Program-made: the position numbers and the translations under genes
The notes under the pieces: model-generated
The model's input: the letters and a program-made list of their open reading frames with translations, nothing else
Databases searched by the model: none
What the model was told of the DNA's origin: nothing
In this document: positions 1-64,000 of the stretch, in pieces
Layout: every line of letters begins with the position of its first letter
Numbering within the stretch: the stretch's first letter is position 1
Source: Desulfatitalea alkaliphila
GTDB lineage: Bacteria; Desulfobacterota; Desulfobacteria; Desulfobacterales; Desulfosarcinaceae
Assembly: GCF_022968795.1 (NCBI RefSeq)
Contig: NZ_JALJRB010000020.1
Coordinates: forward strand, 1 to 64,000
Reading direction: 5' to 3'
Length of the DNA: 64,000 nucleotides

Positions 1-128
1 TTGGTCTGCTTGACCTGCAGGAATGCGAAAATCAACGGCAGGGTCAACAGTGGTATCCATGCCGCGGAATTCAGTGCGGTATAAACCGAATAAGGGTCGG
101 CCAATCGACCCGCCAGTGGCGTTGCCAC
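1..128 (-). pseudogene. possible membrane-protein fragment, cut by window edge
   Basis: Read on the minus strand, this stretch is open from a GTG near 128 to the window edge. It encodes a hydrophobic segment (about 43 residues, containing AAWIPLLTLPLIFAF) that resembles the last helices of a major-facilitator-type transporter. An in-frame stop lies a few codons upstream of the GTG and the neighbouring DUF1638 gene ends at 164, so there is no room for the rest of such a transporter upstream. It is either a short membrane protein continuing off the window or a truncated remnant. The call rests only on hydrophobicity and is weak. Confidence 0.3.
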
Positions 129-163
129 CCCCTCTTTAAAGCGGCAGCGTCAGCTCCGAATGA

Positions 164-787
164 CTACCGCGGAGAGCGGGCAATTGCTTCAGAAATCACC
201 TTTTCAACTCCGTCCAGGCCCACATCAATCAACGCCATCAGCGGCAGGCCGGTCAATACACTAACCCGTTGTAACTCCTCCGAGCAAAGGGCAAGATCGC
301 CCATTGCGTCGATGGGTACAATGGCGGAAAGCATCTTGAATTGCTCTCGAACAGCTACCGGATCTTGATTGAACAGGTTGCGGCCGAATTGGAGAAATGC
401 TCGGTTAAGAAAGAAAAAGCGATGTTCGGGATCGATCTCCAATAGACGGCCGTGCCCGCCCAAAAGACAATCAATGCAGTTGACAGCGGACACCTTGGTC
501 ATGCCGTGGTCGGCTACAAGACGGGCCATTTCGCCATTGAAGCCCAGACACGCATCGCCATACACAATAACCACCTGCTGCCCGAATTTCGTGCGGTAAA
601 AAGCCATTGCAGCTGACAGGGCCTTGCTGAGATGCTGTGGATGGGAGTGCAGCCGCGAACTTAAAAAGTGGGTATGCGCAACGACCCGACCCTGGGCTTG
701 CAAAGCTTGAATCTCTTCGCGCAGGATGCCGCAGGAGATAAGCAAAGGGGTAATTCCACCGGATGACATTACGGCCTCCCGTTTCAA
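164..787 (-). CDS. DUF1638 domain-containing protein
   Basis: This 207-residue protein matches the DUF1638 family by overall pattern: an early CGIL segment, a central stretch with YGDACLGF, and the NCIDCLLGG motif with two cysteines around residues 104-107. The family has no firmly known biochemical role and is often found beside corrinoid methyltransferase genes. Its start overlaps the end of the upstream uroporphyrinogen-decarboxylase-like gene by four bases, so the two are translationally coupled and probably work together in methyl transfer to or from a corrinoid. Family assignment is fairly sure; the role is inferred from the neighbour. Confidence 0.75.
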   Translation of the reverse strand: MKREAVMSSGGITPLLISCGILREEIQALQAQGRVVAHTHFLSSRLHSHPQHLSKALSAAMAFYRTKFGQQVVIVYGDACLGFNGEMARLVADHGMTKVSAVNCIDCLLGGHGRLLEIDPEHRFFFLNRAFLQFGRNLFNQDPVAVREQFKMLSAIVPIDAMGDLALCSEELQRVSVLTGLPLMALIDVGLDGVEKVISEAIARSPR

Positions 788-1797
788 GCAATCGGTGGTT
801 CTGGATAAGATCGTGCCGCTTCTACAAAGGCGATAATGTTCTCGATTTTTGCCGGTGGATAGATGTCAGCCGGCGGCAAGACCATGGAAAGGCCTTTGTC
901 AAGAAAGAAACGGACCGTAGCGCCAACCTCGTCCGGGCTTGCTTGGGCCAGCATGGTGCTGTTGCCAATGACAGCCGCAAGTGGCAGATTCCGAGGTGCC
1001 ATACCCAGAACCTTGTCCAAATCGCAGGATTGGTCTACACCCAGGCCATCGGCCCTGCACTGAGGCATTTGCCCAATATAGCGGTCGGCGTTCCCGGCGA
1101 GGAATAAAATGTGGGGCACCGGCTTGTCAAAAAGGATGTCCTCTATAAATGGCACAACCAACCTTGAGAAAAGTCTGGGGGAAATCGCCGCAACCCCACC
1201 TTCTTGCACTACGATGAATTGGGCGCCGGCCCGCACATAGGCATCCCGCACAGCGATTATCGTTTGAGACAGCTTTGCCAGAATGGCACAGACCGCCTCG
1301 GGCTGCTTCATCGTCATGACCAGCAGTTTATCCATGTCCATAATCTGGCCGGCCAGGGTGAAAGGGCCGACGACAAAGGCGCCCACCGCACCGCGGCCTT
1401 CGGCCATCGCTTTGGTTTGAGAGATGGCCGAAGCAATAAGGGGAATACGTCCTGCCGAACCGATATCCTTCGGTAAAACGATGGCATCAGCGTCGCCCCC
1501 GAGTTTATGGGCTATGGTCGGGTAAACCGGTATGCCGTCTTGTTCGTCGTGGTAGCGAACGGCGGCCCCGAGTGCCTCGGCTTCCACGTTAAGGTCAAAG
1601 GGCAGTACTGTGGATTCAAATCCCAACTCCAGTTTGGTCAGGGCCGCCAGTGCCATAGGCGCATCCCCTTGCAGAATATGATTAAAGCACCATCCTCGCT
1701 GCCACAATATCTTGATGGGCAAAAAAGACCCCAGGCTGAAAACGGAGCGCTTCCCGCTGCGAAATTTTTCGAGCAACTCAATGAAGGCATTGTTCAT
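784..1797 (-). CDS. uroporphyrinogen decarboxylase-family methyltransferase (MtaA/CmuA-like)
   Basis: This 337-residue protein has the uroporphyrinogen decarboxylase fold of the MtaA/CmuA type. Such enzymes move methyl groups between corrinoid proteins and coenzymes or other acceptors in the cytoplasm. Visible signs are the GPFTLAGQIMDMDKLLVMTMKQP segment (about residues 145-168), HILFLAGNADRYIGQM, and a glycine-rich C-terminal barrel region ending near PPADIYPPAKIENI. Length fits the family. It is the first gene of a two-gene unit with the DUF1638 gene. A corrinoid-protein reactivator-like gene lies elsewhere in the window (52.3 kb), in line with corrinoid chemistry in this cell. The methyl donor cannot be read from sequence. 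Confidence 0.75.
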   Translation of the reverse strand: MNNAFIELLEKFRSGKRSVFSLGSFLPIKILWQRGWCFNHILQGDAPMALAALTKLELGFESTVLPFDLNVEAEALGAAVRYHDEQDGIPVYPTIAHKLGGDADAIVLPKDIGSAGRIPLIASAISQTKAMAEGRGAVGAFVVGPFTLAGQIMDMDKLLVMTMKQPEAVCAILAKLSQTIIAVRDAYVRAGAQFIVVQEGGVAAISPRLFSRLVVPFIEDILFDKPVPHILFLAGNADRYIGQMPQCRADGLGVDQSCDLDKVLGMAPRNLPLAAVIGNSTMLAQASPDEVGATVRFFLDKGLSMVLPPADIYPPAKIENIIAFVEAARSYPEPPIA

Positions 1798-1858
1798 GCG
1801 ATTCCATCCATGGCGGTCGCCACCGAAAATGGCGAATCCGGGTTCATAGGAATTAAGA

Positions 1859-2218
1859 CTATACCCACCGCAAGGCCTTCTGCAATCCCAACGAAGCCAA
1901 ACTCACCTTCGGCCCCAATCTCAGCTGAACGTTGCGTCCCTTGCCCACGACCCGGCGAAGCTCGGTGGTGACCACGCGCATCCGGTCATATGCGGCAAGA
2001 TCGATGTTGTTGCGGCGCTCGGTCCAAGACCGTCCAGACCCGGAAGCGGCAGTAGACGTGTGGTCGGCCTGTAAAGTGACCTGATCGCGGACCTGCCCAT
2101 GCTCGAACACAACCAGATGCTTCAGCTGCTGAGGGTTCTCCTCGGCAGCCCATGCCAATGCCGATTCACTGAGCAGGCAATACCAGCGTGCGCGGCGGAT
2201 CAGTTGTGCGCTGTGCAT
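1859..2218 (-). pseudogene. C-terminal remnant resembling a DnaQ/UvrC-type exonuclease
   Basis: The 119-residue frame carries ARWYCLLSESALAWA near the start and YDRMRVVTTELRRVV with an ending LQKALRWV. To me these resemble the C-terminal part of proteobacterial exonuclease proteins that fuse a DnaQ-like domain to a GIY-YIG (UvrC/Cho) region. The catalytic N-terminal domains are missing, and no continuation is found upstream in this frame. I therefore read it as a gene remnant. Recognition is by pattern memory only; an uncharacterised intact small protein is the alternative. Confidence 0.4.
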
Positions 2219-2241
2219 GATGATCCCTTCCGTGGCAGAGG

Positions 2242-2460
2242 CTACTTTTTCCGGGGTCCAGGCATTTCGTCCTCTGACGCTTCTGCGGCCATATCCCGAT
2301 CCCGATCATCTTCAGCTTCGCCTTGTGAGACTGTTTTCAATTCAACGGGTTTGTTTTCATTCAACCGATCCCGCCACAGCTTAGCTCCCAAGGAGGTCAC
2401 AATGCGTAGGGGAGTGCGATTCTCCAGATCGGACTTGTGGATATGATAAAACAGGTCCAA
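2242..2460 (-). CDS. hypothetical protein or gene fragment
   Basis: An open frame of about 72 residues begins at a TTG directly after an AGGAGGG sequence, which is too close for a normal ribosome binding site. The frame stays open for a further two dozen codons upstream. The protein has an ordered-looking first half (YHIHKSDLENRTPLRI) and a charged, probably disordered tail rich in Glu and Asp. I do not recognise it. It lies just upstream of the exonuclease-like remnant on the same strand, so it may be part of the same decayed region. On the plus strand, 2481-2594 could encode a 37-residue basic peptide, also unrecognised. Confidence 0.3.
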   Translation of the reverse strand: MDLFYHIHKSDLENRTPLRIVTSLGAKLWRDRLNENKPVELKTVSQGEAEDDRDRDMAAEASEDEMPGPRKK

Positions 2461-2650
2461 ACCCTCCTGCAGGCATTGGAATGGATCGGGTACGGGAAGC
2501 TTTGGAGGATTTGAAACCGAGTGCCGCGCAGATCATCAAATTCAGGCCGAGTGAAAAAGGTGCGCGGAGAGCAGGAAAGAAAAAAGCCGTCTAAGGAGCC
2601 GTCAACTCCCTGTTCGGCAATGTGTGTATGTTCGTAACTTATTGATTTTT

Positions 2651-2725
2651 TGGTGATCCCACCGGGATTCGAACCCGGGTTACCGGCGTGAGAGGCCGGC
2701 GTCCTAACCGCTAGACGATGGGACC
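2651..2725 (-). tRNA. tRNA-Glu (anticodon CTC)
   Basis: The minus strand folds into a full cloverleaf. The seven-pair acceptor stem starts GGTCCCA and closes with TGGGATC, followed by A and an encoded CCA. The D arm is GTC/GAC, the anticodon stem CCGGC/GCCGG with loop CTCTCAC, and the T arm contains GGTTCGAATCC. The anticodon is CTC at 2690-2692, reading GAG. The length of 75 bases including CCA is normal for tRNA-Glu. Confidence 0.97.
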
Positions 2726-2838
2726 CCAAGAATTGCGATGGCCGTGGAATATAGAAACCGGTTGAATTTGTCAACTCATTTTAAAGGTAGTGCGGGGTCG
2801 CGGCGCGTTGGAAAGGCTGTCTGTCGGCCTGCTGTTGT

Positions 2839-3051
2839 TCAAGCGGGCGGGACTTCGCCCGCGCGTCTGCCTTTGCGGTAGCCGAGGACCAGGTAGAGGA
2901 CCGGGCCGAGGAAAGGGATCAGGGCGATGAAGGCCCAGCCGGCTTTTTTTTCGATGCCGCCGAAATCCTTGCGGGCGATGTCCACAATGGCCCAGCAGGT
3001 CAATAGATAAAAGAGGACGCCGGTGAGAATGATCCAGTAGGTGAGGGTCAT
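2839..3051 (-). CDS. small two-helix membrane protein, PLDc_N type
   Basis: The likely start is the ATG at 3051, with GGAAGGAC about 12 bases upstream, giving 70 residues; the frame is open further upstream but that part looks non-coding. The protein has a membrane helix at residues 3-23 and another at about 35-53 (AFIALIPFLGPVLYLVLGY), ending in a basic tail. The second helix with LIPFLGPVLY and the layout match the phospholipase D nuclease N-terminal (PLDc_N) small membrane proteins, whose function as stand-alone proteins is unknown. It is divergent from radA. Confidence 0.7.
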   Translation of the reverse strand: MTLTYWIILTGVLFYLLTCWAIVDIARKDFGGIEKKAGWAFIALIPFLGPVLYLVLGYRKGRRAGEVPPA

Positions 3052-3230
3052 GGCGCGGGGTTGTCCTTCCAGCCCATGGGCAGTGTTTGCATCGGCGGCC
3101 ACACAATGGCCGTAATGGGTTGTCTTCGCATGACGGCAATCGACGCCCTGCTTGCCTGCGGGCACAATGGCATGCTATGGTGCGGCCTGTCAATGGATAA
3201 TGGTTTGAATATGTGGAGAATAGTGGCGCC

Positions 3231-4613
3231 ATGAGCAAGCGGTCGGTCAAGGGCGGCAAGTCGGTTTTCAGTTGTCAGGCCTGCGGGTTTCAGTCGCCCA
3301 AGTGGCTGGGCAAATGTCCTTCCTGCGACCAGTGGGACACCTTTGCCGAAGAGATCGCCGCCGCGGAGCACCGGGGGGGGCCCTTGCGGGGCATCGACGG
3401 TTTGCAGCCGTCCGTGCCGGTGCCCATCGATGCGGTGGATGTGCAGGACCAGCCGCGGCTTTCCACCCGAGTGGCGGAGCTGGACCGGGTGCTGGGCGGC
3501 GGGTTGGTGGCCGGCTCCCTGGTGTTGATTGGCGGTGACCCGGGCATCGGCAAATCCACCCTCATGCTCCAGGCCTTGCACGGCATGGCCGCCCGGCGGC
3601 ACAAGGTGCTCTATGTGTCCGGCGAGGAGTCGGTGCGCCAGTTGCGCCTGCGCAGCCGGCGCCTGGCGGCCGAGGCGCCCCACCTGTTCGTGGTGGCGGA
3701 GATCGATCTGGACGCCATCTTGAAGATGGTGGCCGAACACCGGCCCGATGTGCTGGTGATCGATTCCATCCAGACCATGTACAGCAGCGATTTGACATCG
3801 GCGCCGGGCAGCGTGGGCCAGGTGCGCGAGTCGGCCATGCGGCTGATGCTCAACGCCAAAAAGACCGGCGTGCCCACCTTGCTGGTGGGCCATGTGACCA
3901 AGGACGGGTCCATCGCCGGGCCCAAGATTCTGGAGCACATGGTGGACACGGTGCTCTATTTCGAGGGGGACCGCAACCATGTCTTCCGCATCCTGCGCAC
4001 GGTCAAGAACCGCTTCGGCTCCACCAACGAGATCGGGGTGTTCGAGATGCAGGCCGGTGGTCTGGCCGAGGTGCCCAATCCGTCGGCCGTCTTTTTGTCC
4101 GAGCGGCCCGACAACGCGGCGGGTTCGGTGGTCACCGCCAGCATGGAGGGCACGCGGCCGATCCTGGTGGAACTGCAGGCCCTGGTGAGCAGCACCAACC
4201 TGGGGACCGCGCGGCGCACGGTGCTGGGGCTCGACCCGCAGCGGGTGTCCCTGCTGGTGGCGGTGATGGAAAAGAAGTTGGGACTGCACATGGTGGGGCA
4301 CGACATCTTCATGAACGTGGCCGGCGGGGTCAAGATCGACGAACCGGCCGTGGACCTGGCGGTGCTGGCGGCCATCGCTTCCAGTTTCCTGGACAAGCCG
4401 GTGACCGGCGAAACCCTGGTGCTCGGCGAGGTGGGCCTGGCGGGCGAGGTGCGGGCCATCGGCAACATGGCGATTCGCCTGACCGAGGCGGCCAAAATGG
4501 GCTTTCATCGTTGCCTGGCCCCCCGCGGCAGCCTCAAGCGCCTGGAGGCCCCCGACACCATTCGCCTGGTCGGTGTGCGCACCGTCGCCGAGGCCATGGA
4601 AGCCTTGTTCTGA
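3231..4613 (+). CDS. radA: DNA repair protein RadA
   Basis: RadA is a RecA-like ATPase that helps branch migration and processing of recombination intermediates. The product (460 residues from the ATG at 3231) has the N-terminal four-cysteine zinc finger (CQACG...CPSC), the Walker A motif GDPGIGKST near residues 100-108, the RadA-specific KNRFGS motif near 260, and a C-terminal Lon-protease-like domain (PAVDLAVLAAIASS). The start at 3231 fits the family; a GTG at 3213 in the same frame is the alternative. Length is normal. It is monocistronic, with 160 bases before the next gene. Confidence 0.96.
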   Translation: MSKRSVKGGKSVFSCQACGFQSPKWLGKCPSCDQWDTFAEEIAAAEHRGGPLRGIDGLQPSVPVPIDAVDVQDQPRLSTRVAELDRVLGGGLVAGSLVLIGGDPGIGKSTLMLQALHGMAARRHKVLYVSGEESVRQLRLRSRRLAAEAPHLFVVAEIDLDAILKMVAEHRPDVLVIDSIQTMYSSDLTSAPGSVGQVRESAMRLMLNAKKTGVPTLLVGHVTKDGSIAGPKILEHMVDTVLYFEGDRNHVFRILRTVKNRFGSTNEIGVFEMQAGGLAEVPNPSAVFLSERPDNAAGSVVTASMEGTRPILVELQALVSSTNLGTARRTVLGLDPQRVSLLVAVMEKKLGLHMVGHDIFMNVAGGVKIDEPAVDLAVLAAIASSFLDKPVTGETLVLGEVGLAGEVRAIGNMAIRLTEAAKMGFHRCLAPRGSLKRLEAPDTIRLVGVRTVAEAMEALF

Positions 4614-4773
4614 AAAAACCGCCGGCCGCTCCGCCCGATTTGTATCCTTCGCGAAAGTGATTAACTTTGTCGGAAACTTTGCCGCCGGCTGTCGCGCCCA
4701 CGGCCGTCAAAGACCGTGGGATGGGTGGCGGCCGCCATTGAAAAAGACATCACAACAGTGAAGGAGCAAAACG

Positions 4774-5805
4774 ATGAAACAGCTTTCCCCTCGACGCAGA
4801 TTCTGGACCGGAGCGATCTGGATTGCCGCGGTCGTGGCCCTTTTGGGGTGCGCCCATGCAACGCAGGCGCCCCAAGGGCTCGACGAAACGCAAGTTTTGG
4901 TAGCCTTTTTTGAAAATGAGCGCAACTACATCCACGACAGTCCGCCTTTCGTAATCGGTGCCCAGAACTTGCGGGTCAATCTGCTCACCAAGGCGAGGCA
5001 GCAGTACCTCATCGACATCCGGGCGCCGGCGGATTTCGGTCGGGGCCACATCCAGGGGGCGGTCCATGTGCCTTTCGCGGATGTTTATGATCATGTCAAA
5101 GGGCTGGATGCCGCATCCTTTGAAAACATCGTGGTGATCGATTGTGACGGCCAGGCGGCCGCATATGTCGTCTCGCTGCTGCGGGCCGCGGGGTATCCCA
5201 ATGCCGTCTCCCTGAAATGGGGCATGAGCGGTTGGGCCATGGCCTTTGCCGACGGGGCCTGGCTCAAGAAGTTGAGCAACGTGCGTGCGGATGCATTCGT
5301 CACCAAACCGTCGCCGCCCAAGAACCCGCCCGGGCCGATGCCCCGCATTGCCACCGGCGGCACCACGGCCGAGGCGATCCTTGAGGCCCGCCTGCGGCAA
5401 CTGTTTGCGGAAGGCTACGCGCCTGCAGTCGTGACCCACGATTTCGTGTTCGCACGGCTCGATCAAAACACCGACATGTACGTCATCAACTACTGGCCGC
5501 CGGAACTGTACGCCAAGCAAGGGCACATCCCCGGTGCCGTGAACTACCCACCGGCGGAAAAGCCGTTTTTGAGCACCACCCACCTGGCCACCCTTTCCAC
5601 CACCGGGCCCAATATCCTCTATTGCTTCACGGGGCAGACCAGCTCCTATGTGGCCGGTTACCTGCGCATCCTCGGCTACGACGCCCGGTCCTTGGCTTTT
5701 GGCGCCAACAGCATGATTTACGATCAGATGCATGCCGGCAAGGTGCCCAACACCTTCGTTCCCGAGACCGAGATCAAGAACTACGATTATGTCGGCGGCC
5801 GTTGA
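4774..5805 (+). CDS. lipoprotein with two rhodanese domains
   Basis: This 343-residue protein has an N-terminal signal with a lipobox (VALLGC, Cys about residue 26), so it is probably a lipid-anchored envelope protein. Two rhodanese-like domains follow. The first (about 70-175) carries IDIRAPADFGRGHIQGAVHVP and the active-site-like loop IDCDGQAA. The second (about 215-335) carries GHIPGAVNYPP and the loop YCFTGQTSS. Each loop has a cysteine at the catalytic position, so both domains may move sulfur or bind thiol substrates. AAGGAG lies upstream of the ATG, and a strong terminator follows at 5842. The physiological sulfur carrier is unknown. Confidence 0.85.
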   Translation: MKQLSPRRRFWTGAIWIAAVVALLGCAHATQAPQGLDETQVLVAFFENERNYIHDSPPFVIGAQNLRVNLLTKARQQYLIDIRAPADFGRGHIQGAVHVPFADVYDHVKGLDAASFENIVVIDCDGQAAAYVVSLLRAAGYPNAVSLKWGMSGWAMAFADGAWLKKLSNVRADAFVTKPSPPKNPPGPMPRIATGGTTAEAILEARLRQLFAEGYAPAVVTHDFVFARLDQNTDMYVINYWPPELYAKQGHIPGAVNYPPAEKPFLSTTHLATLSTTGPNILYCFTGQTSSYVAGYLRILGYDARSLAFGANSMIYDQMHAGKVPNTFVPETEIKNYDYVGGR

Positions 5806-5841
5806 TCCACCGGTGATAGAGTTGTAAAGCAACACTTCTGT

Positions 5842-5872
5842 ACGGCCCGGAGCCCTTGCTCCGGGCCGTTTC
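5842..5872 (+). terminator. intrinsic terminator after the rhodanese lipoprotein gene
   Basis: A perfect 12-pair stem (5842-5853 with 5858-5869, GC-rich) with a four-base loop CCTT is followed by a short T run. It sits 37 bases after the stop codon of the rhodanese lipoprotein gene and 60 bases before the next start. Confidence 0.85.
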
Positions 5873-5934
5873 ACTTGATTCAAGCGGCGCGATGTGTTTT
5901 TCAATGACCTTTTTAATCCGGAAAGGAGCTGTGC

Positions 5935-6285
5935 ATGACTCCGGAACAACGTGATCGTTTTCGTGAACGCCTCGAAACCCAGCGCCAGGAATATCTCGAC
6001 AGTCGCATGGCGGCCAGGGAGTCCACGCAGCCGGTCCAATTGGACCAGGCCAGCGTCGGCCGGCTTTCACGGCTGGATGCCATGCAGGGCCAAGCGATGG
6101 CCAAGGAAGCCCAACGGCGCAGGGATGTCCAGCTGCAGCGGATCGAGTTGGCGCTCAGGCGCATCGACAGCGGGGAATACGGTTTCTGCAACGCATGTGA
6201 GGAAGAGATCGCCTTGCGGCGGCTGGAAAGCGACCCGGCCGCGGCCCTCTGCATCGCCTGCGCGTCTCGACAGGAGCAGGAGTAA
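5935..6285 (+). CDS. DksA/TraR-family C4 zinc-finger protein
   Basis: This 116-residue protein belongs to the DksA/TraR family, whose members bind the RNA polymerase secondary channel and tune transcription. The N-terminal half is a long charged helical region. The C-terminal zinc finger is C-x2-C-x17-C-x2-C (CNACEEE...CIACA), preceded by the family segment RIDSGEYGFC. It is shorter than E. coli DksA and closer to TraR-like stand-alone proteins. The start ATG follows AAAGGAG. It stands between a terminator and the DUF1846 gene. Confidence 0.9.
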   Translation: MTPEQRDRFRERLETQRQEYLDSRMAARESTQPVQLDQASVGRLSRLDAMQGQAMAKEAQRRRDVQLQRIELALRRIDSGEYGFCNACEEEIALRRLESDPAAALCIACASRQEQE

Positions 6286-6410
6286 AGGTGGTTTTAAGTT
6301 AGGGTTGCGCATCGGCAATTGCCGTGTTTATAAAGCGGGGTTTCGAAGGCGCCGGTGGTGGGTGCCGCTCATTCTTGTTTCAACCGAAAGGCCTGTCAAA
6401 AGGAGAGGTG

Positions 6411-7925
6411 ATGTCGCTGACGGCGTTCGATAACGAAAAATATATTCGCGAACAGACCGAAGAGATTCTGGAAAAAACCAAACTGTTCGACCACAAGCTC
6501 TATCTCGAATTCGGCGGCAAGCTGCTTTACGATTACCATGCCGCCCGGGTGTTGCCGGGCTATGACCCCAACATCAAGATGCGCTTGTTGAAAGAGCTGA
6601 AACACAACGCCGACATCATTCTGTGCATCTATGCGGGGGATATCGAACGCAAGAAGATCAGGGCCGATTTCGGCATCACCTACGATGCCGAAGCGCTCAA
6701 GCTGATCGACGATTTGCGCGCCTGGGGCATCGATGTGCTGGGGGTGGCCATCACCCGCTACAACGAACAGCCGTCGGCCAAGTTGTTTAAGAACCGGTTG
6801 GAAAGGCGGCAAATCAAGGTCCATACCCACCGCTACACCAAAGGGTATCCCACCGACATCGATCTGATCGTCAGCGACGAAGGATACGGTGCCAACGATT
6901 TCATCGAATCGGACAAGCCCCTGGTGATCGTCACCGGCCCCGGGCCGGGCAGCGGCAAGCTGGCCACCTGCCTTTCCCAAGTCTACCATGAATACAAGCG
7001 GGGCGTGCGGGCCGGTTACGCCAAGTTCGAGACCTTTCCCATCTGGAACCTGCCCATCAACCACCCGGTCAACGTGGCCTATGAGGCGGCCACGGCGGAC
7101 ATCAAGGACTACAACCTGATCGACCCCTATCACCTGGAGGCGTACAACAAGAAAGCGGTCAACTATAACCGCGACGTCGAGGTGTTTCCCGTATTGCGCC
7201 GGATTTTGAAAAAAATCAGCGGCGGCGAGGCCGTTTATCAGTCCCCCACGGACATGGGGGTCAACCGGGTGGGCTTTGCCATCACCGACGATGCCCAGAC
7301 CCGCGAAGCGGCCCGGCAGGAGGTGATCCGGCGCTATTTCCGCTATCGCTGCGAGTATGCCATGGGGCTGATCGACAGCGAAACGGTGCAGCGGGTGGAG
7401 CTGCTGATCAAGGATTTGAACATCGGCCCGGAATACCGGCCCGTGGTCGACCCGGCCTACGACGCGGCCCTGGAGGCCCAGGAAAAGGAGGAGTGCAACG
7501 AGGGGATTTGCTGCGGCGCCGCGCTTCAACTCAAGAACGGCACCATCATTACCGGCAACAACTCCCAATATTTTCACGCCGCCTCCAGCCTGGTGCTCAA
7601 CGCCATCAAGCACCTGGCGGGCATCCCGGCGCAGATCAAACTGCTGCCCGAGTCCGTCATCGAATCGGTCAGCCACTTGAAGACCCACATCCTCAATGAA
7701 AAAACCCTCAGTCTGGATTTGGTGGAAACCTTGATCGCCCTGAGCATCAGCGCCCCTTCCAACCCGGTGGCCCAGTTGGCCATGGAGCAACTCACGGCCC
7801 TCAACGGCTGCGAGGTGCACATGACCCACATGCCCACGCCCGGCGACGAAGCCGGCTTCCGGCGGCTGAGCGTCAATTTGACCACCGACCCCAATTTTTC
7901 CTCCAAGGACCTTTTTGTCGCCTGA
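6411..7925 (+). CDS. DUF1846 domain-containing protein
   Basis: The ATG at 6411 follows AGGAGAGGTG and gives 504 residues, the usual length of DUF1846 proteins; the frame extends upstream but without a good start. The family has no settled function. Visible features are an N-terminal region with FGGKLLYDYHAARVLPG, a central nucleotide-binding-like loop VTGPGPGSGKLATC (about residues 180-193) and a C-terminal half with CNEGICCGAALQLKNG. Conservation of the GPGPGSGK loop suggests it binds a phosphate-containing ligand; this is inference. It is followed by a 526-base gap and the hydrogenase operon. Confidence 0.85.
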   Translation: MSLTAFDNEKYIREQTEEILEKTKLFDHKLYLEFGGKLLYDYHAARVLPGYDPNIKMRLLKELKHNADIILCIYAGDIERKKIRADFGITYDAEALKLIDDLRAWGIDVLGVAITRYNEQPSAKLFKNRLERRQIKVHTHRYTKGYPTDIDLIVSDEGYGANDFIESDKPLVIVTGPGPGSGKLATCLSQVYHEYKRGVRAGYAKFETFPIWNLPINHPVNVAYEAATADIKDYNLIDPYHLEAYNKKAVNYNRDVEVFPVLRRILKKISGGEAVYQSPTDMGVNRVGFAITDDAQTREAARQEVIRRYFRYRCEYAMGLIDSETVQRVELLIKDLNIGPEYRPVVDPAYDAALEAQEKEECNEGICCGAALQLKNGTIITGNNSQYFHAASSLVLNAIKHLAGIPAQIKLLPESVIESVSHLKTHILNEKTLSLDLVETLIALSISAPSNPVAQLAMEQLTALNGCEVHMTHMPTPGDEAGFRRLSVNLTTDPNFSSKDLFVA

Positions 7926-8451
7926 CGGGCACACGCTTTTTTCCTGCATCCCCTTCAAGGCACCAATTGCATCCCTTCCCGGATCAAGGCGCGGCCCTTG
8001 CGCCCCTCTCGCGGTCCGGTGATGTTCCACTATCATCAACATCCCGGCCGGAACCGGCAACCGATACGCATCCGATGGTGTTGCCCCCTTGAAAAGGGTT
8101 GACACGCCAAGGCATTTCATCATTTAATTAATTCGAATCACAAAATGAAGACTTTGCCGTTCAACCCCAATATCGTGTTCTCATGCATTGCATATTCATT
8201 GCGGTGAAACACCCAGTCATAAAATATCGCATCGAAATATAGATAGTTTTCATTTTTCAGCGTTCAGCTTCAGAAATTCGAAACGGAAACCCGGCAACAG
8301 CGAAAACCGTGGTGGGCGCCACAGCCGATGTTCTGTCCTTGTGGAGACTGTCCAGTTGGGGCTGTCTCTTTTTTTTAAATGGTAACGCTCCAAAGACCAG
8401 TGGGGCTTTTCGATGGTCAACCAAATTGCTCGGCCATGAAAGGAGGCGGCA
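7926..8451 (+). promoter_or_regulatory. intergenic leader of the hydrogenase operon
   Basis: This 526-base gap precedes the hydrogenase small-subunit gene. It has an AT-rich part around 8120-8260 that could hold the promoter, and a GC-richer part (8270-8376) ending in an intrinsic terminator. ACAGCC at 8321-8326 can pair with GGCTGT at 8360-8365, which is the 3' arm of that terminator. The layout therefore allows a choice between terminator and antiterminator. No known riboswitch class was recognised. AAGGAGG lies just upstream of the first gene of the operon. Confidence 0.45.
8344..8376 (+). terminator. terminator hairpin inside the hydrogenase operon leader
   Basis: A stem GAGAC/GTCTC (8344-8348 with 8364-8368), extended by four more pairs after one mismatch and closed by loop AGTTG, is followed by eight T. 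No plus-strand gene ends nearby; DUF1846 ended 420 bases upstream. The most likely use is attenuation of the hydrogenase operon, 75 bases before its first start codon. Confidence 0.7.
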
Positions 8452-9429
8452 ATGGCAAAACCGAAGGTGGCTTTTTACTGGTGCGCATCGTGCGGCGGTT
8501 GCGAAGAGGCGGTGGTGGATCTGAACGAGAATCTCCTGGTGGTGGCCGACGCGGTGGACATCGTCTTCTGGCCGGTGGCCATGGATTTCAAGAAAAGGGA
8601 TGTGGAAGCGATGCAGGATGGCGAAATCGCGGTCAGTTTCATCAATGGCGCCATCCGGCTGGAGGAACAGGAGGAGATGGTCCACCTGATGCGCCGCAAA
8701 TCGGGGCTGGTGGTGGCCTTCGGCGCCTGTGCCCACCTGGGCGGCATACCGGGTCTGGGCAATTTCCACGACCGCAAGAGCATTTTCGACCGGCAGTTTC
8801 TGGAAGCGCCCACGATGGTCAATCCCGAAGGCGTGCTGCCGCAAACCTCGACCATGGTCGATGTCGGCGAACTGACCCTGCCGGCCTTTTTCGACACGGT
8901 GCAAACCCTGGATCAGACCATCGACGTGGATTACTACCTGCCCGGTTGCCCGCCACCGCCCGATTTGATCCTGAATGCGGTCAACGCCATCCTGGAAGGT
9001 AAGCTGCCCGCCAAGGGCGCGGTGCTGGCGCCGACCAAGGCCCTGTGCGAAACCTGCCCGGTGCGGGACAGCAAGCCGGAGAAGATGGCCATCCGGGAAG
9101 TGCGGCGCCCCTGGCAGGTGCGCATGGACCCGGAAAAATGTTTTCTCTCCCAGGGGGTGATTTGCATGGGGCCGGCCACCCGCTCGGGCTGCGGTGAGTC
9201 CTGCATTCGCGCCAACATGCCCTGCCGGGGCTGTTTCGGGCCGGTGGAAGGGGTCGAGGACCAGGGTGCGGCCGCCTTGGCCATGGTGGCTTCCATGCTG
9301 GGGCTGGACGCCGAGGAAAGTCTGACAGAGGCGCAGGAAGCGGAGTTGATCAACAGCGTTCCCGATCCGGCGGGCACCTTTTACCGCTTTTCACTGGCCG
9401 GTTCCCTGTTGCGACGGAAACGCCTGTAG
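8452..9429 (+). CDS. mvhG: [NiFe] hydrogenase small subunit, MvhG type
   Basis: The 325-residue product is the electron-transferring small subunit of a cytoplasmic group 3 [NiFe] hydrogenase. The proximal cluster ligands are visible in CASCGGCEEA (C11, C14), FGACAHLGG (about residue 92) and YLPGCPPPP (about 165). A C-terminal cysteine-rich part with GCGESCIRANMPCRGCFGP suggests further cluster ligands. It has no Tat signal, so it acts in the cytoplasm. AAGGAGG precedes the ATG. It starts a five-gene run with spacings of 24 and 15 bases and then overlaps, so the subunits are made together. Confidence 0.92.
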   Translation: MAKPKVAFYWCASCGGCEEAVVDLNENLLVVADAVDIVFWPVAMDFKKRDVEAMQDGEIAVSFINGAIRLEEQEEMVHLMRRKSGLVVAFGACAHLGGIPGLGNFHDRKSIFDRQFLEAPTMVNPEGVLPQTSTMVDVGELTLPAFFDTVQTLDQTIDVDYYLPGCPPPPDLILNAVNAILEGKLPAKGAVLAPTKALCETCPVRDSKPEKMAIREVRRPWQVRMDPEKCFLSQGVICMGPATRSGCGESCIRANMPCRGCFGPVEGVEDQGAAALAMVASMLGLDAEESLTEAQEAELINSVPDPAGTFYRFSLAGSLLRRKRL

Positions 9430-9453
9430 CGTCTACAAGGAGGATTATCATCC

Positions 9454-10938
9454 ATGCAAAAGATTACGATAGATCCCATCACCAGGCTGGAAGGGCACGG
9501 CAAGATCGAAATTTTCTTGAACAATGAGGGGGGGGTCGACCGGGCCTATCTGCAGATACCGGAGCTGCGCGGTTTCGAAAAGTTTTGCGAAGGCCGGCCT
9601 GCCGAGGAAATTCCCCGCATTACCACCCGTATCTGCGGTGTTTGCCCCACCGCCCATCATCTGGCCGGCACCAAGGCCCTGGACGATCTGTTCAAGGTGG
9701 AACCCACCCCAACCGCCAAGAAGATCCGGGAGTTGATGAACAGCGCCTTTGTCGCGGAAGACCACGTGCTCCATTTCGTTTTTCTGGGCGGCCCCGATTT
9801 CGTGGTGGGCCCGAACGCACCGGCGGCCGAACGCAATGTTTTGGGGGTGATCAACAAAGTGGGCCGGGAAGTGGGCGGCCAGGTGATCGAAATGCGCAAG
9901 CGCATGCGCAATGTCCTGCGCATCATCGGCGGCAAGCCGGTCTGCCCCACCTGCGGACTGCCCGGCGGCGTCTCCAAGGGGATTTCCGAGACGGAACGGC
10001 AAACCATCAAGGAAGCCGGCGCCTACGGTGTCGAATTGTGCGGCGCCCTGTTCAACCTGTTCGAGGATGTGGTTTTGAAAAACCAGGACTACCTCGATCT
10101 GATCACCGGCGACGCCTTCAAGCACCAGACCTATTACATGGGCATGGTGGACAAGGAGAACCGGGTCAATCTCTACGATGGCGACATCCGGGTGGTGGAC
10201 CCCAAGGGCAACCGTTTCGCCCGTTTCAAGCCCCAGGAATACCTGGAGCACATCGGCGAACATGCCGAGCCCTGGACCTACGTAAGGTTTTCTTTCCTCA
10301 AAAACATCGGCTGGAAAGGGTTCGTGGACGGTGAGCAGAGCGGTGTTTACCGGGTGGCCCCCCTGGCCCGGTTGAACGCGGCGGTGGGCATGGCCACGCC
10401 CAGGGCCCATGCGGAGTACGAAAAAATGTACGCCACCCTCGGCGGGCGTCCGGTGCACAACACCCTGGCCTTTCACTGGGCCCGCTTGATCGAGGCCATG
10501 TATGGCGCCGAACGGGTGGTGGAGCTGGCCGAAGATCCGGAGATCACCTCGGATGATCTGGTCAACCTGCCGGTCAACCCGCCCCGCGAAGGGGTGGGCA
10601 TCGTGGAGGCCCCACGGGGCACCCTGATTCACCACTACCAGACCGACCCCAAAGGCATCATCACCAAGGTCAACCTGATCGTGGCTACCCAGAACAACTC
10701 GGCCGCGGTCAACATGTCGGTGGAGAAAGCGGCCAAGGCGCTGATCAAAAACGGCGAGGTGTCCGAAGGGCTGCTCAACACCATCGAAATGGGGTTCCGG
10801 GCCTACGACCCGTGCCATGCCTGCGCCACCCACTCCCTGCCGGGGCAGACGCCCCTGGAACTCAATGTCTACGATGCCGACCGCAACCTGGTGCGGCAGT
10901 TGCGGCACGGCCTGGGCAACCAGCGCCGAACGTCATAA
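9454..10938 (+). CDS. mvhA: [NiFe] hydrogenase large subunit, MvhA type
   Basis: The 494-residue protein carries the two CxxC motifs that hold the NiFe centre: [11 protein letters not shown] (about residues 60-70) and DPCHACATH near the C-terminus. A tail follows the final histidine and is normally removed by a maturation protease, which is encoded two genes downstream. All four nickel ligands are Cys and there is no in-frame TGA, so this is not a selenoenzyme. AAGGAGG precedes the start. With MvhG and MvhD it should split H2 and feed electrons to the flavoprotein next door. Confidence 0.94.
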
Positions 10939-10953
10939 GAGGAGGGTCGACCC

Positions 10954-12792
10954 ATGAGAATCAATGTCGCTTTCATGAAAGAAGAATCCAGCGGCCGGCC
11001 GGATCAGGTGGAAGAGGTGATCCGCGAATCCACCGGCAGCCTCCAGTTGCCGCCCTGTCAGTTGGCCTGTCCGGTCGGCGAGGACATCCAGCGCACCAAT
11101 GTCATGCTTTCCCAGCTCTCCAGCGATCCCAAGCGCGCCTCCTGGGAGATCTTGAACGTCGGCGACGCCATTTACAACAAAAACCCGATGTTCATGATCT
11201 GCGGCTACATCTGCGGGATATGCGAAAGTCAGTGCACCTACAAGGAGCACACCGGCGCGGTCAAGCGGACCCTCTTGAAGCGGTTCGTGACCGAGCACTA
11301 CATGCCCTACCTGGACATCAAGAAGCCGCTGCCGGCGCCCAAGAAGCAGAAGGTGGCCATCATCGGCGGCGGCCCCTCGGGACTGACGGCCGCTTACAAA
11401 CTGGCCACCAAGGGGTACCGGGTCTCCCTGTTCGAACGCAGCTCCAAGCTGGGCGGCGGCATCCGTTACATTCCCACCTACCGCCTGCCCGCCCGGGTGC
11501 TGGACAGCACGGTCAACAACCTGGTGCGCATCGCCAACACCGACGTGCACTACAATGTGGAGTTCGGGGCCGACATCACCCTGGAAAGTTTGAAAGAGGA
11601 CGGCTTCGAAGCCATTTTCGCCGCCACGGGCACGCCCATGCTGCGCAACATCACCTTCGGCGGCCAGGAACTGGTGGGCACCGCCATGCGCTATGTGATG
11701 TACGGTCTGCCGCTGCTCTACGAAGCCAACTACGGGGTGATTTCGGCCAACTGGCTGGCCGGCAAACGGGCCCTGGTGATCGGCGGCGGCAACGTGGCCT
11801 TCGATGTGGCCCGCATGGCCCGCCGCCTGGGCGGCGACGTCACGGTGATATGCCTGGAAAACGAGGACAAATCCAGCAAGGACGGCATACCGGCCGACCA
11901 GGTGGAGATCGACGACGCCCTGGAAGAGGGTGTCAAGATCCTCTACAGCCGCGGGGTGCAGAAGATCCTGGGCGAGCATGGCCGCTTCACCGGTATCCGG
12001 GCTCCCAAATGCACCAGCGTCTTCAATGAAGAGGGGCGCTTTCAGCCGCAGTTCGACATGAACGATGTGCAGAACATCAAGGCCGACGCTCTTTTCATCG
12101 CCGTGGGACAATCGCCGGAACGCTTTGTCTATGAGCACGAGAACCTGCTCAACGACCAGGGCCAACTGGATGTCGATCCGGTGACCCGCATGAGCAAACA
12201 GATGCCGGGGGTTTTTCTGGGCGGCGATGTCACCCGGATCGGGCTGGCCGCCGAAGCGATGCGCGACGGCCTGATCGCCGCCGAATCCATCAACCGCTAT
12301 TTGAACAACGAAGATTTGAAGCAGGGCCGCCAAAAGGAGGTGGAGCGCTGCACCGGCCCGGAGGTGCATGCTTTCCGGCCGGCGCCGATGGTCGAGAAAG
12401 TGTCGCCGGAAGAGCGCATGAATTTCGATATCGTGGAAAAGGGATTCACTCTGGCCGAGGCGGTGGCCGAGGCCCGACGCTGTCTCTATTGCGGCCCCTG
12501 TAAAAGCTGCAAGGCTTGCGTGGCTCTGGGCTACCAGGAACAGATCCCCAACATCGAGGTGGATGCTTACAAATGCAGTGGCTGCGGGGTTTGCATCTCC
12601 GTCTGCTGTTTCAATGCCCGGCGCCTGGAGAAACACGGTGAGGACATGGTGGCGGTGGTGGACACCAGCGTTTGTAAACGGTGTGGTTTGTGCGTGGGCG
12701 CCTGTCCATCCAATGCCATCACCATTTATGACAACACCGACAACCAACTGGAACATCTGTACGCGTCTCTGTCCGCCGGTGCCAAGCAATGA
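10954..12792 (+). CDS. GltD-like FAD/NAD(P)-binding oxidoreductase with ferredoxin clusters
   Basis: This 612-residue flavoprotein has three parts. The N-terminal part has cysteines as in the glutamate synthase small subunit ([12 protein letters not shown] and [12 protein letters not shown]). Next come two dinucleotide-binding folds ([16 protein letters not shown] near residue 135, [16 protein letters not shown] near 272). A C-terminal region holds a [13 protein letters not shown] stretch plus two 4Fe-4S motifs ([22 protein letters not shown]). In classical Mvh systems the partner is HdrA; here the gene between MvhA and MvhD is of the GltD/NfnB kind. It probably passes hydrogenase electrons to NAD(P) and perhaps ferredoxin by flavin-based bifurcation; this role is inference. 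Confidence 0.85.
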
Positions 12793-13244
12793 CGCGTGTG
12801 CTTCGCGTGTTGGGGGTCGGCAATCCCATTCTAACCGATGACGGCGTCGGTTGGGAGATTGTCGAAGAAATACGCCGGCTGCGCCCGGCGTTGGATGCCG
12901 TGACGGTGTGCGCGGGGGCCATGGGGGTGTTCGACTACATTGTGGATTGTGAGCGGGTTGTGCTGATCGACTCCATCAAGTCGGGCACGGTGGCCCCCGG
13001 CACCGTGCTGCGGCTGTCCCTGGAAGATTTGACGCCCAGCCTGGACCAGCCCACCTCCCACGGCATGGATATCGCCAGCGCTTGTCGCATCGGCGAAGCC
13101 CTGGGTTATCGCATGCCCCGTCAGATCAGTATTTACGCGCTGGAAATCGCCGACAACACCACCATCGGCGAGGGATGTACGCCGGCGGTGGCCGCCCGCA
13201 TTCCGGATGTCGCCAAGGAAATCATTGCTGAGGAGGCTTTATGA
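12789..13244 (+). CDS. hydrogenase maturation protease (HyaD/HycI family)
   Basis: This 151-residue endopeptidase trims the C-terminal tail of the hydrogenase large subunit after nickel insertion. The family motif [13 protein letters not shown] lies at residues 9-21, with the acidic nickel-sensing residue in TDDG. Further family segments are [10 protein letters not shown] and the histidine in TSHGMDIA. Length is normal. The start overlaps the flavoprotein stop by four bases (ATGA), and the stop overlaps the next start in the same way. Confidence 0.92.
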
Positions 13245-13645
13245 ATAAATACGCACCCGAAATAGCGGTGTTCGCCTGCAACTGGTCATCGGCCAACGAC
13301 GAGCAGGCCGATTGCAACCCTTACGGTCCGGTGGTAAGAACCATGTGCTCGGCCCGGGTGGAGCCGGTCTTCGTGCTCAAGGCGCTCATGGCGGGCGCCG
13401 ACGGCGTGATGGTGATCGGCTGCAATCCCGGTGATTGCCACTACAAGCGCGGCAGTTACAAAACCTTTCGCCGCATGGCCTTGTTGAAACGGATGCTGGA
13501 GCAGTTCGGCATTGCCCCGGAGCGGTTGCGGGTGGAGTGGCTACCGGGAGAGGACCATCCGGGCATGCAGGCGGCCGTGGAGAGCTTTGCCGAAGAGATC
13601 GCCTGGATGGGGCCATTTCCGCGTCAACTGCAACAGGTCGCATAA
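13241..13645 (+). CDS. mvhD: hydrogenase iron-sulfur subunit, MvhD family
   Basis: The 134-residue protein is the small [2Fe-2S] subunit that links Mvh hydrogenases to their flavoprotein partner. Family segments are RTMCSARVEPVFVLKA, GADGVMVIGCNPGDCHY and the C-terminal RVEWLPG. The cysteines are C13, C25, C36, C61 and C66. In the usual MvhD the N-terminal motif is CCNWC; here it reads ACNWS and an extra Cys appears at 25, so the cluster ligands may be arranged differently. It overlaps the protease gene by four bases and is the last gene of the operon. Confidence 0.88.
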   Translation: MNKYAPEIAVFACNWSSANDEQADCNPYGPVVRTMCSARVEPVFVLKALMAGADGVMVIGCNPGDCHYKRGSYKTFRRMALLKRMLEQFGIAPERLRVEWLPGEDHPGMQAAVESFAEEIAWMGPFPRQLQQVA

Positions 13646-13710
13646 CGCCAAGCTGAGGGGCGCGGTTTTATGCGTCGCCTCCAGCTGTTGTTGACGACGT
13701 ATTTCCGAAT

Positions 13711-13852
13711 TTCTCGTTCTCGTACGCGTTCTCGTACTCGTACGCGTTCTCGTTCTCGTACTCGTACTCGTACGCGTACGAGATTCGAGTACGAGTACCG
13801 CCCCTTCGGGGCTGAGTACGCGTACGACTTTGCTGAGTACGCGTACGACTTT
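13711..13852. repeat. TCGTAC/TCGTTC hexamer tract with hairpins
   Basis: After the hydrogenase operon the sequence becomes a run of hexamer units CTCGTA, CTCGTT and CGCGTA. It includes a 16-base perfect palindrome (13767-13782) and a 13-pair stem (13758-13770 with 13786-13798). A CCCCTTCGGGG hairpin follows, then two direct copies of a 20-base unit starting GCTGAGTACG (13811-13830 and 13832-13851), then a T run. Read as protein in any frame it gives only low-complexity Arg/Thr/Ser or Tyr/Glu/Asn runs. I treat it as non-coding simple repeat. Confidence 0.8.
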
Positions 13853-13878
13853 TTTGATCACCAACAGGAGTTCGTTCC

Positions 13879-14601
13879 GTGCGTCGGGCCTTTGAAATTC
13901 TGGATGATCGGCCCACCCCCATGGGCGAACTGGTGTTGCGCCGCCGGCGACAACTGTCGCTGGGTGTGGATGTTTACGAAATCAAGCTTGGCGAAGATTT
14001 TCTCATGTCGAGCCTGTTCACGGCGTCGGAAGTCGCCCTGGCGCGGCTGGGGTTGGCGACGCTCGACGGTAGCGATTTGGAAGTGGTGGTCGGCGGCCTG
14101 GGACTGGGTTATTCGGCCCGGGAGGTGCTGGCCCACGAGACGGTCAGCACCCTGCTGGTGGTCGAGGCCCTGGCGCCGGTCATCGACTGGCATACCGGGG
14201 GACTGCTGCCCCTGGGGCCGGCGTTGGCCGCCGATCCCCGCTGCCGCCTGGTGCAGGGCGACTTTTTCGCCCTGGCCGCCTCGGCCGCCGGTTTCGACCC
14301 GCAATCCCCCGGCCGGCGCTTCGATGCCATCCTGGTGGATATCGACCACGCACCGGATCAATGGCTCGCGCCGCACCATCAACCCTTCTATCAACCCCAA
14401 GGGCTGCGGCGCGCGGCCGCCCGCCTGCGTCCGGGCGGCGTGCTCGGCCTCTGGTCCGACGGATTGCCCGACGAACGCTTCACCGCCCGCCTGGCCGAAG
14501 TGTTCGCCACGGCCCGCGCCGAACCGATCACCTTCTACAACCCTCTGCAGGATCGCGAAGCGACCCAAACGGTCTATTTGGCGCAGGTGGGCGCAGATTG
14601 A
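13879..14601 (+). CDS. spermidine synthase-like methyltransferase-fold protein
   Basis: The GTG at 13879 follows AGGAG at 13865-13869 and gives 240 residues; the frame is open further upstream through the hexamer repeat, which is not coding. The protein resembles spermidine/spermine-synthase-like proteins: a Rossmann core with VVVGGLGLGYSAREVL (about residues 68-83), LVVEALAPVIDWH, and FDAILVDIDHAPD (about 154-166), then RLRPGGVLGLWSDG. Family members may be true polyamine synthases or related methyltransferases, and the substrate cannot be told here. It is convergent with the acyl-CoA ligase gene, 15 bases away. Confidence 0.8.
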   Translation: MRRAFEILDDRPTPMGELVLRRRRQLSLGVDVYEIKLGEDFLMSSLFTASEVALARLGLATLDGSDLEVVVGGLGLGYSAREVLAHETVSTLLVVEALAPVIDWHTGGLLPLGPALAADPRCRLVQGDFFALAASAAGFDPQSPGRRFDAILVDIDHAPDQWLAPHHQPFYQPQGLRRAAARLRPGGVLGLWSDGLPDERFTARLAEVFATARAEPITFYNPLQDREATQTVYLAQVGAD

Positions 14602-14616
14602 CGGCGCGGCGGTCGA

Positions 14617-16227
14617 TCAGTTCACCCGCCGCTCATGGCCCTTCCACTCTTGCTCGCGCAACTTGTACTTCTGGATCTTGCCGGTGGCGGTCTTGGGCAG
14701 CTCGCCGAAGGCCACGTACTTGGGCGCTTTGAAGCGCGCCAGGTGCTGCTTGCAAAAGGCGATGATCTCCTGGGCATCGGGCTGACGGCCCGGCTTGGGC
14801 AGCACGAAGGCCTTGGGCACCTCGCCCCACTTGGGGTCGGGTACAGGGATCACCGCCACCTCCATTACGTCGGGGTGCCGGAAAATGACGTTCTCCACCT
14901 CCACGGTGGAGATGTTCTCCCCGCCGCTGATGATGATATCCTTCTTGCGATCCATGATCTGCGCATAGTTGTCCGGATGCATCACGGCCAGGTCGCCGCT
15001 GTGAAACCATCCGCCTTCGAAGGCGGTTTCGGTGGCCTTGGGGTCTTTGTAGTAACCCAACATGACATTGTTGCCCCGCATCACGATCTCGCCCATGGTC
15101 TTTCCATCGCGGGGGACCGGCGCCATGGTGAGAGGATCGACGACGTCCATGTGGTGGGCCACGATGTAGGGCACCCCCTGGCGCGCCTTGAGCTGCGCCT
15201 TCTCCTCGTCGGGCAGGTGGTCCCATTTGCGCTGCCACTGGCAGACGCTGTGGGGGCCGTAGACTTCGGTCAAGCCGTAGGTCTGGGTGATGTTGGCGCC
15301 GATGCCCTCCATGTTCTGAATCACCGTGGGCGCCGGCGGCGCGCCGGCGGTCATGATCTCCAGGCGATGGTCCAGACGGATGGTGTGTTCCGTGGCATAG
15401 GCCGACATGCCGATGAGGATGGTGGGAGCGGCGCACAGATGGGTCACCCCTTCCGCGGCGATGATGCGGAAGATCTCTTCGGGCACCACTTTGCGCAGGC
15501 ACACGTGTGTGGCGCCCATGGCGGTGATGCCCCAGGTGAAGCACCATCCGTTGCAGTGAAACATGGGCAGTGTCCAGAGATAGACGCTGTGGGCGGTGGT
15601 GCCGAATTCCAATTGTTCGCCGATGGCATTGAGGTAGGCGCCGCGGTGCTGGTACATTACCCCCTTGGGCAAGCCGGTGGTGCCGCTGGTGTAGTTGATG
15701 GTGATTACCTCCAGCTCGTCTTCCACGGCCAGTGGCACCGGCGTGGGCGCCTGCTCCGCCAGCAACGCTTCATAAGCCGGTCCCGGCAAGAGGGTGGCGT
15801 CGCTGACGTCGCAAATGTTGACGAAGTGCGATACTTGGGGCAGGCGATCACGCATGGGCGCCACCAGGTCGGCGAATTCATTGTCCACGAACACCGCTTT
15901 GGCATCCGAATGGTCGATGATGTAGGCCACTTCGTTGGCCGAAAGGCGGATGTTGACACTCACCAGCACGGCGCCGAGCAACGGCACGGCATAGTGGGCT
16001 TCAAGCATGGGCGGCGTGTTGGGGCAGATGTAGGCCACCTTGTCCCCTTTGCCGATGCCCATTTTTTGCAGGGCCCCGGCCAAACGATAGACCCGTTCCA
16101 GGAATTCACTGTAAGTGCGCCGCCGGTCACCGTAAACGACCGCCACCTTGTCGGGGAAAACCATGGCGCTGCGGAGCAGGAAATGGACCGGGCTGAGGAC
16201 ATCGTAGTGCACATTGGGAGCCGGCAT
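14617..16227 (-). CDS. AMP-dependent acyl-CoA synthetase/ligase
   Basis: The 536-residue enzyme belongs to the ANL superfamily and joins a carboxylic acid to CoA through an acyl-AMP. The ATP-binding loop YTSGTTGLPKG lies near residue 178, the TYGLTE motif near 317, GWFHSGDLA near 405, and the hinge/A10 region ends TGKIQKYKLRE with the catalytic lysine. The sequence is closest in style to medium/long-chain fatty-acid and aromatic acid ligases that start PLSPVHFL. No operon partner is adjacent. The ATG at 16227 is followed by a typical N-terminus; AGGAAA lies upstream. Confidence 0.93.
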   Translation of the reverse strand: MPAPNVHYDVLSPVHFLLRSAMVFPDKVAVVYGDRRRTYSEFLERVYRLAGALQKMGIGKGDKVAYICPNTPPMLEAHYAVPLLGAVLVSVNIRLSANEVAYIIDHSDAKAVFVDNEFADLVAPMRDRLPQVSHFVNICDVSDATLLPGPAYEALLAEQAPTPVPLAVEDELEVITINYTSGTTGLPKGVMYQHRGAYLNAIGEQLEFGTTAHSVYLWTLPMFHCNGWCFTWGITAMGATHVCLRKVVPEEIFRIIAAEGVTHLCAAPTILIGMSAYATEHTIRLDHRLEIMTAGAPPAPTVIQNMEGIGANITQTYGLTEVYGPHSVCQWQRKWDHLPDEEKAQLKARQGVPYIVAHHMDVVDPLTMAPVPRDGKTMGEIVMRGNNVMLGYYKDPKATETAFEGGWFHSGDLAVMHPDNYAQIMDRKKDIIISGGENISTVEVENVIFRHPDVMEVAVIPVPDPKWGEVPKAFVLPKPGRQPDAQEIIAFCKQHLARFKAPKYVAFGELPKTATGKIQKYKLREQEWKGHERRVN

Positions 16228-16560
16228 GGTGCTGTTTCCTTTCTTGGCATAAGCGGGTGGATGATAGGATCACGGCATCTGAAAAAGTGAGCCGCCGCTG
16301 TTTGCGAGGGCTTGGCCGACGCATCAGGCGCCGGCGGATTTTTCGATCCGGCTGATTATCGATCACATCGGAGTCGGCACGCTGCAGGAACCGTTTGAGA
16401 GCCATTCAGGATACTTCGGCGATTTTACAAAACTAACGCCGTTCAGTCAAATGGTGTTGGCCGGTTTGTTGTGTTTGGATAAAGATAGTTTAAAGTTGAA
16501 AAGTTTAAAGTTTAAAGCAAGGAATGCTGTCGATTTAAAGATGGTTTGTGCTTGACAGCG

Positions 16561-16609
16561 GATAGCGTTCACGCCACCTGCACGAACAATCCGGTTGCCG
16601 CTGTTTCGG
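16561..16609 (+). repeat. 49-base direct repeat, copy 1
   Basis: This unit starts GATAGCGTTCACGCCACCTG and recurs at 16689-16737 with four mismatches (45 of 49 match). The two copies are 128 bases apart, both inside the inverted-repeat-bounded element. Confidence 0.75.
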
Positions 16610-16688
16610 CGGGTGGCACTGGCAACTGGTTGCCAGTGTTGCGCAGCAACAAGAGGTCATGCGCATCACTGCCGCCACTGGCAAGGCG

Positions 16689-16737
16689 GATAACGTTCAC
16701 ACCACATGCACGAACAATCCGATTGCCGCTGTTTCGG
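16689..16737 (+). repeat. 49-base direct repeat, copy 2
   Basis: Second copy of the unit described at 16561. Three of its four differences are G-to-A. Its presence suggests an internal duplication within the element. Confidence 0.75.
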
Positions 16738-17031
16738 TTACCAGGGCACAAGACCGACCGGGCAGATAAGTGCTGCCGCCCGGTATCTGTTGAACAGTGT
16801 GATGGGTGTACGGTTGACGCCGCTTTTGTGAAAAGCCTCTTGGCCTTCGGCCACCGGCAACCAGTTGCCGGTGCCACCCCCGACGCTGCCGCAACACCAT
16901 ATATCCCCACGCTTTCCTCGGGCGGCGTGGGAAATGGACTGCCTGATCAAAATCCTTTCCACTGGCATCCCCACCCCCTAGAATCGACAGCATTCCTCAA
17001 CTTAACACTTAACACTTAAAACTTAATAATT

Positions 17032-17973
17032 TTAAAGCTTTGCAATATATTCGACCATCCGCCGCCGCATGGCCCCATCCGGCAATCGGCCGAATCCGGC
17101 GGCCATGTTGTCCAGCATGTGGTGTGCTTTGGAGGTGGCCGGAATGACGCAAGTGACGGCCGGGTGGGCGATGACGAACTTGAGGAAGAATTGTCCCCAA
17201 CTGCGGGCGTCGAATTCGGCACTCCACTCCGGCAGGGGCGTGCCGCGGGTTTTGCGAAACAGGTCGCCTCGCTGAAACGGCCGGTTGATCAGGACGGCGA
17301 TGCCCCGGTCGGCGGCCAGGGGCAACAGGCGCTCCTCGACGGTGCGATCTTGCAGGTTGTAGGAAAATTGGACGAAGTCGAAGGGTTCGGTGCGCAGCAG
17401 GCCCTCCAGTTCGGCGTGGCCCCGGCCATGGGAGGTGGTGATGCCGATATAGCGAATACGGCCCTGCTGCCGCCACTCCCGCAGCACCGGCAGGTGGGTC
17501 TGCCAGTCGCGCAGGTTGTGAATCTGCATCAAATCCATGGTGGCAACGCCGATGCGCTCAAAGGATTGAGCCATTTGCCGCATGCCGTTTTCTCGGCCGT
17601 CGGTCCACACTTTGGTGGCGGCAAAAACCACCTCTTGCCGGCCGGTGGCCACCAGCAGTCGGCCTACCACCGACTCGGCGCGGCCATACATGGGGGAGGT
17701 GTCGATCAAGGTCCCGCCGTGGTCGAAAAATGCGTGCATGACATCGGCCAGGTCGTTTAAAACAGCGGCGCTGTCGCCCGCATCGAAGGTGCGCGAGGTG
17801 CCCATGCCCATCACCGGCAGTTGCTCGCCGGTGACGGGAATGGTGCGCCGGATCGGGTCGGGCGCCGCGGCGGCGGATAGCAGCCGGCCCGGCGCAAGGG
17901 CGATTCCGGCCGCAAAAGCGCCGGTGCCCAGAATGAAAGTGCGGCGGTTCATATGCCAGGATGAAATGTTCAT
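17032..17973 (-). CDS. Tat-exported aldo/keto reductase
   Basis: The ATG at 17973, with GGAGGA about 9 bases upstream, gives 313 residues; the open frame upstream lacks a better start. The N-terminus has a twin-arginine signal (MNRRTFILGTGAFAAGIALAPG), so the enzyme is probably exported folded to the periplasm. The rest is an aldo/keto reductase barrel: GMGTSRTFDAG, LIDTSPMYGRAE with the catalytic Asp and Tyr, ATKVWTDG with the Lys, and MQIHNL with the His. Periplasmic members of this family usually carry their nicotinamide cofactor along. The substrate is unknown. Confidence 0.88.
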   Translation of the reverse strand: MNISSWHMNRRTFILGTGAFAAGIALAPGRLLSAAAAPDPIRRTIPVTGEQLPVMGMGTSRTFDAGDSAAVLNDLADVMHAFFDHGGTLIDTSPMYGRAESVVGRLLVATGRQEVVFAATKVWTDGRENGMRQMAQSFERIGVATMDLMQIHNLRDWQTHLPVLREWRQQGRIRYIGITTSHGRGHAELEGLLRTEPFDFVQFSYNLQDRTVEERLLPLAADRGIAVLINRPFQRGDLFRKTRGTPLPEWSAEFDARSWGQFFLKFVIAHPAVTCVIPATSKAHHMLDNMAAGFGRLPDGAMRRRMVEYIAKL

Positions 17974-18050
17974 GGTGTGTTCCTCCATCGTCATGGGTGC
18001 GGAATGAAGTGCCCTGGTTGGGGCATCCGCCTTACGCCATGGTTTGAATA

Positions 18051-19262
18051 TCAACGGTCTTGGGGTCGCGTGGCGGCGATCCGCTCCTGCTGTATGCCCA
18101 ACCGGAAAGCGACCAAGGTCCATAAGCCGGCCAAAGGTACGGCCGCCAGGGAGATGCCGGCAACGGACAATCCGATGGCCGACATGCCCGCATAGACCCA
18201 GGCGCTGACCGCGTCCCCGCCACGATAGACCACGGTGTCGATGAAATTCTTGGACTTATACTTCTCCTCCTTGCCGAGCACCACGTACAACATTTCGCGG
18301 GCCGGCCGCATCAGCGCGTAATTGCCTGCCCGGCGAATCACCTGCACGGCTACGATGGCCCATAAGGCGGGTGTCATCGCCAGCAGCAGAAAACCGACCG
18401 TCAGCATCAAGGGGATGGTCGCCAGTGTCCAGGCAAACCCCAGTCGCGTGACGATGCGACTGGTCAGTAGAAGTTGGGTGATCAGGGTCAGCGCGTTGAC
18501 CGTGAAATCCATGCCGGCGAAGAGCGCTGTGCGCTGGGCCGGATCGCTGAAGTGATCGCGGACGATATGGGCCTGATGAAAGTAAAGGAAGGTGGCCAAG
18601 GTGGTGAACAGCAGCATCAGGCAGCAAATGCCGAGTAGATAAGGCGATTGCAGCACCAATTTGACGCCGCCCAGAATGTCGCCGCCCACAGGCTTGTCCA
18701 TGGCGGCTTGGGGGTTGGAAGGCGCGCCCCCGTCTTTGCTGCCGTTTGGCCCGCCATGTGGTTCCAATGTGCGGCCCCAGTTCACCAAGCGGTGGATGCA
18801 AAGCACCGACCAGGAAAGAAGGGCGGCCGATAACGGCAGCAGGTTGGTCGGCCCCAGGGGCATCACCAGTAGAGCGGTCAGGGCCGGACCGGTCAAGGCG
18901 CCGGCTGTTCCCCCGGCGGCGATGATGCCGAAAAGCCGTTTGGCTTGTTGCGTGGTGAAGATGTCGGCCATGAAACTCCAGAAGACCGAAACGATGAACA
19001 GGTTGAACACGCTGGCCCAGATGAAAAAGGCGCGCGCAACGTAGGCGTGGGTGATCTCCATGCGGAACAGCAAAAAGAAGAGCAGCAGGCAACCGATGAA
19101 AAAATAGTATATGTAAGGTAGAAAGCGGTGCGGTGCATGGCGTCGGGTCAGCCAGCCGAATAGCGGCACGGCCGCCAACATCACCAAAAAGGTGCCGCTG
19201 AAAAGCCATTGCAGATGCTGCACGCCGCCGGCGATTCCCATTTCATCCCGCATGGGGCGCAC
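18051..19262 (-). CDS. Npt1/Npt2-like (ATP/ADP translocase family) membrane transporter, start disturbed
   Basis: From the GTG at 19262 the frame gives 403 residues with about ten membrane helices. Segments such as RPMRDEMGI, FWSFMADIFTTQQAKRLFGIIAAGGTAG and YALMRPAREMLYVVL are typical of the bacterial MFS-like proteins related to nucleotide (NTT) transporters. The first membrane helix (LFWSFSYFFSLLCGYYIV) is encoded in frame upstream of this GTG, up to about 19330, but that part has no ATG, GTG or TTG. A TTG at 19420 with AGGAGGT seven bases upstream begins a different frame that ends at 19340. A one-base shift between them would restore a normal N-terminus. Confidence 0.75.
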   Translation of the reverse strand: MRPMRDEMGIAGGVQHLQWLFSGTFLVMLAAVPLFGWLTRRHAPHRFLPYIYYFFIGCLLLFFLLFRMEITHAYVARAFFIWASVFNLFIVSVFWSFMADIFTTQQAKRLFGIIAAGGTAGALTGPALTALLVMPLGPTNLLPLSAALLSWSVLCIHRLVNWGRTLEPHGGPNGSKDGGAPSNPQAAMDKPVGGDILGGVKLVLQSPYLLGICCLMLLFTTLATFLYFHQAHIVRDHFSDPAQRTALFAGMDFTVNALTLITQLLLTSRIVTRLGFAWTLATIPLMLTVGFLLLAMTPALWAIVAVQVIRRAGNYALMRPAREMLYVVLGKEEKYKSKNFIDTVVYRGGDAVSAWVYAGMSAIGLSVAGISLAAVPLAGLWTLVAFRLGIQQERIAATRPQDR

Positions 19263-19577
19263 GATGTAATATCCGCAAAGCAGGGAGAAGAAGTAGCTGA
19301 AGGACCAAAAAAGCGGGCGCCACTCATCCGGACGCAGGCCTAAAAGCTGCCGCCATCCTGAGTGGGCGCGTTCTGCGGTGTACGAAGCGGATCGGGAAAC
19401 ACGGGCGGACGATTGGGCAAAAGGAGTACCTCCTGTTCTCTATAATGGGCAATATTGGAACGGGTGTTCCGGGTGTCAATAAAACGCTGCATATCAAGAC
19501 CTCCATTTGTCATCCTTTCCTCAACATGTTTATGGTAATGTAATGCGAGTCCATCGTCGTCGCCGGGGGAGTAGCGC

Positions 19578-21713
19578 ATGAAGGATCTGTTCAAGCCGGG
19601 AGTCAACTGCGGGAAGGTGGCCGTCGCCCATCGGGCGGCCTTCATCGTGGACGGCGAGGCCTATTATCGCGCGGTTTACGAAGCGCTGCAGCGGGCCCGG
19701 CGCCATGTGTTCATCATCGGTTGGGATCTGCACAGTGAGCTGAAACTGGTGCGCGATGGGCGCGATCATGTGCCACCCGTGCGGCTGCGGGCGCTGCTCA
19801 ACCACCTGGCCGCCAAACACAAAGGCTTGCACATCCACCTGCTGTGCTGGGATTTCGCCATGATTTACGCCATGGAGCGGGAATTTTTGCCCTGGTACAA
19901 ATTGCAGTGGCGCACCCATCGCCGGGTGGCCTATTGCCTGGACGGCGCCCATCCCGTGGGGGCTTCCCAACATCAGAAACTGGTGCTGATCGACGATTGC
20001 CTGGCCTTTGCCGGCGGCTTTGATCTGAGCGAACAGCGGTGGGACACGCCGGCCCACCGCCCCGAAGATGCCCGGCGGGTGACACCCGACGGCAAGCCCT
20101 ATCCCCCGTTCCACGATGTGCAGATGGCGGTGGACGGCCCGGCGGCCCGGGTGTTGGCCGAGCTGGCGCGCACGCGCTGGGCGGCGGCCGGCAATCGTCC
20201 ACCGGCGATGGTGCCGCTGGACAAGACATCCGATCCCTGGCCGCCGAGCGTCGTGCCGGATCTGCGGGAAGTGCCGGTGGCTGTCGCCCGCACCATCCCC
20301 GAATACGAATCCCGCGCGGCGGTGCGGGAGGTGGAGCGGCTTTACCTGGATTCCATCGCCGCCGCCCAGCGTTGGATCTATGTGGAAAATCAATACCTGA
20401 GTTCCCACCGCATTTGCCAGGCGCTGGAAGGGCGCTTGGCCGAAACCGATGGGCCGGAAGTGGTTTTGGTGTTGCCCGAACGCACCGGCGGCTGGCTGGA
20501 ACAGCACACCATGGATATCCTGCGCGGCCGTATATTGGCGCGGCTGCGGCAGGCCGACCGCCACGACCGCTTGCGTGTCTACTGCCCACGCATCTCCGAA
20601 ACGCCGGCATGCCATCTGATGGTGCACGCCAAGGTGATGGTGATCGACGATCAGGTGGCACGGGTGGGCTCTTCCAATCTGAGCAATCGCTCCATGGGCC
20701 TCGATTCGGAGCTGGACCTGGCGGTTGCCGCCGGCACGGACGAGCGTGTGGGCCAAGTCATCGCCGGTTTTCGCAATCGCTTGTTGGCCGAGCACCTGGA
20801 CAGCGATGTCGATATGGTGGCGCAACTGCTGGACCGCAAGGGATCGTTGATCGCGACCATCGAGGCGCTGGCCACCGGATCCCGTGCCCTGGTGCCCCTA
20901 ACCGGCGATGTGCCGCCCGAGGTGGACCAGTGGGTTCCCGAATCCGAGCTGCTCGATCCCGAGCAGCCGGTGGCGCCCGAAGCCCTGGTAGACTATTTCG
21001 TCACACCGCGGGAACAGCCCTCGGCCTTTCGCCACTTGCTCAAGGTGCTGGTGGTGCTGGGCCTGGTGCTGGCCCTGGCGGCTCTGTGGCGCTGGTCGCC
21101 GCTGGGGGCATGGCTCGATTTGGACAAGGTGCTTTCGACGGCCCGGTGGCTGCGGCAGCAGGCGGCGACCCCCCTGCTGGTGCCCCTGGCCTATGTTTTG
21201 GGCGGCGTGGTGGTCTTTCCGGTCACCTTGATGATTCTGGCCACCGTTATGGTGTTCGGTCCCTGGTGGGGGTTGGGTTACGCTTTGTTGGGGGCGGAGC
21301 TGAGCGCCGCCGTTTTGTTCTTACTGGGCCGCCGCCTGGGCCGGGATGCGGTGCACCGTTTTGCCGGCAACCGGGTTCGCCGCATCAGCCGCAAACTCTC
21401 TCGCGCCGGCATCCCCACCATCGTCACCTTGCGCATCATACCGGTGGCACCCTTTTCGGTCATCAACCTGGTGGCCGGTGCATCCGAAATCCCTTTCCGC
21501 GATTTCGCCATCGGTACCTTGATCGGCATGTTGCCGGGGATTGTCACCATGGTGGTGTTGGCCCACGGCATCTCCTTTTTCCTGCAACGACCGGCATGGG
21601 ACCGGTTCGCCCTGGTGGCCGGGGTGCTGCTGCTGGCCGTCGGCGGGTTGCTGGTGTTGCGCAGTTGGCTCAAGCGGCGACACAGCGGCGCAGCGGCCCG
21701 TAGAGGGTCTTGA
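19578..21713 (+). CDS. phospholipase D-like and VTT (DedA-type) fusion protein
   Basis: The 711-residue protein joins a cardiolipin-synthase/phospholipase D-like part to a VTT/SNARE-associated membrane domain. HKD motif 1 is HQKLVLIDD (H132, K134, D139) and motif 2 is HAKVMVIDDQVARVGSSN (about residues 347-364). The C-terminal part (about 480-700) has several membrane helices with GPWWGLGYALLGAELSAA and RIIPVAPFSVINLVAGAS, the VTT signature. It probably acts on phospholipids at the inner membrane; such fusions are known in proteobacteria. The gene is directly followed, without a gap, by an EEP-family hydrolase gene. Confidence 0.9.
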   Translation: MKDLFKPGVNCGKVAVAHRAAFIVDGEAYYRAVYEALQRARRHVFIIGWDLHSELKLVRDGRDHVPPVRLRALLNHLAAKHKGLHIHLLCWDFAMIYAMEREFLPWYKLQWRTHRRVAYCLDGAHPVGASQHQKLVLIDDCLAFAGGFDLSEQRWDTPAHRPEDARRVTPDGKPYPPFHDVQMAVDGPAARVLAELARTRWAAAGNRPPAMVPLDKTSDPWPPSVVPDLREVPVAVARTIPEYESRAAVREVERLYLDSIAAAQRWIYVENQYLSSHRICQALEGRLAETDGPEVVLVLPERTGGWLEQHTMDILRGRILARLRQADRHDRLRVYCPRISETPACHLMVHAKVMVIDDQVARVGSSNLSNRSMGLDSELDLAVAAGTDERVGQVIAGFRNRLLAEHLDSDVDMVAQLLDRKGSLIATIEALATGSRALVPLTGDVPPEVDQWVPESELLDPEQPVAPEALVDYFVTPREQPSAFRHLLKVLVVLGLVLALAALWRWSPLGAWLDLDKVLSTARWLRQQAATPLLVPLAYVLGGVVVFPVTLMILATVMVFGPWWGLGYALLGAELSAAVLFLLGRRLGRDAVHRFAGNRVRRISRKLSRAGIPTIVTLRIIPVAPFSVINLVAGASEIPFRDFAIGTLIGMLPGIVTMVVLAHGISFFLQRPAWDRFALVAGVLLLAVGGLLVLRSWLKRRHSGAAARRGS

Positions 21714-22400
21714 ATGACGCTTCGGGTCGCTACCTACAACATTCACCGCTGCGTCGGCCGGGACGGCATGGTCTCCTGCCAGCGGATCGCAACGGTGCTC
21801 AAGGGATTGCGGGCCGATGTGATGGCCCTCCAGGAGGTGGCCTACGATCCCGACACCCTGGGCAGGGGGTTGGGTCTGTTGACCCGCACCCTGCGGGCCA
21901 CGGCCATTCCCGGTCCAACCCTGATGGAACACAAGGGGTGGTACGGCAACGTCCTTCTCACCCGCATCCCGCCGTGCGCCGTCCAGCGCCTGGACCTGCG
22001 TCGGTCGGGCCGCGAGGCGCGGGGTGCCGTGGCGGTGACGATCATCAAAGCCGAACGCCGCATCCGCATCGTGGCCACTCACCTGGGCTTGGGGCCGGCG
22101 GAACGGCGCGCCCAGACCCGGCGCCTGCTGACCTGGTTGGCGGGCGGCAACGCCGATATCACCATTTTGATGGGCGATTGCAACGAGTGGTGGCCGTGGG
22201 CCCGCGTTTTGCGCTGGGTCGCCGGCCGTTTCGGCCACTCGCCGGCACCGGCCAGCTTTCCCGCCCACCGGCCCCTGCTCTCCCTGGACCGCATCTGGGT
22301 GGCCCCCGCCCACCGATTGCTGACAGTGGACGCCTACCGCAAACCACCTGCCGCCGAGGCATCCGACCATTTGCCCCTGGTGGCCCGGGTGCGACTATAA
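21714..22400 (+). CDS. endonuclease/exonuclease/phosphatase family protein
   Basis: This 228-residue protein has the EEP fold: RVATYNIHRCVGRDG (Asn metal site) at the start, VMALQEVAYDP with the metal-binding Glu near residue 42, RIVATHLGLGPAERRAQT, MGDCNEW near 153, and the closing ASDHLPLVARV with the catalytic Asp-His. Such enzymes cleave phosphodiesters in nucleic acids, phospholipid headgroups or inositol phosphates. The start codon abuts the PLD-VTT stop, so the two are one unit and a joint role in phospholipid turnover is likely. Confidence 0.9.
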   Translation: MTLRVATYNIHRCVGRDGMVSCQRIATVLKGLRADVMALQEVAYDPDTLGRGLGLLTRTLRATAIPGPTLMEHKGWYGNVLLTRIPPCAVQRLDLRRSGREARGAVAVTIIKAERRIRIVATHLGLGPAERRAQTRRLLTWLAGGNADITILMGDCNEWWPWARVLRWVAGRFGHSPAPASFPAHRPLLSLDRIWVAPAHRLLTVDAYRKPPAAEASDHLPLVARVRL

Positions 22401-22418
22401 AGCGCTCTGCGCGGGCTC

Positions 22419-24425
22419 TCATCCTACCAGGATCAGGTTCTGGTCGGAGATCCGCTGCATCACCGCCGCCGAAACGCTGCCCAACAACCAGCGCCGCACG
22501 CCGGTGACATTGCGCCGCCCCATGACCACCGTTCCGTAGCCGCCGTTGGTCATTTCCCCTAAAAGCGCTTCGGCCGCACCCTGACCGGCGGGAAGCACCT
22601 TCAACGGTGTGTCCGGGTCCCAGCCTTGGATCTCCAATGCTTGCCGCCATTGCTGTCGAGCCGTTGCCCGCTCCTTTTCCAGCACATGGGCAAAAGTGAT
22701 GTCGAACCGCGATGGTGGATAGGCGTGGTGAATGTAGCGCAGCAGCAGCCCTGCGTCTGCGGACAAATCGCAAGGCACCAGGATTTTGGTCGGACGGGGG
22801 TGGGTGCCGAGAAAACCGATGGCGCCGCTGGTGTGCTTGGCCGCCAAGCGTTCGCGCCAGCCTTGTGCGGGTGCCGTTCCCAGAAGAATTACGCCGAACC
22901 GGCCCTCTTGCGTCGCATCAAGCACCTCGCGATCCAAGGGCTGGCTGGCGGTGCGGATCACCCAATCCACCTCCCCATCGGCCGCCGCGGGCACTTGGCG
23001 GAGGCTACGCAACCATCCCAGGAACGGGGGGATGGCGGCCTCGAAGGCGGGATCGGCCGTGGTTTTATGAAGCAACAGAAAACGGACCCGGGTTTGCGCT
23101 GCCGGGGGGAATCGGGGCGGCCGGTTGGCGCGAATTGCTGCCAGATCCTGCACTTCGGCGGCCACCACCAGGGTACGCCCCGTCCGTCGGGAAAGGAGGT
23201 CGGTCTCCAGATCGATCCGCACCCGCTGCGCCTCGGTCCAGCGGACACAAGCGACGCCTTGATCGTGGATCACCCGTTGCAGGCAAAAGCCGCAGTTGAC
23301 GCATACCCGGACCTTGCGACCGACCGCCGCCTTTTGCGGCCAGCGGGGATCGGCCAGCAGGGGGCGGGCCAGGCCGATCAGGTCGGCGGCCCCGCGGCGC
23401 AGCACCTTGGCCGCCACGGCAGGGGTGAAAAGGCGCCCCGACAGGACCACGGGCAGCCTCACAGCCGCCTTGAGGGCCGTGCCCTCTTGGGCCAGGTGGC
23501 CCGGCCGGGCGGTGATGCGGGTCACTTCGGGCTTGAACATGGAGGTGTAACTGCCGGCGGTCAGCGACAGGTAGGCCACCCCCTCTTCTTCGAGCCGACG
23601 GGCGAAGGCGACGGCCTCGGGCAGGTCGATGCCGTCGGGGACCCACTCACGCACCATCAGGCGCCATCCGACCGGATAATCGGGCGGCAACCGGCGCCGG
23701 ACTTCCTGCAGCACCGCCAGGGGAAAGGCGGCCCGTTCGGCCGGGCTGCCGCCGAGTGAGGCATCGATCTTGTTGCTGTAGGCCGAAAGGTAGGATGCCA
23801 ACAAGTAGCCGGTGCCGCCGTGCAGCTCGACCATGTCGAAACCGGCTTCACGGGCCAGCCGGGCGGCAGCCCCGAAATCGGCGATGGTTTGATGCCGCTC
23901 CTTGTCGGTCATGGGTCTTTGCCAACGGGCCAGCATCTCCATCATCTGTTGCGTGAGGCGGAAGCGCTGCTTGACGGGAAAGGTTTCCATGAAGGCCCGC
24001 AAGGACGCCACGTCGTGCAGGATGTTTTCGGCATCCATGGGGCTGGGAACCAGGGGCCGGCCGGCCTTGGCGAAAGGGCCGCCGTGGTTCAATTGCAGAC
24101 AGGCCAGGGCGCCTGCCTCGCGGATGGCCTCGGCCAACCGGGCGAGCCCCGGCAGAAAGGCGTCGCCATGCACGCGCAGATTGCAGCGGGAGGTGACGCC
24201 TCCGGGAGATATGGCGCCATTGCCCACCACCACGAGCGCGGCACCTGAAAGAGCCAGGCGCCGGTAGTGGTCGATCATCAAAGGTGTTACCGCCCCCTCC
24301 GGGTCGGCATAACCGGTGAACAACGGTAGCGCAACCAGACGGTTGCGCAAACGGTGACCGCCGATATCGGCCGCTTGGAAGAGCGGGGCATGATCGGGAT
24401 TGGTCACAGGCGTTTCGGTCGGCAT
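22419..24425 (-). CDS. old yellow enzyme-type flavin oxidoreductase fused to a universal stress domain
   Basis: The ATG at 24425 gives 668 residues; a TTG at 24464 is possible but lacks a ribosome binding site. Residues 10-400 are an NADH:flavin oxidoreductase barrel of the 2,4-dienoyl-CoA reductase type, with the Fe-S ligands C375-x2-C378-x2-C381-x11-C393. The usual second half of such enzymes, an FAD/NAD domain, is absent. Instead, after a linker, residues from about 535 form a universal stress protein domain (TKILVPCDLSADAG...VVMGRRNVTGVRRWLLGSVS), including the G-x2-G-x9-GS nucleotide-binding pattern. The fusion suggests redox activity governed by an adenine nucleotide, which is inference. 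Confidence 0.87.
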   Translation of the reverse strand: MPTETPVTNPDHAPLFQAADIGGHRLRNRLVALPLFTGYADPEGAVTPLMIDHYRRLALSGAALVVVGNGAISPGGVTSRCNLRVHGDAFLPGLARLAEAIREAGALACLQLNHGGPFAKAGRPLVPSPMDAENILHDVASLRAFMETFPVKQRFRLTQQMMEMLARWQRPMTDKERHQTIADFGAAARLAREAGFDMVELHGGTGYLLASYLSAYSNKIDASLGGSPAERAAFPLAVLQEVRRRLPPDYPVGWRLMVREWVPDGIDLPEAVAFARRLEEEGVAYLSLTAGSYTSMFKPEVTRITARPGHLAQEGTALKAAVRLPVVLSGRLFTPAVAAKVLRRGAADLIGLARPLLADPRWPQKAAVGRKVRVCVNCGFCLQRVIHDQGVACVRWTEAQRVRIDLETDLLSRRTGRTLVVAAEVQDLAAIRANRPPRFPPAAQTRVRFLLLHKTTADPAFEAAIPPFLGWLRSLRQVPAAADGEVDWVIRTASQPLDREVLDATQEGRFGVILLGTAPAQGWRERLAAKHTSGAIGFLGTHPRPTKILVPCDLSADAGLLLRYIHHAYPPSRFDITFAHVLEKERATARQQWRQALEIQGWDPDTPLKVLPAGQGAAEALLGEMTNGGYGTVVMGRRNVTGVRRWLLGSVSAAVMQRISDQNLILVG

Positions 24426-24594
24426 GTCGGCACGCACAAGCGGGCGTCGCAAGGCGGATCGCAAGGGGCTCGGTCCCGAGGACGTTTCCCTATGGGCGAT
24501 AGGGGCCTATCGGCCATCCGCTTTGCCGCAAATGAAGGGGGGGTGGGTTGTTCCGCCCCACCCCCGCCGTGTTGTGGCTGAATTCCAGGCATCG

Positions 24595-24622
24595 ACGCCG
24601 GCAAAAGGGCCGGCGTGTTCTT
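24595..24622 (+). terminator. hairpin terminator between two minus-strand genes
   Basis: An 8-pair stem ACGCCGGC/GCCGGCGT (24595-24602 with 24609-24616), loop AAAAGG, is followed on the plus strand by GTTCTTTTT. It lies just beyond the htpX stop codon (minus strand). The T run is on the plus side, so it may mainly insulate against plus-strand transcription, though the hairpin could also stabilise the htpX messenger end. Confidence 0.6.
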
Positions 24623-24631
24623 TTTCCGCCG

Positions 24632-25513
24632 TTATCCGCGCCGCAGTGCCGCAATGCGCTCTTCCAGCGGTGGGTGGGTCATGAACAAACGTTTAATCCC
24701 GCCGCCGCCCTTGCCCGAAATGCCGAAGGCCGCCATCTGATCGGGCAAATGGGGTTGCGTCACGCTGCGACGCAAGGCCTCCAGCGCCGATGCCATTTTT
24801 TCCCGACCGGCCAGGCGGGCCCCGCCCGCATCGGCGCGGAATTCACGCTGACGGCTGAAATAGAAAACAATTGTGCTGGCCAGAATACCGAACACGATCT
24901 GGGCGACGATGGAAGTGATGAAAAACGCCGGGCCGTGGCCCTCTTCGGTCTTGAACACCACCCGGTCCACCAGGTGGCCCACCACCCTGGAGGCCGCGAT
25001 CACGAAGGTGTTGACCACCCCCTGGATCAAGGCCAGGGTAACCATGTCGCCGTTGGCCACGTGGCTCACCTCGTGGGCCAGTACCGCCTCCACCTCGTCT
25101 TGATTCATGGCGCGCAGCAATCCGGTGCTCACCGCCACCAAGGCGGCGTTGCGCCGCATGCCGGTGGCGAAGGCGTTGGGGTCCGGCGCTTCGTAAACGG
25201 CCACTTCGGGCATCTGGATGCCGGCCTGCTGGGCCTGTCGCTGCACGGTCTGCAACAGCCAGCCCTCCATTTGGTTGCGCGGGCTGGTGATCACCTTTGC
25301 GCCGGTCATGCGCTTGGCGATCCATTTGGACATGGCCAGGGAAATGAACGAACCGCCCATGCCGAACACCGCGGCGAAAATCAAAAGATTCTTCATGTCC
25401 AGACCGACACCCTGATCATCCAGAATGCGGTCGACGCCCAAAAGGCTCAGCACGATGCTGAGCACCAGGATAACGGCCAAGTTGGTGGCAATAAACAGGA
25501 TGACTCTCTTCAT
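24632..25513 (-). CDS. htpX: zinc metalloprotease HtpX
   Basis: This 293-residue inner-membrane protease degrades damaged membrane proteins. Two N-terminal membrane helices (residues 4-26 and 41-63) come first. The zinc motif HEVSH follows at about residues 146-150, and further helices surround [20 protein letters not shown]. The distal zinc ligand is the Glu in [13 protein letters not shown]. Length and order match HtpX of other proteobacteria. The start ATG follows GGAGGAGATCGTCG on the minus strand. Confidence 0.95.
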
Positions 25514-26015
25514 CGACGATCTCCTCCGACGTTAAAGGTCTTGCACACGGTCGCGCGGACGATGAACCGGCCGCCGGGGCCACACCCCCTCGGTCGAGCG
25601 GCTGTCCGCAAACCAAATCGCTCCAATATAACAACCCATTGACTGCAGTCCAGCGCTTGGGGCCGTGAATTTGTCCAAACAGCCGCCCACTTGGCAGCAA
25701 TCTCGGGTCAAGAGCGGAAATTAGCAAACGGGTGTGGGGTTGGCAAGCAACATCGGGCAGGGACAGCCGGGATGCCAGGTCCGACCGGGGCGGCTTGGTC
25801 CATTTTACCGGATCGCCATCAGGATCGGGCTCGCAAAGCGGTTTCTTGTTGTTATTGTTTTCGATCCCGATTTCGATAGCGATGTTTCCATCCAGGTTCA
25901 CGCACCACCACCCTCAAGGAAGCTAATCCGCCTGAAGTCATTAAATAATATTAAACATTGACAACCGGCATGGGCATTGTTAGAAGCCTGACGGATTCAA
26001 AGGAAGGGTGGACCG
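25514..26015. other. intergenic region upstream of the Fo operon
   Basis: This 502-base gap separates the divergent htpX and ATP synthase genes. Open frames on both strands here look non-coding. The last 100 bases are AT-rich and contain the candidate promoter listed separately; I see nothing else in it. Confidence 0.6.
25958..25986 (+). promoter_or_regulatory. candidate sigma-70 promoter of the Fo operon
   Basis: A perfect TTGACA (25958-25963) is followed after 16-17 bases by TTAGAA/TAGAAG, a weak -10 match. It lies in an AT-rich stretch 30 bases before the first Fo gene. The -10 element is poor, so the call is tentative. Confidence 0.4.
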
Positions 26016-26318
26016 TTGCCCTACGACCCTAAAAAGTTCAGGTTGTTCGATTTTAAGAAGAATCGGGTCTGGAGCGAAGGTCTGGCCTTCGTCATGCAGA
26101 TCGGCCTGACCATGGCCGGATGCATATTTTTCTGTTTTTTCGTTGGTCTTTATCTGGATCGGTGGTTGGGCACGGGCGGCATCTTCATCGCACTGTTCAT
26201 CATCCTGGGGGTGGTGGGGGGGGCGTACACCGCCTATCGCCAGATTCAGGAGACCTTTGAAAAGGACGAAAGGCGCCGGCGCAAAGCGGCATCCGACGAG
26301 CGCAATGGAAACGATTAG
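26016..26318 (+). CDS. atpZ: AtpZ/AtpI-family protein of the ATP synthase operon
   Basis: The first gene of the Fo operon encodes 100 residues from a TTG start with AAGGAAGGG upstream. It has two membrane helices (about residues 24-47 and 52-72: GLTMAGCIFFCFFVGLYLDRWLG and GIFIALFIILGVVGGAYTAY) joined by the DRWLGTGG turn, and a charged C-terminal tail. This is the AtpZ-type small protein that precedes atpI in many bacterial operons and is thought to help assemble the c-ring or handle Mg2+. It overlaps atpI by 14 bases. Confidence 0.85.
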   Translation: MPYDPKKFRLFDFKKNRVWSEGLAFVMQIGLTMAGCIFFCFFVGLYLDRWLGTGGIFIALFIILGVVGGAYTAYRQIQETFEKDERRRRKAASDERNGND

Positions 26319-26700
26319 AGATCTGCAAAAACGTTACTGTTCACGGGCCATGATCGTTGCCATCGCCGTCGCGCTGGTGCTCGTCGTGCTCGGATACAAG
26401 CCCCTGGCACGGGGGTTGGTGCTCGGCACCCTTTTCAGCATCATCAATTTCGTTCTCATGGGACAGACCCTGCAGGCGCGTCTCGCCAAACCCCGAAGCC
26501 GGCCGACCTTGGCGGCCCTGTTGTCGGTGCTGGCGCGATACGCCTTGATGGCCGTGCCCCTCATCATCGCTCTTCAGTATGAGCCTTACCACATCGTGAC
26601 GGCGGTCGTGGGTCTTTTCATGGTTCAGGCGGCAATCCTGTTTGAAAGCGCCAAGAACCTGCTATGGCACCGATCGTCGGCCACAGGCATCGGGAAATAG
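26305..26700 (+). CDS. atpI: ATP synthase subunit I (AtpI)
   Basis: The ATG at 26305 lies inside the end of atpZ and gives 131 residues; the frame is open upstream but that is read-through of atpZ in another frame. Four membrane helices are predicted (MIVAIAVALVLVVLGY, LVLGTLFSIINFVLMG, YALMAVPLIIALQY, VTAVVGLFMVQAAILF). AtpI acts as a chaperone for c-ring assembly, a role of special interest here because two very different c proteins are encoded downstream. Its stop is 5 bases before atpB. Confidence 0.85.
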   Translation: METIRDLQKRYCSRAMIVAIAVALVLVVLGYKPLARGLVLGTLFSIINFVLMGQTLQARLAKPRSRPTLAALLSVLARYALMAVPLIIALQYEPYHIVTAVVGLFMVQAAILFESAKNLLWHRSSATGIGK

Positions 26701-26705
26701 CTGCC

Positions 26706-27380
26706 ATGGACGAGTTGGGAAAAATTTATCAGTTGATTGTGCCGGTGGGCGGAGTCAACCTGGCGTTCAACCTGAACGTCATCCTCATGACGTGGATCGT
26801 CATTTTGCTGCTGATCGTGTTCGGCTATCTGAGCGCCCGCCATCGCAGCCTGTTGCCCGGGCCGATGCAGGCCATGGGCGAGCTGTTCGTCACCCAGTTT
26901 TATACGCTGACGGAGGACGCCCTGGGCGAAAAGCTGGCCAAAACCTACGGGCCGCTGATCTGTGCCCTGTTCATGTTTTTGCTGCTCTCCAACTGGATCG
27001 GCATCATCCCCCATCTGTCCGAACCGACCATGGATCTCAACACCCCTTTGAGCCTGGGGTTGATGGGCTTCGTGCTGGCTCATTACGCCGGCATCCGGGC
27101 CAAGGGAGTGAAGAATTACATCAGGGCCTACTTCGAGCCCATTTTTTTCATGATGCCGCTGAACCTGATCGGCGAGATCGCCAAGGTGGTCTCCATCTCC
27201 TTCCGTCTGTTCGGCAACATCATGGGCGGCTCCATCATTATCCTGGTGGTTTCCTACCTGACCTACAGTCTGGTGCTGCCGCCGTTTTTGAACGCCTTTT
27301 TCGGGTTGTTCATCGGCACCATCCAGGCGTTTGTCTTCACCATGCTGACAATCGTTTACATCGCGGTACAGGTTGAATAA
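26706..27380 (+). CDS. atpB: ATP synthase subunit a
   Basis: The 224-residue stator channel subunit begins at ATG 26706. It has five to six membrane helices. The essential arginine that faces the c-ring is R167 in SISFRLFGNIMGG, and the adjacent GEIAK helix and the final FVFTMLTIVYIAVQ helix are present. The N-terminus lacks the long extension of the E. coli protein, as in many anaerobes. It is followed after two bases by the five-hairpin c gene, with no Shine-Dalgarno sequence of its own between them beyond weak AGGTTG, so that gene is probably read by coupling. Confidence 0.95.
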   Translation: MDELGKIYQLIVPVGGVNLAFNLNVILMTWIVILLLIVFGYLSARHRSLLPGPMQAMGELFVTQFYTLTEDALGEKLAKTYGPLICALFMFLLLSNWIGIIPHLSEPTMDLNTPLSLGLMGFVLAHYAGIRAKGVKNYIRAYFEPIFFMMPLNLIGEIAKVVSISFRLFGNIMGGSIIILVVSYLTYSLVLPPFLNAFFGLFIGTIQAFVFTMLTIVYIAVQVE

Positions 27381-27382
27381 TC

Positions 27383-28597
27383 ATGGAAATCGAGCTTCAA
27401 TCAATGATCAAGGTCGCCGCCTACCTCGGCGGCGGCATGTCCATCGGCTTCGGTGCCATCGGTGCCGCCATCGGTGAGGGGCATGCCGCGGCGCAGGCCA
27501 ACCGGGCACTTTCCGAAAATCCCGAACTATCCGGCGACATCGTTAAAACCATGCTGGTGGGTCAGGCGGTGGCGGAATCGGCGGCCATCTTCGCGCTGGT
27601 GGTGGCCATCCTGCTGCTGTTTCTGCAGGTGCCGGCACCCACCGTGCTCAAGGCGGCGTCGTTGATCGGCGCAGGCCTGTGCATCGGCCTGGGCGCATTG
27701 GGGTCGGGGGTCGGCTCGGGCATGCCGGCCGCCGAAGCGTGCCGCGGTATCGCCCGGCAACCGCAGTTGATGGGCCGCATGACGACCACCATGCTGGTGG
27801 GGTCGGCCGTTTGCCAGACGCCGGCCATTCTCTCCATGGTCATCGCCTTGATGCTCATGTTCATCAATTTCGGCGATGCCCCCGTGGTCAAAGCCGTGGC
27901 CCTGTTCGGTGCCGGATTGTGCATGGGGCTGGGTGCCATCGGTTCCGGCATGGGTTCGGGCCATCCGGCCGGCGAGGCGTGCAAGGGATTGGCCCGGCAA
28001 CCCGCGGCCGCCGGTCCGCTGACGGCCAACATGCTGGTCGGCTCGGCGGTCAGCCAGACGCCGGCCATCTTTGCCATGGTGGTGGCCCTGATGCTCATGT
28101 TTCTCAACTTCGGCGAATCGGCGTTCAACCCTGCCTGGGCCGCTTTTCTGGGCGCCGCCCTGAGCACCGGCTTGTCGGCCATCGGTTCCGGTTACGGCTG
28201 CGGGTTGGCCGCGGGTGCCAGTTGCGAAGGCATCGCCCGTCACCCGCGCAATGTGGGGCCCTTGACCACCATCATGCTGGTGGGCCAGGCCGTGGCCCAA
28301 ACCCCCTGCATCTTCGGGTTGTTGGTCAGTTTCATTTTGATGTTCAAGGCGTTTCCCGAAACGGCCGCCCTGGCGCCGGCCATGGCCCTGCTCTCCGCCG
28401 GCCTGTGCATGGGCTTCGGTGGCATCGGGCCCGGCCTGGGCAACGGCATGACGGCCGAAGGCGCCATCCGCTGGGTGGCCCGCCAGTCGGAAAGCGCCAG
28501 CCTGCTGATGCGCATCATGCTGGTGGGCCAGGCGGTTTCCCAATCCACGGCCATTTATGCGATGGTGATCAGTTTGGTACTGATTTTCGTTATATAA
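27383..28597 (+). CDS. five-hairpin fused ATP synthase c-type subunit
   Basis: The 404-residue protein is five c-subunit hairpins in a row, each about 80 residues, ten membrane helices in all. Each repeat has a glycine-rich first helix (GxGxGxG) and a second helix starting MLVG. Repeat 1 keeps the ion site: E32 (IGEGHAA) and E65-S66 (AVAESAAIF). At the same two positions the others have S112/Q145, S192/Q225, C273/Q306 and N354/Q387, so four of five sites have lost both carboxylates. If inserted in the rotor it would add hairpins without adding ions per turn, or act as an assembly scaffold. It has no strong ribosome binding site, unlike the normal c gene after it. Confidence 0.93.
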   Translation: MEIELQSMIKVAAYLGGGMSIGFGAIGAAIGEGHAAAQANRALSENPELSGDIVKTMLVGQAVAESAAIFALVVAILLLFLQVPAPTVLKAASLIGAGLCIGLGALGSGVGSGMPAAEACRGIARQPQLMGRMTTTMLVGSAVCQTPAILSMVIALMLMFINFGDAPVVKAVALFGAGLCMGLGAIGSGMGSGHPAGEACKGLARQPAAAGPLTANMLVGSAVSQTPAIFAMVVALMLMFLNFGESAFNPAWAAFLGAALSTGLSAIGSGYGCGLAAGASCEGIARHPRNVGPLTTIMLVGQAVAQTPCIFGLLVSFILMFKAFPETAALAPAMALLSAGLCMGFGGIGPGLGNGMTAEGAIRWVARQSESASLLMRIMLVGQAVSQSTAIYAMVISLVLIFVI

Positions 28598-28879
<282 letters not shown>

Positions 28880-29002
28880 TGGGGCCATCGATTCATGTCG
28901 GTATGCTGAAACCCGCGCTCGCGCGGCAGGATCCGTATCCTGCCGCCGGTCGCAACGGCGTGCAGTCAACCGATTGAATGAGAGGCATATTGGAAACGAG
29001 CC

Positions 29003-29467
29003 ATGCAGATTGAAAGCACCATTGCGCTGATCAGCATCAATGCGACCCTGATCGTCCAGTTGGTATCTTTTTTGATCTTCCTGTTCATCATCAACAGGAT
29101 CATGTTCAAGCCCCTGGACCAGGTCAAGGGGTCCCGTGCTGCCCGCATGGAGGCCCTCCAGCAGGAGATCGCGGCGGCGGAGCAGGAGGTTCACCGCATG
29201 ATGGACGCCTTGGCCGCGGAAGAGCTCAAGGCCAAGGACGAGGCGCTGGGTCGACAGAAGGCGTTGGAAGAGGAAGCCAAGCAGGAAACCAGCCGCATAT
29301 TCGATGCGGTCAAGGCCGAAATCGATCAAATGAAGGCCCGCACCAACGAACAGGTCAAGGCGCAAATCGCGGACGTCCGCCAACACTTGCCCGAGGAGTC
29401 CCTGAAGCTGGCCCGGGCGATCATGGAACAGACCCTGGAGCGGAGTTTGACCAATGAAACGATTTAG
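29003..29467 (+). CDS. ATP synthase subunit b' (first b-type stator subunit)
   Basis: This 154-residue protein has one N-terminal membrane helix (about residues 9-33, ATLIVQLVSFLIFLFIINRIMF) followed by a long charged coiled coil, the layout of the b/b' stalk of F-type ATP synthases. It lacks a signal sequence and pairs with the b gene, which overlaps its end by 14 bases. Two different b genes in tandem indicate a heterodimeric outer stalk. Confidence 0.88.
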   Translation: MQIESTIALISINATLIVQLVSFLIFLFIINRIMFKPLDQVKGSRAARMEALQQEIAAAEQEVHRMMDALAAEELKAKDEALGRQKALEEEAKQETSRIFDAVKAEIDQMKARTNEQVKAQIADVRQHLPEESLKLARAIMEQTLERSLTNETI

Positions 29468-30044
29468 CACCCTATCGTGGACCTCATGGATAAGGCCGGC
29501 GGCTTTGGGCGGCCTGCTGGTGCTGCTGCTCAGCGATGCGGCTTTGGCGGCCGAAGGGGGTCAGACGTGGCGGCCGATCTATGATCTGATCATGCGATGG
29601 GTCAATTTCGCCATTCTCTTTTTCGTCCTATATAAGTTCGGCCGCAAGCCGATCTTGGACTTCCTGCGGGGCCAGCGGGACGAGATCGCAGGGGAGTTCA
29701 GTAAGGTCGAGGCCCAGAAGGACAAAATGCTGGCCCGATTGCAAGAGGCCAAACAGGCGCTCGAGGAAAGCGAGGTGCGCCTGCCGGAACTCAAGGCGCG
29801 CCTCATCGAGCAGGGGGAACGGCGCAAGATGGAACTGATCGAGGATGCCCGCCAGCAGAGCCGTTTGGTGATGGAAGGCGCGCGCCACAAGATCGAGTAC
29901 CAGGTGTTGCGCGCACGGGAAAAGCTGAGCATGGAGTTGCTGGACTTGGCCGTGGACGAGGCGATCAAGCGGTTGCCGTCCATCATCACGGCTGAGGACG
30001 ACCAACGGCAAGTGGAAAAGTACTTGGCTGCCGCATCCCGATAG
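29454..30044 (+). CDS. atpF: ATP synthase subunit b (second b-type stator subunit)
   Basis: The 196-residue stalk subunit has an N-terminal hydrophobic stretch that looks like a signal sequence (LGGLLVLLLSDAALA), then a second membrane helix (MRWVNFAILFFVLYKFG) and a coiled coil with many Lys, Glu and Arg. A cleavable-looking leader on b subunits is common in delta-proteobacterial ATP synthases. It is the last gene of the Fo operon; delta, alpha, gamma, beta and epsilon genes do not follow, since the next genes are on the other strand. Confidence 0.9.
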   Translation: MKRFSTLSWTSWIRPAALGGLLVLLLSDAALAAEGGQTWRPIYDLIMRWVNFAILFFVLYKFGRKPILDFLRGQRDEIAGEFSKVEAQKDKMLARLQEAKQALEESEVRLPELKARLIEQGERRKMELIEDARQQSRLVMEGARHKIEYQVLRAREKLSMELLDLAVDEAIKRLPSIITAEDDQRQVEKYLAAASR

Positions 30045-30072
30045 TCCCTCTGCCGGCCACCAGTTTGCGTAG

Positions 30073-30504
30073 CTATCGTGACGGATCGTTGTCCGCCAGC
30101 GCATCGCGCTCGGCGGACAACTCTTTGAGCAACTGCCGCAAAGGCCACTGTTCCGAGCTGGGGGTCAGTGCGGCCCACAACGCTTGCCGCATGCCGGCCT
30201 GGCGGCAGCCGCTCATCAACTGGTGCAGTTCTTGCTCAGTGATCCCTGCCATGATCACCGCCCTCGGCAAGCCCGAGACGCACCCTTCGCCGCTGTTCGC
30301 ATCCCGGTTTACAAGCGCACCGACCTTTTCGTCCCCGTCTGCATCACCTGCCCACACCAGGGGGAGATCCTCCATGCCCAGCATCTGCAACAAGTTTTTG
30401 AACTTGGGTTGCGCCCCGGGCCCGAAGCCGCACAGCAGCACTTTGCGGGGGCCGTGCAAACAGCGTTGCGAGTGTCCCACTTTTTGAAAACCACCCTCGG
30501 TCAT
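30073..30504 (-). CDS. DUF3783 domain-containing protein
   Basis: The ATG at 30504 (AAGGAGAG just upstream) overlaps the stop of the hydrogenase-protease-like gene by four bases and gives 143 residues. The second half has PRAVIMAGITEQELHQLM and ALWAALTPSSEQWPLRQLLKELSAER, the DUF3783 pattern. The N-terminal part includes VLLCGFGPGAQPKFKNLLQMLG. Function is unknown; coupling suggests it serves with the upstream protease-like protein. Confidence 0.75.
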   Translation of the reverse strand: MTEGGFQKVGHSQRCLHGPRKVLLCGFGPGAQPKFKNLLQMLGMEDLPLVWAGDADGDEKVGALVNRDANSGEGCVSGLPRAVIMAGITEQELHQLMSGCRQAGMRQALWAALTPSSEQWPLRQLLKELSAERDALADNDPSR

Positions 30505-31049
30505 GGGCTCTCCTTGCATAGACACCCGGCCGGCGGCGCTGTGAGCCCGACCAGCGGTATCAGATGATGAATGGACAACCAGGCGAGAATTTGGACCGCC
30601 GCCTTTTCGGCAGTGCGCCGTTCCGCGGGGCGCCGCCCCCCGGCATCGCAACGGTTGCCGGGCACCGACACCAGCCAGGCGGAGGGTTGCCTTTGGTAGA
30701 GGATGTTCAGCAACCCCAGAAAAGCGGCGGGGTCCCAATGTTGCGATCCCATGGCCCAGCCGTTGAGGTTGGGTTCCACCACGGACCAATGAATGGTTTC
30801 GTCCGACGGATCGTGCCGCGCATCGACGAACAGGATGTGGTCGGCCATCTGCACCGCTTGCAGCAGGGCCATGTCCAGGTACTGTTTACAGACGATGGAT
30901 ACCGACCCGTTCAGCCCCAGCTGTTCCTTCAATCGGCCGGCCACACAGGCCCCCACACCGCCATCCCCAAGGTGGGGGTTCCCCCAGGCAATCACCCAAC
31001 AGGAGGCAGTACGCGTTCCATGGGCGACCAATGCGCTGTTGCTTTTCAT
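30501..31049 (-). CDS. hydrogenase maturation protease-like protein
   Basis: The ATG at 31049, with AGGAG eight bases upstream, gives 182 residues; the longer open frame is not supported by a start. Features of HyaD-type proteases are WGNPHLGDGGVG (residues 22-33), ILFVDARHDPSDE and SQHWDPAAFLGLLNILYQRQPSAWLVSVPG. It differs from the operon-linked protease at 12.8 kb and lies far from any hydrogenase structural gene here. It may process a second hydrogenase encoded elsewhere. It is coupled to the DUF3783 gene. Confidence 0.8.
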   Translation of the reverse strand: MKSNSALVAHGTRTASCWVIAWGNPHLGDGGVGACVAGRLKEQLGLNGSVSIVCKQYLDMALLQAVQMADHILFVDARHDPSDETIHWSVVEPNLNGWAMGSQHWDPAAFLGLLNILYQRQPSAWLVSVPGNRCDAGGRRPAERRTAEKAAVQILAWLSIHHLIPLVGLTAPPAGCLCKESP

Positions 31050-31427
31050 AAGACACGCTCCTATCCGATGCCCTGCCCTCCCGGTTGGTTGCCTGTTGCC
31101 AAAGTCTGCCGGCATTCTTGACCGGCCATGGCGGAACAACCATTCGGGGTACCCACAACCATTTTGGGGGTCCCTTCCGGTGGCGTTCAAAAGGTGATCG
31201 GATCTGAGCAACAGCAATTTATGTACCATCAATAGTGTAGATTGGATAATATGATGTAATAATAAATAGTTAAATCGGCATCGGGGCGCATGGGGCCTAC
31301 AATACAAGGCCTGATGGGAATCGGCCATCAATCTGCGGTGCCCGTGCATCTTCGGATTCCAGAGGCTGCCGGAGGTGCGCCCCTGGATTGCGGCATCATT
31401 TACAGTCTGTAAAAAAACCAGACAGGA
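31050..31427. other. intergenic region, 378 bases
   Basis: This gap lies between proB (which ends at 31428) and the protease-like gene (which starts at 31049), both on the minus strand. It contains an AT-rich patch around 31200-31280 that could be the promoter of the protease/DUF3783 pair. Near 31400-31420 there is a GTCTG/CAGAC inverted repeat with a T-rich loop just after proB. No gene is seen. Confidence 0.5.
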
Positions 31428-32555
31428 TCAGCACGCCTCGGTGATGACCAGGTTGTCCCGGTGAATCACCTCGTCATAGGGTTTGGTGCCCAGCCGTTCT
31501 TTTATTTGGCCGGATTTCGACCCCATGATCAAGCGGATGTCCTTTGCGCTGTAGTTGACCAGGCCGATGCCGATGGTGCCCCCTTCCCTGCTGGCCAAGG
31601 CGGCCGGCGCACCGACACCGAACTCCCCTTCCACCGCCACGATGCCGCTGGGCAGAAGGCTTTTGCCGTGGTGCAGGACCGCCTCGGCGGCGCCGTCATC
31701 GAGCTGCAAGGTGCCCTTGGGCGTCAGGGTGTAGGCGATCCAGCATTTGCGGCTGTTGAGTCTCTTCGCGCGGGGTACGAAATAGGTGCCGCAGCACTCG
31801 CCGGAGAAAAGGCGAGACAGGATGTCGGGCTGGGTGCCGCGGGCGATGATCATGGGCACTCCGGCGGCGGTGATCTTCTTGGCCGCCTTGATTTTGCTCA
31901 GCATGCCGCCCCGTCCCAAGGCACCGGGGATATCGCCGGCAAAACGCTCGATGGATTTTTTGAAATTTTCCACCCGGGGGATCAGTGCCGCATCCGGGTG
32001 CCGGCGGGGATCCTTGTCGTACAAACCGTCGATGTCGGTGAGATTAATTAAAAAATCGGCATCCATCAGCAGGGTGATCATGGCCGAGAGGTTGTCGTTG
32101 TCCCCCAGCTTGATCTCTTCCACCATCACCGTGTCGTTCTCGTTGATGATCGGTACCACCTGCCAGTCGAGCAACGTGTTCAAGGCGTTGCGGGCGTTCA
32201 AATAGCGTTTGCGGCTGTTGAGGTCTTCGCCGGTGAGCAGGATCTGGGCCACTTTCTTGCCGTGGCGGGCGAAGGCCGTTTCATAGGCCTTCATCAGACT
32301 GCTTTGGCCCATGGCGGCGAGGGCCTGGCGTTGCGGCACCTCTTCGGGACGCCGTTGCATTCCCATTTTACGCAATCCGGCGGCCATGGCCCCGGAAGAG
32401 ACGAACAGCACCTCCAATCCATGGTCGACCAGGGTGCTGATCTGGGCGGAGAGCATTTCGACCGCTTCCAGGTTCAGGCCGTCGGCGGCCGTCAACACGT
32501 TGCTGCCCACTTTGACGACGATGCGCCGGGCGGATTTAAGGCGTTGGTTCGGCAT
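31428..32555 (-). CDS. proB: glutamate 5-kinase
   Basis: ProB phosphorylates glutamate, the first step of proline synthesis. The ATG at 32555 gives 375 residues, the usual length. The kinase domain starts RIVVKVGSNVLT, has FVSSGAMAAGLRKMG and PIINENDTV, and GALGRGGMLSKIKAAKKITAAG. The C-terminal PUA domain (about residues 285-370, KGTLQLDDGAAEAVLHHGKSLLPSG) is present. Its start overlaps the end of proA by 20 bases, so the two form one operon with proA first. Confidence 0.95.
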   Translation of the reverse strand: MPNQRLKSARRIVVKVGSNVLTAADGLNLEAVEMLSAQISTLVDHGLEVLFVSSGAMAAGLRKMGMQRRPEEVPQRQALAAMGQSSLMKAYETAFARHGKKVAQILLTGEDLNSRKRYLNARNALNTLLDWQVVPIINENDTVMVEEIKLGDNDNLSAMITLLMDADFLINLTDIDGLYDKDPRRHPDAALIPRVENFKKSIERFAGDIPGALGRGGMLSKIKAAKKITAAGVPMIIARGTQPDILSRLFSGECCGTYFVPRAKRLNSRKCWIAYTLTPKGTLQLDDGAAEAVLHHGKSLLPSGIVAVEGEFGVGAPAALASREGGTIGIGLVNYSAKDIRLIMGSKSGQIKERLGTKPYDEVIHRDNLVITEAC

Positions 32556-33855
32556 GGGACTGTCCAAAACGCTTATGCAGTTGTTTGTGCGTGAAGGCTT
32601 TGGCGCCTTCACCGCTGTAATCGGCCACCACATGACCTTTGCCCATCATGCGCCACTGATAGATCAGCAATCCTTCCATGCCCACCGGGCCGCGGGCGTG
32701 GATCTTGTTGGTGCTGATCCCCACTTCGGCGCCCAGACCGTAGCGAAAGCCGTCACTGAAGCGGCTGCTGCAGTTCCAAAAAACATCCGCGGAATCGACC
32801 CGGTCCATGAACCGCACGGCCTTGGAGCGGTCGGCGGTGACGATGACATCGGTGTGGCCCGATCCGAAGGTGTTGATGTGATCCACCGCCGCATCCATAT
32901 CGGCCACCACCTTGATGGAAAGCATGAGGTCCAGGTACTCGGTGCGCCAATCTTCGTCGGTTGCGGAGGGTATGTCGATGATGCGGCGAGTGGCGGCGCA
33001 GCCCCGCAGCGCAACGCCCTTTTGTGTAAAAGCATCGCGGACGGCCGGCAAAAAGGCCCGGGCTGCATCTTGGTGCACCAGCAAGGTTTCGGCGGCATTG
33101 CAAACGGCCACGTACTGGCATTTGCTGTCCACGGCGACACGCACGGCCATTTGCAGGTCGGCCTCCCGATCCACATAGACATGGCAGATGCCGTCCGCAT
33201 GTCCCAGAACGGGGATGCGGGTGTGGTCCATGATGTAGCGCACGAATTCGTTGCTGCCGCGGGGAATGATCAGGTCGATGAAGCGGTCCAGGGCCAGCAT
33301 TTCGGTGACTTCGTCCCGGGTTTCCAGCAGTCCCAACCAGCCGTCCGGCAGATGGGCGCGGGTCGCCGCCGCGGTGATGGTGTCGGCCAGAATGCGGTTG
33401 GTGCGCGCGGCTTCGCTGCCCCCTTTGAGCAGCAAGGCGTTGCCGCTTTTCAGGCAAAGCGAGGAGATCTGGACCAGGGCGTCGGGCCGGGACTCGAAAA
33501 TCACGCCGATGACGCCGATGGGTCGGCTGACCTTGTACAGCTCCAGATCCCGGTCCAGTTCCAAGGCGCTCAAGGTGACGCCCACAGGATCGGGCAGTTG
33601 GATCAGACTGCGCAACCCGGCGCACGCTTCCTGGATCTTGGCTTCGTCGAAACGCAACCGTTTGAGCAGCGGCGCGGCCAGGCCATCCTTTTCCGCCTGC
33701 GCCAGGTCTTGCCGGTTGGCCGCCGTGATGGCCGCCGTGTCGGCCTCGAGGGCTTTCACGATTTGGGTCAATGCTTCATTCTTGGTCGCGCCGTCCAGGG
33801 CGGACAGCCGCGTCGCGGCCGTTTTCGCCATCCGGGCGGCATGTTGGAGATCCAT
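32536..33855 (-). CDS. proA: glutamate-5-semialdehyde dehydrogenase (gamma-glutamyl phosphate reductase)
   Basis: ProA reduces gamma-glutamyl phosphate to the semialdehyde with NADPH, the second step of proline synthesis. The ATG at 33855 follows AAAGGAGAGG and gives 439 residues; the frame extends upstream without a good start. Hallmarks are RPIGVIGVIFESRPDA (about 108-123), GNALLLKGGSEA, YVAVCNAAETLLVH with the catalytic Cys, and the C-terminal ARGPVGMEGLLIYQW. It is first in the proA-proB operon. Confidence 0.95.
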   Translation of the reverse strand: MDLQHAARMAKTAATRLSALDGATKNEALTQIVKALEADTAAITAANRQDLAQAEKDGLAAPLLKRLRFDEAKIQEACAGLRSLIQLPDPVGVTLSALELDRDLELYKVSRPIGVIGVIFESRPDALVQISSLCLKSGNALLLKGGSEAARTNRILADTITAAATRAHLPDGWLGLLETRDEVTEMLALDRFIDLIIPRGSNEFVRYIMDHTRIPVLGHADGICHVYVDREADLQMAVRVAVDSKCQYVAVCNAAETLLVHQDAARAFLPAVRDAFTQKGVALRGCAATRRIIDIPSATDEDWRTEYLDLMLSIKVVADMDAAVDHINTFGSGHTDVIVTADRSKAVRFMDRVDSADVFWNCSSRFSDGFRYGLGAEVGISTNKIHARGPVGMEGLLIYQWRMMGKGHVVADYSGEGAKAFTHKQLHKRFGQSHAEPTP

Positions 33856-34015
33856 GCACCTCTCCTTTGCGGGGCTGTCGCTCAAGATCACAGCGGCGGG
33901 GGCGATTCCCCGCCGATGGCCGGTGCCGGCGATTGTCCGTACCCTTGCACGGCCTGATCCGAACGCCACAGTGATTTAAAAAGACTTAAACAGATAGCGC
34001 TTTATGGAGAAAGTG

Positions 34016-34429
34016 TCAAATGAGCATGTTGACGAAATCTTCCGGCAAAGGATGGCTTTTGTGGGTGCCGATTTTGCTGCAGACCCAGATGATCTCGCCG
34101 CGCGAGAGACATGGGGTTTGATCTTGATCGAAGATGCCCAGGGCGAAAGTGAGGCTGGAGGTGCCTACCTTGGCCACTTTTACCCCCACTTCGATCTGTT
34201 TGTCGAATCCGATGGGTTGCAGATATTCAACGGTTGCCTTGACCAGGTGAAAGTCGAGGCCCCGGGAGGTGAACAAGGCCTTGTAGTCGTAACCGGCTTG
34301 GCGCAGGAACTCGGTGATGGCGGTGTCAAAATAGGTGAGATAATGAGCATTGAACACAACCCCCTGCAGATCGACTTCCGCGTAACGTACCCGGAGGGGA
34401 TAAAAATAGCTGAACTCGGTGCGCTCCAT
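34016..34429 (-). CDS. acyl-CoA thioesterase, 4-hydroxybenzoyl-CoA thioesterase type
   Basis: The ATG at 34429 gives 137 residues, right for a hot-dog fold thioesterase; upstream extension is unsupported. The N-terminal part has the signature RVRYAEVDLQGVVFNAHYLTYFD, in which the Asp is the catalytic residue of the YbgC/4HBT type. It hydrolyses acyl-CoA esters in the cytoplasm. It is 26 bases downstream of the second thioesterase-like gene, with which it likely forms an operon. Confidence 0.87.
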   Translation of the reverse strand: MERTEFSYFYPLRVRYAEVDLQGVVFNAHYLTYFDTAITEFLRQAGYDYKALFTSRGLDFHLVKATVEYLQPIGFDKQIEVGVKVAKVGTSSLTFALGIFDQDQTPCLSRGEIIWVCSKIGTHKSHPLPEDFVNMLI

Positions 34430-34455
34430 TTTCACTCGCTTTCGTTGCAGGGTAG

Positions 34456-35250
34456 CTATCGCATGCGGTACTGGGCGATCTGACGGGAGATGGCGACCAG
34501 CGCGCCGGTTTCGTCCCACACCTCGCCATCCTCCTCCAGTAGCCCGCAGGTGATGAAACGGGTGCGAAAGATGCATTTGAGCCATTGGGAGGCGGGCGCT
34601 TTGCGCAGATTGACCGTCAATTCGATGGTGGGCACCCAGGCACCCAAACCTTGGGTGGCATAAACGGGTGGTGGAAAGGCATCGGCGGCCAGCAACACGG
34701 CAAGGGCATCGAAAGGACGCGCCTGCTGGAAGCGAACCCAGCCTTTGTGCTCAGAACGCTCCGCTTGTCGACCGGACATCCAGCCGGTGCAGGCCGGGTC
34801 GAGGCGCACCGCCACCTGGTCGAAGAGGGTGAAACGGGGCATGCGGGGAATGGGGATGCACTGATCCAGCGGTGCCACTTGAGGCGGATCGGCCTCATAA
34901 CGATCCAGGGGGCAGGCCGTATGGGGGTCGACAAAGGTTCCCCAGGCACGGATTCTTTCACGCCCTTCCTGCACCAATCGGGCCTGGATGCGCTCGAATT
35001 GAGCGGAGTCGGCAAACCGTTCCAGGTGAAGGCGCGCCGGCGCGTCGGGCAAACATCGGGCGACGTAGTTTGCGGTGACAATGGCCATGGTTGATTTTGT
35101 GCCGCATTGCAACATGCCGTTGGCCATCAAGGCCAACAGGTAGCCGCCATTGGGCAGACCGTTGATGGACCAGTTGGAGGAGACCCGGGCCTGCCGTTCA
35201 AAAGGGGTCTCCATCGCTTGACCGGCGATATCCTGATCGAAGGGGTGCAT
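34456..35250 (-). CDS. thioesterase-family (double hot-dog) protein
   Basis: The ATG at 35250 (AAGGAAA upstream) gives 264 residues. The N-terminal WSINGLPNGGYLLALMANGM and the C-terminal half with RFQQARPFDALAVLLAADAFPPPVYATQGLGAWVPTIELTV match the TesB-like acyl-CoA thioesterase proteins with two fused hot-dog domains. It probably removes CoA from acyl chains; the chain-length preference is not visible. Together with the 4HBT-type gene downstream it forms a two-gene unit. Confidence 0.82.
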   Translation of the reverse strand: MHPFDQDIAGQAMETPFERQARVSSNWSINGLPNGGYLLALMANGMLQCGTKSTMAIVTANYVARCLPDAPARLHLERFADSAQFERIQARLVQEGRERIRAWGTFVDPHTACPLDRYEADPPQVAPLDQCIPIPRMPRFTLFDQVAVRLDPACTGWMSGRQAERSEHKGWVRFQQARPFDALAVLLAADAFPPPVYATQGLGAWVPTIELTVNLRKAPASQWLKCIFRTRFITCGLLEEDGEVWDETGALVAISRQIAQYRMR

Positions 35251-35443
35251 GGCTGATTTCCTTTCCGGGCCGTTAACGGTCGCCAAGATGGTGTGCCTCG
35301 GCGGCAAAAGCCATTCATACTACACCGAAGGCAAGGCGTCATGCGCAAATTTTGTTCTTTGCAAGCGTCAAAAGTGTACCAGCAGGGTGTTTTTCCAAAG
35401 ACCGCCTTTTGGATTTTCATTATAAAAACGGAATGCTGGAGCT

Positions 35444-35459
35444 TGGCACGTGCCTTGCT
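35444..35459 (+). promoter_or_regulatory. sigma-54 promoter (-24/-12)
   Basis: TGGCACGTGCCTTGCT at 35444-35459 matches the sigma-54 consensus TGGCAC-N5-TTGCW exactly, with the invariant GG (35445-35446) and GC (35457-35458) ten bases apart. It lies in the intergenic region and points to the plus strand, away from the thioesterase genes. No protein-coding gene follows it on that strand before a terminator. Confidence 0.75.
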
Positions 35460-35469
35460 TTGCCTTCTA

Positions 35470-35785
35470 ATATGTTCAAAGTACAGCCGGCCCCATCTTG
35501 AATGACAGGGGGAGAGAGGCAGGCCGGCGACAACCGCAAGGCTGAAGGCAGGGCGTCACGATGAAAGGCAAACAACATTTTGTGTGGATTGCCGTTATGC
35601 TTCTGGAGTAAACCCGAATTGACGGGGCGGTGGGCCTGCGGCCCCCTCCCGGCAATATCCCCAACCCCGCCGTGAACGGCAGACGCGCTCCGTTCTTGGA
35701 GCAACCGGGCCGTTCACCCCAACCTCCACCCCTTCGCGACACCCGACGCACAGCCGGCCGATGCCGGTTGTGCGTCGGATTTTTT
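35470..35785 (+). ncRNA. candidate sigma-54-dependent structured RNA
   Basis: Between the sigma-54 promoter and a strong terminator lie about 315 bases without a convincing gene. Stems seen by eye are GGGCC/GGCCC (35632-35636 with 35640-35644), a 9-pair stem (35672-35680 with 35709-35717) enclosing a 5-pair hairpin (35687-35691 with 35698-35702), and the 15-pair terminator stem. The largest tidy open frame with an ATG near the start encodes only 16 residues (35561-35611), without a good ribosome binding site. The unit is most simply read as a small RNA made under sigma-54 control. Ends are estimates. No known RNA family was recognised. Confidence 0.55.
35743..35784 (+). terminator. strong intrinsic terminator of the sigma-54 unit
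   Basis: A 15-pair stem (35743-35757 with 35764-35778, one G-T pair) with a six-base loop is followed by ATTTTTTA. The nearest protein genes on either side are on the minus strand, so this plus-strand terminator implies a plus-strand transcript that is not one of them. Confidence 0.85.
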
Positions 35786-35871
35786 ATGGGGCCCGAAAAC
35801 AATGCCCCCCAACGCAGGCGCCTCGGTCCGGCGTTGTTGCGCAGCCAAAGAACTGCTTTAGCCGCACCCCT

Positions 35872-36480
35872 TCAGTGATCTTCCGCGAAAGATTGCACTT
35901 GATAGGTTTCCACCGCCAACCGCTCGCTGCGCCAGGCATCGGCCGGCAGCCCCGCCTTGAGGCAGAGCTGGGAGAGAAAGTCGGCCGGTCGGGGCAGCTG
36001 TTCCCAAACCTGGGGCAAGAAGGTGGCGCCGGCCGCACCTTTGCGCAATATGACGCCATCCACTCCCGGGCGCAACTTGGCCGCCAGATCGTCACCATCT
36101 TTGTAGGGCAACGGTCGGGGCGGTGTCAGCACGCTCACCTCGATGTCGACCTGCGCCAATTCGTCGGCGGTCAAAGGGTCGAAGCGCGGATCGCGGAAGG
36201 CGGCATGCTCGGCGTAGACGGGAACGGCCACCGTCAAGGGGTCGCGGCCTTCCAGTGTGCCGATGCAGCCCCTCAGGCAGCCCGCCTTTTTCAGGGTGAC
36301 GAAAACACCTCCCGGTACCGCCAGGGCAGGATCGGACAGCTCTGTTTCCGATTGCGCCGCCGCTTGATCATCGGCCGCCGTTCGTCCCAACCGCCGACAC
36401 AGGGTGTGGCGGGCCAGGGCCACCAATCGACGCCCCAACGCTTCGCTCAGTTGTGGCGGATGCTCCCCGTCCATGGTCAC
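35872..36480 (-). CDS. amrA: AmmeMemoRadiSam system protein A (AMMECR1 domain)
   Basis: The 202-residue protein has the AMMECR1 fold: GGVFVTLKKAGCLRGCIGTLEGRDPL (about residues 56-81) with the conserved LRGCIG core, then FRDPRFDPLTADEL and IEVSVLTPPRPL. In the three-part AmmeMemoRadiSam system it accompanies a Memo-family protein and a radical SAM protein; neither is in this window. AAGGGGGTG precedes the ATG. It follows the LOG-family gene by 21 bases on the same strand, so they are probably co-transcribed. Confidence 0.88.
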   Translation of the reverse strand: MTMDGEHPPQLSEALGRRLVALARHTLCRRLGRTAADDQAAAQSETELSDPALAVPGGVFVTLKKAGCLRGCIGTLEGRDPLTVAVPVYAEHAAFRDPRFDPLTADELAQVDIEVSVLTPPRPLPYKDGDDLAAKLRPGVDGVILRKGAAGATFLPQVWEQLPRPADFLSQLCLKAGLPADAWRSERLAVETYQVQSFAEDH

Positions 36481-36501
36481 CCCCTTGCTGTAGACCTTTT
36501 G

Positions 36502-38478
36502 TTAAAACAGTTGTAGTTGCTTGCGATACACATCGATCACATCCTGCGGATCATCGGTGATCACCACATAGTCCGCAATCCAGGCCGGCGCGCGACCGTA
36601 TTGCACCATGGTGGCGATCTGTTGGCGCATCCCGGCCCAAAACGCACGCCGGCCCTCCGTATCGAAGAGAATGATGGGCACCCGCTCCATGATAGAGAGT
36701 TTCATGTTGCAGAGGGTGATGCCCAGCTCTTCCAGCGAACCCAGCCCGCCGACGTTGAAGATGGGGAAGGAGGCGATTTCGAACCACTTCTGGCGGCTGT
36801 GGCGGCAGGTGGATTGAAAGACCTGGCAAAAATCGACATCGGGATTCATGGCCTGATCGGTGATGTCCAGGAAATTGGCCCCGGACAGAATGCCCCGCCG
36901 GCGCGCCATGGTGTTGGCGGCCTCCATCACCCCGCTGCCGCCGCCGGTGACGATGCCGATGTTGCGGCCCCAAAAAGCCACCAAGGCATCCATGAGCCGG
37001 CCCAACAAATCCATGGCGTTTTGCGACAGCGGCAGGGTTGATCCGTAAAAGGCGAACAACATCGATTTGTGAAAGTCGGCCAGGCGTTCCAGGGCCACGA
37101 AATAGCCCTTGCCGTCCCGAATGGTGTGCACCATGAGGCGCTGGTTGAGGCTGCACAGCCAATACACCGCCACGCCGAAGGCGTTGTATTCCTGCAGGCG
37201 GGAGTGGTCCTCCTGGGAGAGAAAGGGGCCGTGCTCGCAGGAAGCCTCCAGGAAATAGATCGCTTTGATCTTGTCCGCGGCCGCCAGGTTGACGATTTCC
37301 CGGTGTTCCGCCAGGTTGGGGAAATATTTGAGCACCAACACCGCCGCGCCGCCGTCGATGGCTTCCGACAGATGGGCGGTGGCGTACAAATGGGGGCAAC
37401 GGCTGCGGGCGGTGAAGTCGTTGCGCATGGCGGCGCACTGGGCTTGGGACACATCGCAGCGGGTCGGCGGCCCGTTGGTGAAAATGCGGGCCGCGGCAAT
37501 CCCCTCTGTCGGCGCCACGATCGCCAGGCTGCGGTCGATGAAGTGGCATGTGCATTTGCGCTCGGACGCCAACCGGCGCTGCAGCGTTTTGAGATCGTCG
37601 GCCGAGAGCTCTTGCGGCCGACGCGCAACCGCTTTGCGCCGCTCGCCGGTCTTCTGCTTGGGGGTGCCGTAGATACGGGCGCTGATCAAGGGGTTGGCAA
37701 TGGTGTGCCGGGTGCCGTTGATGATCTCCAGATAGATGCGAATGCCGCGGGTCTTGATGGGGTCCAACACGGTGGCCGGCAGGTTGCGTCCCAGGGAAAA
37801 ACCGCTTTGCAACACCACATAGTGCTCGTTCAGATACATGGAACAAGTGGTGATCACGCCTTGGCCCGGCGGCAGAATCAGGTGGGCGACGTTGCGCGGC
37901 ACCTGATACCGGTTGAGCATCTCCCGGCCGTCCTCGCGCAGCAGAATCCGACCGAAGGTGGCGTTGTCGATATCCTCGCGCAGGCTGCAAATCACCCGGT
38001 GCGGGGCGATCACAATACTGCCGTCGCTGGAAATGGCGGTGGAGGCCGGCAGTTTCAGGTCGGCCCGCTCGATGGCGGCCAGCACCTCTTCGGAGGTGAG
38101 CAGGGCCTCGGGGTCACAAAACACCAGGCGCCCCACGGGCAGGCCCGGCCCGAAAAAGGGGCTCAAGCGTTTCAGACCGGGATAGCCGGGGATCACCGCC
38201 GTCGCCGTCTGGGTCAACACCAGTCGATCACCGTTCAAGTGGTCGACGGTGGGCGGCTCGCAGGTAATCTGCACACCCAGTCGGGCGATGCGCGAGCGCT
38301 CGCTGAACAAGATGTGTCCGGGATGGCTGCGGAGCCGTTCGATCATGTGCTGGGACAGGCCGAAGTCGCTCTGGAAGGTGATCTGATGGTCGTCGTGGGA
38401 CAGCACCGCCACGATCCGGCCATCGTCCGATTGCAGCATGCCCCGATAGGAGCGCGTGTCTTTGAGACGCGTGTTCAT
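36502..38478 (-). CDS. LOG-family Rossmann-fold protein with long N-terminal domain
   Basis: The ATG at 38478 (AAAGG upstream) gives 658 residues; the open frame runs on far upstream but only as antisense of another gene. The C-terminal half (about 400-650) is a LOG/lysine-decarboxylase-like nucleotide-binding fold: GIVTGGGSGVMEAANTMARRRG (about 498-519) and FNVGGLGSLEELGITL (about 578-593). In LOG enzymes the second motif is PGGxGTxxE; here VGGLGSLEE keeps the Glu but changes Pro and Thr. The N-terminal 380 residues are not recognised. Activity on nucleotide monophosphates is possible but unproven. Confidence 0.75.
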   Translation of the reverse strand: MNTRLKDTRSYRGMLQSDDGRIVAVLSHDDHQITFQSDFGLSQHMIERLRSHPGHILFSERSRIARLGVQITCEPPTVDHLNGDRLVLTQTATAVIPGYPGLKRLSPFFGPGLPVGRLVFCDPEALLTSEEVLAAIERADLKLPASTAISSDGSIVIAPHRVICSLREDIDNATFGRILLREDGREMLNRYQVPRNVAHLILPPGQGVITTCSMYLNEHYVVLQSGFSLGRNLPATVLDPIKTRGIRIYLEIINGTRHTIANPLISARIYGTPKQKTGERRKAVARRPQELSADDLKTLQRRLASERKCTCHFIDRSLAIVAPTEGIAAARIFTNGPPTRCDVSQAQCAAMRNDFTARSRCPHLYATAHLSEAIDGGAAVLVLKYFPNLAEHREIVNLAAADKIKAIYFLEASCEHGPFLSQEDHSRLQEYNAFGVAVYWLCSLNQRLMVHTIRDGKGYFVALERLADFHKSMLFAFYGSTLPLSQNAMDLLGRLMDALVAFWGRNIGIVTGGGSGVMEAANTMARRRGILSGANFLDITDQAMNPDVDFCQVFQSTCRHSRQKWFEIASFPIFNVGGLGSLEELGITLCNMKLSIMERVPIILFDTEGRRAFWAGMRQQIATMVQYGRAPAWIADYVVITDDPQDVIDVYRKQLQLF

Positions 38479-38703
38479 GGGGACCTTTCTCTTAAAAATT
38501 TTAAAGCCCGGGGGCCGATATTTGTCACCCCCGCCCTTTTTGGGCCTGTCCGGTTTCGCCCGCCCGCATCTCCCGGATGACGTGCCGGCCGGGGCCGGTA
38601 CCGATTCAATATGCGGGATTCCTGCTCTGAATTCAAGGCCCTGTCGGCGGCCTGATATTTGCATTAATTTTGTAAAAACACCCATGCGTGGAGAGGTACG
38701 CTC

Positions 38704-39693
38704 ATGAAGTGTCCCAAATGCGGATATCAACGTCAAGACAGGGATGATTTGTTTGTCGCCGCCACCGAATGTCCCGCCTGCGGTGTGGTTTACGCAAAAT
38801 GCGCATCGGTCGCACCTGCCGAGCCGGTGCCCGCCGGCCGGGCCGAGGGTGCCGTTCCCCAAACAAGCCCCGTCCACGAAGCTTCCCTGCGCCAGGCCAG
38901 GGAACGGGTGGAAATGCGTTTGCGCAAACGCGCGGACATTCATCTGCAGGAAGAACAACGGCTTGAAACCCTGGAGCGGGCCCGCCGCATCACGGCCGAA
39001 ATGATGCGTCAACGCCGGGAACAGCGCTCGGAGCTTTCGAATGCCGCCGCCCTTCCGGAAATTGCGGCTGCCGAGCCGGCGCATGATCCGGCGCCGGCGA
39101 CAACACAAGAGACGGTCCCGGCCCACGACGTTGAATATCCCGCGATACGGTCCGACCAGGGGCAGGCCGACGGTGGCGATACCCCCGTGGCCGATCCGCA
39201 AGCGCCTTCTTTCGACAAGGCGGCACCTTCTTCCATGGTGATGGAGCCGATGGCGATGGTCCCTTCGCAGGTCTCTGTCTCCGAACCGGCAGCGACGCCG
39301 CCGGAAATTCCGGCCGCGCCGAAGGACAACGATGTGTCGGCAGATAGTTACAGAGAAACAGAAACCGAGGCCCTGCCGTCCGCCTCGCTCGCGTCGCTCC
39401 CACCGCAACCGACGGCATCAGCTTTGCGGCCCGTGGTCGCCTGGGGCATCCTGGGGGCGGGTACGCTGGGCGCCTTGATCTGCTGGTTCACCATCGGCAC
39501 CGGGTTTGCCATGGCCGAGAACCCATCGGGACGGGGCACGGGCCTGTTCACCCTGGGACTGCTGTTGGGGTTTGCCTATCTGGCCACCGGCGCCCTGGGG
39601 TTTGTCCTGTTCCGGGCCGCCGCTCGTTTTGCCGCCGAAATGGCCGAAATCCGCAGTGGGATGGATCCCGGCGCATCGGCGACATTCAAGTAA
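38704..39693 (+). CDS. zinc-ribbon protein with coiled coil and two membrane helices
   Basis: This 329-residue protein starts with a zinc ribbon (MKCPKCGYQR...CPACGVVYAKC). A charged helical stretch (about 60-110) and a long Pro/Ala/Glu-rich, probably disordered linker follow. Two C-terminal membrane helices come at about 243-263 and 276-302 (WGILGAGTLGALICWFTIG and GLFTLGLLLGFAYLATGALGFVLF). The ribbon faces the cytoplasm if the helices anchor it. Such ribbon-plus-membrane proteins are common in delta-proteobacteria and have no known function. It stands alone, divergent from the LOG gene. Confidence 0.75.
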   Translation: MKCPKCGYQRQDRDDLFVAATECPACGVVYAKCASVAPAEPVPAGRAEGAVPQTSPVHEASLRQARERVEMRLRKRADIHLQEEQRLETLERARRITAEMMRQRREQRSELSNAAALPEIAAAEPAHDPAPATTQETVPAHDVEYPAIRSDQGQADGGDTPVADPQAPSFDKAAPSSMVMEPMAMVPSQVSVSEPAATPPEIPAAPKDNDVSADSYRETETEALPSASLASLPPQPTASALRPVVAWGILGAGTLGALICWFTIGTGFAMAENPSGRGTGLFTLGLLLGFAYLATGALGFVLFRAAARFAAEMAEIRSGMDPGASATFK

Positions 39694-40011
39694 AATCTTA
39701 GCCTGCAACTTCCGCCAAAGCCCTTGACCAAAGCGATGGATGGTGCAAAGTTATGGGGTGTTTGCCCCATCGGCGCCGGACCGAAGTGGACCCTTTCCAT
39801 CCGATCAGGTGGCTCGGGGATGCCGCCGGGACCCGGCGCAAGGACGAAAGCGTTCATTAACCCGGAATCCACACCACTTCTCCATGAGGGGTCGTTATCC
39901 ATTTCACCTAACCAACCGGCTGCTGCTTCTTGATGCCCGGCTCGTTCAGGTTACACCCGCGCACCCGGCCGCCCTTTCGGTTCCCGTGCCGTTGTGCGCC
40001 GGAGGTCCACC
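39694..40011. other. intergenic region, 318 bases
   Basis: This gap lies upstream of the large activase gene. A short ATGGGG/CCCCAT hairpin is seen near 39753-39770, without a T run. GGAGG lies just before the activase start. No gene, promoter or repeat was recognised. Confidence 0.5.
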
Positions 40012-43000
40012 ATGAATCCTTCGCTCAACACCCTTGGTCTCTGCCTGGGCGCCTCGACGGTGTCCCTCGTGACGATACGGACGCAAAAACAGGTCAAGGC
40101 CCCCGCGGCCGATGGCGCGCCGTTTGAAATCGTGCATCACGCCGTCTTTCCCCACGACGGCGATCCCAAGCAAACCTTGCTCAAGGCGCTTGAGACCGTG
40201 GATTGGCAACATATCGACAAGGTGGCCGCCACCGGCCGCAAGTTCTGCCAGTTCCTCAATCTTTCCTCCATTGGTGAGCCCGAAGCCGTGGAACAAGCCT
40301 ACAAGCGGCTCAAGCCGGCCGGTGTCCATTGCCCGGCGGTGATCTCCGCCGGCGGCGAAACCTTCATGGTCTATGTGCTCAACCCCGTCGGCCAAATCGC
40401 CAACGTGATTACCGGCAACAAATGCGCCGCCGGCACGGGGGAGTTTTTCCTGCAGCAGCTGCGCCGCATGGATGTCACCTTGGAGGAGGCCGGGCAGTGG
40501 GCTGAAGAGACCGAGCCCTACCATGTGTCGGGGCGCTGTTCCGTTTTCTGCAAGTCCGACTGTACCCATGCCACCAACAAAGGGGTACCCAAGGCCCGTG
40601 TGACCGCCGGCCTGGGCAAGATGATGGCCAACAAGGTGTTGGAGTTGCTCAAAAAAGTGGAGCGTCGCAACCTGATGCTGGTGGGTGGCACGGCCCGCAA
40701 CCAGATGATGGTGCGCTATCTGCGCGAGGCGGTCCCGGGGCTGATCATTCCTGAAGCGGCGCCCTATTTCGAAGCCTTGGGGGCCGCTTTGTGGGCTTTG
40801 GACAATGAAACGCGGCCGTTTCCCGGCGTCGACCGTCTGTTCACCGATCAGACCAACCGGTTTGATGTTTTACCGCCCCTGGCACCGCTGCAGGACCAGG
40901 TGACCTTCAAAACCTTGGCCCGCGACACGGCCCGGGAAGCGGATGTCTGTCTGCTGGGATTGGATGTGGGGTCCACCACCACCAAGGCGGTGTTGCTGCG
41001 CCGGAAGGATTATGCCCTGTTGGCCGATGTCTATCTGCGGACCAACGGCGACCCGGTGGGGGCCTCCCGGCGCTGCTACGAGGCCCTGCTGGAACAGGTC
41101 GCGCAGACGGTCGATCCGGACCGCATCCAAATCGTCGGATTGGGCGTGTGCGGCTCGGGCCGCCAGATCGCCGGTCTGCACGCCCTGACCGACGGGGTGA
41201 TCAACGAGATCATCGCCCATGCCACGGCATCGGTCTACTTCGACCGGGATGTGGACACGATTTTCGAGATCGGCGGTCAGGATGCCAAGTACACCTATAT
41301 CACCAACGGCGTGCCCTCCGACTATGCCATGAACGAGGCGTGCTCGGCGGGCACCGGCTCCTTTCTGGAAGAGTCGGCCCTGGAAACCCTGGGGGTGGCC
41401 ATGGAGCGGATCGCCGACGTGGCCTTGAAGGCGCAACGACCGCCCAACTTCAACGATCAGTGCGCCGCCTTCATCGCCTCGGATATCAAAAACGCCATCC
41501 ACGACGGCGTGGCCCATGAAGATATTCTGGCCGGTCTGGTTTACTCCATCTGCATGAACTACAACAACCGCGTCAAGGGCAATCGGCCCATGGGCAAGAA
41601 GATCTTCATGCAGGGCGGGGTGTGTTACAACCGGGCAGTGCCGCTGGCCATGGCGGGCCTGACCGGCAAACCCATCGTGGTGCCGCCCGAACCGGGGCTG
41701 ATGGGTGCCTTTGGTGCCGCCCTGGAGGTGCACAAACGGATCAACGCCGGTTTGATGCAGCCGGGCCGTTTCGATTTACAGACCTTGAGCCGAAGGGAGG
41801 CCCACTACGGGCGTTCCTTCATCTGCAAAGGCGGCGCCGAAGGGTGCGACCGGCGTTGCGAAATCGCCCGCATCACCGTGGAGGGCCAGGTCTATCCCTT
41901 CGGCGGTGCCTGCAACCGCTACGACAACCTGCGGCGCAACAAACGCTACGACGTGCGTCAACTGGACCTGGTCCGGTTGCGCCAGCAGTTGCTTTTCGGC
42001 AAATACGCACCGGCGCCCCTGGATCCGTCGGCGACCGACTACCGCGGCCGGGTGGGGATCAACCGCAGCTTCCTGGTCAACACCTATTACCCGCTGTATG
42101 CCCATTTTTTCAGCCGCATCGGCTATGCGCCGGTGTTGCCCCGGCAGGCGACGCAGGAGGGCATCGACCAGCGCAACGCCCCCTTTTGCTATCCGGTGGA
42201 ATTGGCCCACGGCTTTTTCCACGATCTGTTGGCCGGGGAAGATCCGCCCGAAGTGTTGTTTCTGCCCCACTTCAAATCGATGCCGGCCCTCAACGGCGAC
42301 CTCAATGCCCAGGTCTGCCCGTTGGTCCAGGGAGAAAGCTTCTATTTACAATCCACTTTCCGGCCCCGTTTGCAACAGCTTGAGCAGCGCGGCAGCCGTC
42401 TGTTTGCACCGCTGATAGACCTGGCCGGTGGACTGGAAGGGGCGCGCAGCCCCCTGGTGGAGATGGCCGCCGCCCTGGGCATTCGCCGCAAGGCGGCCGA
42501 AGCGGCCTTCGACCAGGCGCTGGCCGCCATGCAAGCCTGCATGGACGAAATGCTGGCAGTCGGCCGCGATACCCTGGCCACCCTGGCCCGGGATCCGCAA
42601 CAGATGGCGGTGGTGTTGTTCGGGCGGGCCTACAGCGCCTATGTGGACGAGGCCCACAAGGGGATTCCCCACAAATTCGCCTCACGGGGGGTGCTGGTGA
42701 TACCCCTGGATTTTCTCGATCTGTCCGACCAATATGCCAAGCGGCACATGTACTGGGGCGCGGGGCAGCGCATTCTCGCGGCCGCCCGCAAGGTCAAGGA
42801 ACACCCCCAGCTGTTCGGGACCTACATCACCAACTTTTCCTGTGGGCCGGACTCTTTCGTAATCACCTATTTTCGCGACATCATGGGGCGCAAGCCCTCC
42901 CTGACCCTGGAGTTGGACAGCCATACGGCCGATGCAGGCCTGGAAACCCGCATCGAGGCCTTTCTCGACATTGTGCAGGCCTATCGCCAACTGGGGGCCG

Positions 43001-44397
43001 AAAAAGCCTTTCAACCCGTCTTCAACGGGTTTCGGCCGGCCGGCACGACCGTGCGCAACGGCGTGCTGCACGTGATCGACTCCAGCGGACGCGAATTGCC
43101 CTACACCGATCCGCGGGTCACCCTGCTTTTTCCGGCCATGGGGGACCTGGCGGTGCGAGCCGTTTCCGCCACTTTCGCCAGCTACGGTTTCCACACCCGC
43201 GCCCATGAGCCGAGCAATGAAGCGATCCTCAAGCTCGGCCGGGGCAACACATCGTGCAAGGAGTGCTTGCCGTTGATCCTCACTACCGGCACCCTGCTCA
43301 ACTATGCGCAGCACAAACGCCGGTCGGACGAAGTGGTGCTCTATTTCATGCCCACCGGTTCAGGGCCCTGCCGCTTCGGTCAGTACTATATTTTCATGGA
43401 GGACCTGGTGCGCAAACTGCAAATTCCGGATGTGGCCATGTTCTCCCTGTCTTCGGACGATGGTTATGCCGGCCTGCCCACCAGTTTGCACCGCAGGGGG
43501 TGGTGGGCTGTGGTGGTGTCCGATCTGTTCGAGGACATGCGGGCCATGCTGCTGGCCAATGCCCGGGACACCGCGGCGGCCCTGGATTTGTTCGAACAAC
43601 AGTATCAGTCGGTTCTGTCGGCCATGGAGCTGGGGGCGTTCGATACGCTGCTAGGGGCCTTGACCCGGGCGGCGCGCAAACTGGCCGCCGTCCCGCTCAA
43701 GCGACCGGTGCCCGAGGTGCCGGTGGTCTCTTTGATGGGGGAGATTTACGTGCGCCGCGATGGTCTGTCGCGGCAATACCTGACCGAGCAGTTGGCCGCC
43801 AAGGGGATCGCCACGGTCTGCGCGCCCGTGGCGGAATGGATTCTCTACTCCGATTTTATCATCAACAAGGGGTATGGGGATTATACCCATGACAATTGGC
43901 GGGAAAAACTCAACGCACGGGTCAAGCAACTGTTCATGCGTTGGGACGACCGCCGCATTCGCAAGGCCCTGGCCGTCTCGGGGTTGGTGCACACGGCGCC
44001 GATTCGTGTGGGGGAGGTCATCGATACGGCCCGTCCCTACATCTCTCCCTACCTGGCAGGAGAGGCCATCCTTACCGTGGGCAGCTCCTTGAAGGAGGTG
44101 GTTTCCCAAACCTGCGGCGTGATCGCCATCGGTCCCTTCGGCTGCATGCCCAACCGGTTGGCCGAATCCATTCTCAACGAGGCCATGCAAAAAGACAACA
44201 AGCTGGCCAGTGAACCGCACAACGCCCGGTTGCGGACCGTGCTGGCCGACGTGCACGATCTGCCGTTTCTGGCCATTGAAAGCGACGGATCGCCCTTTCC
44301 GCAGTTGATTCACGCCAAGCTGGAGGCTTTCTGCCTGAGGGCGGAGCGCATGCACGAACGGATGCGTGCCGGCGGGATGGGAAATCATGGGCACTGA
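40012..44397 (+). CDS. acyl-CoA dehydratase activase fused to a HgdB/DUF2229-type region
   Basis: GGAGG six bases before the ATG at 40012 fixes the start; the product is 1461 residues. Two BadF/BcrA-type ASKHA ATPase domains come first. Domain 1 (about 5-270) has CAAGTGEFFLQQ and the cysteine motif GRCSVFCKSDCTH. Domain 2 (about 305-570) has LGLDVGSTTTKAV, FEIGGQDAKYTYI and CSAGTGSFLEES. A DUF2229 region and a part resembling the 2-hydroxyacyl-CoA dehydratase D-component follow (about 640-1440). Activases of this type use ATP to push an electron onto a dehydratase or reductase. Here activator and dehydratase-like part are one chain. The substrate is unknown. Confidence 0.88.
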   Translation: MNPSLNTLGLCLGASTVSLVTIRTQKQVKAPAADGAPFEIVHHAVFPHDGDPKQTLLKALETVDWQHIDKVAATGRKFCQFLNLSSIGEPEAVEQAYKRLKPAGVHCPAVISAGGETFMVYVLNPVGQIANVITGNKCAAGTGEFFLQQLRRMDVTLEEAGQWAEETEPYHVSGRCSVFCKSDCTHATNKGVPKARVTAGLGKMMANKVLELLKKVERRNLMLVGGTARNQMMVRYLREAVPGLIIPEAAPYFEALGAALWALDNETRPFPGVDRLFTDQTNRFDVLPPLAPLQDQVTFKTLARDTAREADVCLLGLDVGSTTTKAVLLRRKDYALLADVYLRTNGDPVGASRRCYEALLEQVAQTVDPDRIQIVGLGVCGSGRQIAGLHALTDGVINEIIAHATASVYFDRDVDTIFEIGGQDAKYTYITNGVPSDYAMNEACSAGTGSFLEESALETLGVAMERIADVALKAQRPPNFNDQCAAFIASDIKNAIHDGVAHEDILAGLVYSICMNYNNRVKGNRPMGKKIFMQGGVCYNRAVPLAMAGLTGKPIVVPPEPGLMGAFGAALEVHKRINAGLMQPGRFDLQTLSRREAHYGRSFICKGGAEGCDRRCEIARITVEGQVYPFGGACNRYDNLRRNKRYDVRQLDLVRLRQQLLFGKYAPAPLDPSATDYRGRVGINRSFLVNTYYPLYAHFFSRIGYAPVLPRQATQEGIDQRNAPFCYPVELAHGFFHDLLAGEDPPEVLFLPHFKSMPALNGDLNAQVCPLVQGESFYLQSTFRPRLQQLEQRGSRLFAPLIDLAGGLEGARSPLVEMAAALGIRRKAAEAAFDQALAAMQACMDEMLAVGRDTLATLARDPQQMAVVLFGRAYSAYVDEAHKGIPHKFASRGVLVIPLDFLDLSDQYAKRHMYWGAGQRILAAARKVKEHPQLFGTYITNFSCGPDSFVITYFRDIMGRKPSLTLELDSHTADAGLETRIEAFLDIVQAYRQLGAEKAFQPVFNGFRPAGTTVRNGVLHVIDSSGRELPYTDPRVTLLFPAMGDLAVRAVSATFASYGFHTRAHEPSNEAILKLGRGNTSCKECLPLILTTGTLLNYAQHKRRSDEVVLYFMPTGSGPCRFGQYYIFMEDLVRKLQIPDVAMFSLSSDDGYAGLPTSLHRRGWWAVVVSDLFEDMRAMLLANARDTAAALDLFEQQYQSVLSAMELGAFDTLLGALTRAARKLAAVPLKRPVPEVPVVSLMGEIYVRRDGLSRQYLTEQLAAKGIATVCAPVAEWILYSDFIINKGYGDYTHDNWREKLNARVKQLFMRWDDRRIRKALAVSGLVHTAPIRVGEVIDTARPYISPYLAGEAILTVGSSLKEVVSQTCGVIAIGPFGCMPNRLAESILNEAMQKDNKLASEPHNARLRTVLADVHDLPFLAIESDGSPFPQLIHAKLEAFCLRAERMHERMRAGGMGNHGH

Positions 44398-44431
44398 TCC
44401 ACGCCCCGGTCCCGATCCGGTGCGACGACGG

Positions 44432-44644
44432 TCACCCCTTTTTGCGGCGATCCGGTTGCTGCCGTCGCTCCTCGATGTGCGAGAGGGTCACCACGACCCC
44501 GTCCCGCACGCCGCGACGGCGATCCCGTTTGTTCTTGCGCCGCTCGGGAGGGCGCTTTCCATCGCGGGGCGCCTGCTGCTGCGGATTGCGCCGATTGGGA
44601 TCGTTCTGAACCGGGGGTATTTGGCCGATAACGATATCCACCAT
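44432..44644 (-). CDS. small arginine-rich hypothetical protein
   Basis: The ATG at 44644 has AGGAGG nine bases upstream, a strong sign of translation. The 70-residue product begins with a short hydrophobic-polar part (MVDIVIGQIPPVQ), then a very basic, probably disordered middle with many Arg, Asp and Pro, and ends DRRKKG after VVVTLSHIEERR. I do not recognise a family. It is convergent with the activase gene and divergent from the inositol-phosphate synthase gene. Confidence 0.65.
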   Translation of the reverse strand: MVDIVIGQIPPVQNDPNRRNPQQQAPRDGKRPPERRKNKRDRRRGVRDGVVVTLSHIEERRQQPDRRKKG

Positions 44645-44812
44645 GATGCTTCACCTCCTGAATTCGGTATCGGTCGCCTCCAGATAAACTTTAGCTTCAA
44701 AATCAACGGCACCCATGACCGTTCTTGTCTGGATCGGCTTTCCGCTCTATAACGGCTTGATGCTGGCAGCCGTGTTGCAGCGCATGCGGCATTTTCAAAG
44801 ACAGATGGAGCA

Positions 44813-45934
44813 ATGAAGGAGTTACAAGAACCCATGGGTACCATCAAAATCGCCATCGTGGGCGTGGGCAACTGTGCCGGCGCGCTGGTGCAAGGCATTC
44901 ATTATTATCGGGACAAACAGCCCGATGCGGCCATCGGGTTGATGCACTGGGAAATCGCGGGCTACCCCCCCCATGCCATCGAGGTGGTCGCGGCCTTTGA
45001 TATCGATCAACGCAAAGTGGGCCGGGATGTCAGCGACGCCATCTTCGCGCCGCCCAACTGTACCACCGTTTTTTGCGACCAGGTGCCTGCCACCGGCACC
45101 ATGGTGCAAATGGGCGCCGTTTTGGACGGCATCGCCGATCATATGGCGCAAATGCCTCCCCATCGCACCTTTTTGCCCGCCGACCGGCCGCAACCGGACA
45201 AAAACAAGGTGGTCGCCATTCTCAAGGAGAGCGGCGCGGAAATTCTGCTCAACTATCTGCCGGTGGGCGCCGAGCAGGCCACCCGTTTCTATGCCGAATG
45301 CGCACTGGCCGCCGGCGTGGCCTTCATCAACAATATTCCCGTGTTCATTGCCAGCGATTCCCGTTGGGCGGCCCGTTTTGCCGAAAAGGGGCTGCCCGTG
45401 GTGGGCGACGACATCAAATCGCAACTGGGCGCCACCATCACCCACCGCGTGTTGACCGATCTGTTCCGCAAGCGGGGCGTTCGCTTGGACCGCACCTACC
45501 AACTGAATATCGGCGGCAACACCGATTTTCTCAACATGCTCAACCGCACACGCCTGGACTCCAAAAAGCGATCCAAAACCGAAGCGGTCCAGGCGGTGGC
45601 CGCTCGGCGCCTGGACAACGAAGACATTCATGTGGGCCCCAGCGACTACGTGCCCTGGCAAAAGGACAACAAGGTGTGTTTCATTCGCATGGAGGGTCGT
45701 GTGTTCGGCGATGTGCCCATGAACCTGGAATTGCGACTTTCGGTGGAGGATTCACCCAATTCCGCCGGAGTGGCCATCGACGCCATCCGCTGCGTCAAAC
45801 TGGCCCTGTTGCGCGGTGTGGGCGGTGCCCTGGAAGCGCCCGCCGCCTACTTTTGCAAGCACCCGCCCCGGCAGTTCACCGACGACGAGGCCTACCGCAT
45901 GATCGAGGCGTTCTTGCGCACCGAGGGGGATTGA
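44813..45934 (+). CDS. inositol-3-phosphate synthase
   Basis: The enzyme turns glucose 6-phosphate into inositol 1(3)-phosphate using NAD. The 373-residue protein has the N-terminal NAD-binding loop VGVGNCAGALVQG, EVVAAFDIDQRKVG, the central LNYLPVGAEQAT, FINNIPVFIASD, GDDIKSQLGATITHR, LNIGGNTDFLNM and the late APAAYFCKHPP. It is the short archaeal/actinobacterial type. A second ATG at 44834 preceded by AAGGAG may be the real start. In bacteria the product serves inositol lipids or compatible solutes; no lipid or solute partner gene is adjacent. Confidence 0.93.
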   Translation: MKELQEPMGTIKIAIVGVGNCAGALVQGIHYYRDKQPDAAIGLMHWEIAGYPPHAIEVVAAFDIDQRKVGRDVSDAIFAPPNCTTVFCDQVPATGTMVQMGAVLDGIADHMAQMPPHRTFLPADRPQPDKNKVVAILKESGAEILLNYLPVGAEQATRFYAECALAAGVAFINNIPVFIASDSRWAARFAEKGLPVVGDDIKSQLGATITHRVLTDLFRKRGVRLDRTYQLNIGGNTDFLNMLNRTRLDSKKRSKTEAVQAVAARRLDNEDIHVGPSDYVPWQKDNKVCFIRMEGRVFGDVPMNLELRLSVEDSPNSAGVAIDAIRCVKLALLRGVGGALEAPAAYFCKHPPRQFTDDEAYRMIEAFLRTEGD

Positions 45935-45944
45935 AAGAGCTGAT

Positions 45945-47381
45945 CTAAGGCGTACGGCGGCGGATCGTATAGCGCACTTCCACCCGGTCCCGGCCCGCCT
46001 CCACCAGGCGCACGGATGCCCCGTTCAAGGTCAGGACGGCGGTCAGCTGACCCGATGCGGCCAAGTCATCCAGGCGTACCTTTTCGGTATAGATGGTGCT
46101 GATCTGTGCCAGGGTGCGCTGGGCGCCCGCTACCGTGATTTTGGCGGGGGTGACCGTCACGCTTTCCAGCAGCAGGCCGGAGGGCAGGGTCCCCACCCAG
46201 TCCACCTGAACCGGCAGATCCTTGTTGATCGGCATGTCCAGGGCCACCCGCACTTCCGGCGGTTCGATGCGGCTGAGCCACAGGCCCGGCGGAAGGACGA
46301 TGTTCTCCTCGGAAAGGGTGAAGGTGTTCACTCCGCTGACGGCTTTGCCCAGGTCCAATTTGGCCTTGACCTGGTAGGGGCGCAGGGAGCTGATCAAGGC
46401 ATTGCTGCCGCTCAAGTGCAGCCGCACGGAGTTGACCGATGTGGACATGATTTGCATGCGTGGGTCGCGGTTCAAATATTCCAGGGGCACCTCCACACTG
46501 ACGAGGGTCTCCATGCCCCGGGCGAAACTGAACCAGATGCCGGCCATGCAGAGCAAGCACACCGCCGCCGCCACGGTCAACTTGCGGCTTTCGTGCAAGC
46601 GGCCCTTGGAAGAATCGCGGGCCGCCCCCAGGTGTTCGGTCAACTGCCGCTTGAGGGAGAGGTTGTCGTCGATGGGAATGAATCGACTGTTTTTAGCGGC
46701 CACCACCCGGCCCCGTTCCTCGGACACTACGATGACCAATGCATCGGACTGTTCCGCCAGGCCGGCGGCGGCGCGGTGGCGGGTGCCGTATTGCCGGGGC
46801 AGGTCATCGCGCAGGCTCAGGGGCAGAATGCCCCCCACCCGCGTCACCCGGTTACCCTCCAGAACGGCGGCGCCATCGTGCACCGGATTGCCGTTCCAGA
46901 AGATGGACAGCAGCATCTCCTTGGATACTTTGCCGTCCCATTGCACCCCGCCCTGAATCAGTTCGTGGACATTTTCCCTGCCCGGTAAAACGATGAGGGC
47001 GCCGATACGCTTGCGCGCCAGGTCGTACACCCCTTCGATGATGGCCTCCACGGGGGTGGCGACGTGCTGCTGGGGAAAGCCCCACAGGAGCGCGCGCAGA
47101 TTCTTGGCTTGCAATACATTGCGCAGTTCATTGCGAAACACGATGATGATGATCAAGGCCGCACCGGCGATGATGCCCTGCATCGCCCAACTGGTGACGA
47201 TCAGCCCCATGCCCACGGCCAACCGCTGGAAGACCCACAGCAGGGCGATGCCGGCCAATACCCGCAACACCACCGTGCCCCGGAACAGGACATAGAAGCG
47301 AAACAGGATGTAGCTGTTCAACAGCACATCCACCACATCCTGCCAGCGCAGCGTGCCAAGAAGGGAAAGCAGCGTGTTCAT
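45945..47381 (-). CDS. cdaA: diadenylate cyclase (CdaA type) fused to a CdaR/YbbR region
   Basis: The ATG at 47381 gives 478 residues. The N-terminal part has three membrane helices (residues about 10-80), then the DisA_N cyclase domain with both catalytic motifs, DGA at 169-171 (HDGAAVL) and GTRHR at 199-203. It makes c-di-AMP from two ATP. A further membrane helix (268-287) leads to an extracytoplasmic YbbR-like region (about 290-478). In Firmicutes the YbbR part is the separate regulator CdaR; here cyclase and regulator form one chain. It is convergent with the inositol-phosphate synthase gene. Confidence 0.9.
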   Translation of the reverse strand: MNTLLSLLGTLRWQDVVDVLLNSYILFRFYVLFRGTVVLRVLAGIALLWVFQRLAVGMGLIVTSWAMQGIIAGAALIIIIVFRNELRNVLQAKNLRALLWGFPQQHVATPVEAIIEGVYDLARKRIGALIVLPGRENVHELIQGGVQWDGKVSKEMLLSIFWNGNPVHDGAAVLEGNRVTRVGGILPLSLRDDLPRQYGTRHRAAAGLAEQSDALVIVVSEERGRVVAAKNSRFIPIDDNLSLKRQLTEHLGAARDSSKGRLHESRKLTVAAAVCLLCMAGIWFSFARGMETLVSVEVPLEYLNRDPRMQIMSTSVNSVRLHLSGSNALISSLRPYQVKAKLDLGKAVSGVNTFTLSEENIVLPPGLWLSRIEPPEVRVALDMPINKDLPVQVDWVGTLPSGLLLESVTVTPAKITVAGAQRTLAQISTIYTEKVRLDDLAASGQLTAVLTLNGASVRLVEAGRDRVEVRYTIRRRTP

Positions 47382-47493
47382 TGTTTCTCGTCGTTGTTGA
47401 CAAGCGGCGCTTGCCGGGCGTGGTGCGCACGTGCGGGTCGTACCGGGGTTTGTGACCGAGGGCACCGCGAAGATGTGGCGGCCCGCCGGGGTA

Positions 47494-47922
47494 TCAATCG
47501 ATCACGCTGAAACGCAAGGTACGAACGATTCTGTTACGTGCGTCCAGGATTTCCACCCGCCACGGTCCCTTGTCGGCTTCGCGTAGCTGGATGCTGCTGA
47601 AGGTGGCCCAATTGGGCGGCCGCAGGGTCAGCCGTTTGACCGTCACCAGCTCGTCCCGACGATACCACTTGTGTTCGATATAGGTTGTTTCCGTCACACC
47701 GTCAAAGGAAGTGTAGCAGGAGATGCGGCCGACGGCGACGGAAAAGGCCACCGCAATATGGCGCGGTTCGTAGCCTTCAATGGTTTCGCACATCACGGCC
47801 CGCACCAAGCGGAAAGCCGGTCCGGGCGGATCGGTCGCATCCTCGGTGGCTTGCCCCGATGCGGGTAGGTACAGCAACCCAAGCAACAGGCAGCCGATAA
47901 TGATCGGGAGCTTGCCGTTCAT
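47494..47922 (-). CDS. exported DUF2914 domain protein
   Basis: This 142-residue protein has a signal peptide (residues 1-25, IIIGCLLLGLLYLPASGQA) and a DUF2914 domain: RAVMCETIEGYEPRHIAVAFSVAVGRISCYTSFD, YIEHKWYRRDELVTVKRLTL and the closing GPWRVEILDARNRIVRTLRF. The family is found in delta-proteobacteria with no assigned role. The two cysteines at about 45 and 69 may form a disulfide. It lies upstream of cdaA on the same strand, 112 bases away. Confidence 0.8.
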   Translation of the reverse strand: MNGKLPIIIGCLLLGLLYLPASGQATEDATDPPGPAFRLVRAVMCETIEGYEPRHIAVAFSVAVGRISCYTSFDGVTETTYIEHKWYRRDELVTVKRLTLRPPNWATFSSIQLREADKGPWRVEILDARNRIVRTLRFSVID

Positions 47923-47995
47923 GACGGTATTACTAACCGATACGCTGAATTTTGCAAGTCAGAAGTGGCGTCGTTGGTCGGAAACGGGCGTGGTA

Positions 47996-48142
47996 TCAAG
48001 GACGGTGCAATAAATCGGCAAGGCTCTTTTCGGCGATGGCGGTTTCGTCTTCGTTGAGCGCTTCGATCCGCTCGACGATGGCTTTCTCCACCACCCAGCC
48101 GAACCCCAGTGTGTCGAAAAAAATGATCTCTTGGTGCTCCAT
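47996..48142 (-). CDS. small hypothetical protein
   Basis: A 48-residue frame starts at ATG 48142, with GGGAGG somewhat far (13 bases) upstream. The peptide (MEHQEIIFFDTLGFGWVVEK, then an acidic helix ending SLADLLHRP) looks like a real folded small protein rather than chance sequence. I do not recognise it. A longer reading of the frame upstream is unlikely because it overlaps the promoter region of the transporter gene. Confidence 0.5.
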   Translation of the reverse strand: MEHQEIIFFDTLGFGWVVEKAIVERIEALNEDETAIAEKSLADLLHRP

Positions 48143-48294
48143 AAACAAATAAAGCCTCCCTCTCCCTGCGCCGGTGCCTCGGCCGGCGCCGCCCTTTACC
48201 CTAATATCGTCGGCCGGGCGGCAATCTTTAGTGGATTTTGGCAATCGGATCGGGTTAAAAGAAGACCATCTGCAACACTTCGAGGAGGCTTCCA

Positions 48295-49653
48295 ATGGCA
48301 GATGTAACATCCGAATATCGCCAAACCAGGCAAGACCGCCGGGCCGTTTGGGGTTGGGCCATGTACGATTGGGCCAATTCGGCATTTGCCACCACCGTGA
48401 TGGCTGCCTTTTTTCCGGTCTTCTTCAAGCAGGAGTGGAGTCGCGGCGTGGATGCCAATCTGAGCACCGCCCGCTTGGGAATGGGGGTTGCCGCCGCCGG
48501 CCTGCTAGTGGCGCTGCTGGCGCCCTATCTGGGCGCTGTCTCCGATCAAAGCGGCCGCCGCAAAACCTTTCTGATGGTTTTTACGGTCCTGGGCGTCGCC
48601 ATGACGGCTTCCTTGGCCCTGATTCCCCAGGGCCAGTGGCTGACCGCCCTGCTGGCCTATGCCTTGGCCACCATCGGTTTTGCCGGCGGGCTCATTTTTT
48701 ACGATGCCCTGCTGCCCCAGGTAGCACCCCTGGACCGCATCGACCAGGTCTCGAGTTTGGGATACGCCCTCGGCTACCTGGGCGGCGGTGCTTTGCTGGT
48801 TCTCAATGTCGCCATGACCTTGCAACCCGCTGTGTTCGGCTTGGCGGATGCAGGCCAGGCGGTGCGCTTCTCCTTTGCCAGTGTGGCCATCTGGTGGGGT
48901 CTGTTCTCCCTCGTCACCTTTGCCTGGCTGCCCCCGGAACCGCGCATCCGGCGACGTTCCATGGGCATTCAAGTCGTGGCCGGATGGCGACAGCTGATGG
49001 AAACCTTCCGCAAAGTCCGGCGCTTGAAAACCGCTTTTCTCTTTCTGGTGGCCTACTTCTGCTATATCGACGGAGTGGGTACCATCATCCGGATGGCGGT
49101 GGATTTCGGCATGTCCTTGGGGTTTGATTTCAAAGACCTGATCGTGGCCCTGATCATCACCCAATTCATCGGTTTTCCGGCGGCCCTGGTGTTCGGCCAA
49201 TTGGGCAAACATTGGGGGGTGCGGCGCTCCATATTCCTGGCCCTGGCCATCTACATGGGCGTGACCATCTATGGCGCCACCATGAACCGGGTGACGGAGT
49301 TCTACGTCCTGGCGGCGGTCATCGGTCTGGTGCAGGGCGGCATTCAAGCCTTGAGCCGTTCTTATTTCGCCCGGTTCATCCCTTTGGGCCAGAATGCGGA
49401 GTTTTACGGCTTCTACAACATGATCGGCAAGTTCGCCGCCATCATGGGGCCCGCGCTGATGGGTGCGACCGGTCTGCTGGTGCGTCACCTGTTGATGCCG
49501 GCGACCCCCACGGTCGAACAGATGCACAATGTCGGTTTCACGGCCACCCGCTGGAGCATCGTTGCCGTCTTGTTGCTCTTCGGCATCGGAGCGGTTTTGC
49601 TGCGCCTGGTGGATGAAGAAAAGGGCCGTGCCGAGGCCGCCGCCTTTCATTGA
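48295..49653 (+). CDS. UMF1/Atg22-family MFS transporter
   Basis: The 452-residue protein has twelve predicted membrane helices and the family hallmark AMYDWANSAFATTVMAAFFPVFF near the start. Further MFS marks are GAVSDQSGRRKTFL between helices 2 and 3, and QGGIQALSRSYFARFIPLGQNAEFYGFYNM. Atg22-like bacterial members are annotated as UMF1 transporters with unproven substrates, perhaps amino acids or small solutes. GGAGG lies nine bases before the ATG. It appears to be a single-gene unit. Confidence 0.9.
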   Translation: MADVTSEYRQTRQDRRAVWGWAMYDWANSAFATTVMAAFFPVFFKQEWSRGVDANLSTARLGMGVAAAGLLVALLAPYLGAVSDQSGRRKTFLMVFTVLGVAMTASLALIPQGQWLTALLAYALATIGFAGGLIFYDALLPQVAPLDRIDQVSSLGYALGYLGGGALLVLNVAMTLQPAVFGLADAGQAVRFSFASVAIWWGLFSLVTFAWLPPEPRIRRRSMGIQVVAGWRQLMETFRKVRRLKTAFLFLVAYFCYIDGVGTIIRMAVDFGMSLGFDFKDLIVALIITQFIGFPAALVFGQLGKHWGVRRSIFLALAIYMGVTIYGATMNRVTEFYVLAAVIGLVQGGIQALSRSYFARFIPLGQNAEFYGFYNMIGKFAAIMGPALMGATGLLVRHLLMPATPTVEQMHNVGFTATRWSIVAVLLLFGIGAVLLRLVDEEKGRAEAAAFH

Positions 49654-49857
49654 AAAGGCGCTCAACCTTTTTCACCAAGGGCCGATAAGATTCATTAGCG
49701 ACCCCTTGAAAGGGAACGCCCCGGCCGCGAAGCGCTCGCCGGCGGCAGGGGCCGGCCATCGTCCCACCGGGCACCGAACAGACAGCGGCACGATTGCGGC
49801 CGCCATCGCGCCGGTAATGAATGATGAGACCCAAGGCGACCGAAGCCGAACAGCGAT

Positions 49858-52119
49858 ATGGTGGAAAACAAAGACATAGCTCTGGATCCCGAAGCTCAGC
49901 GGTTGTTCGCCCAGTTCGGCGGTTTGGAGGCCTACCGGGCCCAGACACCGGTGGTGGGCACGGCCCACATGACCCAAAGGCTCCTGGAAGAGCAGAAACG
50001 ACATGATGCGGTCCGCAAGCTGATGGTGCAGGCCATCTGGTTGATCAGCCGTTATTTGGCCGATGACGCCTTGGCGCTCGAAACGCGACGAGACCTGCGC
50101 CTGGTGGAACAACTGGCTGCCGTATTGTCCCGCTTGGGTCAAACGGGCGGCCATTTGGGATGTCTGTTGATTCGTTTTCGCGGTACGCCCCCCGACCCTG
50201 AACTACCGGCCAAGCTGGATTACGAACTGGTGGCAGGACATACGCTGGTGGACAGCCGCCTTCTACCTGCCATGGCGCGGCGCAACGGGGATGGTTGGGC
50301 CAAACTGAGCGACCAATTGCAGGACGCCTGCATGGTGCTGGCCGATTACGGCGTCAACAACATCTTCGTGCGCTTGCCCGCTGACGGTGCAGTACCCGCC
50401 GAACCGTTGCGGGTCTGTTTGAAGATCCTGGCCGGTTTCCGCCGGGCCCGCCAGGACGGCAATCCCATCCTGGTCCGCACCGACAATGGGCAGCGTGCCG
50501 TGCCCCTGGTCAACGACGAAAACCTTTTCCCGGACCCCAATTTGACCGTGTTGGCGGGGTTGAACCGCTTGGGCGCGGCTGCCATGGCCAACCTGGTGGA
50601 CAAGGTGGATCGATGGCTGCGGCAACAGGCGGCCCAATCGGCCTTGAAACGCTACGCCGGGGTCTACAGCGCGGCCCTGGAACTGCCCAAAGTGCGAGCC
50701 AAGGTGCGCCGGCCGCCGTTGGAGCTGAACAATGTCAAGTGGCTGCTCACCGAGACCGACGATCAGGACGTGTCCGCCGAGAAACTGGACATTGCCCGGC
50801 TGGCCGTGAACCTTGCGGCGGCAGCACCGCAGCAGGTGGCCCGAATGATCCAGAGTGTCTACGGCGACGATTACGGCCGCATCGATACCCGCTTGTTGGG
50901 GCAGCGGCTCCACCTCTCTTCAAACATGTTGCAGGCGGCCGACCGGCGGCCCGCGGCTCGGGATTTGGGCAAGGCCGTACTGGGCAACCTGCAGTTGCGA
51001 CTGGACCAGGTCAAGGACAGTGTCATCGACGACATCCACGTGGTCGAAGCGCAAAACCGGGCGCCTTCGGAAACGCCGTCCGCCGATCCTGCCGCGGTCC
51101 ACAAAGATATCTTTCGTATGGTCTCATTCTATAAAGGGCGTTCCACGGCCCGCAAGAAGATGGTGGGCATGGTCCACCAACCCATCCAGTTCAGCCTGCA
51201 CGACTACACGATTCTGGCCAAGGATTTCCAGATCGACCGCGCCGCGGCCGAAACCCTGGTGCGCACCCTAAAAGGGTGTTTCGATGGCCAAGGTCGCTTC
51301 CTGAAACGGGCCTTTGCCGAGGCCGTACCGTTGTTCCGGCGCTATGAGCAGAAGATTTTTCACTTTTTGTGGCATCACATGAAGGATGTGGTGCTGCCGG
51401 CGGACCGCACCTCCTTTCTCAACGCCCTGCAAATGCTGACTACCCGCATGGATCAACCCAAAAAGGCGCTCAAGATCCTGATCGAGGATTTGTGCAGCGA
51501 CCCGGACGCCATCCAGTTTTCCGACAACAAGGCGATCATGCTGGCCAACCTGATTCTGCACCGGGACAAATCGATCACGGATTACGATATGACCCCCGAG
51601 GACGTCGTGCTCAGCCGGCACGGCATCGACAAGCAGGTGGTGCAATATGCGGCTTGGCGGGTGGCCAAGGATCAGGAGGCCTTCGCCGCTAAAATGCGTG
51701 CCGTACACCGGCAGCTGGTGGAAGCTCTGCATCTAGGGCAGACCGGCGACAGGAAACTGCCCCCCGCTTTTTTGCTCAATCTCGAACGGGAGCTGTTCAT
51801 CTTCTTTTCAATGGTGCACTGTGATGCCGGCAAGGCGATTTTGTGCTCGGCGGCCATCGAGTACGGGGATCCGACCGCATCCATCTATCACCAGAACCAT
51901 AGCGGGAACTGCATGGGGGCTTTGCTGCAAAACCTGCGGGTGGCCTTGCGGGGGATGGGGTGCGTGGGCGCCATGCCGGACGTGACTCTGCTCGAAGGCA
52001 TCAAGGTGCACGAAGAAACCTTCATGCGGCTGAAAAAGGATCCCCAATATCGGGCTCAAGCCCGCATGATTACCGAATGGGTGGACGAGGCGATCAAGCT
52101 GATCCGGTTTCGCAGCTGA
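49858..52119 (+). CDS. uncharacterised 753-residue protein
   Basis: I do not recognise a family. The protein is long, mostly helical in look, with no signal peptide or membrane helix, and so cytoplasmic. Recognisable local features are an N-terminal LFAQFGGLEAYR, a charged middle with many Arg and Gln, and a C-terminal half with IFHFLWHHMKDVVLPADRTSF, LEDLCSDPDAI-like text and IYHQNHSGNCMGALLQNLRVALRGMG. Codon use is like its neighbours, so it is a real gene of this genome. The ATG at 49858 has only a weak ribosome binding site. Confidence 0.8.
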   Translation: MVENKDIALDPEAQRLFAQFGGLEAYRAQTPVVGTAHMTQRLLEEQKRHDAVRKLMVQAIWLISRYLADDALALETRRDLRLVEQLAAVLSRLGQTGGHLGCLLIRFRGTPPDPELPAKLDYELVAGHTLVDSRLLPAMARRNGDGWAKLSDQLQDACMVLADYGVNNIFVRLPADGAVPAEPLRVCLKILAGFRRARQDGNPILVRTDNGQRAVPLVNDENLFPDPNLTVLAGLNRLGAAAMANLVDKVDRWLRQQAAQSALKRYAGVYSAALELPKVRAKVRRPPLELNNVKWLLTETDDQDVSAEKLDIARLAVNLAAAAPQQVARMIQSVYGDDYGRIDTRLLGQRLHLSSNMLQAADRRPAARDLGKAVLGNLQLRLDQVKDSVIDDIHVVEAQNRAPSETPSADPAAVHKDIFRMVSFYKGRSTARKKMVGMVHQPIQFSLHDYTILAKDFQIDRAAAETLVRTLKGCFDGQGRFLKRAFAEAVPLFRRYEQKIFHFLWHHMKDVVLPADRTSFLNALQMLTTRMDQPKKALKILIEDLCSDPDAIQFSDNKAIMLANLILHRDKSITDYDMTPEDVVLSRHGIDKQVVQYAAWRVAKDQEAFAAKMRAVHRQLVEALHLGQTGDRKLPPAFLLNLERELFIFFSMVHCDAGKAILCSAAIEYGDPTASIYHQNHSGNCMGALLQNLRVALRGMGCVGAMPDVTLLEGIKVHEETFMRLKKDPQYRAQARMITEWVDEAIKLIRFRS

Positions 52120-52275
52120 TTTCTCCGATCATAAGGCGTCTCCGGCGCCGGCCCTGTGGTTAGGCGCCGGTGCAGGTCGCAGGAAACGCACCGACCCCCG
52201 TTTGGCGGGGCAACGAAGGCGGGTCCGCCCGCATTGCCCCGATCAGAGCCGCATGTCACCGGTGTCGCACAAGCA

Positions 52276-54246
52276 TCAAGCGTTGCCGTGCGCCCGGATC
52301 TTGGCCGCCAACGCCCGGCGCTCCTCCAGGCGGGTTTTCAAGCGAGGGAAGCGGTCCATGTCGGTGTGGGGCAGAAACAGGGAGGCCACGTAGTTGTCCA
52401 TGTAGGAGGGCGTTTCGGACAGCTCGAAGTTGGTCATCATGTTGGTGACCCCCACCACTTGTTGGCGCACGCTGTTGGTCAGGGCGCTCATGCGGGCGCC
52501 CAGCAGGGAGCTGTTGCCCACGTAAACCACCTTTTCCGGCGCCACTTCCGGCAACAGGCCGATGATCATGGCCCGCTCCAGGTCCACGTAGCTGCCGAAA
52601 CCGCCGGCGAGAAGGATCTGTTCCACATCGTCGAGCTGCATGCCCACCTCTTTGAGCAGCGTGGTGCAGCCGCTGTAGATGGCCCCCTTGGCCCGAATCA
52701 GGTTTTCGATATCGATCTCGTTGATGGTGATGTCCCGATCGATCTGGGTCTGGTCGGCGAACGCCAGAACATACTCGTAAATATTGTCGGTTGCCCGGAT
52801 GCGGGGGGTGTTCAGGTCGCGATCGAATTTGCCCTGGTTGTCGATCACCCCCATTTCGAACAGGGTGGCGACGATGATGATCAGTCCCGAACCGCAGATT
52901 CCCTTGGGCCGGACGTTGCCGATGGTCATGAGCATGGGCTCCAGGGTTTCCGGATCGATGGAGAAATCCTCGATGGCCCCCTTGGCGGCGCGCATGCCGA
53001 ACTGGATGCCGCCGCCTTCAAAGGCGGGCCCCGCGCTGCAGGCCGCACAGGCCATCCAATCCTTGTTGCCGATCACCACTTCGGCGTTGGTGCCGATATC
53101 CATGAACAGGGTCAGCGCTTCGCTGCGGTACATGCCGCTGCCCATCACCCCGGCCACAATGTCGCCGCCCACGTAACTGGACACCTGGGGGTAAACCAGG
53201 GCGGTGACATGATCGTCCAGGGCGATCCCCAGGTCGGTGGCCCGGATGGTCGGATAGATGCTGGCCGTGGGCACATAGGGGGCGCGGCGAATGTGGCGTG
53301 GTTCCACCTTGAGCAGCAGTTGGGTCATGGTGGTGTTGCCCGCCAGGGTGATCAGGGAGATCTCCTCCCGGGCGATCTTGGACTGCTTGAGGATGCGGGT
53401 CAGCACCTTGTTGACCGTTTCGATGACCACCCGTTGCAGGGTTTCCAGGCCGCCCGGCTTTTCGGCGAACATGATGCGCGTGATCACATCTTCGCCGTAG
53501 CTGACCTGACCGTTGAAGTCGCCGTTTTCCGCCACCACCTTGCCCGACACCAGATCCACCAGCTGACCATAGATTGTGGTGGTGCCGATGTCCATGGCCA
53601 CCGCATAGTTGCGATCCGTGGTGTCCCCCGGCTCCACCCGGATGATCTGCGTTTTGCCCGAGCTACGCACGGGTCGGGCGAGGGTCACCGTCACCTTGAA
53701 ATCCTGCTCCCGAAACACAGATGGGATTTGGCGGATAACGGGCAACGACACTTCTAGGCCGTGTTCGTCGTGTTGGAGCCGCAAGTGGTTGACCAGCCGT
53801 GTCACATCGGGCAGGTGGTCTTGTGTGTCCGGAGGCGTAAGCTCAAGGTAGCGCTTTTCCACCGCCGGTAGAAAAAGGCCCTGCTCCTTGATCTCTTCCA
53901 GGCCGATCTGCTTAACGGTTGCGGTGCGACGGGGCGCCTGGCGTTGCAGGGCCGAAATGTCCACCGCCGATTCCACCGGAATACGTATGGTCACGTCTCC
54001 CTGCACCGTGGTCTTGCACGCCAGGCGGTACCCTTTTTCCCGGTCTTCGGCACTGATGCGGTCGGAAGTCTCCCCCTCGACGCTGCCCGCCTCGACCATC
54101 ACGCGGCACTTGCCGCAGGTCCCGTCTCCACCGCACGAAGCGTTGATATGCACGCCGGCCGCCATGGCGGCCCGCAACACAGTTTCGCCGCGGGCCACTT
54201 CGATGGAAACATTGTTGGGCAGAAAGGTGACTTGGACGTTGCTCAT
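52276..54246 (-). CDS. ASKHA-domain corrinoid-protein reactivator (RACo-like)
   Basis: The 656-residue protein starts with a plant-type [2Fe-2S] ferredoxin domain (C38, C44, C47, C77). A linker (about 95-215) and a large ASKHA ATPase domain of the DUF4445 type follow: AVAMDIGTTTIYGQLVDL, LAGNTTMTQLLL, FMDIGTNAEVVIGN, CSAGPAFEGGGI and LLAGGFGSYVDLERA. RACo proteins use ATP to return oxidised Co(II) corrinoid to the active Co(I) state. No corrinoid protein or methyltransferase is adjacent, but a UroD-like/DUF1638 pair is 50 kb away in the window. Length is normal. Confidence 0.92.
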   Translation of the reverse strand: MSNVQVTFLPNNVSIEVARGETVLRAAMAAGVHINASCGGDGTCGKCRVMVEAGSVEGETSDRISAEDREKGYRLACKTTVQGDVTIRIPVESAVDISALQRQAPRRTATVKQIGLEEIKEQGLFLPAVEKRYLELTPPDTQDHLPDVTRLVNHLRLQHDEHGLEVSLPVIRQIPSVFREQDFKVTVTLARPVRSSGKTQIIRVEPGDTTDRNYAVAMDIGTTTIYGQLVDLVSGKVVAENGDFNGQVSYGEDVITRIMFAEKPGGLETLQRVVIETVNKVLTRILKQSKIAREEISLITLAGNTTMTQLLLKVEPRHIRRAPYVPTASIYPTIRATDLGIALDDHVTALVYPQVSSYVGGDIVAGVMGSGMYRSEALTLFMDIGTNAEVVIGNKDWMACAACSAGPAFEGGGIQFGMRAAKGAIEDFSIDPETLEPMLMTIGNVRPKGICGSGLIIIVATLFEMGVIDNQGKFDRDLNTPRIRATDNIYEYVLAFADQTQIDRDITINEIDIENLIRAKGAIYSGCTTLLKEVGMQLDDVEQILLAGGFGSYVDLERAMIIGLLPEVAPEKVVYVGNSSLLGARMSALTNSVRQQVVGVTNMMTNFELSETPSYMDNYVASLFLPHTDMDRFPRLKTRLEERRALAAKIRAHGNA

Positions 54247-54298
54247 GATGGCTCCTTGGCTTGAAGGTTCGATTGTTGTTTATGGGTTGCCGGCCCGT

Positions 54299-55210
54299 CT
54301 ACCGTACGACGGCATCCGCGACATCCGTGGGGCCGTTGGGTCGATGCGCCCTATCCTGATTGCGGTCCGGTTTAGGCCACCGTCCGTCCCAGCCCGCTTC
54401 GCGCAGGCGCCGCATCCCCTCGTCCAGATATAGGCCCACCATGGCCACGCCGTGGGCGTCGTCGCCCGGCACCAAGGCAATCCCCATGGCGCGGGCCTGG
54501 TCCAGAATGGCGCGGCTCGGATAGGGCTCGACCGCCCCTTTCCGGAGCGCCGCCACATTGTAGTCCAGCAGCATCCCTCCATCCTTGATCAAGGTCAAGT
54601 TGCGCGTGATGCGCGCCTGAACGTCGGGCAATGCCAAATGGCGCTCATAGGAGGGATCGAACAAGCGGATCAGGTCGAAGTGGCCCACCACCGCCGGCCG
54701 CAGCCGGCGCAATAAGTCGTACTGGCGATCGAAATAGTGACAGTAGAGACTTTCGATGCCGCCGCACCGCGCAACGGCTTGGCGATAGGCATCGACACTG
54801 TAATCGAAGGAGATGTCCGCCACATGGTGCACACTGCCGACCACGTAGTCCGGTCCATAGCGGTCGATCAATCGCAGGGCCAGGTTCAGGGCCCCGGAGG
54901 TGGCCTCGGTTTCGAACGCCACCAATATTTCCATGCGATCGGCATAGGCCGACTGCAAGCGCCGCGCTTCGGCCATGTAGCGGTCGAAGCGTCGGGCCAT
55001 GGCGGCGCTGTCCAGGCCGGCGGCGCGCTCTTCCGGGTAGAGGAAACGGTCATCCACCGGCGGCATGTGCTCGGTCAAGCCGATCCAGGCGTACCCTTGA
55101 TCCACATAGGCCTGCACCACCTCCTCCAGGCGATCTTGGGCGTGGCAACAGAATTGCCCGCTGTGGCCGCCGTGGGCCGACACCCGCTCGAAGGTCATGT
55201 GGTGTACCAT
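54299..55210 (-). CDS. PHP-domain phosphoesterase (histidinol-phosphatase-like)
   Basis: The ATG at 55210 (AGGGAAGAGG directly upstream) gives 303 residues; the open frame upstream is not coding. The PHP metal-binding pattern is visible: SAHGGHSGQFC at the start in place of the usual DxHxH, LTEHMPP, FETEATSG, GSVHHVAD, VVGHFDLIRL and PGDDAHG. It is close to HisJ-type histidinol phosphatases, which finish the phosphatase step of histidine synthesis, but no his gene is nearby, so another phosphate ester may be its substrate. The first motif lacks the initial Asp. Confidence 0.82.
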   Translation of the reverse strand: MVHHMTFERVSAHGGHSGQFCCHAQDRLEEVVQAYVDQGYAWIGLTEHMPPVDDRFLYPEERAAGLDSAAMARRFDRYMAEARRLQSAYADRMEILVAFETEATSGALNLALRLIDRYGPDYVVGSVHHVADISFDYSVDAYRQAVARCGGIESLYCHYFDRQYDLLRRLRPAVVGHFDLIRLFDPSYERHLALPDVQARITRNLTLIKDGGMLLDYNVAALRKGAVEPYPSRAILDQARAMGIALVPGDDAHGVAMVGLYLDEGMRRLREAGWDGRWPKPDRNQDRAHRPNGPTDVADAVVR

Positions 55211-55420
55211 CCTCTTCCCTTGTTTCCGTTCGCTGCTTATGGCGGCACCATAGGGGCCTAACCAACGGTTGTCAAATGACCGCCTGCAGCAGTAATATAA
55301 ACCATAAGAGCCGTGACAAGGGAAAAAGATACAGTCGAGCAGCCTTTCGATGCCCATGGCAGGTCGCGTCACGGCATTGCGCGACCGGTTCGCCAATCAG
55401 GCCAAGCGGAGTGAATCTTC

Positions 55421-56716
55421 ATGGCCCACCTTGTTTCCAACGCCGGTTATCATGACTTGGTGCGACGGTTGAACCGCTTTCCCCAGGGGGCTCCGCCCAG
55501 CGACACCCTCTTTCCGATTTTGAAAATGCTGTTCAGTGAAAAGGAAGCCGGCTGGGTGTCTCGGCTGCCCATCCGTGTCTTTTCCGCGGAACAGGCGGCC
55601 AAACGATGGTCCATTGCGCCGTCGGCCGCGCGCCGTCGCTTGGATGACCTGTGTCGGCGGGGCTTGGTGGTGGATTTTGCCTACCCCGACGGGTTTCGCT
55701 ACTGCTTGCCGCCACCCATGGCCGGCTTTTTCGAGTTTTCCATGATGCGGCTGCGATCCGATCTGGACCAAAAGGCCTTGGCGGAATTGCTCTACCACTA
55801 CATCAACGTGGAACACGATTTCGCCGCGGCGCTGTTCGCCCGGGGTGAAATCCAGCTGGGCCGCATCTTCACCAAAGAAGCCTTGCTGGATGACCCCTTG
55901 CAGTTGACGGTGCTCGATTTCGAGCGGGCCTCTCATGTGATTCGCACCGCCGGCGCCATCGCCCTGGGTATTTGCTACTGCCGTCACAAAATGGGTCATC
56001 TGGGAACAGCCTGCGACGCTCCCCTGGAGCTCTGCCTGACCTTCAATCATGCGGCTGCTTTCCTGATTCGCCACGGCCATGCGCGCCCGATCGAAAGCGT
56101 CGAAGCCCTGGATGTGCTGCAACGGGCCAACGCCCATCACCTGGTGCAGTTCGGGGAGAATGTGCGCCGGGAGGTCAACTTCATCTGCAACTGCTGTAAA
56201 TGTTGTTGCGAAGCCATGCAAGCCGCCCGCCGTTTCGCCCTGATGCACCCGGTGCATGCCGCCCCCTTCGTGCCAAGGGTTGCGCCGGACCTGTGCAGCG
56301 GCTGCGGTCTGTGCGCCACCCATTGTCCGGTGGAAGCCATTGCACCGGCCGCCCCGGCTCCAGACCAACCCGTCCGCGCCGGCACGGCCCGGGTCGATGT
56401 GCAACGCTGCCTGGGTTGCGGTGTGTGTGCCGGTGTATGTCCCAACGGCGCCATTACCATGGTGGAGGGTCCGCCTCGTGTGCTTACCCCGCGGGACACC
56501 GCCCACCGCACAGTGCTCATGGCCATCGAGCGCGGCACCCTGCCCCACATCCTGCTCAACAACGCATCCATTCCCGGCCACCGTTTGCTGGCCGTCATCC
56601 TGGATGTCATCTTCCGCCTGCCACCGGTCCAACAACTGTTGGCGGCCCATCAACTGCAATCCCGCTATTTGGAGTGGCTGATCGACCGGTTGCGCTGGCA
56701 GCCGCGGCTTTATTGA
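55421..56716 (+). CDS. 4Fe-4S protein with cysteine-dense centre and winged-helix-like N-terminus
   Basis: The 431-residue protein has three parts. Residues about 30-100 look like a winged-helix DNA-binding domain (EQAAKRWSIAPSAARRRLDDLCRRGLV). The middle has C185-x-C187, C198, C205 and the dense run CNCCKCCC at 256-263. The C-terminal part holds two 4Fe-4S ferredoxin motifs (C292/C295/C298/C302 and C330/C333/C336/C340). Similar ferredoxins with a cysteine-dense stretch occur in sulfate reducers. A redox-sensing regulator or an electron carrier are both possible; the function is unknown. Confidence 0.75.
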   Translation: MAHLVSNAGYHDLVRRLNRFPQGAPPSDTLFPILKMLFSEKEAGWVSRLPIRVFSAEQAAKRWSIAPSAARRRLDDLCRRGLVVDFAYPDGFRYCLPPPMAGFFEFSMMRLRSDLDQKALAELLYHYINVEHDFAAALFARGEIQLGRIFTKEALLDDPLQLTVLDFERASHVIRTAGAIALGICYCRHKMGHLGTACDAPLELCLTFNHAAAFLIRHGHARPIESVEALDVLQRANAHHLVQFGENVRREVNFICNCCKCCCEAMQAARRFALMHPVHAAPFVPRVAPDLCSGCGLCATHCPVEAIAPAAPAPDQPVRAGTARVDVQRCLGCGVCAGVCPNGAITMVEGPPRVLTPRDTAHRTVLMAIERGTLPHILLNNASIPGHRLLAVILDVIFRLPPVQQLLAAHQLQSRYLEWLIDRLRWQPRLY

Positions 56717-56837
56717 GTTTGTTGAGTTTATTGTGTTTGTTGGGTTGATGGGGCGCGATCATCGATATCGGAAAAGGAATAAGGGTGAATTTCGGGCCCA
56801 ATCCGCACGCCGATCCTCCAACCGCTGCACCCCCAAA

Positions 56838-56945
56838 CCGTAGGGGCACGGCACGCCGTGCCCAATAAGGCCCGATCCTTACGGCACGCCGTGCGCGAAC
56901 AGGTCCCAATTTCCTGCAAGGGCACGGCATGCCGTGCCCCTACGG
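56838..56945. repeat. REP-like palindromic element
   Basis: A 26-base palindromic unit (CCGTAGGGGCACGGC-AC-GCCGTGCCC, 56838-56863) recurs inverted at 56920-56945 with one mismatch. A third, shorter GGCACGCC palindrome lies between them at 56881-56895. The right arm contains the comEC stop codon (56940-56942). The layout is that of repetitive extragenic palindromes found in many copies in bacterial genomes. Confidence 0.8.
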
Positions 56946-59423
56946 GTTACAATCGCGCTCCGTGCGGATTGTGTAATGTTTGCCGTCGGTGCGGATCTGA
57001 ATGGCCCCGCAAAGATCGGTGCGCCAGATGTGGCTGCCGGCCGCGGTCAGTCGTGCGACTACCGGTTCGTGGGGAAACCCGAAACGGTTGCGCCACCCTG
57101 TGGCGACGATCCCTTCGGCCGGTGAAACGGCCGCCAAAAAGGCCGGGCTGCTCGAACTGTCGCTGCCGTGGTGCGGGACGAACAAAATGGTGCTTCGCAG
57201 ACCGTCGGCGCCATGTCGGGCCACCAGTCGGGCTTCGGCCGGTGCGGTGATATCGCCGCTGAACAGAAAGGCGATGTCGCGCCAGGCAACCCGCACCACC
57301 AGCGAGTTGCCGTTGCTGTCGCGCCAGCTTTCCGTGGCGGTCCGCTGCCGAAAATCCACCGGTGGTGCCAGGATGTCGAATCGTACGCCGTTGTGTCGGC
57401 TGTGGCGCTCGAGCTGCGTGAAAGGGGGGTGGGGGATCTCCCGGTCGGCAATGATGCGCCGCCACTGCCGGTAGCCGCGGGTATCGGCCGGTTCGTGATT
57501 GCTCCACACCTCACGTACACGGAAATGGCGCAAGAGGTGCAGAAGGCCGTTGAGGTGGTCGCTGTCGGGATGGGTCAATATCACCAGGTCGATGGTGCGG
57601 ATTTTCTCGCGCAGCAGCAAGGGCGCCAATATTTGTCGGCCCACATCGAAATAGGTGTTGTCGCTGAATCCGCCGCCGTCCACCATCACGGTGCGGCCGC
57701 CGGGCAATTGTAGAAGGTTGGCGCTGCCCTGTCCCACATCCACGGCGGTGATTACCATGCGGTTCTGGCCGAAACGGCGCTGGTGCCAGTAGAGGGCATC
57801 CAGCGCCCCGGCCAACAGCACCACCGTCAGCCCTGCCACCCGTACCCGTGGATGTTTCCAGTGCAGGATCACGGCGAAAAAGAGATAAAACAGCATCATC
57901 TCCAAAATGGTGGGCGTGACGGTGGTGGCCGCCGCCCACGGCCACCGGGCCACGGCTTCGATCAGCCACAGCCCGGCCTGCAAACCGTGACCCGCCAAAT
58001 GCCAACACAACTCGGCCGGCAGCGGGCCTAACGGGGCGCAAACAATGCCCAGCAACCCGGCGGGCAAAACCCAAAGACCGACAAGGGGCACTATCGCCAG
58101 ATTGGTCAGGGGACCGAGCCAAGCCAAATGGTTGAAGTGGTACATCACCAGGGGGGCGGTGCCCAGAATGGCCAGCACCGACACACCGGCCAGGGCGGCC
58201 GCCCGCAAGGCCAACCGCTGCCACCACGGCGCGTCGGCGGCAGGAGTCCACCTGGAGAGGATCGGATGCCCCGCCAGAATGGACAGAACCGCCGCAAAGG
58301 AGAGTTGAAAAGAGATCAAGACCAAAGATGGCGGTAAGACCACCAGGATGACCAATGCCGCTAGGGCCAGCAAGTTGCGCCAATCGGCGGGCCGACCCAG
58401 CCAAAAGGTGGCCAGCATGACCCCCACCATCAGCATGGCACGCTGGGTCGAGGGCGAAAGTCCCGCCAGGACGCCGTAAACCACCATCGGTACCAAAGCC
58501 AGCAGCGCCGCCCCGCGCCTGACCCAGCCCTTTTCGCACAGCAACGGCACGCGAACCAGCACGCGGAACCCCAGGCCGAAGGCCGCCGCCGCCACCAGGC
58601 CGATGTGCAACCCGGAAATCGCCAGCACGTGGCTGACGCCGGCCTGCTGAAACAGTTGGCGGGCTTCGTCATCCAGGGCATCCCGGTCGCCGATGGTCAA
58701 GGCCTTCAACAGCTGGGCGACAACAGGCGGGTGGTTGGCCAATGTCGCCGTCATCCGTTGCCCCAGATCCCGCCGGAAGGCATCCCGGCGCGCCTGCCAC
58801 CCCGGTGGGGCCGGTCGGTGTTGGATGTGTCGCGCCGCGGTGTTCAGCCTGGCATGTACGCCCTGGAGGGTCATGTAACGTTCATAATTGAACCCGCCTG
58901 GATTGCGGAAACTGCGGATGGTCCGCAGATGTCCGATCACCACCACTTGGTCGCCGCGGGTCAGTTGGCGCAAGGCCCCCCGGGCGGTCACCTGGATGCG
59001 ACCCCGGGCCGCCACCTGCCGTGTGCCTTGCATCAAACGGTCCACATCCAAAGTGAACCGCTGCCAATGGTCGAAGTTGCGCGGTGTGTCGGCCACGCGC
59101 CCGGCCACCTGCCATTTGCCTTGATTGGTGTACAGACCCACATGGCCGGGGGGCATATCCGCCCGCAGCCATGGCTGAATGGAAAGGTAGCCTGCAGCGG
59201 CGCAAAGCAGCATGGGCATGGCCAGTAGAGCGCGCCGGCGCCATGCCCCCCAGCCCGTGGCCAAGGCGGCCGCGATCACTCCCGAAAACGCCGTCCAGAA
59301 GTGACCTGGAAAATGCAATCCTGCGGTGATCCCCGCCATGACGGCCAAAACGGTGGGAATAAGGGGGCGCACAAAGAAAGGTCCTGTGGACGCTTGCGAA
59401 CAGTGTTCTTGAAGAGCGATCAT
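56940..59423 (-). CDS. comEC: DNA internalization competence protein ComEC/Rec2
   Basis: ComEC forms the channel that takes single-stranded DNA across the inner membrane. The ATG at 59423 gives 827 residues; a TTG at 59510 is possible but lacks a ribosome binding site. The order is an N-terminal membrane region, the DUF4131 part, the Competence domain (about 230-520; LTIGDRDALDDEARQLFQQAGVSHVLAISGLHIGLVAA), and a C-terminal metallo-beta-lactamase-like domain (VDVGQGSANLLQLPGG, LTHPDSDHLNG, LFVPHHGSDSSSSPAFL). All domains look intact. No other competence gene is adjacent. Confidence 0.95.
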   Translation of the reverse strand: MIALQEHCSQASTGPFFVRPLIPTVLAVMAGITAGLHFPGHFWTAFSGVIAAALATGWGAWRRRALLAMPMLLCAAAGYLSIQPWLRADMPPGHVGLYTNQGKWQVAGRVADTPRNFDHWQRFTLDVDRLMQGTRQVAARGRIQVTARGALRQLTRGDQVVVIGHLRTIRSFRNPGGFNYERYMTLQGVHARLNTAARHIQHRPAPPGWQARRDAFRRDLGQRMTATLANHPPVVAQLLKALTIGDRDALDDEARQLFQQAGVSHVLAISGLHIGLVAAAAFGLGFRVLVRVPLLCEKGWVRRGAALLALVPMVVYGVLAGLSPSTQRAMLMVGVMLATFWLGRPADWRNLLALAALVILVVLPPSLVLISFQLSFAAVLSILAGHPILSRWTPAADAPWWQRLALRAAALAGVSVLAILGTAPLVMYHFNHLAWLGPLTNLAIVPLVGLWVLPAGLLGIVCAPLGPLPAELCWHLAGHGLQAGLWLIEAVARWPWAAATTVTPTILEMMLFYLFFAVILHWKHPRVRVAGLTVVLLAGALDALYWHQRRFGQNRMVITAVDVGQGSANLLQLPGGRTVMVDGGGFSDNTYFDVGRQILAPLLLREKIRTIDLVILTHPDSDHLNGLLHLLRHFRVREVWSNHEPADTRGYRQWRRIIADREIPHPPFTQLERHSRHNGVRFDILAPPVDFRQRTATESWRDSNGNSLVVRVAWRDIAFLFSGDITAPAEARLVARHGADGLRSTILFVPHHGSDSSSSPAFLAAVSPAEGIVATGWRNRFGFPHEPVVARLTAAGSHIWRTDLCGAIQIRTDGKHYTIRTERDCNP

Positions 59424-59832
59424 GTCATCGGTTTCCACCGTCGTTACAATGTTCGGGCGCCATGGGTCGCGACGGGTAATGGGCGGAACAGAACAGTGGA
59501 AATGAAGCAAGGGGGAATGGGAGCAGCGCTATGCCAAGGCGCGGTGCGATTTTTAGAGCAGCAAGGCACTTTTGTCAAATTCGGTGCTGTGCGTTTTGCC
59601 GATGGACTTGATTTGTACATGCGATTGCCCTTTGATGGGTCACTCCCCGTATTGACATCCACCGCCCATTGCGATTAAAAATAAAATTTTTAAAATCTTG
59701 GTGGTCCTCTGATAAGTGACCGCATCCGGATAGCCGACCGAAGGGGTTTACTGAAAAGACCCTATGGTCGCCACATGCATCGCGCGGACGCGCTCCGGGG
59801 AGCCGTCGATGTTGAAGAAAGGAATTGTTGCC
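59424..59832. other. intergenic region between comEC and fmdB
   Basis: This 409-base gap separates divergent genes. Its right part is AT-rich and holds the candidate promoter/operator listed next. The left part (59424-59640) shows no gene that looks real on either strand. Confidence 0.5.
59652..59693 (+). promoter_or_regulatory. candidate promoter with overlapping AT-rich palindrome
   Basis: TTGACA (59652-59657), a 17-base spacer and TTAAAA (59675-59680) resemble a sigma-70 promoter pointing at fmdB and the fur-type gene. A 19-base palindrome of arms TTAAAAA/TTTTTAA (59675-59693) overlaps the -10 element. Its size and position would suit a Fur-family operator, so the Fur-FeoA product downstream could repress its own operon. 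This is inference; the palindrome does not match the classical Fur box closely. Confidence 0.35.
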
Positions 59833-60084
59833 ATGCCGATCTACGAATTCAAATGTTTGCAGTGCGGTGAATATAAAGAGGTGCTGATCATGGGCGAAAA
59901 GGACGAGCAGGCGTCCATGAAATGTGAAAAGTGCGGGAGCGAAGCGTTGGAGCGCATTCTCAGCAGCACCAATTTCAGTGTGGGCGGCGGTGGTTGCCGC
60001 GCTGCCAACCCGCCACCCGTGGAATCCCGTTCCTGTTCCAGCGGTTCATGCACCACTTGGAATCTGCCCGGACATTCGCAATAG
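59833..60084 (+). CDS. FmdB-family zinc-ribbon protein
   Basis: The ATG at 59833 (AAAGGAATT upstream) gives 83 residues beginning MPIYEFKCLQCGE, the hallmark of the FmdB/CxxC_CXXC_SSSS small regulatory-protein family. The zinc ribbon is CLQC...CEKC. A serine- and cysteine-rich tail (SRSCSSGSC) follows. The family is linked by name to formamidase regulation but is generally uncharacterised. It is the first gene of a run that continues 29 bases later with the Fur-FeoA gene. Confidence 0.88.
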   Translation: MPIYEFKCLQCGEYKEVLIMGEKDEQASMKCEKCGSEALERILSSTNFSVGGGGCRAANPPPVESRSCSSGSCTTWNLPGHSQ

Positions 60085-60113
60085 TGCGCAAAGCGCTCCT
60101 GAGCGATAAGCCC

Positions 60114-60851
60114 ATGCCTTCACAGAACATCATTCACAAGCAGGACAAAGAACAGTTCATCAAGCTGTTCAAGCAGGACTGCATCGATCGTTTCGATGAT
60201 CGGCTGGCCGTGCTGGAGGTGTTTCTGGGCAGCGAACACCACGTCACGGTGCCGGAATTGGGCACCCTGGTGCGCGACAAAGGCCATGATCTGGACGATG
60301 CCTTCATACGTGAAACCCTGGAGCTGATGTGCCGCTATGGTTTCGCCCTGGCCAACCGCTTCGACAACGGCAAGGTGCGATACGAGCATCGGCATCTGGG
60401 ACATCACCACGACCACTTGATTTGCACCAAATGTAAGAAAATCATCGAATTCGAAGACCCGGCGATGGAGCAGCGCCAGATGCAGATCGCGAATCAATAT
60501 GGTTTTCATATGCTACAGCACAAAATGGAGCTTTACGGGATTTGCAGCGAGTGCCTCGCACGGCGCGATCCGGTGATGACCCTGGATGCGGCACGCTCGG
60601 GTGAAAAGCTGCGGGCCGTCGGTTTCGGCGGAGGCGCCCGAGCCCGGTTGCGTTTGCTGACCATGGGGTTGCGGGTCAACGACACACTGGAGGTCATTAC
60701 CAACATTCATGGCGGGCAGGTGGTAATCGCCGTGGGCAACAACCGGCTGGTGCTGGGTCAGGGGTTGGCCCAGAAGATCCGTGTCGCTCCCATCGCCGAC
60801 GCCTGTGAGGCGGCGGTGTCAGGAAAAAAAATGCCGGGAGGGCGTTCATGA
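60114..60851 (+). CDS. Fur-family repressor fused to a FeoA domain
   Basis: The ATG at 60114 gives 245 residues. Residues 14-150 are a Fur-type regulator: an N-terminal winged helix, then HRHLGHHHDHLICTKC (metal-binding His and C104/C107) and the second zinc pair C144/C147. Residues about 158-228 form a FeoA/SH3-like domain (LRAVGFGGGARARLRLLTMGLRVNDTLEVI...IAVGNNRLVLGQGLAQKIRV). FeoA is normally a small partner of the ferrous iron transporter FeoB; DtxR-type repressors often carry such a domain, but Fur-type ones rarely do. It probably senses iron. It overlaps the next gene by four bases. Confidence 0.88.
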   Translation: MPSQNIIHKQDKEQFIKLFKQDCIDRFDDRLAVLEVFLGSEHHVTVPELGTLVRDKGHDLDDAFIRETLELMCRYGFALANRFDNGKVRYEHRHLGHHHDHLICTKCKKIIEFEDPAMEQRQMQIANQYGFHMLQHKMELYGICSECLARRDPVMTLDAARSGEKLRAVGFGGGARARLRLLTMGLRVNDTLEVITNIHGGQVVIAVGNNRLVLGQGLAQKIRVAPIADACEAAVSGKKMPGGRS

Positions 60852-61345
60852 CAAGCGCGTTGCCGCTGAGCGTCGATCTTTCGGGTCGGGTGAGACAACG
60901 TCGCCGGCGACTTTGGCAGGCGATGGCCATCGCCTTGTCGGCCCTGTTTTTCTTTGCAGGTATGGCGCAAGCCGCCGAGCGGTTGGCGGTCTCCGCCGAC
61001 ATTGCCAATATCCGTTCCGGTCCCGGCGTCGGTAAAGACCTGTTGTGGCAGGTGGAAAAATATCATCCGGTGCTGGTGGTGGAAAGGCGTGACGGTTGGG
61101 TGCGGTTCAAGGATTTCGAAGGAGACGAGGGGTGGATCAGTGCCGCTTTGTTGGATGACACCCCTTCGGTGATCGTCAAGGTGAACCGCTGCAACGTGCG
61201 CGGCGGCCCGGGCACGGCGCATCCGGTGCGTTTCACCGCGGAACGCGGCATTCCCTTCAAGGTCCTGGGCACGCAGGGCGATTGGATTGAGGTGGTCCAT
61301 GCCGACGGCGACCGCGGTTGGGTGTTGAACACACTGATATGGTAG
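60848..61345 (+). CDS. exported protein with two bacterial SH3 domains
   Basis: The 165-residue protein has an N-terminal export signal (residues 22-42, LWQAMAIALSALFFFAGMAQA) after a basic leader. Two bacterial SH3 (SH3_3 type) domains follow: ADIANIRSGPGVGKDLLWQVEKY...GWISAALL (about 48-108) and VNRCNVRGGPGTAHPVRFTAE...GWVLNTLIW (about 116-165). Such proteins bind cell-wall or envelope partners. The start overlaps the Fur-FeoA stop (ATGA). Confidence 0.85.
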   Translation: MTSALPLSVDLSGRVRQRRRRLWQAMAIALSALFFFAGMAQAAERLAVSADIANIRSGPGVGKDLLWQVEKYHPVLVVERRDGWVRFKDFEGDEGWISAALLDDTPSVIVKVNRCNVRGGPGTAHPVRFTAERGIPFKVLGTQGDWIEVVHADGDRGWVLNTLIW

Positions 61346-61346
61346 G

Positions 61347-62357
61347 ATGGCGAAGATGGACATCTACGACAAACTGCCCGCCGGCCGACAGCAGGTAACG
61401 GGGGTCGGTTCGGCCCTGGTGGACATTCTGGCGCGGGCGGACGACGCCTTCCTGGAGCAGGTCGGCGCCCTCAAGGGGGGCATGACCTATGTGGACATCA
61501 ATTTCATCAATGCCACGCTGGCCAAGATACCCGCCCCGCCCCAAGTGGTGCCGGGAGGATCGGCTTGCAACACCGTGGTGGGCATCAGCCGGCTGGGCGG
61601 GCGCGCCTGTTTCATCGGCAAGTGCGGCAACGGTGCCATGGGGCGTCTCTTCTGTGACGACCTGGAGAAACAAGGGGTGCGGGCCGGCTTGCTGCGCACC
61701 GATGCGCCCACCGGCCGCGTGCTGTCCATTATCACACCCGACGCCCAGCGTTCCATGTTCACCTTTCTGGGTGCTTCGGCCGCAACGGCGCCCCACGAAA
61801 TCGTGCCGGAGCAATTTGCCGACAGCGCCATTGTCCACATCGAGGGCTACCTGCTGTTCAACCGTGACCTGATGATGGCCACCCTGGCGGCGGCCCGAGC
61901 GGCCGGCGCCTTGATCTCCCTCGATCTGGCCAGTTTCAACGTGGTGGCCGAAGCAAGGGATGTGCTGCCCGACCTGGTGGCCCGCTATGTGGACATCCTG
62001 CTGGCCAACGAAGACGAAGCCGAAGCGTTCACCGGCACCCGCGATCCCGCCCGGGCCATGCAAGACCTGTCGCGGCACGTGGATTTGGCGGTGCTCAAAA
62101 GGGGTGCCCGGGGCAGCTTGATCGCTCATCGCAACGAAGTGCTGCGTGTGGCCGCCGCCGGCAACGGCGATGCCGTGGACACCACCGGCGCCGGCGATCT
62201 TTATGCCGCCGGCCTGCTGCACGGTCTGGTGCGCCGCATGCCCCTGGTGCAATGCGGCGCTCTGGCCGCCGCCTGTGGCTACGAGGTGTGTCAGGTGGTG
62301 GGCGCCGGCATTCCCGATAATCGCTGGCAGGTGATTCAACGCCAAATGGAGGTATGA
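61347..62357 (+). CDS. PfkB-family sugar/nucleoside kinase (adenosine kinase-like)
   Basis: This 336-residue ribokinase-fold enzyme transfers phosphate from ATP to a sugar or nucleoside. Family signatures are VVPGGSACNTVVGISRLGGRACFIGKCGNGAMG (about 68-100) and AVDTTGAGDLYAAGLLHGL near residue 275, containing the catalytic Asp in the DTTGAGD anion hole. The adenosine-kinase-like style (SALVDILARADDAFLE) is common in this group. It overlaps the next gene by four bases; a second ATG at 61356 is an equally possible start. Confidence 0.9.
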   Translation: MAKMDIYDKLPAGRQQVTGVGSALVDILARADDAFLEQVGALKGGMTYVDINFINATLAKIPAPPQVVPGGSACNTVVGISRLGGRACFIGKCGNGAMGRLFCDDLEKQGVRAGLLRTDAPTGRVLSIITPDAQRSMFTFLGASAATAPHEIVPEQFADSAIVHIEGYLLFNRDLMMATLAAARAAGALISLDLASFNVVAEARDVLPDLVARYVDILLANEDEAEAFTGTRDPARAMQDLSRHVDLAVLKRGARGSLIAHRNEVLRVAAAGNGDAVDTTGAGDLYAAGLLHGLVRRMPLVQCGALAAACGYEVCQVVGAGIPDNRWQVIQRQMEV

Positions 62358-63046
62358 TGGCCAAGAAACGCGTGACCCGTAAACAATTGCTCAAGGAGCC
62401 GGACGAATTCATCACTTTTACCGGCCGGATGATTCAGTGGGGCCGTGACAACACCCGCTCTTTGGTCTACGGCGCCTGTGCCGTCGTGGCCGTGTTGGTA
62501 CTGATTGCGGCCATGGGATACTACAAGGATCGGCAGGAACGGGCCTCCGCCGCTTTGATGGGTCGGATCCTCAGCGCTTACCAACAGGGGCAAGCCGATG
62601 ATACCGACCCGGCCTTGTTGCTGTCGATGGTGCGTCCCGATTTGGAGCAGCTGGTCGATCAATATCGTCGTTACCCGGCCGGCCGTCAGGCCAAACTGCT
62701 CCTTGGGCACCTCTATCTCAACGCCGGTGACGCGGACAACGCCATCACTTACTATCGCAAAGCCTTGGCCGATTTCGGCAAAGACCCTTCCCTGCGTCCG
62801 GTGATTCTCAACGGATTGGCCGAAGCTTATGCACTTAAAGGGGATAGGGCGGGCGCCATCACCCAATATGAACAGATCGCCGCCGGTGGAAAACGGCTGC
62901 TGGTGGACACGGCCCTGTTTCATCTGGGGCGTTTATATCGTGAAGGCGGACAGATCGAAAAAAGCCGGCAGGCCTTGGAACGGCTCAGCACCGACTTTCC
63001 CGATTCCATGTACGCCGACATGGCGCGCGAGCAAACGGCCGGTTAG
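62354..63046 (+). CDS. membrane-anchored tetratricopeptide-repeat protein
   Basis: The 230-residue protein has a short basic cytoplasmic N-terminus, one membrane helix (about 36-57, SLVYGACAVVAVLVLIAAMGYY) and then three to four TPR units (AKLLLGHLYLNAGDADNAITYYRKAL, LNGLAEAYALKGDRAGAITQYEQI, ALFHLGRLYREGGQIEKSRQALERL). The layout resembles YfgM-type ancillary proteins that hold periplasmic partners near the translocon. It ends the gene run that begins with fmdB. Confidence 0.82.
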   Translation: MMAKKRVTRKQLLKEPDEFITFTGRMIQWGRDNTRSLVYGACAVVAVLVLIAAMGYYKDRQERASAALMGRILSAYQQGQADDTDPALLLSMVRPDLEQLVDQYRRYPAGRQAKLLLGHLYLNAGDADNAITYYRKALADFGKDPSLRPVILNGLAEAYALKGDRAGAITQYEQIAAGGKRLLVDTALFHLGRLYREGGQIEKSRQALERLSTDFPDSMYADMAREQTAG

Positions 63047-63096
63047 GGCTCACCGCGACAACGAAGGGCTCGTGCGCCGAAGCCGATGTGCGGACC

Positions 63097-64000
63097 TCAA
63101 CGGTTCTCCGCCGCCTCGGCAACATCGATGCCGTACTTTTTGAGCTTCTGGTTCAGGCCGCTTTTGCCGATACCCAACAGGTTGGCGGCGTGGGCCTGCA
63201 CGAAATCGGCCTTGCGCAGGGCGCGCAGGATCATCTCTTTTTCCACGAAGGCCAAGGTCTCATAGAGGGTCGCCTGAACGGGCAGATCGTCCAGCTTGAG
63301 GACGCTGTCCTTATAGATATTCTGCTTGAAATCCTTGGGCAGGTCCTCCGCTTTGATGGTGTCGCCGGAGCACATGACCATGGCCCGTTCGATCACATTC
63401 TCCAGCTCGCGCACATTGCCCGGCCAACCATACTCATGGAAAAGTCGCTCCACCTCTTTGTCCACATGACGGACCGGGATGTCCCCGTAGCGCTCATCGG
63501 CATATTTGGCGATGAAGTGGGCGATCAGCGGCCGCAAGTCCTCCAGCCGCTCCCGCAGCGGGGGTAAAACGACGGGCACCACATTGAGACGGTAGAACAG
63601 ATCTTCACGAAAGGTGCCCCGCCCCACTTCCTCTTTCAGCGATTTATTGGTGGCCGCAATCAGACGGAAATTGACCGTTATGGGGCGCATGCCGCCGACC
63701 CGTTCGAACACTTTCTCTTGCAGCACCCGCAGCAGTTTGACCTGCAAGGCAGGTGACAACTCGCCGATTTCGTCCAGGAACAGCGTCCCCTGGTCGGCCA
63801 GTTCGAAGCGCCCCTTGCGCATGGACACCGCACCGGTGAAGGCCCCTTTTTCATGGCCGAACAGCTCGCTTTCCAGCAGGCTTTCGGCCAGGGCGGCACA
63901 GTTGACCGCCACAAAAGGTTGGTTGCGGCGTGGGCTGTTGAAATGGATGGCCCTGGCCACCAGCTCTTTGCCCGTACCGCTGGCGCCTTCGATGAGCACC
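63097..64000 (-). CDS. sigma-54-dependent transcriptional activator, C-terminal part (cut by window edge)
   Basis: Only the last 300 or so residues are in the window; the N-terminal sensing domain lies beyond 64000. The AAA+ domain shows the Walker A loop [11 protein letters not shown], the sigma-54-contacting motif GAFTGA, the Walker B stretch [10 protein letters not shown] and [16 protein letters not shown]. The C-terminal Fis-type helix-turn-helix ([35 protein letters not shown]) binds DNA. It shows that sigma-54 control operates in this organism, which supports the sigma-54 promoter at 35.44 kb. Confidence 0.93.

Follow-up and report, generated by a model that had tools for sequence, protein, structure and literature searches.

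What does a sigma-54 promoter drive when no intact protein gene follows it? This question is raised by a plus-strand unit in Desulfatitalea alkaliphila that is flanked by minus-strand genes, one encoding an acyl-CoA thioesterase and the other an AMMECR1-family protein, within the 64,000-nucleotide stretch of DNA analysed here (contig NZ_JALJRB010000020.1; hereafter the window). The original prediction, that of a small RNA whose elements all share the plus strand and whose neighbouring genes are on the minus strand, was right about this layout. New regulatory RNAs are considered to arise, among other places, from 3′ untranslated regions (UTRs), but to our knowledge the step from the UTR of a coding gene to an RNA gene is seldom visible, and we know of few small RNAs described in sulfate reducers. 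The features of the unit are as follows.

35341..35381, plus strand: enhancer-like upstream site ATGCGCAAATTTTGTTC, to which GTGTACC adds a second half-site, some 100 nt 5′ of the -24 box
35444..35459, plus strand: sigma-54 -24/-12 promoter TGGCACgtgccTTGCT, an exact match, with a predicted start at about 35470
35486..35528, plus strand: leader hairpin with a purine-rich inner strand (AGGGGGAGAGAGGC), kept in 9/11 genus members
35561..35611, plus strand: 16-codon remnant of a lost DUF5818 open reading frame (ORF), MKGKQHFVWIAVMLLE and a stop, in which WIAVML corresponds in sequence and position to the intact start MKRHRMRWIAVMLVIGF
35659..35787, plus strand: conserved 3′ RNA module of two nested stems, a C-rich linker and the terminator, described by a 128-position covariance model
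35672..35717, plus strand: module stem A (35672-35680 with 35709-35717) around an inner stem (35687-35691/35698-35702), with compensatory changes
35723..35740, plus strand: near-invariant C-rich linker CCUCCACCCCUUCGCGAC (consensus CUUCCACCCCUUCGUGAC), unpaired in the consensus, a candidate base-pairing region
35743..35785, plus strand: intrinsic terminator, a 16-pair stem (35743-35778) followed by T6, with covarying pairs

The -24/-12 element, noted before as exact, was confirmed in the sequence, and TGGCACgtgccTTGCT is the single match within the 64-kb window, where 0.08 are expected; the start was placed by the usual +12 spacing. The pattern TTGGCAYN5TTGCT occurs at 10 sites in the 5.07-Mb genome versus 2 for a reversed-pattern control, and further sites were found 5′ of plausible sigma-54 genes, for instance that of a P-II-like protein. 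A sigma-54 box in the same orientation as the module was present in 11/11 Desulfatitalea genomes (10 loci and G006). The upstream GTGCGCAATTTTYGTA motif, which most genus members carry between -98 and -104 and which recurs in another genus, is a putative enhancer, as expected for the site of a sigma-54 activator. Both features by which we recognize a sigma-54-dependent unit, the box TGGCAC-N5-TTGCW and an upstream site at about -100, were thus found. A sigma-54 activator is encoded at the window's right end; it was considered as the cognate regulator, and no evidence for a link emerged.

The predicted transcript is a 316-nt stretch that folds more stably than its shuffles (z = -3.0; 0/100), and the nested stems claimed for these roughly 315 bases, including the 9-pair stem 35672-35680/35709-35717, are real. 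So is the terminator with its T run on the plus strand, with a stem of 16 rather than 15 pairs. That this hairpin serves the convergent AMMECR1 gene could be ruled out, since the T run is solely on the plus strand. The leader hairpin, compared in an alignment of eight leaders, is absent or diverged in G001 and G003. A pairing between leader and linker (GGGGGAAG/CUUCCaCCCC), suggested by eye, scored no higher than pairings with shuffled linkers.

When 97 related genomes were searched with the region, significant matches appeared in nine further genus members, strongest over the last 130 bases, and a covariance model recovered a tenth, G006, as well as G011, which belongs to another genus. The genus set therefore comprises 11 Desulfatitalea genomes (Desulfobacterota), with the window genome designated G000 and its sister species G004. 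A DNA-pattern scan of a named collection returned seven records, all from Desulfatitalea or from unclassified Desulfobacterales or deltaproteobacterial metagenome-assembled genomes. The covariance models R1 and R2 scored 107-134 bits in 11/11 genus members and up to 90 bits in another genus. In G006, a second and weak module-like match of 22 bits, possibly due to chance, lies just 3′ of a short KH-domain-like protein gene (L116, G006:C41:167683-167808).

The covariance analysis of related genomes that had been proposed as a check revealed base-pair covariation. With ten loci aligned independently by MAFFT, 89% of cells in the three helices were paired, versus 31-46% with slid partners; two-sided changes occurred in 15 cells (0/500 shuffles) and affected 7 pairs, a number reached by 17/500 shuffles. 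When G006 and two G011 copies were added, 18/28 pairs and 42 cells showed two-sided changes (0/500 shuffles, with slid controls far lower), in an alignment that was fitted to the structure and therefore leans towards it. The model that included the G006 and G011 copies matched two further G011 copies that had not been used, with 67.5 and 70.4 bits. The compensatory changes in stem A include GAACGG/CCGUUC versus GGACGG/CCGUCC, and UGGAUUAU/AUAAUCCA in the other genus. No Rfam 15 family scored above the gathering threshold for the region, and sub-threshold matches were at chance level.

The most conspicuous unpaired element of the module is the C-rich linker. Its unpaired probability in the window is 0.80 in the isolated module versus 0.37 in the full transcript, and in most species it is open in the isolated module (0.51-0.92; 0.36 in G003), whereas most full-length folds leave it no more accessible than the average position, a pattern compatible with processing. 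The complement of CUUCCACCCCUUCGUGAC resembles purine-rich ribosome-binding regions, and base pairing in trans is our proposal for how the RNA acts. Hfq was not detected in the 11 genus genomes, while control genomes gave matches, and an Hfq-dependent small RNA was rejected on this ground. When the genomes were scanned for conserved targets with the linker-complement pattern GAAGGGGTGG-N-ATG, matches exceeded the control and mostly differed between genomes, and no convincing set emerged. In the main rival to this proposal, the functional module acts by binding a protein, for instance as a decoy, or by sponging up another RNA. The conserved structures with a G-rich leader and a C-rich linker would suit such a role, as would the undetected Hfq and the missing target set; on the other hand, a known protein-binding motif was not identified, and a near-invariant single-stranded linker fits base pairing at least equally well. 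We consider protein binding or sponging rather unlikely, though it deserves to be taken seriously.

The origin of the unit became apparent from the relatives. In G002, G003 and G007 an ORF of 91-93 amino acids with a signal peptide is located between leader and module and scores above the Pfam cut-off for DUF5818 (PF19135), as does the intact relative P0001; a solved structure for the DUF5818 protein was not found by sequence. This ORF is under purifying selection, with a dN of 0.28 and a dS of about 1.4 for G002/G007 versus G003, and with exclusively synonymous differences between G002 and G007. In G011, five tandem DUF5818 ORFs follow a single sigma-54 promoter, which has the same site upstream and adjoins the same AMMECR1 gene. 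This array (L053:1000-3480) carries module copies after two of them. The module thus forms the 3′ UTR of intact DUF5818 ORFs in G002, G003, G007 and G011, and the terminator is common to mRNA and module. DUF5818 genes behind sigma-54 boxes were also found in more distant family members, and the -100 site is common to DUF5818 genes across the family. Since DUF5818 ORF, promoter and module occur together in congeners and in G011, the ancestral unit was an mRNA that ran from upstream site and sigma-54 box through a structured leader and the DUF5818 ORF to a structured 3′ UTR and the terminator.

In eight genus members the ORF is absent or broken while the module is kept, and the sigma-54 box is retained in each ORF-less species. 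No intact DUF5818 ORF was found in the window, in agreement with the earlier statement that no protein frame fits; what that statement missed is the 16-codon remnant at 35561-35611, left from an ORF that is whole in relatives. The WIAVML match has an E-value of 0.06 in the transcript alone, and the assignment rests on position too. A different, broken remnant is present in G006, and none was found in G004, G001, G009, G005, G008 and G010. A G011 paralogue at a fourth locus, G011:C404, has a sigma-54 box and an intact module; its DUF5818 sequence has decayed and contains stop codons (tblastn E = 2e-4). The ORF was thus lost at least twice, in Desulfatitalea and in the G011 paralogue, and further losses are likely because the remnants differ; their number is uncertain because the species tree is poorly supported along its backbone (supports of 28-72).

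If the protein gene is dead, then promoter, leader and 3′ UTR might simply be leftovers awaiting erasure. Recognizable pieces of the ORF, present in the window as well as in G006 and G011:C404, do point to ongoing decay, and the leader is already gone in G001. To this stands opposed the conservation of the module, which we compared with the rest of the transcript and with fourfold-degenerate sites taken from a neighbouring gene. Between the ORF-less sisters G000 and G004, identity is 88% (ungapped) in the module, 53% in the remaining transcript and 64% at fourfold sites; for G001 and G009 the values are 67%, 39% and 53%. In more distant pairs the fourfold sites are near saturation and uninformative, and G005 and G008 are too close to tell. 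In the ORF-bearing pair G002/G003, identity is 75% in the module versus 60% in the rest. The values in the ORF-less pairs indicate that promoter, upstream site and module were retained after the protein was lost. Together with the compensatory changes and the box in all ORF-less species, they make a mere vestige improbable, and we disfavour it.

Least credible of all, and in our view highly improbable, is a micropeptide or dual-function mRNA in which the 16-codon ORF is still translated and constitutes the product: the frame is hydrophobic and has an ATG with a purine stretch 5′ of it, but it is missing from four ORF-less relatives, sister species G004 among them, the remaining ORF-less relatives have no homologous peptide in common, and the conserved part is the module instead of this frame. 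No shared small ORF or conserved peptide was found in the ORF-less species, so that the test set beforehand, a short conserved protein against base-pair covariation, comes out in favour of RNA in the window.

A sigma-54-controlled non-coding RNA unit is therefore a well-supported prediction from the comparative sequence data, and the conservation of promoter, putative enhancer and RNA tail without the protein suggests that the RNA is functional in its own right. The idea of a sigma-54 small RNA, perhaps new, is upheld by promoter, upstream site and module in 11/11 genomes, by covariation and by the lack of an Rfam family, and needs amendment in that the RNA derives from a DUF5818 mRNA; the unit is better described as a sigma-54 mRNA that is turning, or has already turned, into an RNA gene. 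The best reading, which we hold to be fairly probable, is an RNA-only sigma-54 unit of about 316 nt, formerly a DUF5818 mRNA, with the 3′ module as effector that most likely pairs through its linker. A putative enhancer-binding protein at the -100 site would activate RNA polymerase-sigma-54, and transcription would stop at the strong terminator. The 3′ module (stem A, C-rich linker and terminator hairpin), once a 3′ UTR, would then serve as effector, acting without Hfq and perhaps as a processed 3′ piece, and the linker would most likely pair with purine-rich, ribosome-binding-site-like stretches of other mRNAs. More tentatively, and with about as much to be said against it as for it, the regulator may have been born repeatedly, if a trans-acting 3′ UTR let the ORF go several times in parallel, with selection still acting on promoter, enhancer and RNA.

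Related genomes show intact mRNA, freshly broken ORF, short stump and no ORF side by side, with promoter and module constant, so that it is directly testable whether the RNA was independent of the protein before the latter was lost. If our reading is true, the unit would represent a new RNA family in sulfate reducers, linked to sigma-54 and independent of Hfq. It resembles known transcripts that combine a small ORF with a structured RNA part, as both were ancestrally on one transcript, and differs from them in that the protein is an exported DUF5818 protein lost in most species and that RNA regulation is only proposed. CpxQ is a small RNA derived from the 3′ UTR of cpxP, cut by RNase E with Hfq from an mRNA that is still coding (PMC9438474). 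Like CpxQ, the module stems from the 3′ UTR of the mRNA of a small stress-type exported protein, is conserved above the rest of the gene and reuses the mRNA terminator; unlike the situation with CpxQ, most species have lost the ORF, the promoter belongs to the sigma-54 type and Hfq is undetected (PMC9438474). Pxr of Myxococcus xanthus is, in the part of the literature drawn on here, a small RNA apparently made from a sigma-54 promoter, with multiple stem-loops and a terminator, and it works in myxobacteria, which are reported to be without detected Hfq (PMC5568312). The unit shares with Pxr the sigma-54 promoter (predicted here), the stem-loops with terminator and the undetected Hfq, and differs in its gene neighbours and in having no Rfam match; an ORF ancestry is not reported for Pxr in the sections of that paper concerned (PMC5568312).

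Several further observations were made around DUF5818 genes. At L038:1910-3235, a PAS-domain sigma-54 activator of the NtrC type adjoins a DUF5818 gene and is a possible cognate activator; such a gene was not seen beside DUF5818 at other loci. Repeatedly, the neighbour of DUF5818 is a gene whose product has a Tat-type signal (e.g., MTRRQIMTWGTMGLASW...) and no match in Pfam (L032, L037, L038, L039, L041, L042 and L046). In the other large genus of the family, g4, the sigma-54 DUF5818 mRNAs (L034, L037, L041, L046, L033, L038 and L039) have a different, strongly conserved 5′ leader, ACACACCGUCGGUCGGUUCCGA...GCUGAAGGUUCAGC...GGGUGUGU followed by GGGAGG...CCUCC, which has no Rfam match and is a candidate cis-regulatory RNA. 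Finally, a conserved hairpin with GGAAGGACCCC was found 3′ of the ORFs in L034, L037, L039, L041 and L046 and also in the G011 modules, which suggests that the structured 3′ UTR predates the genus.
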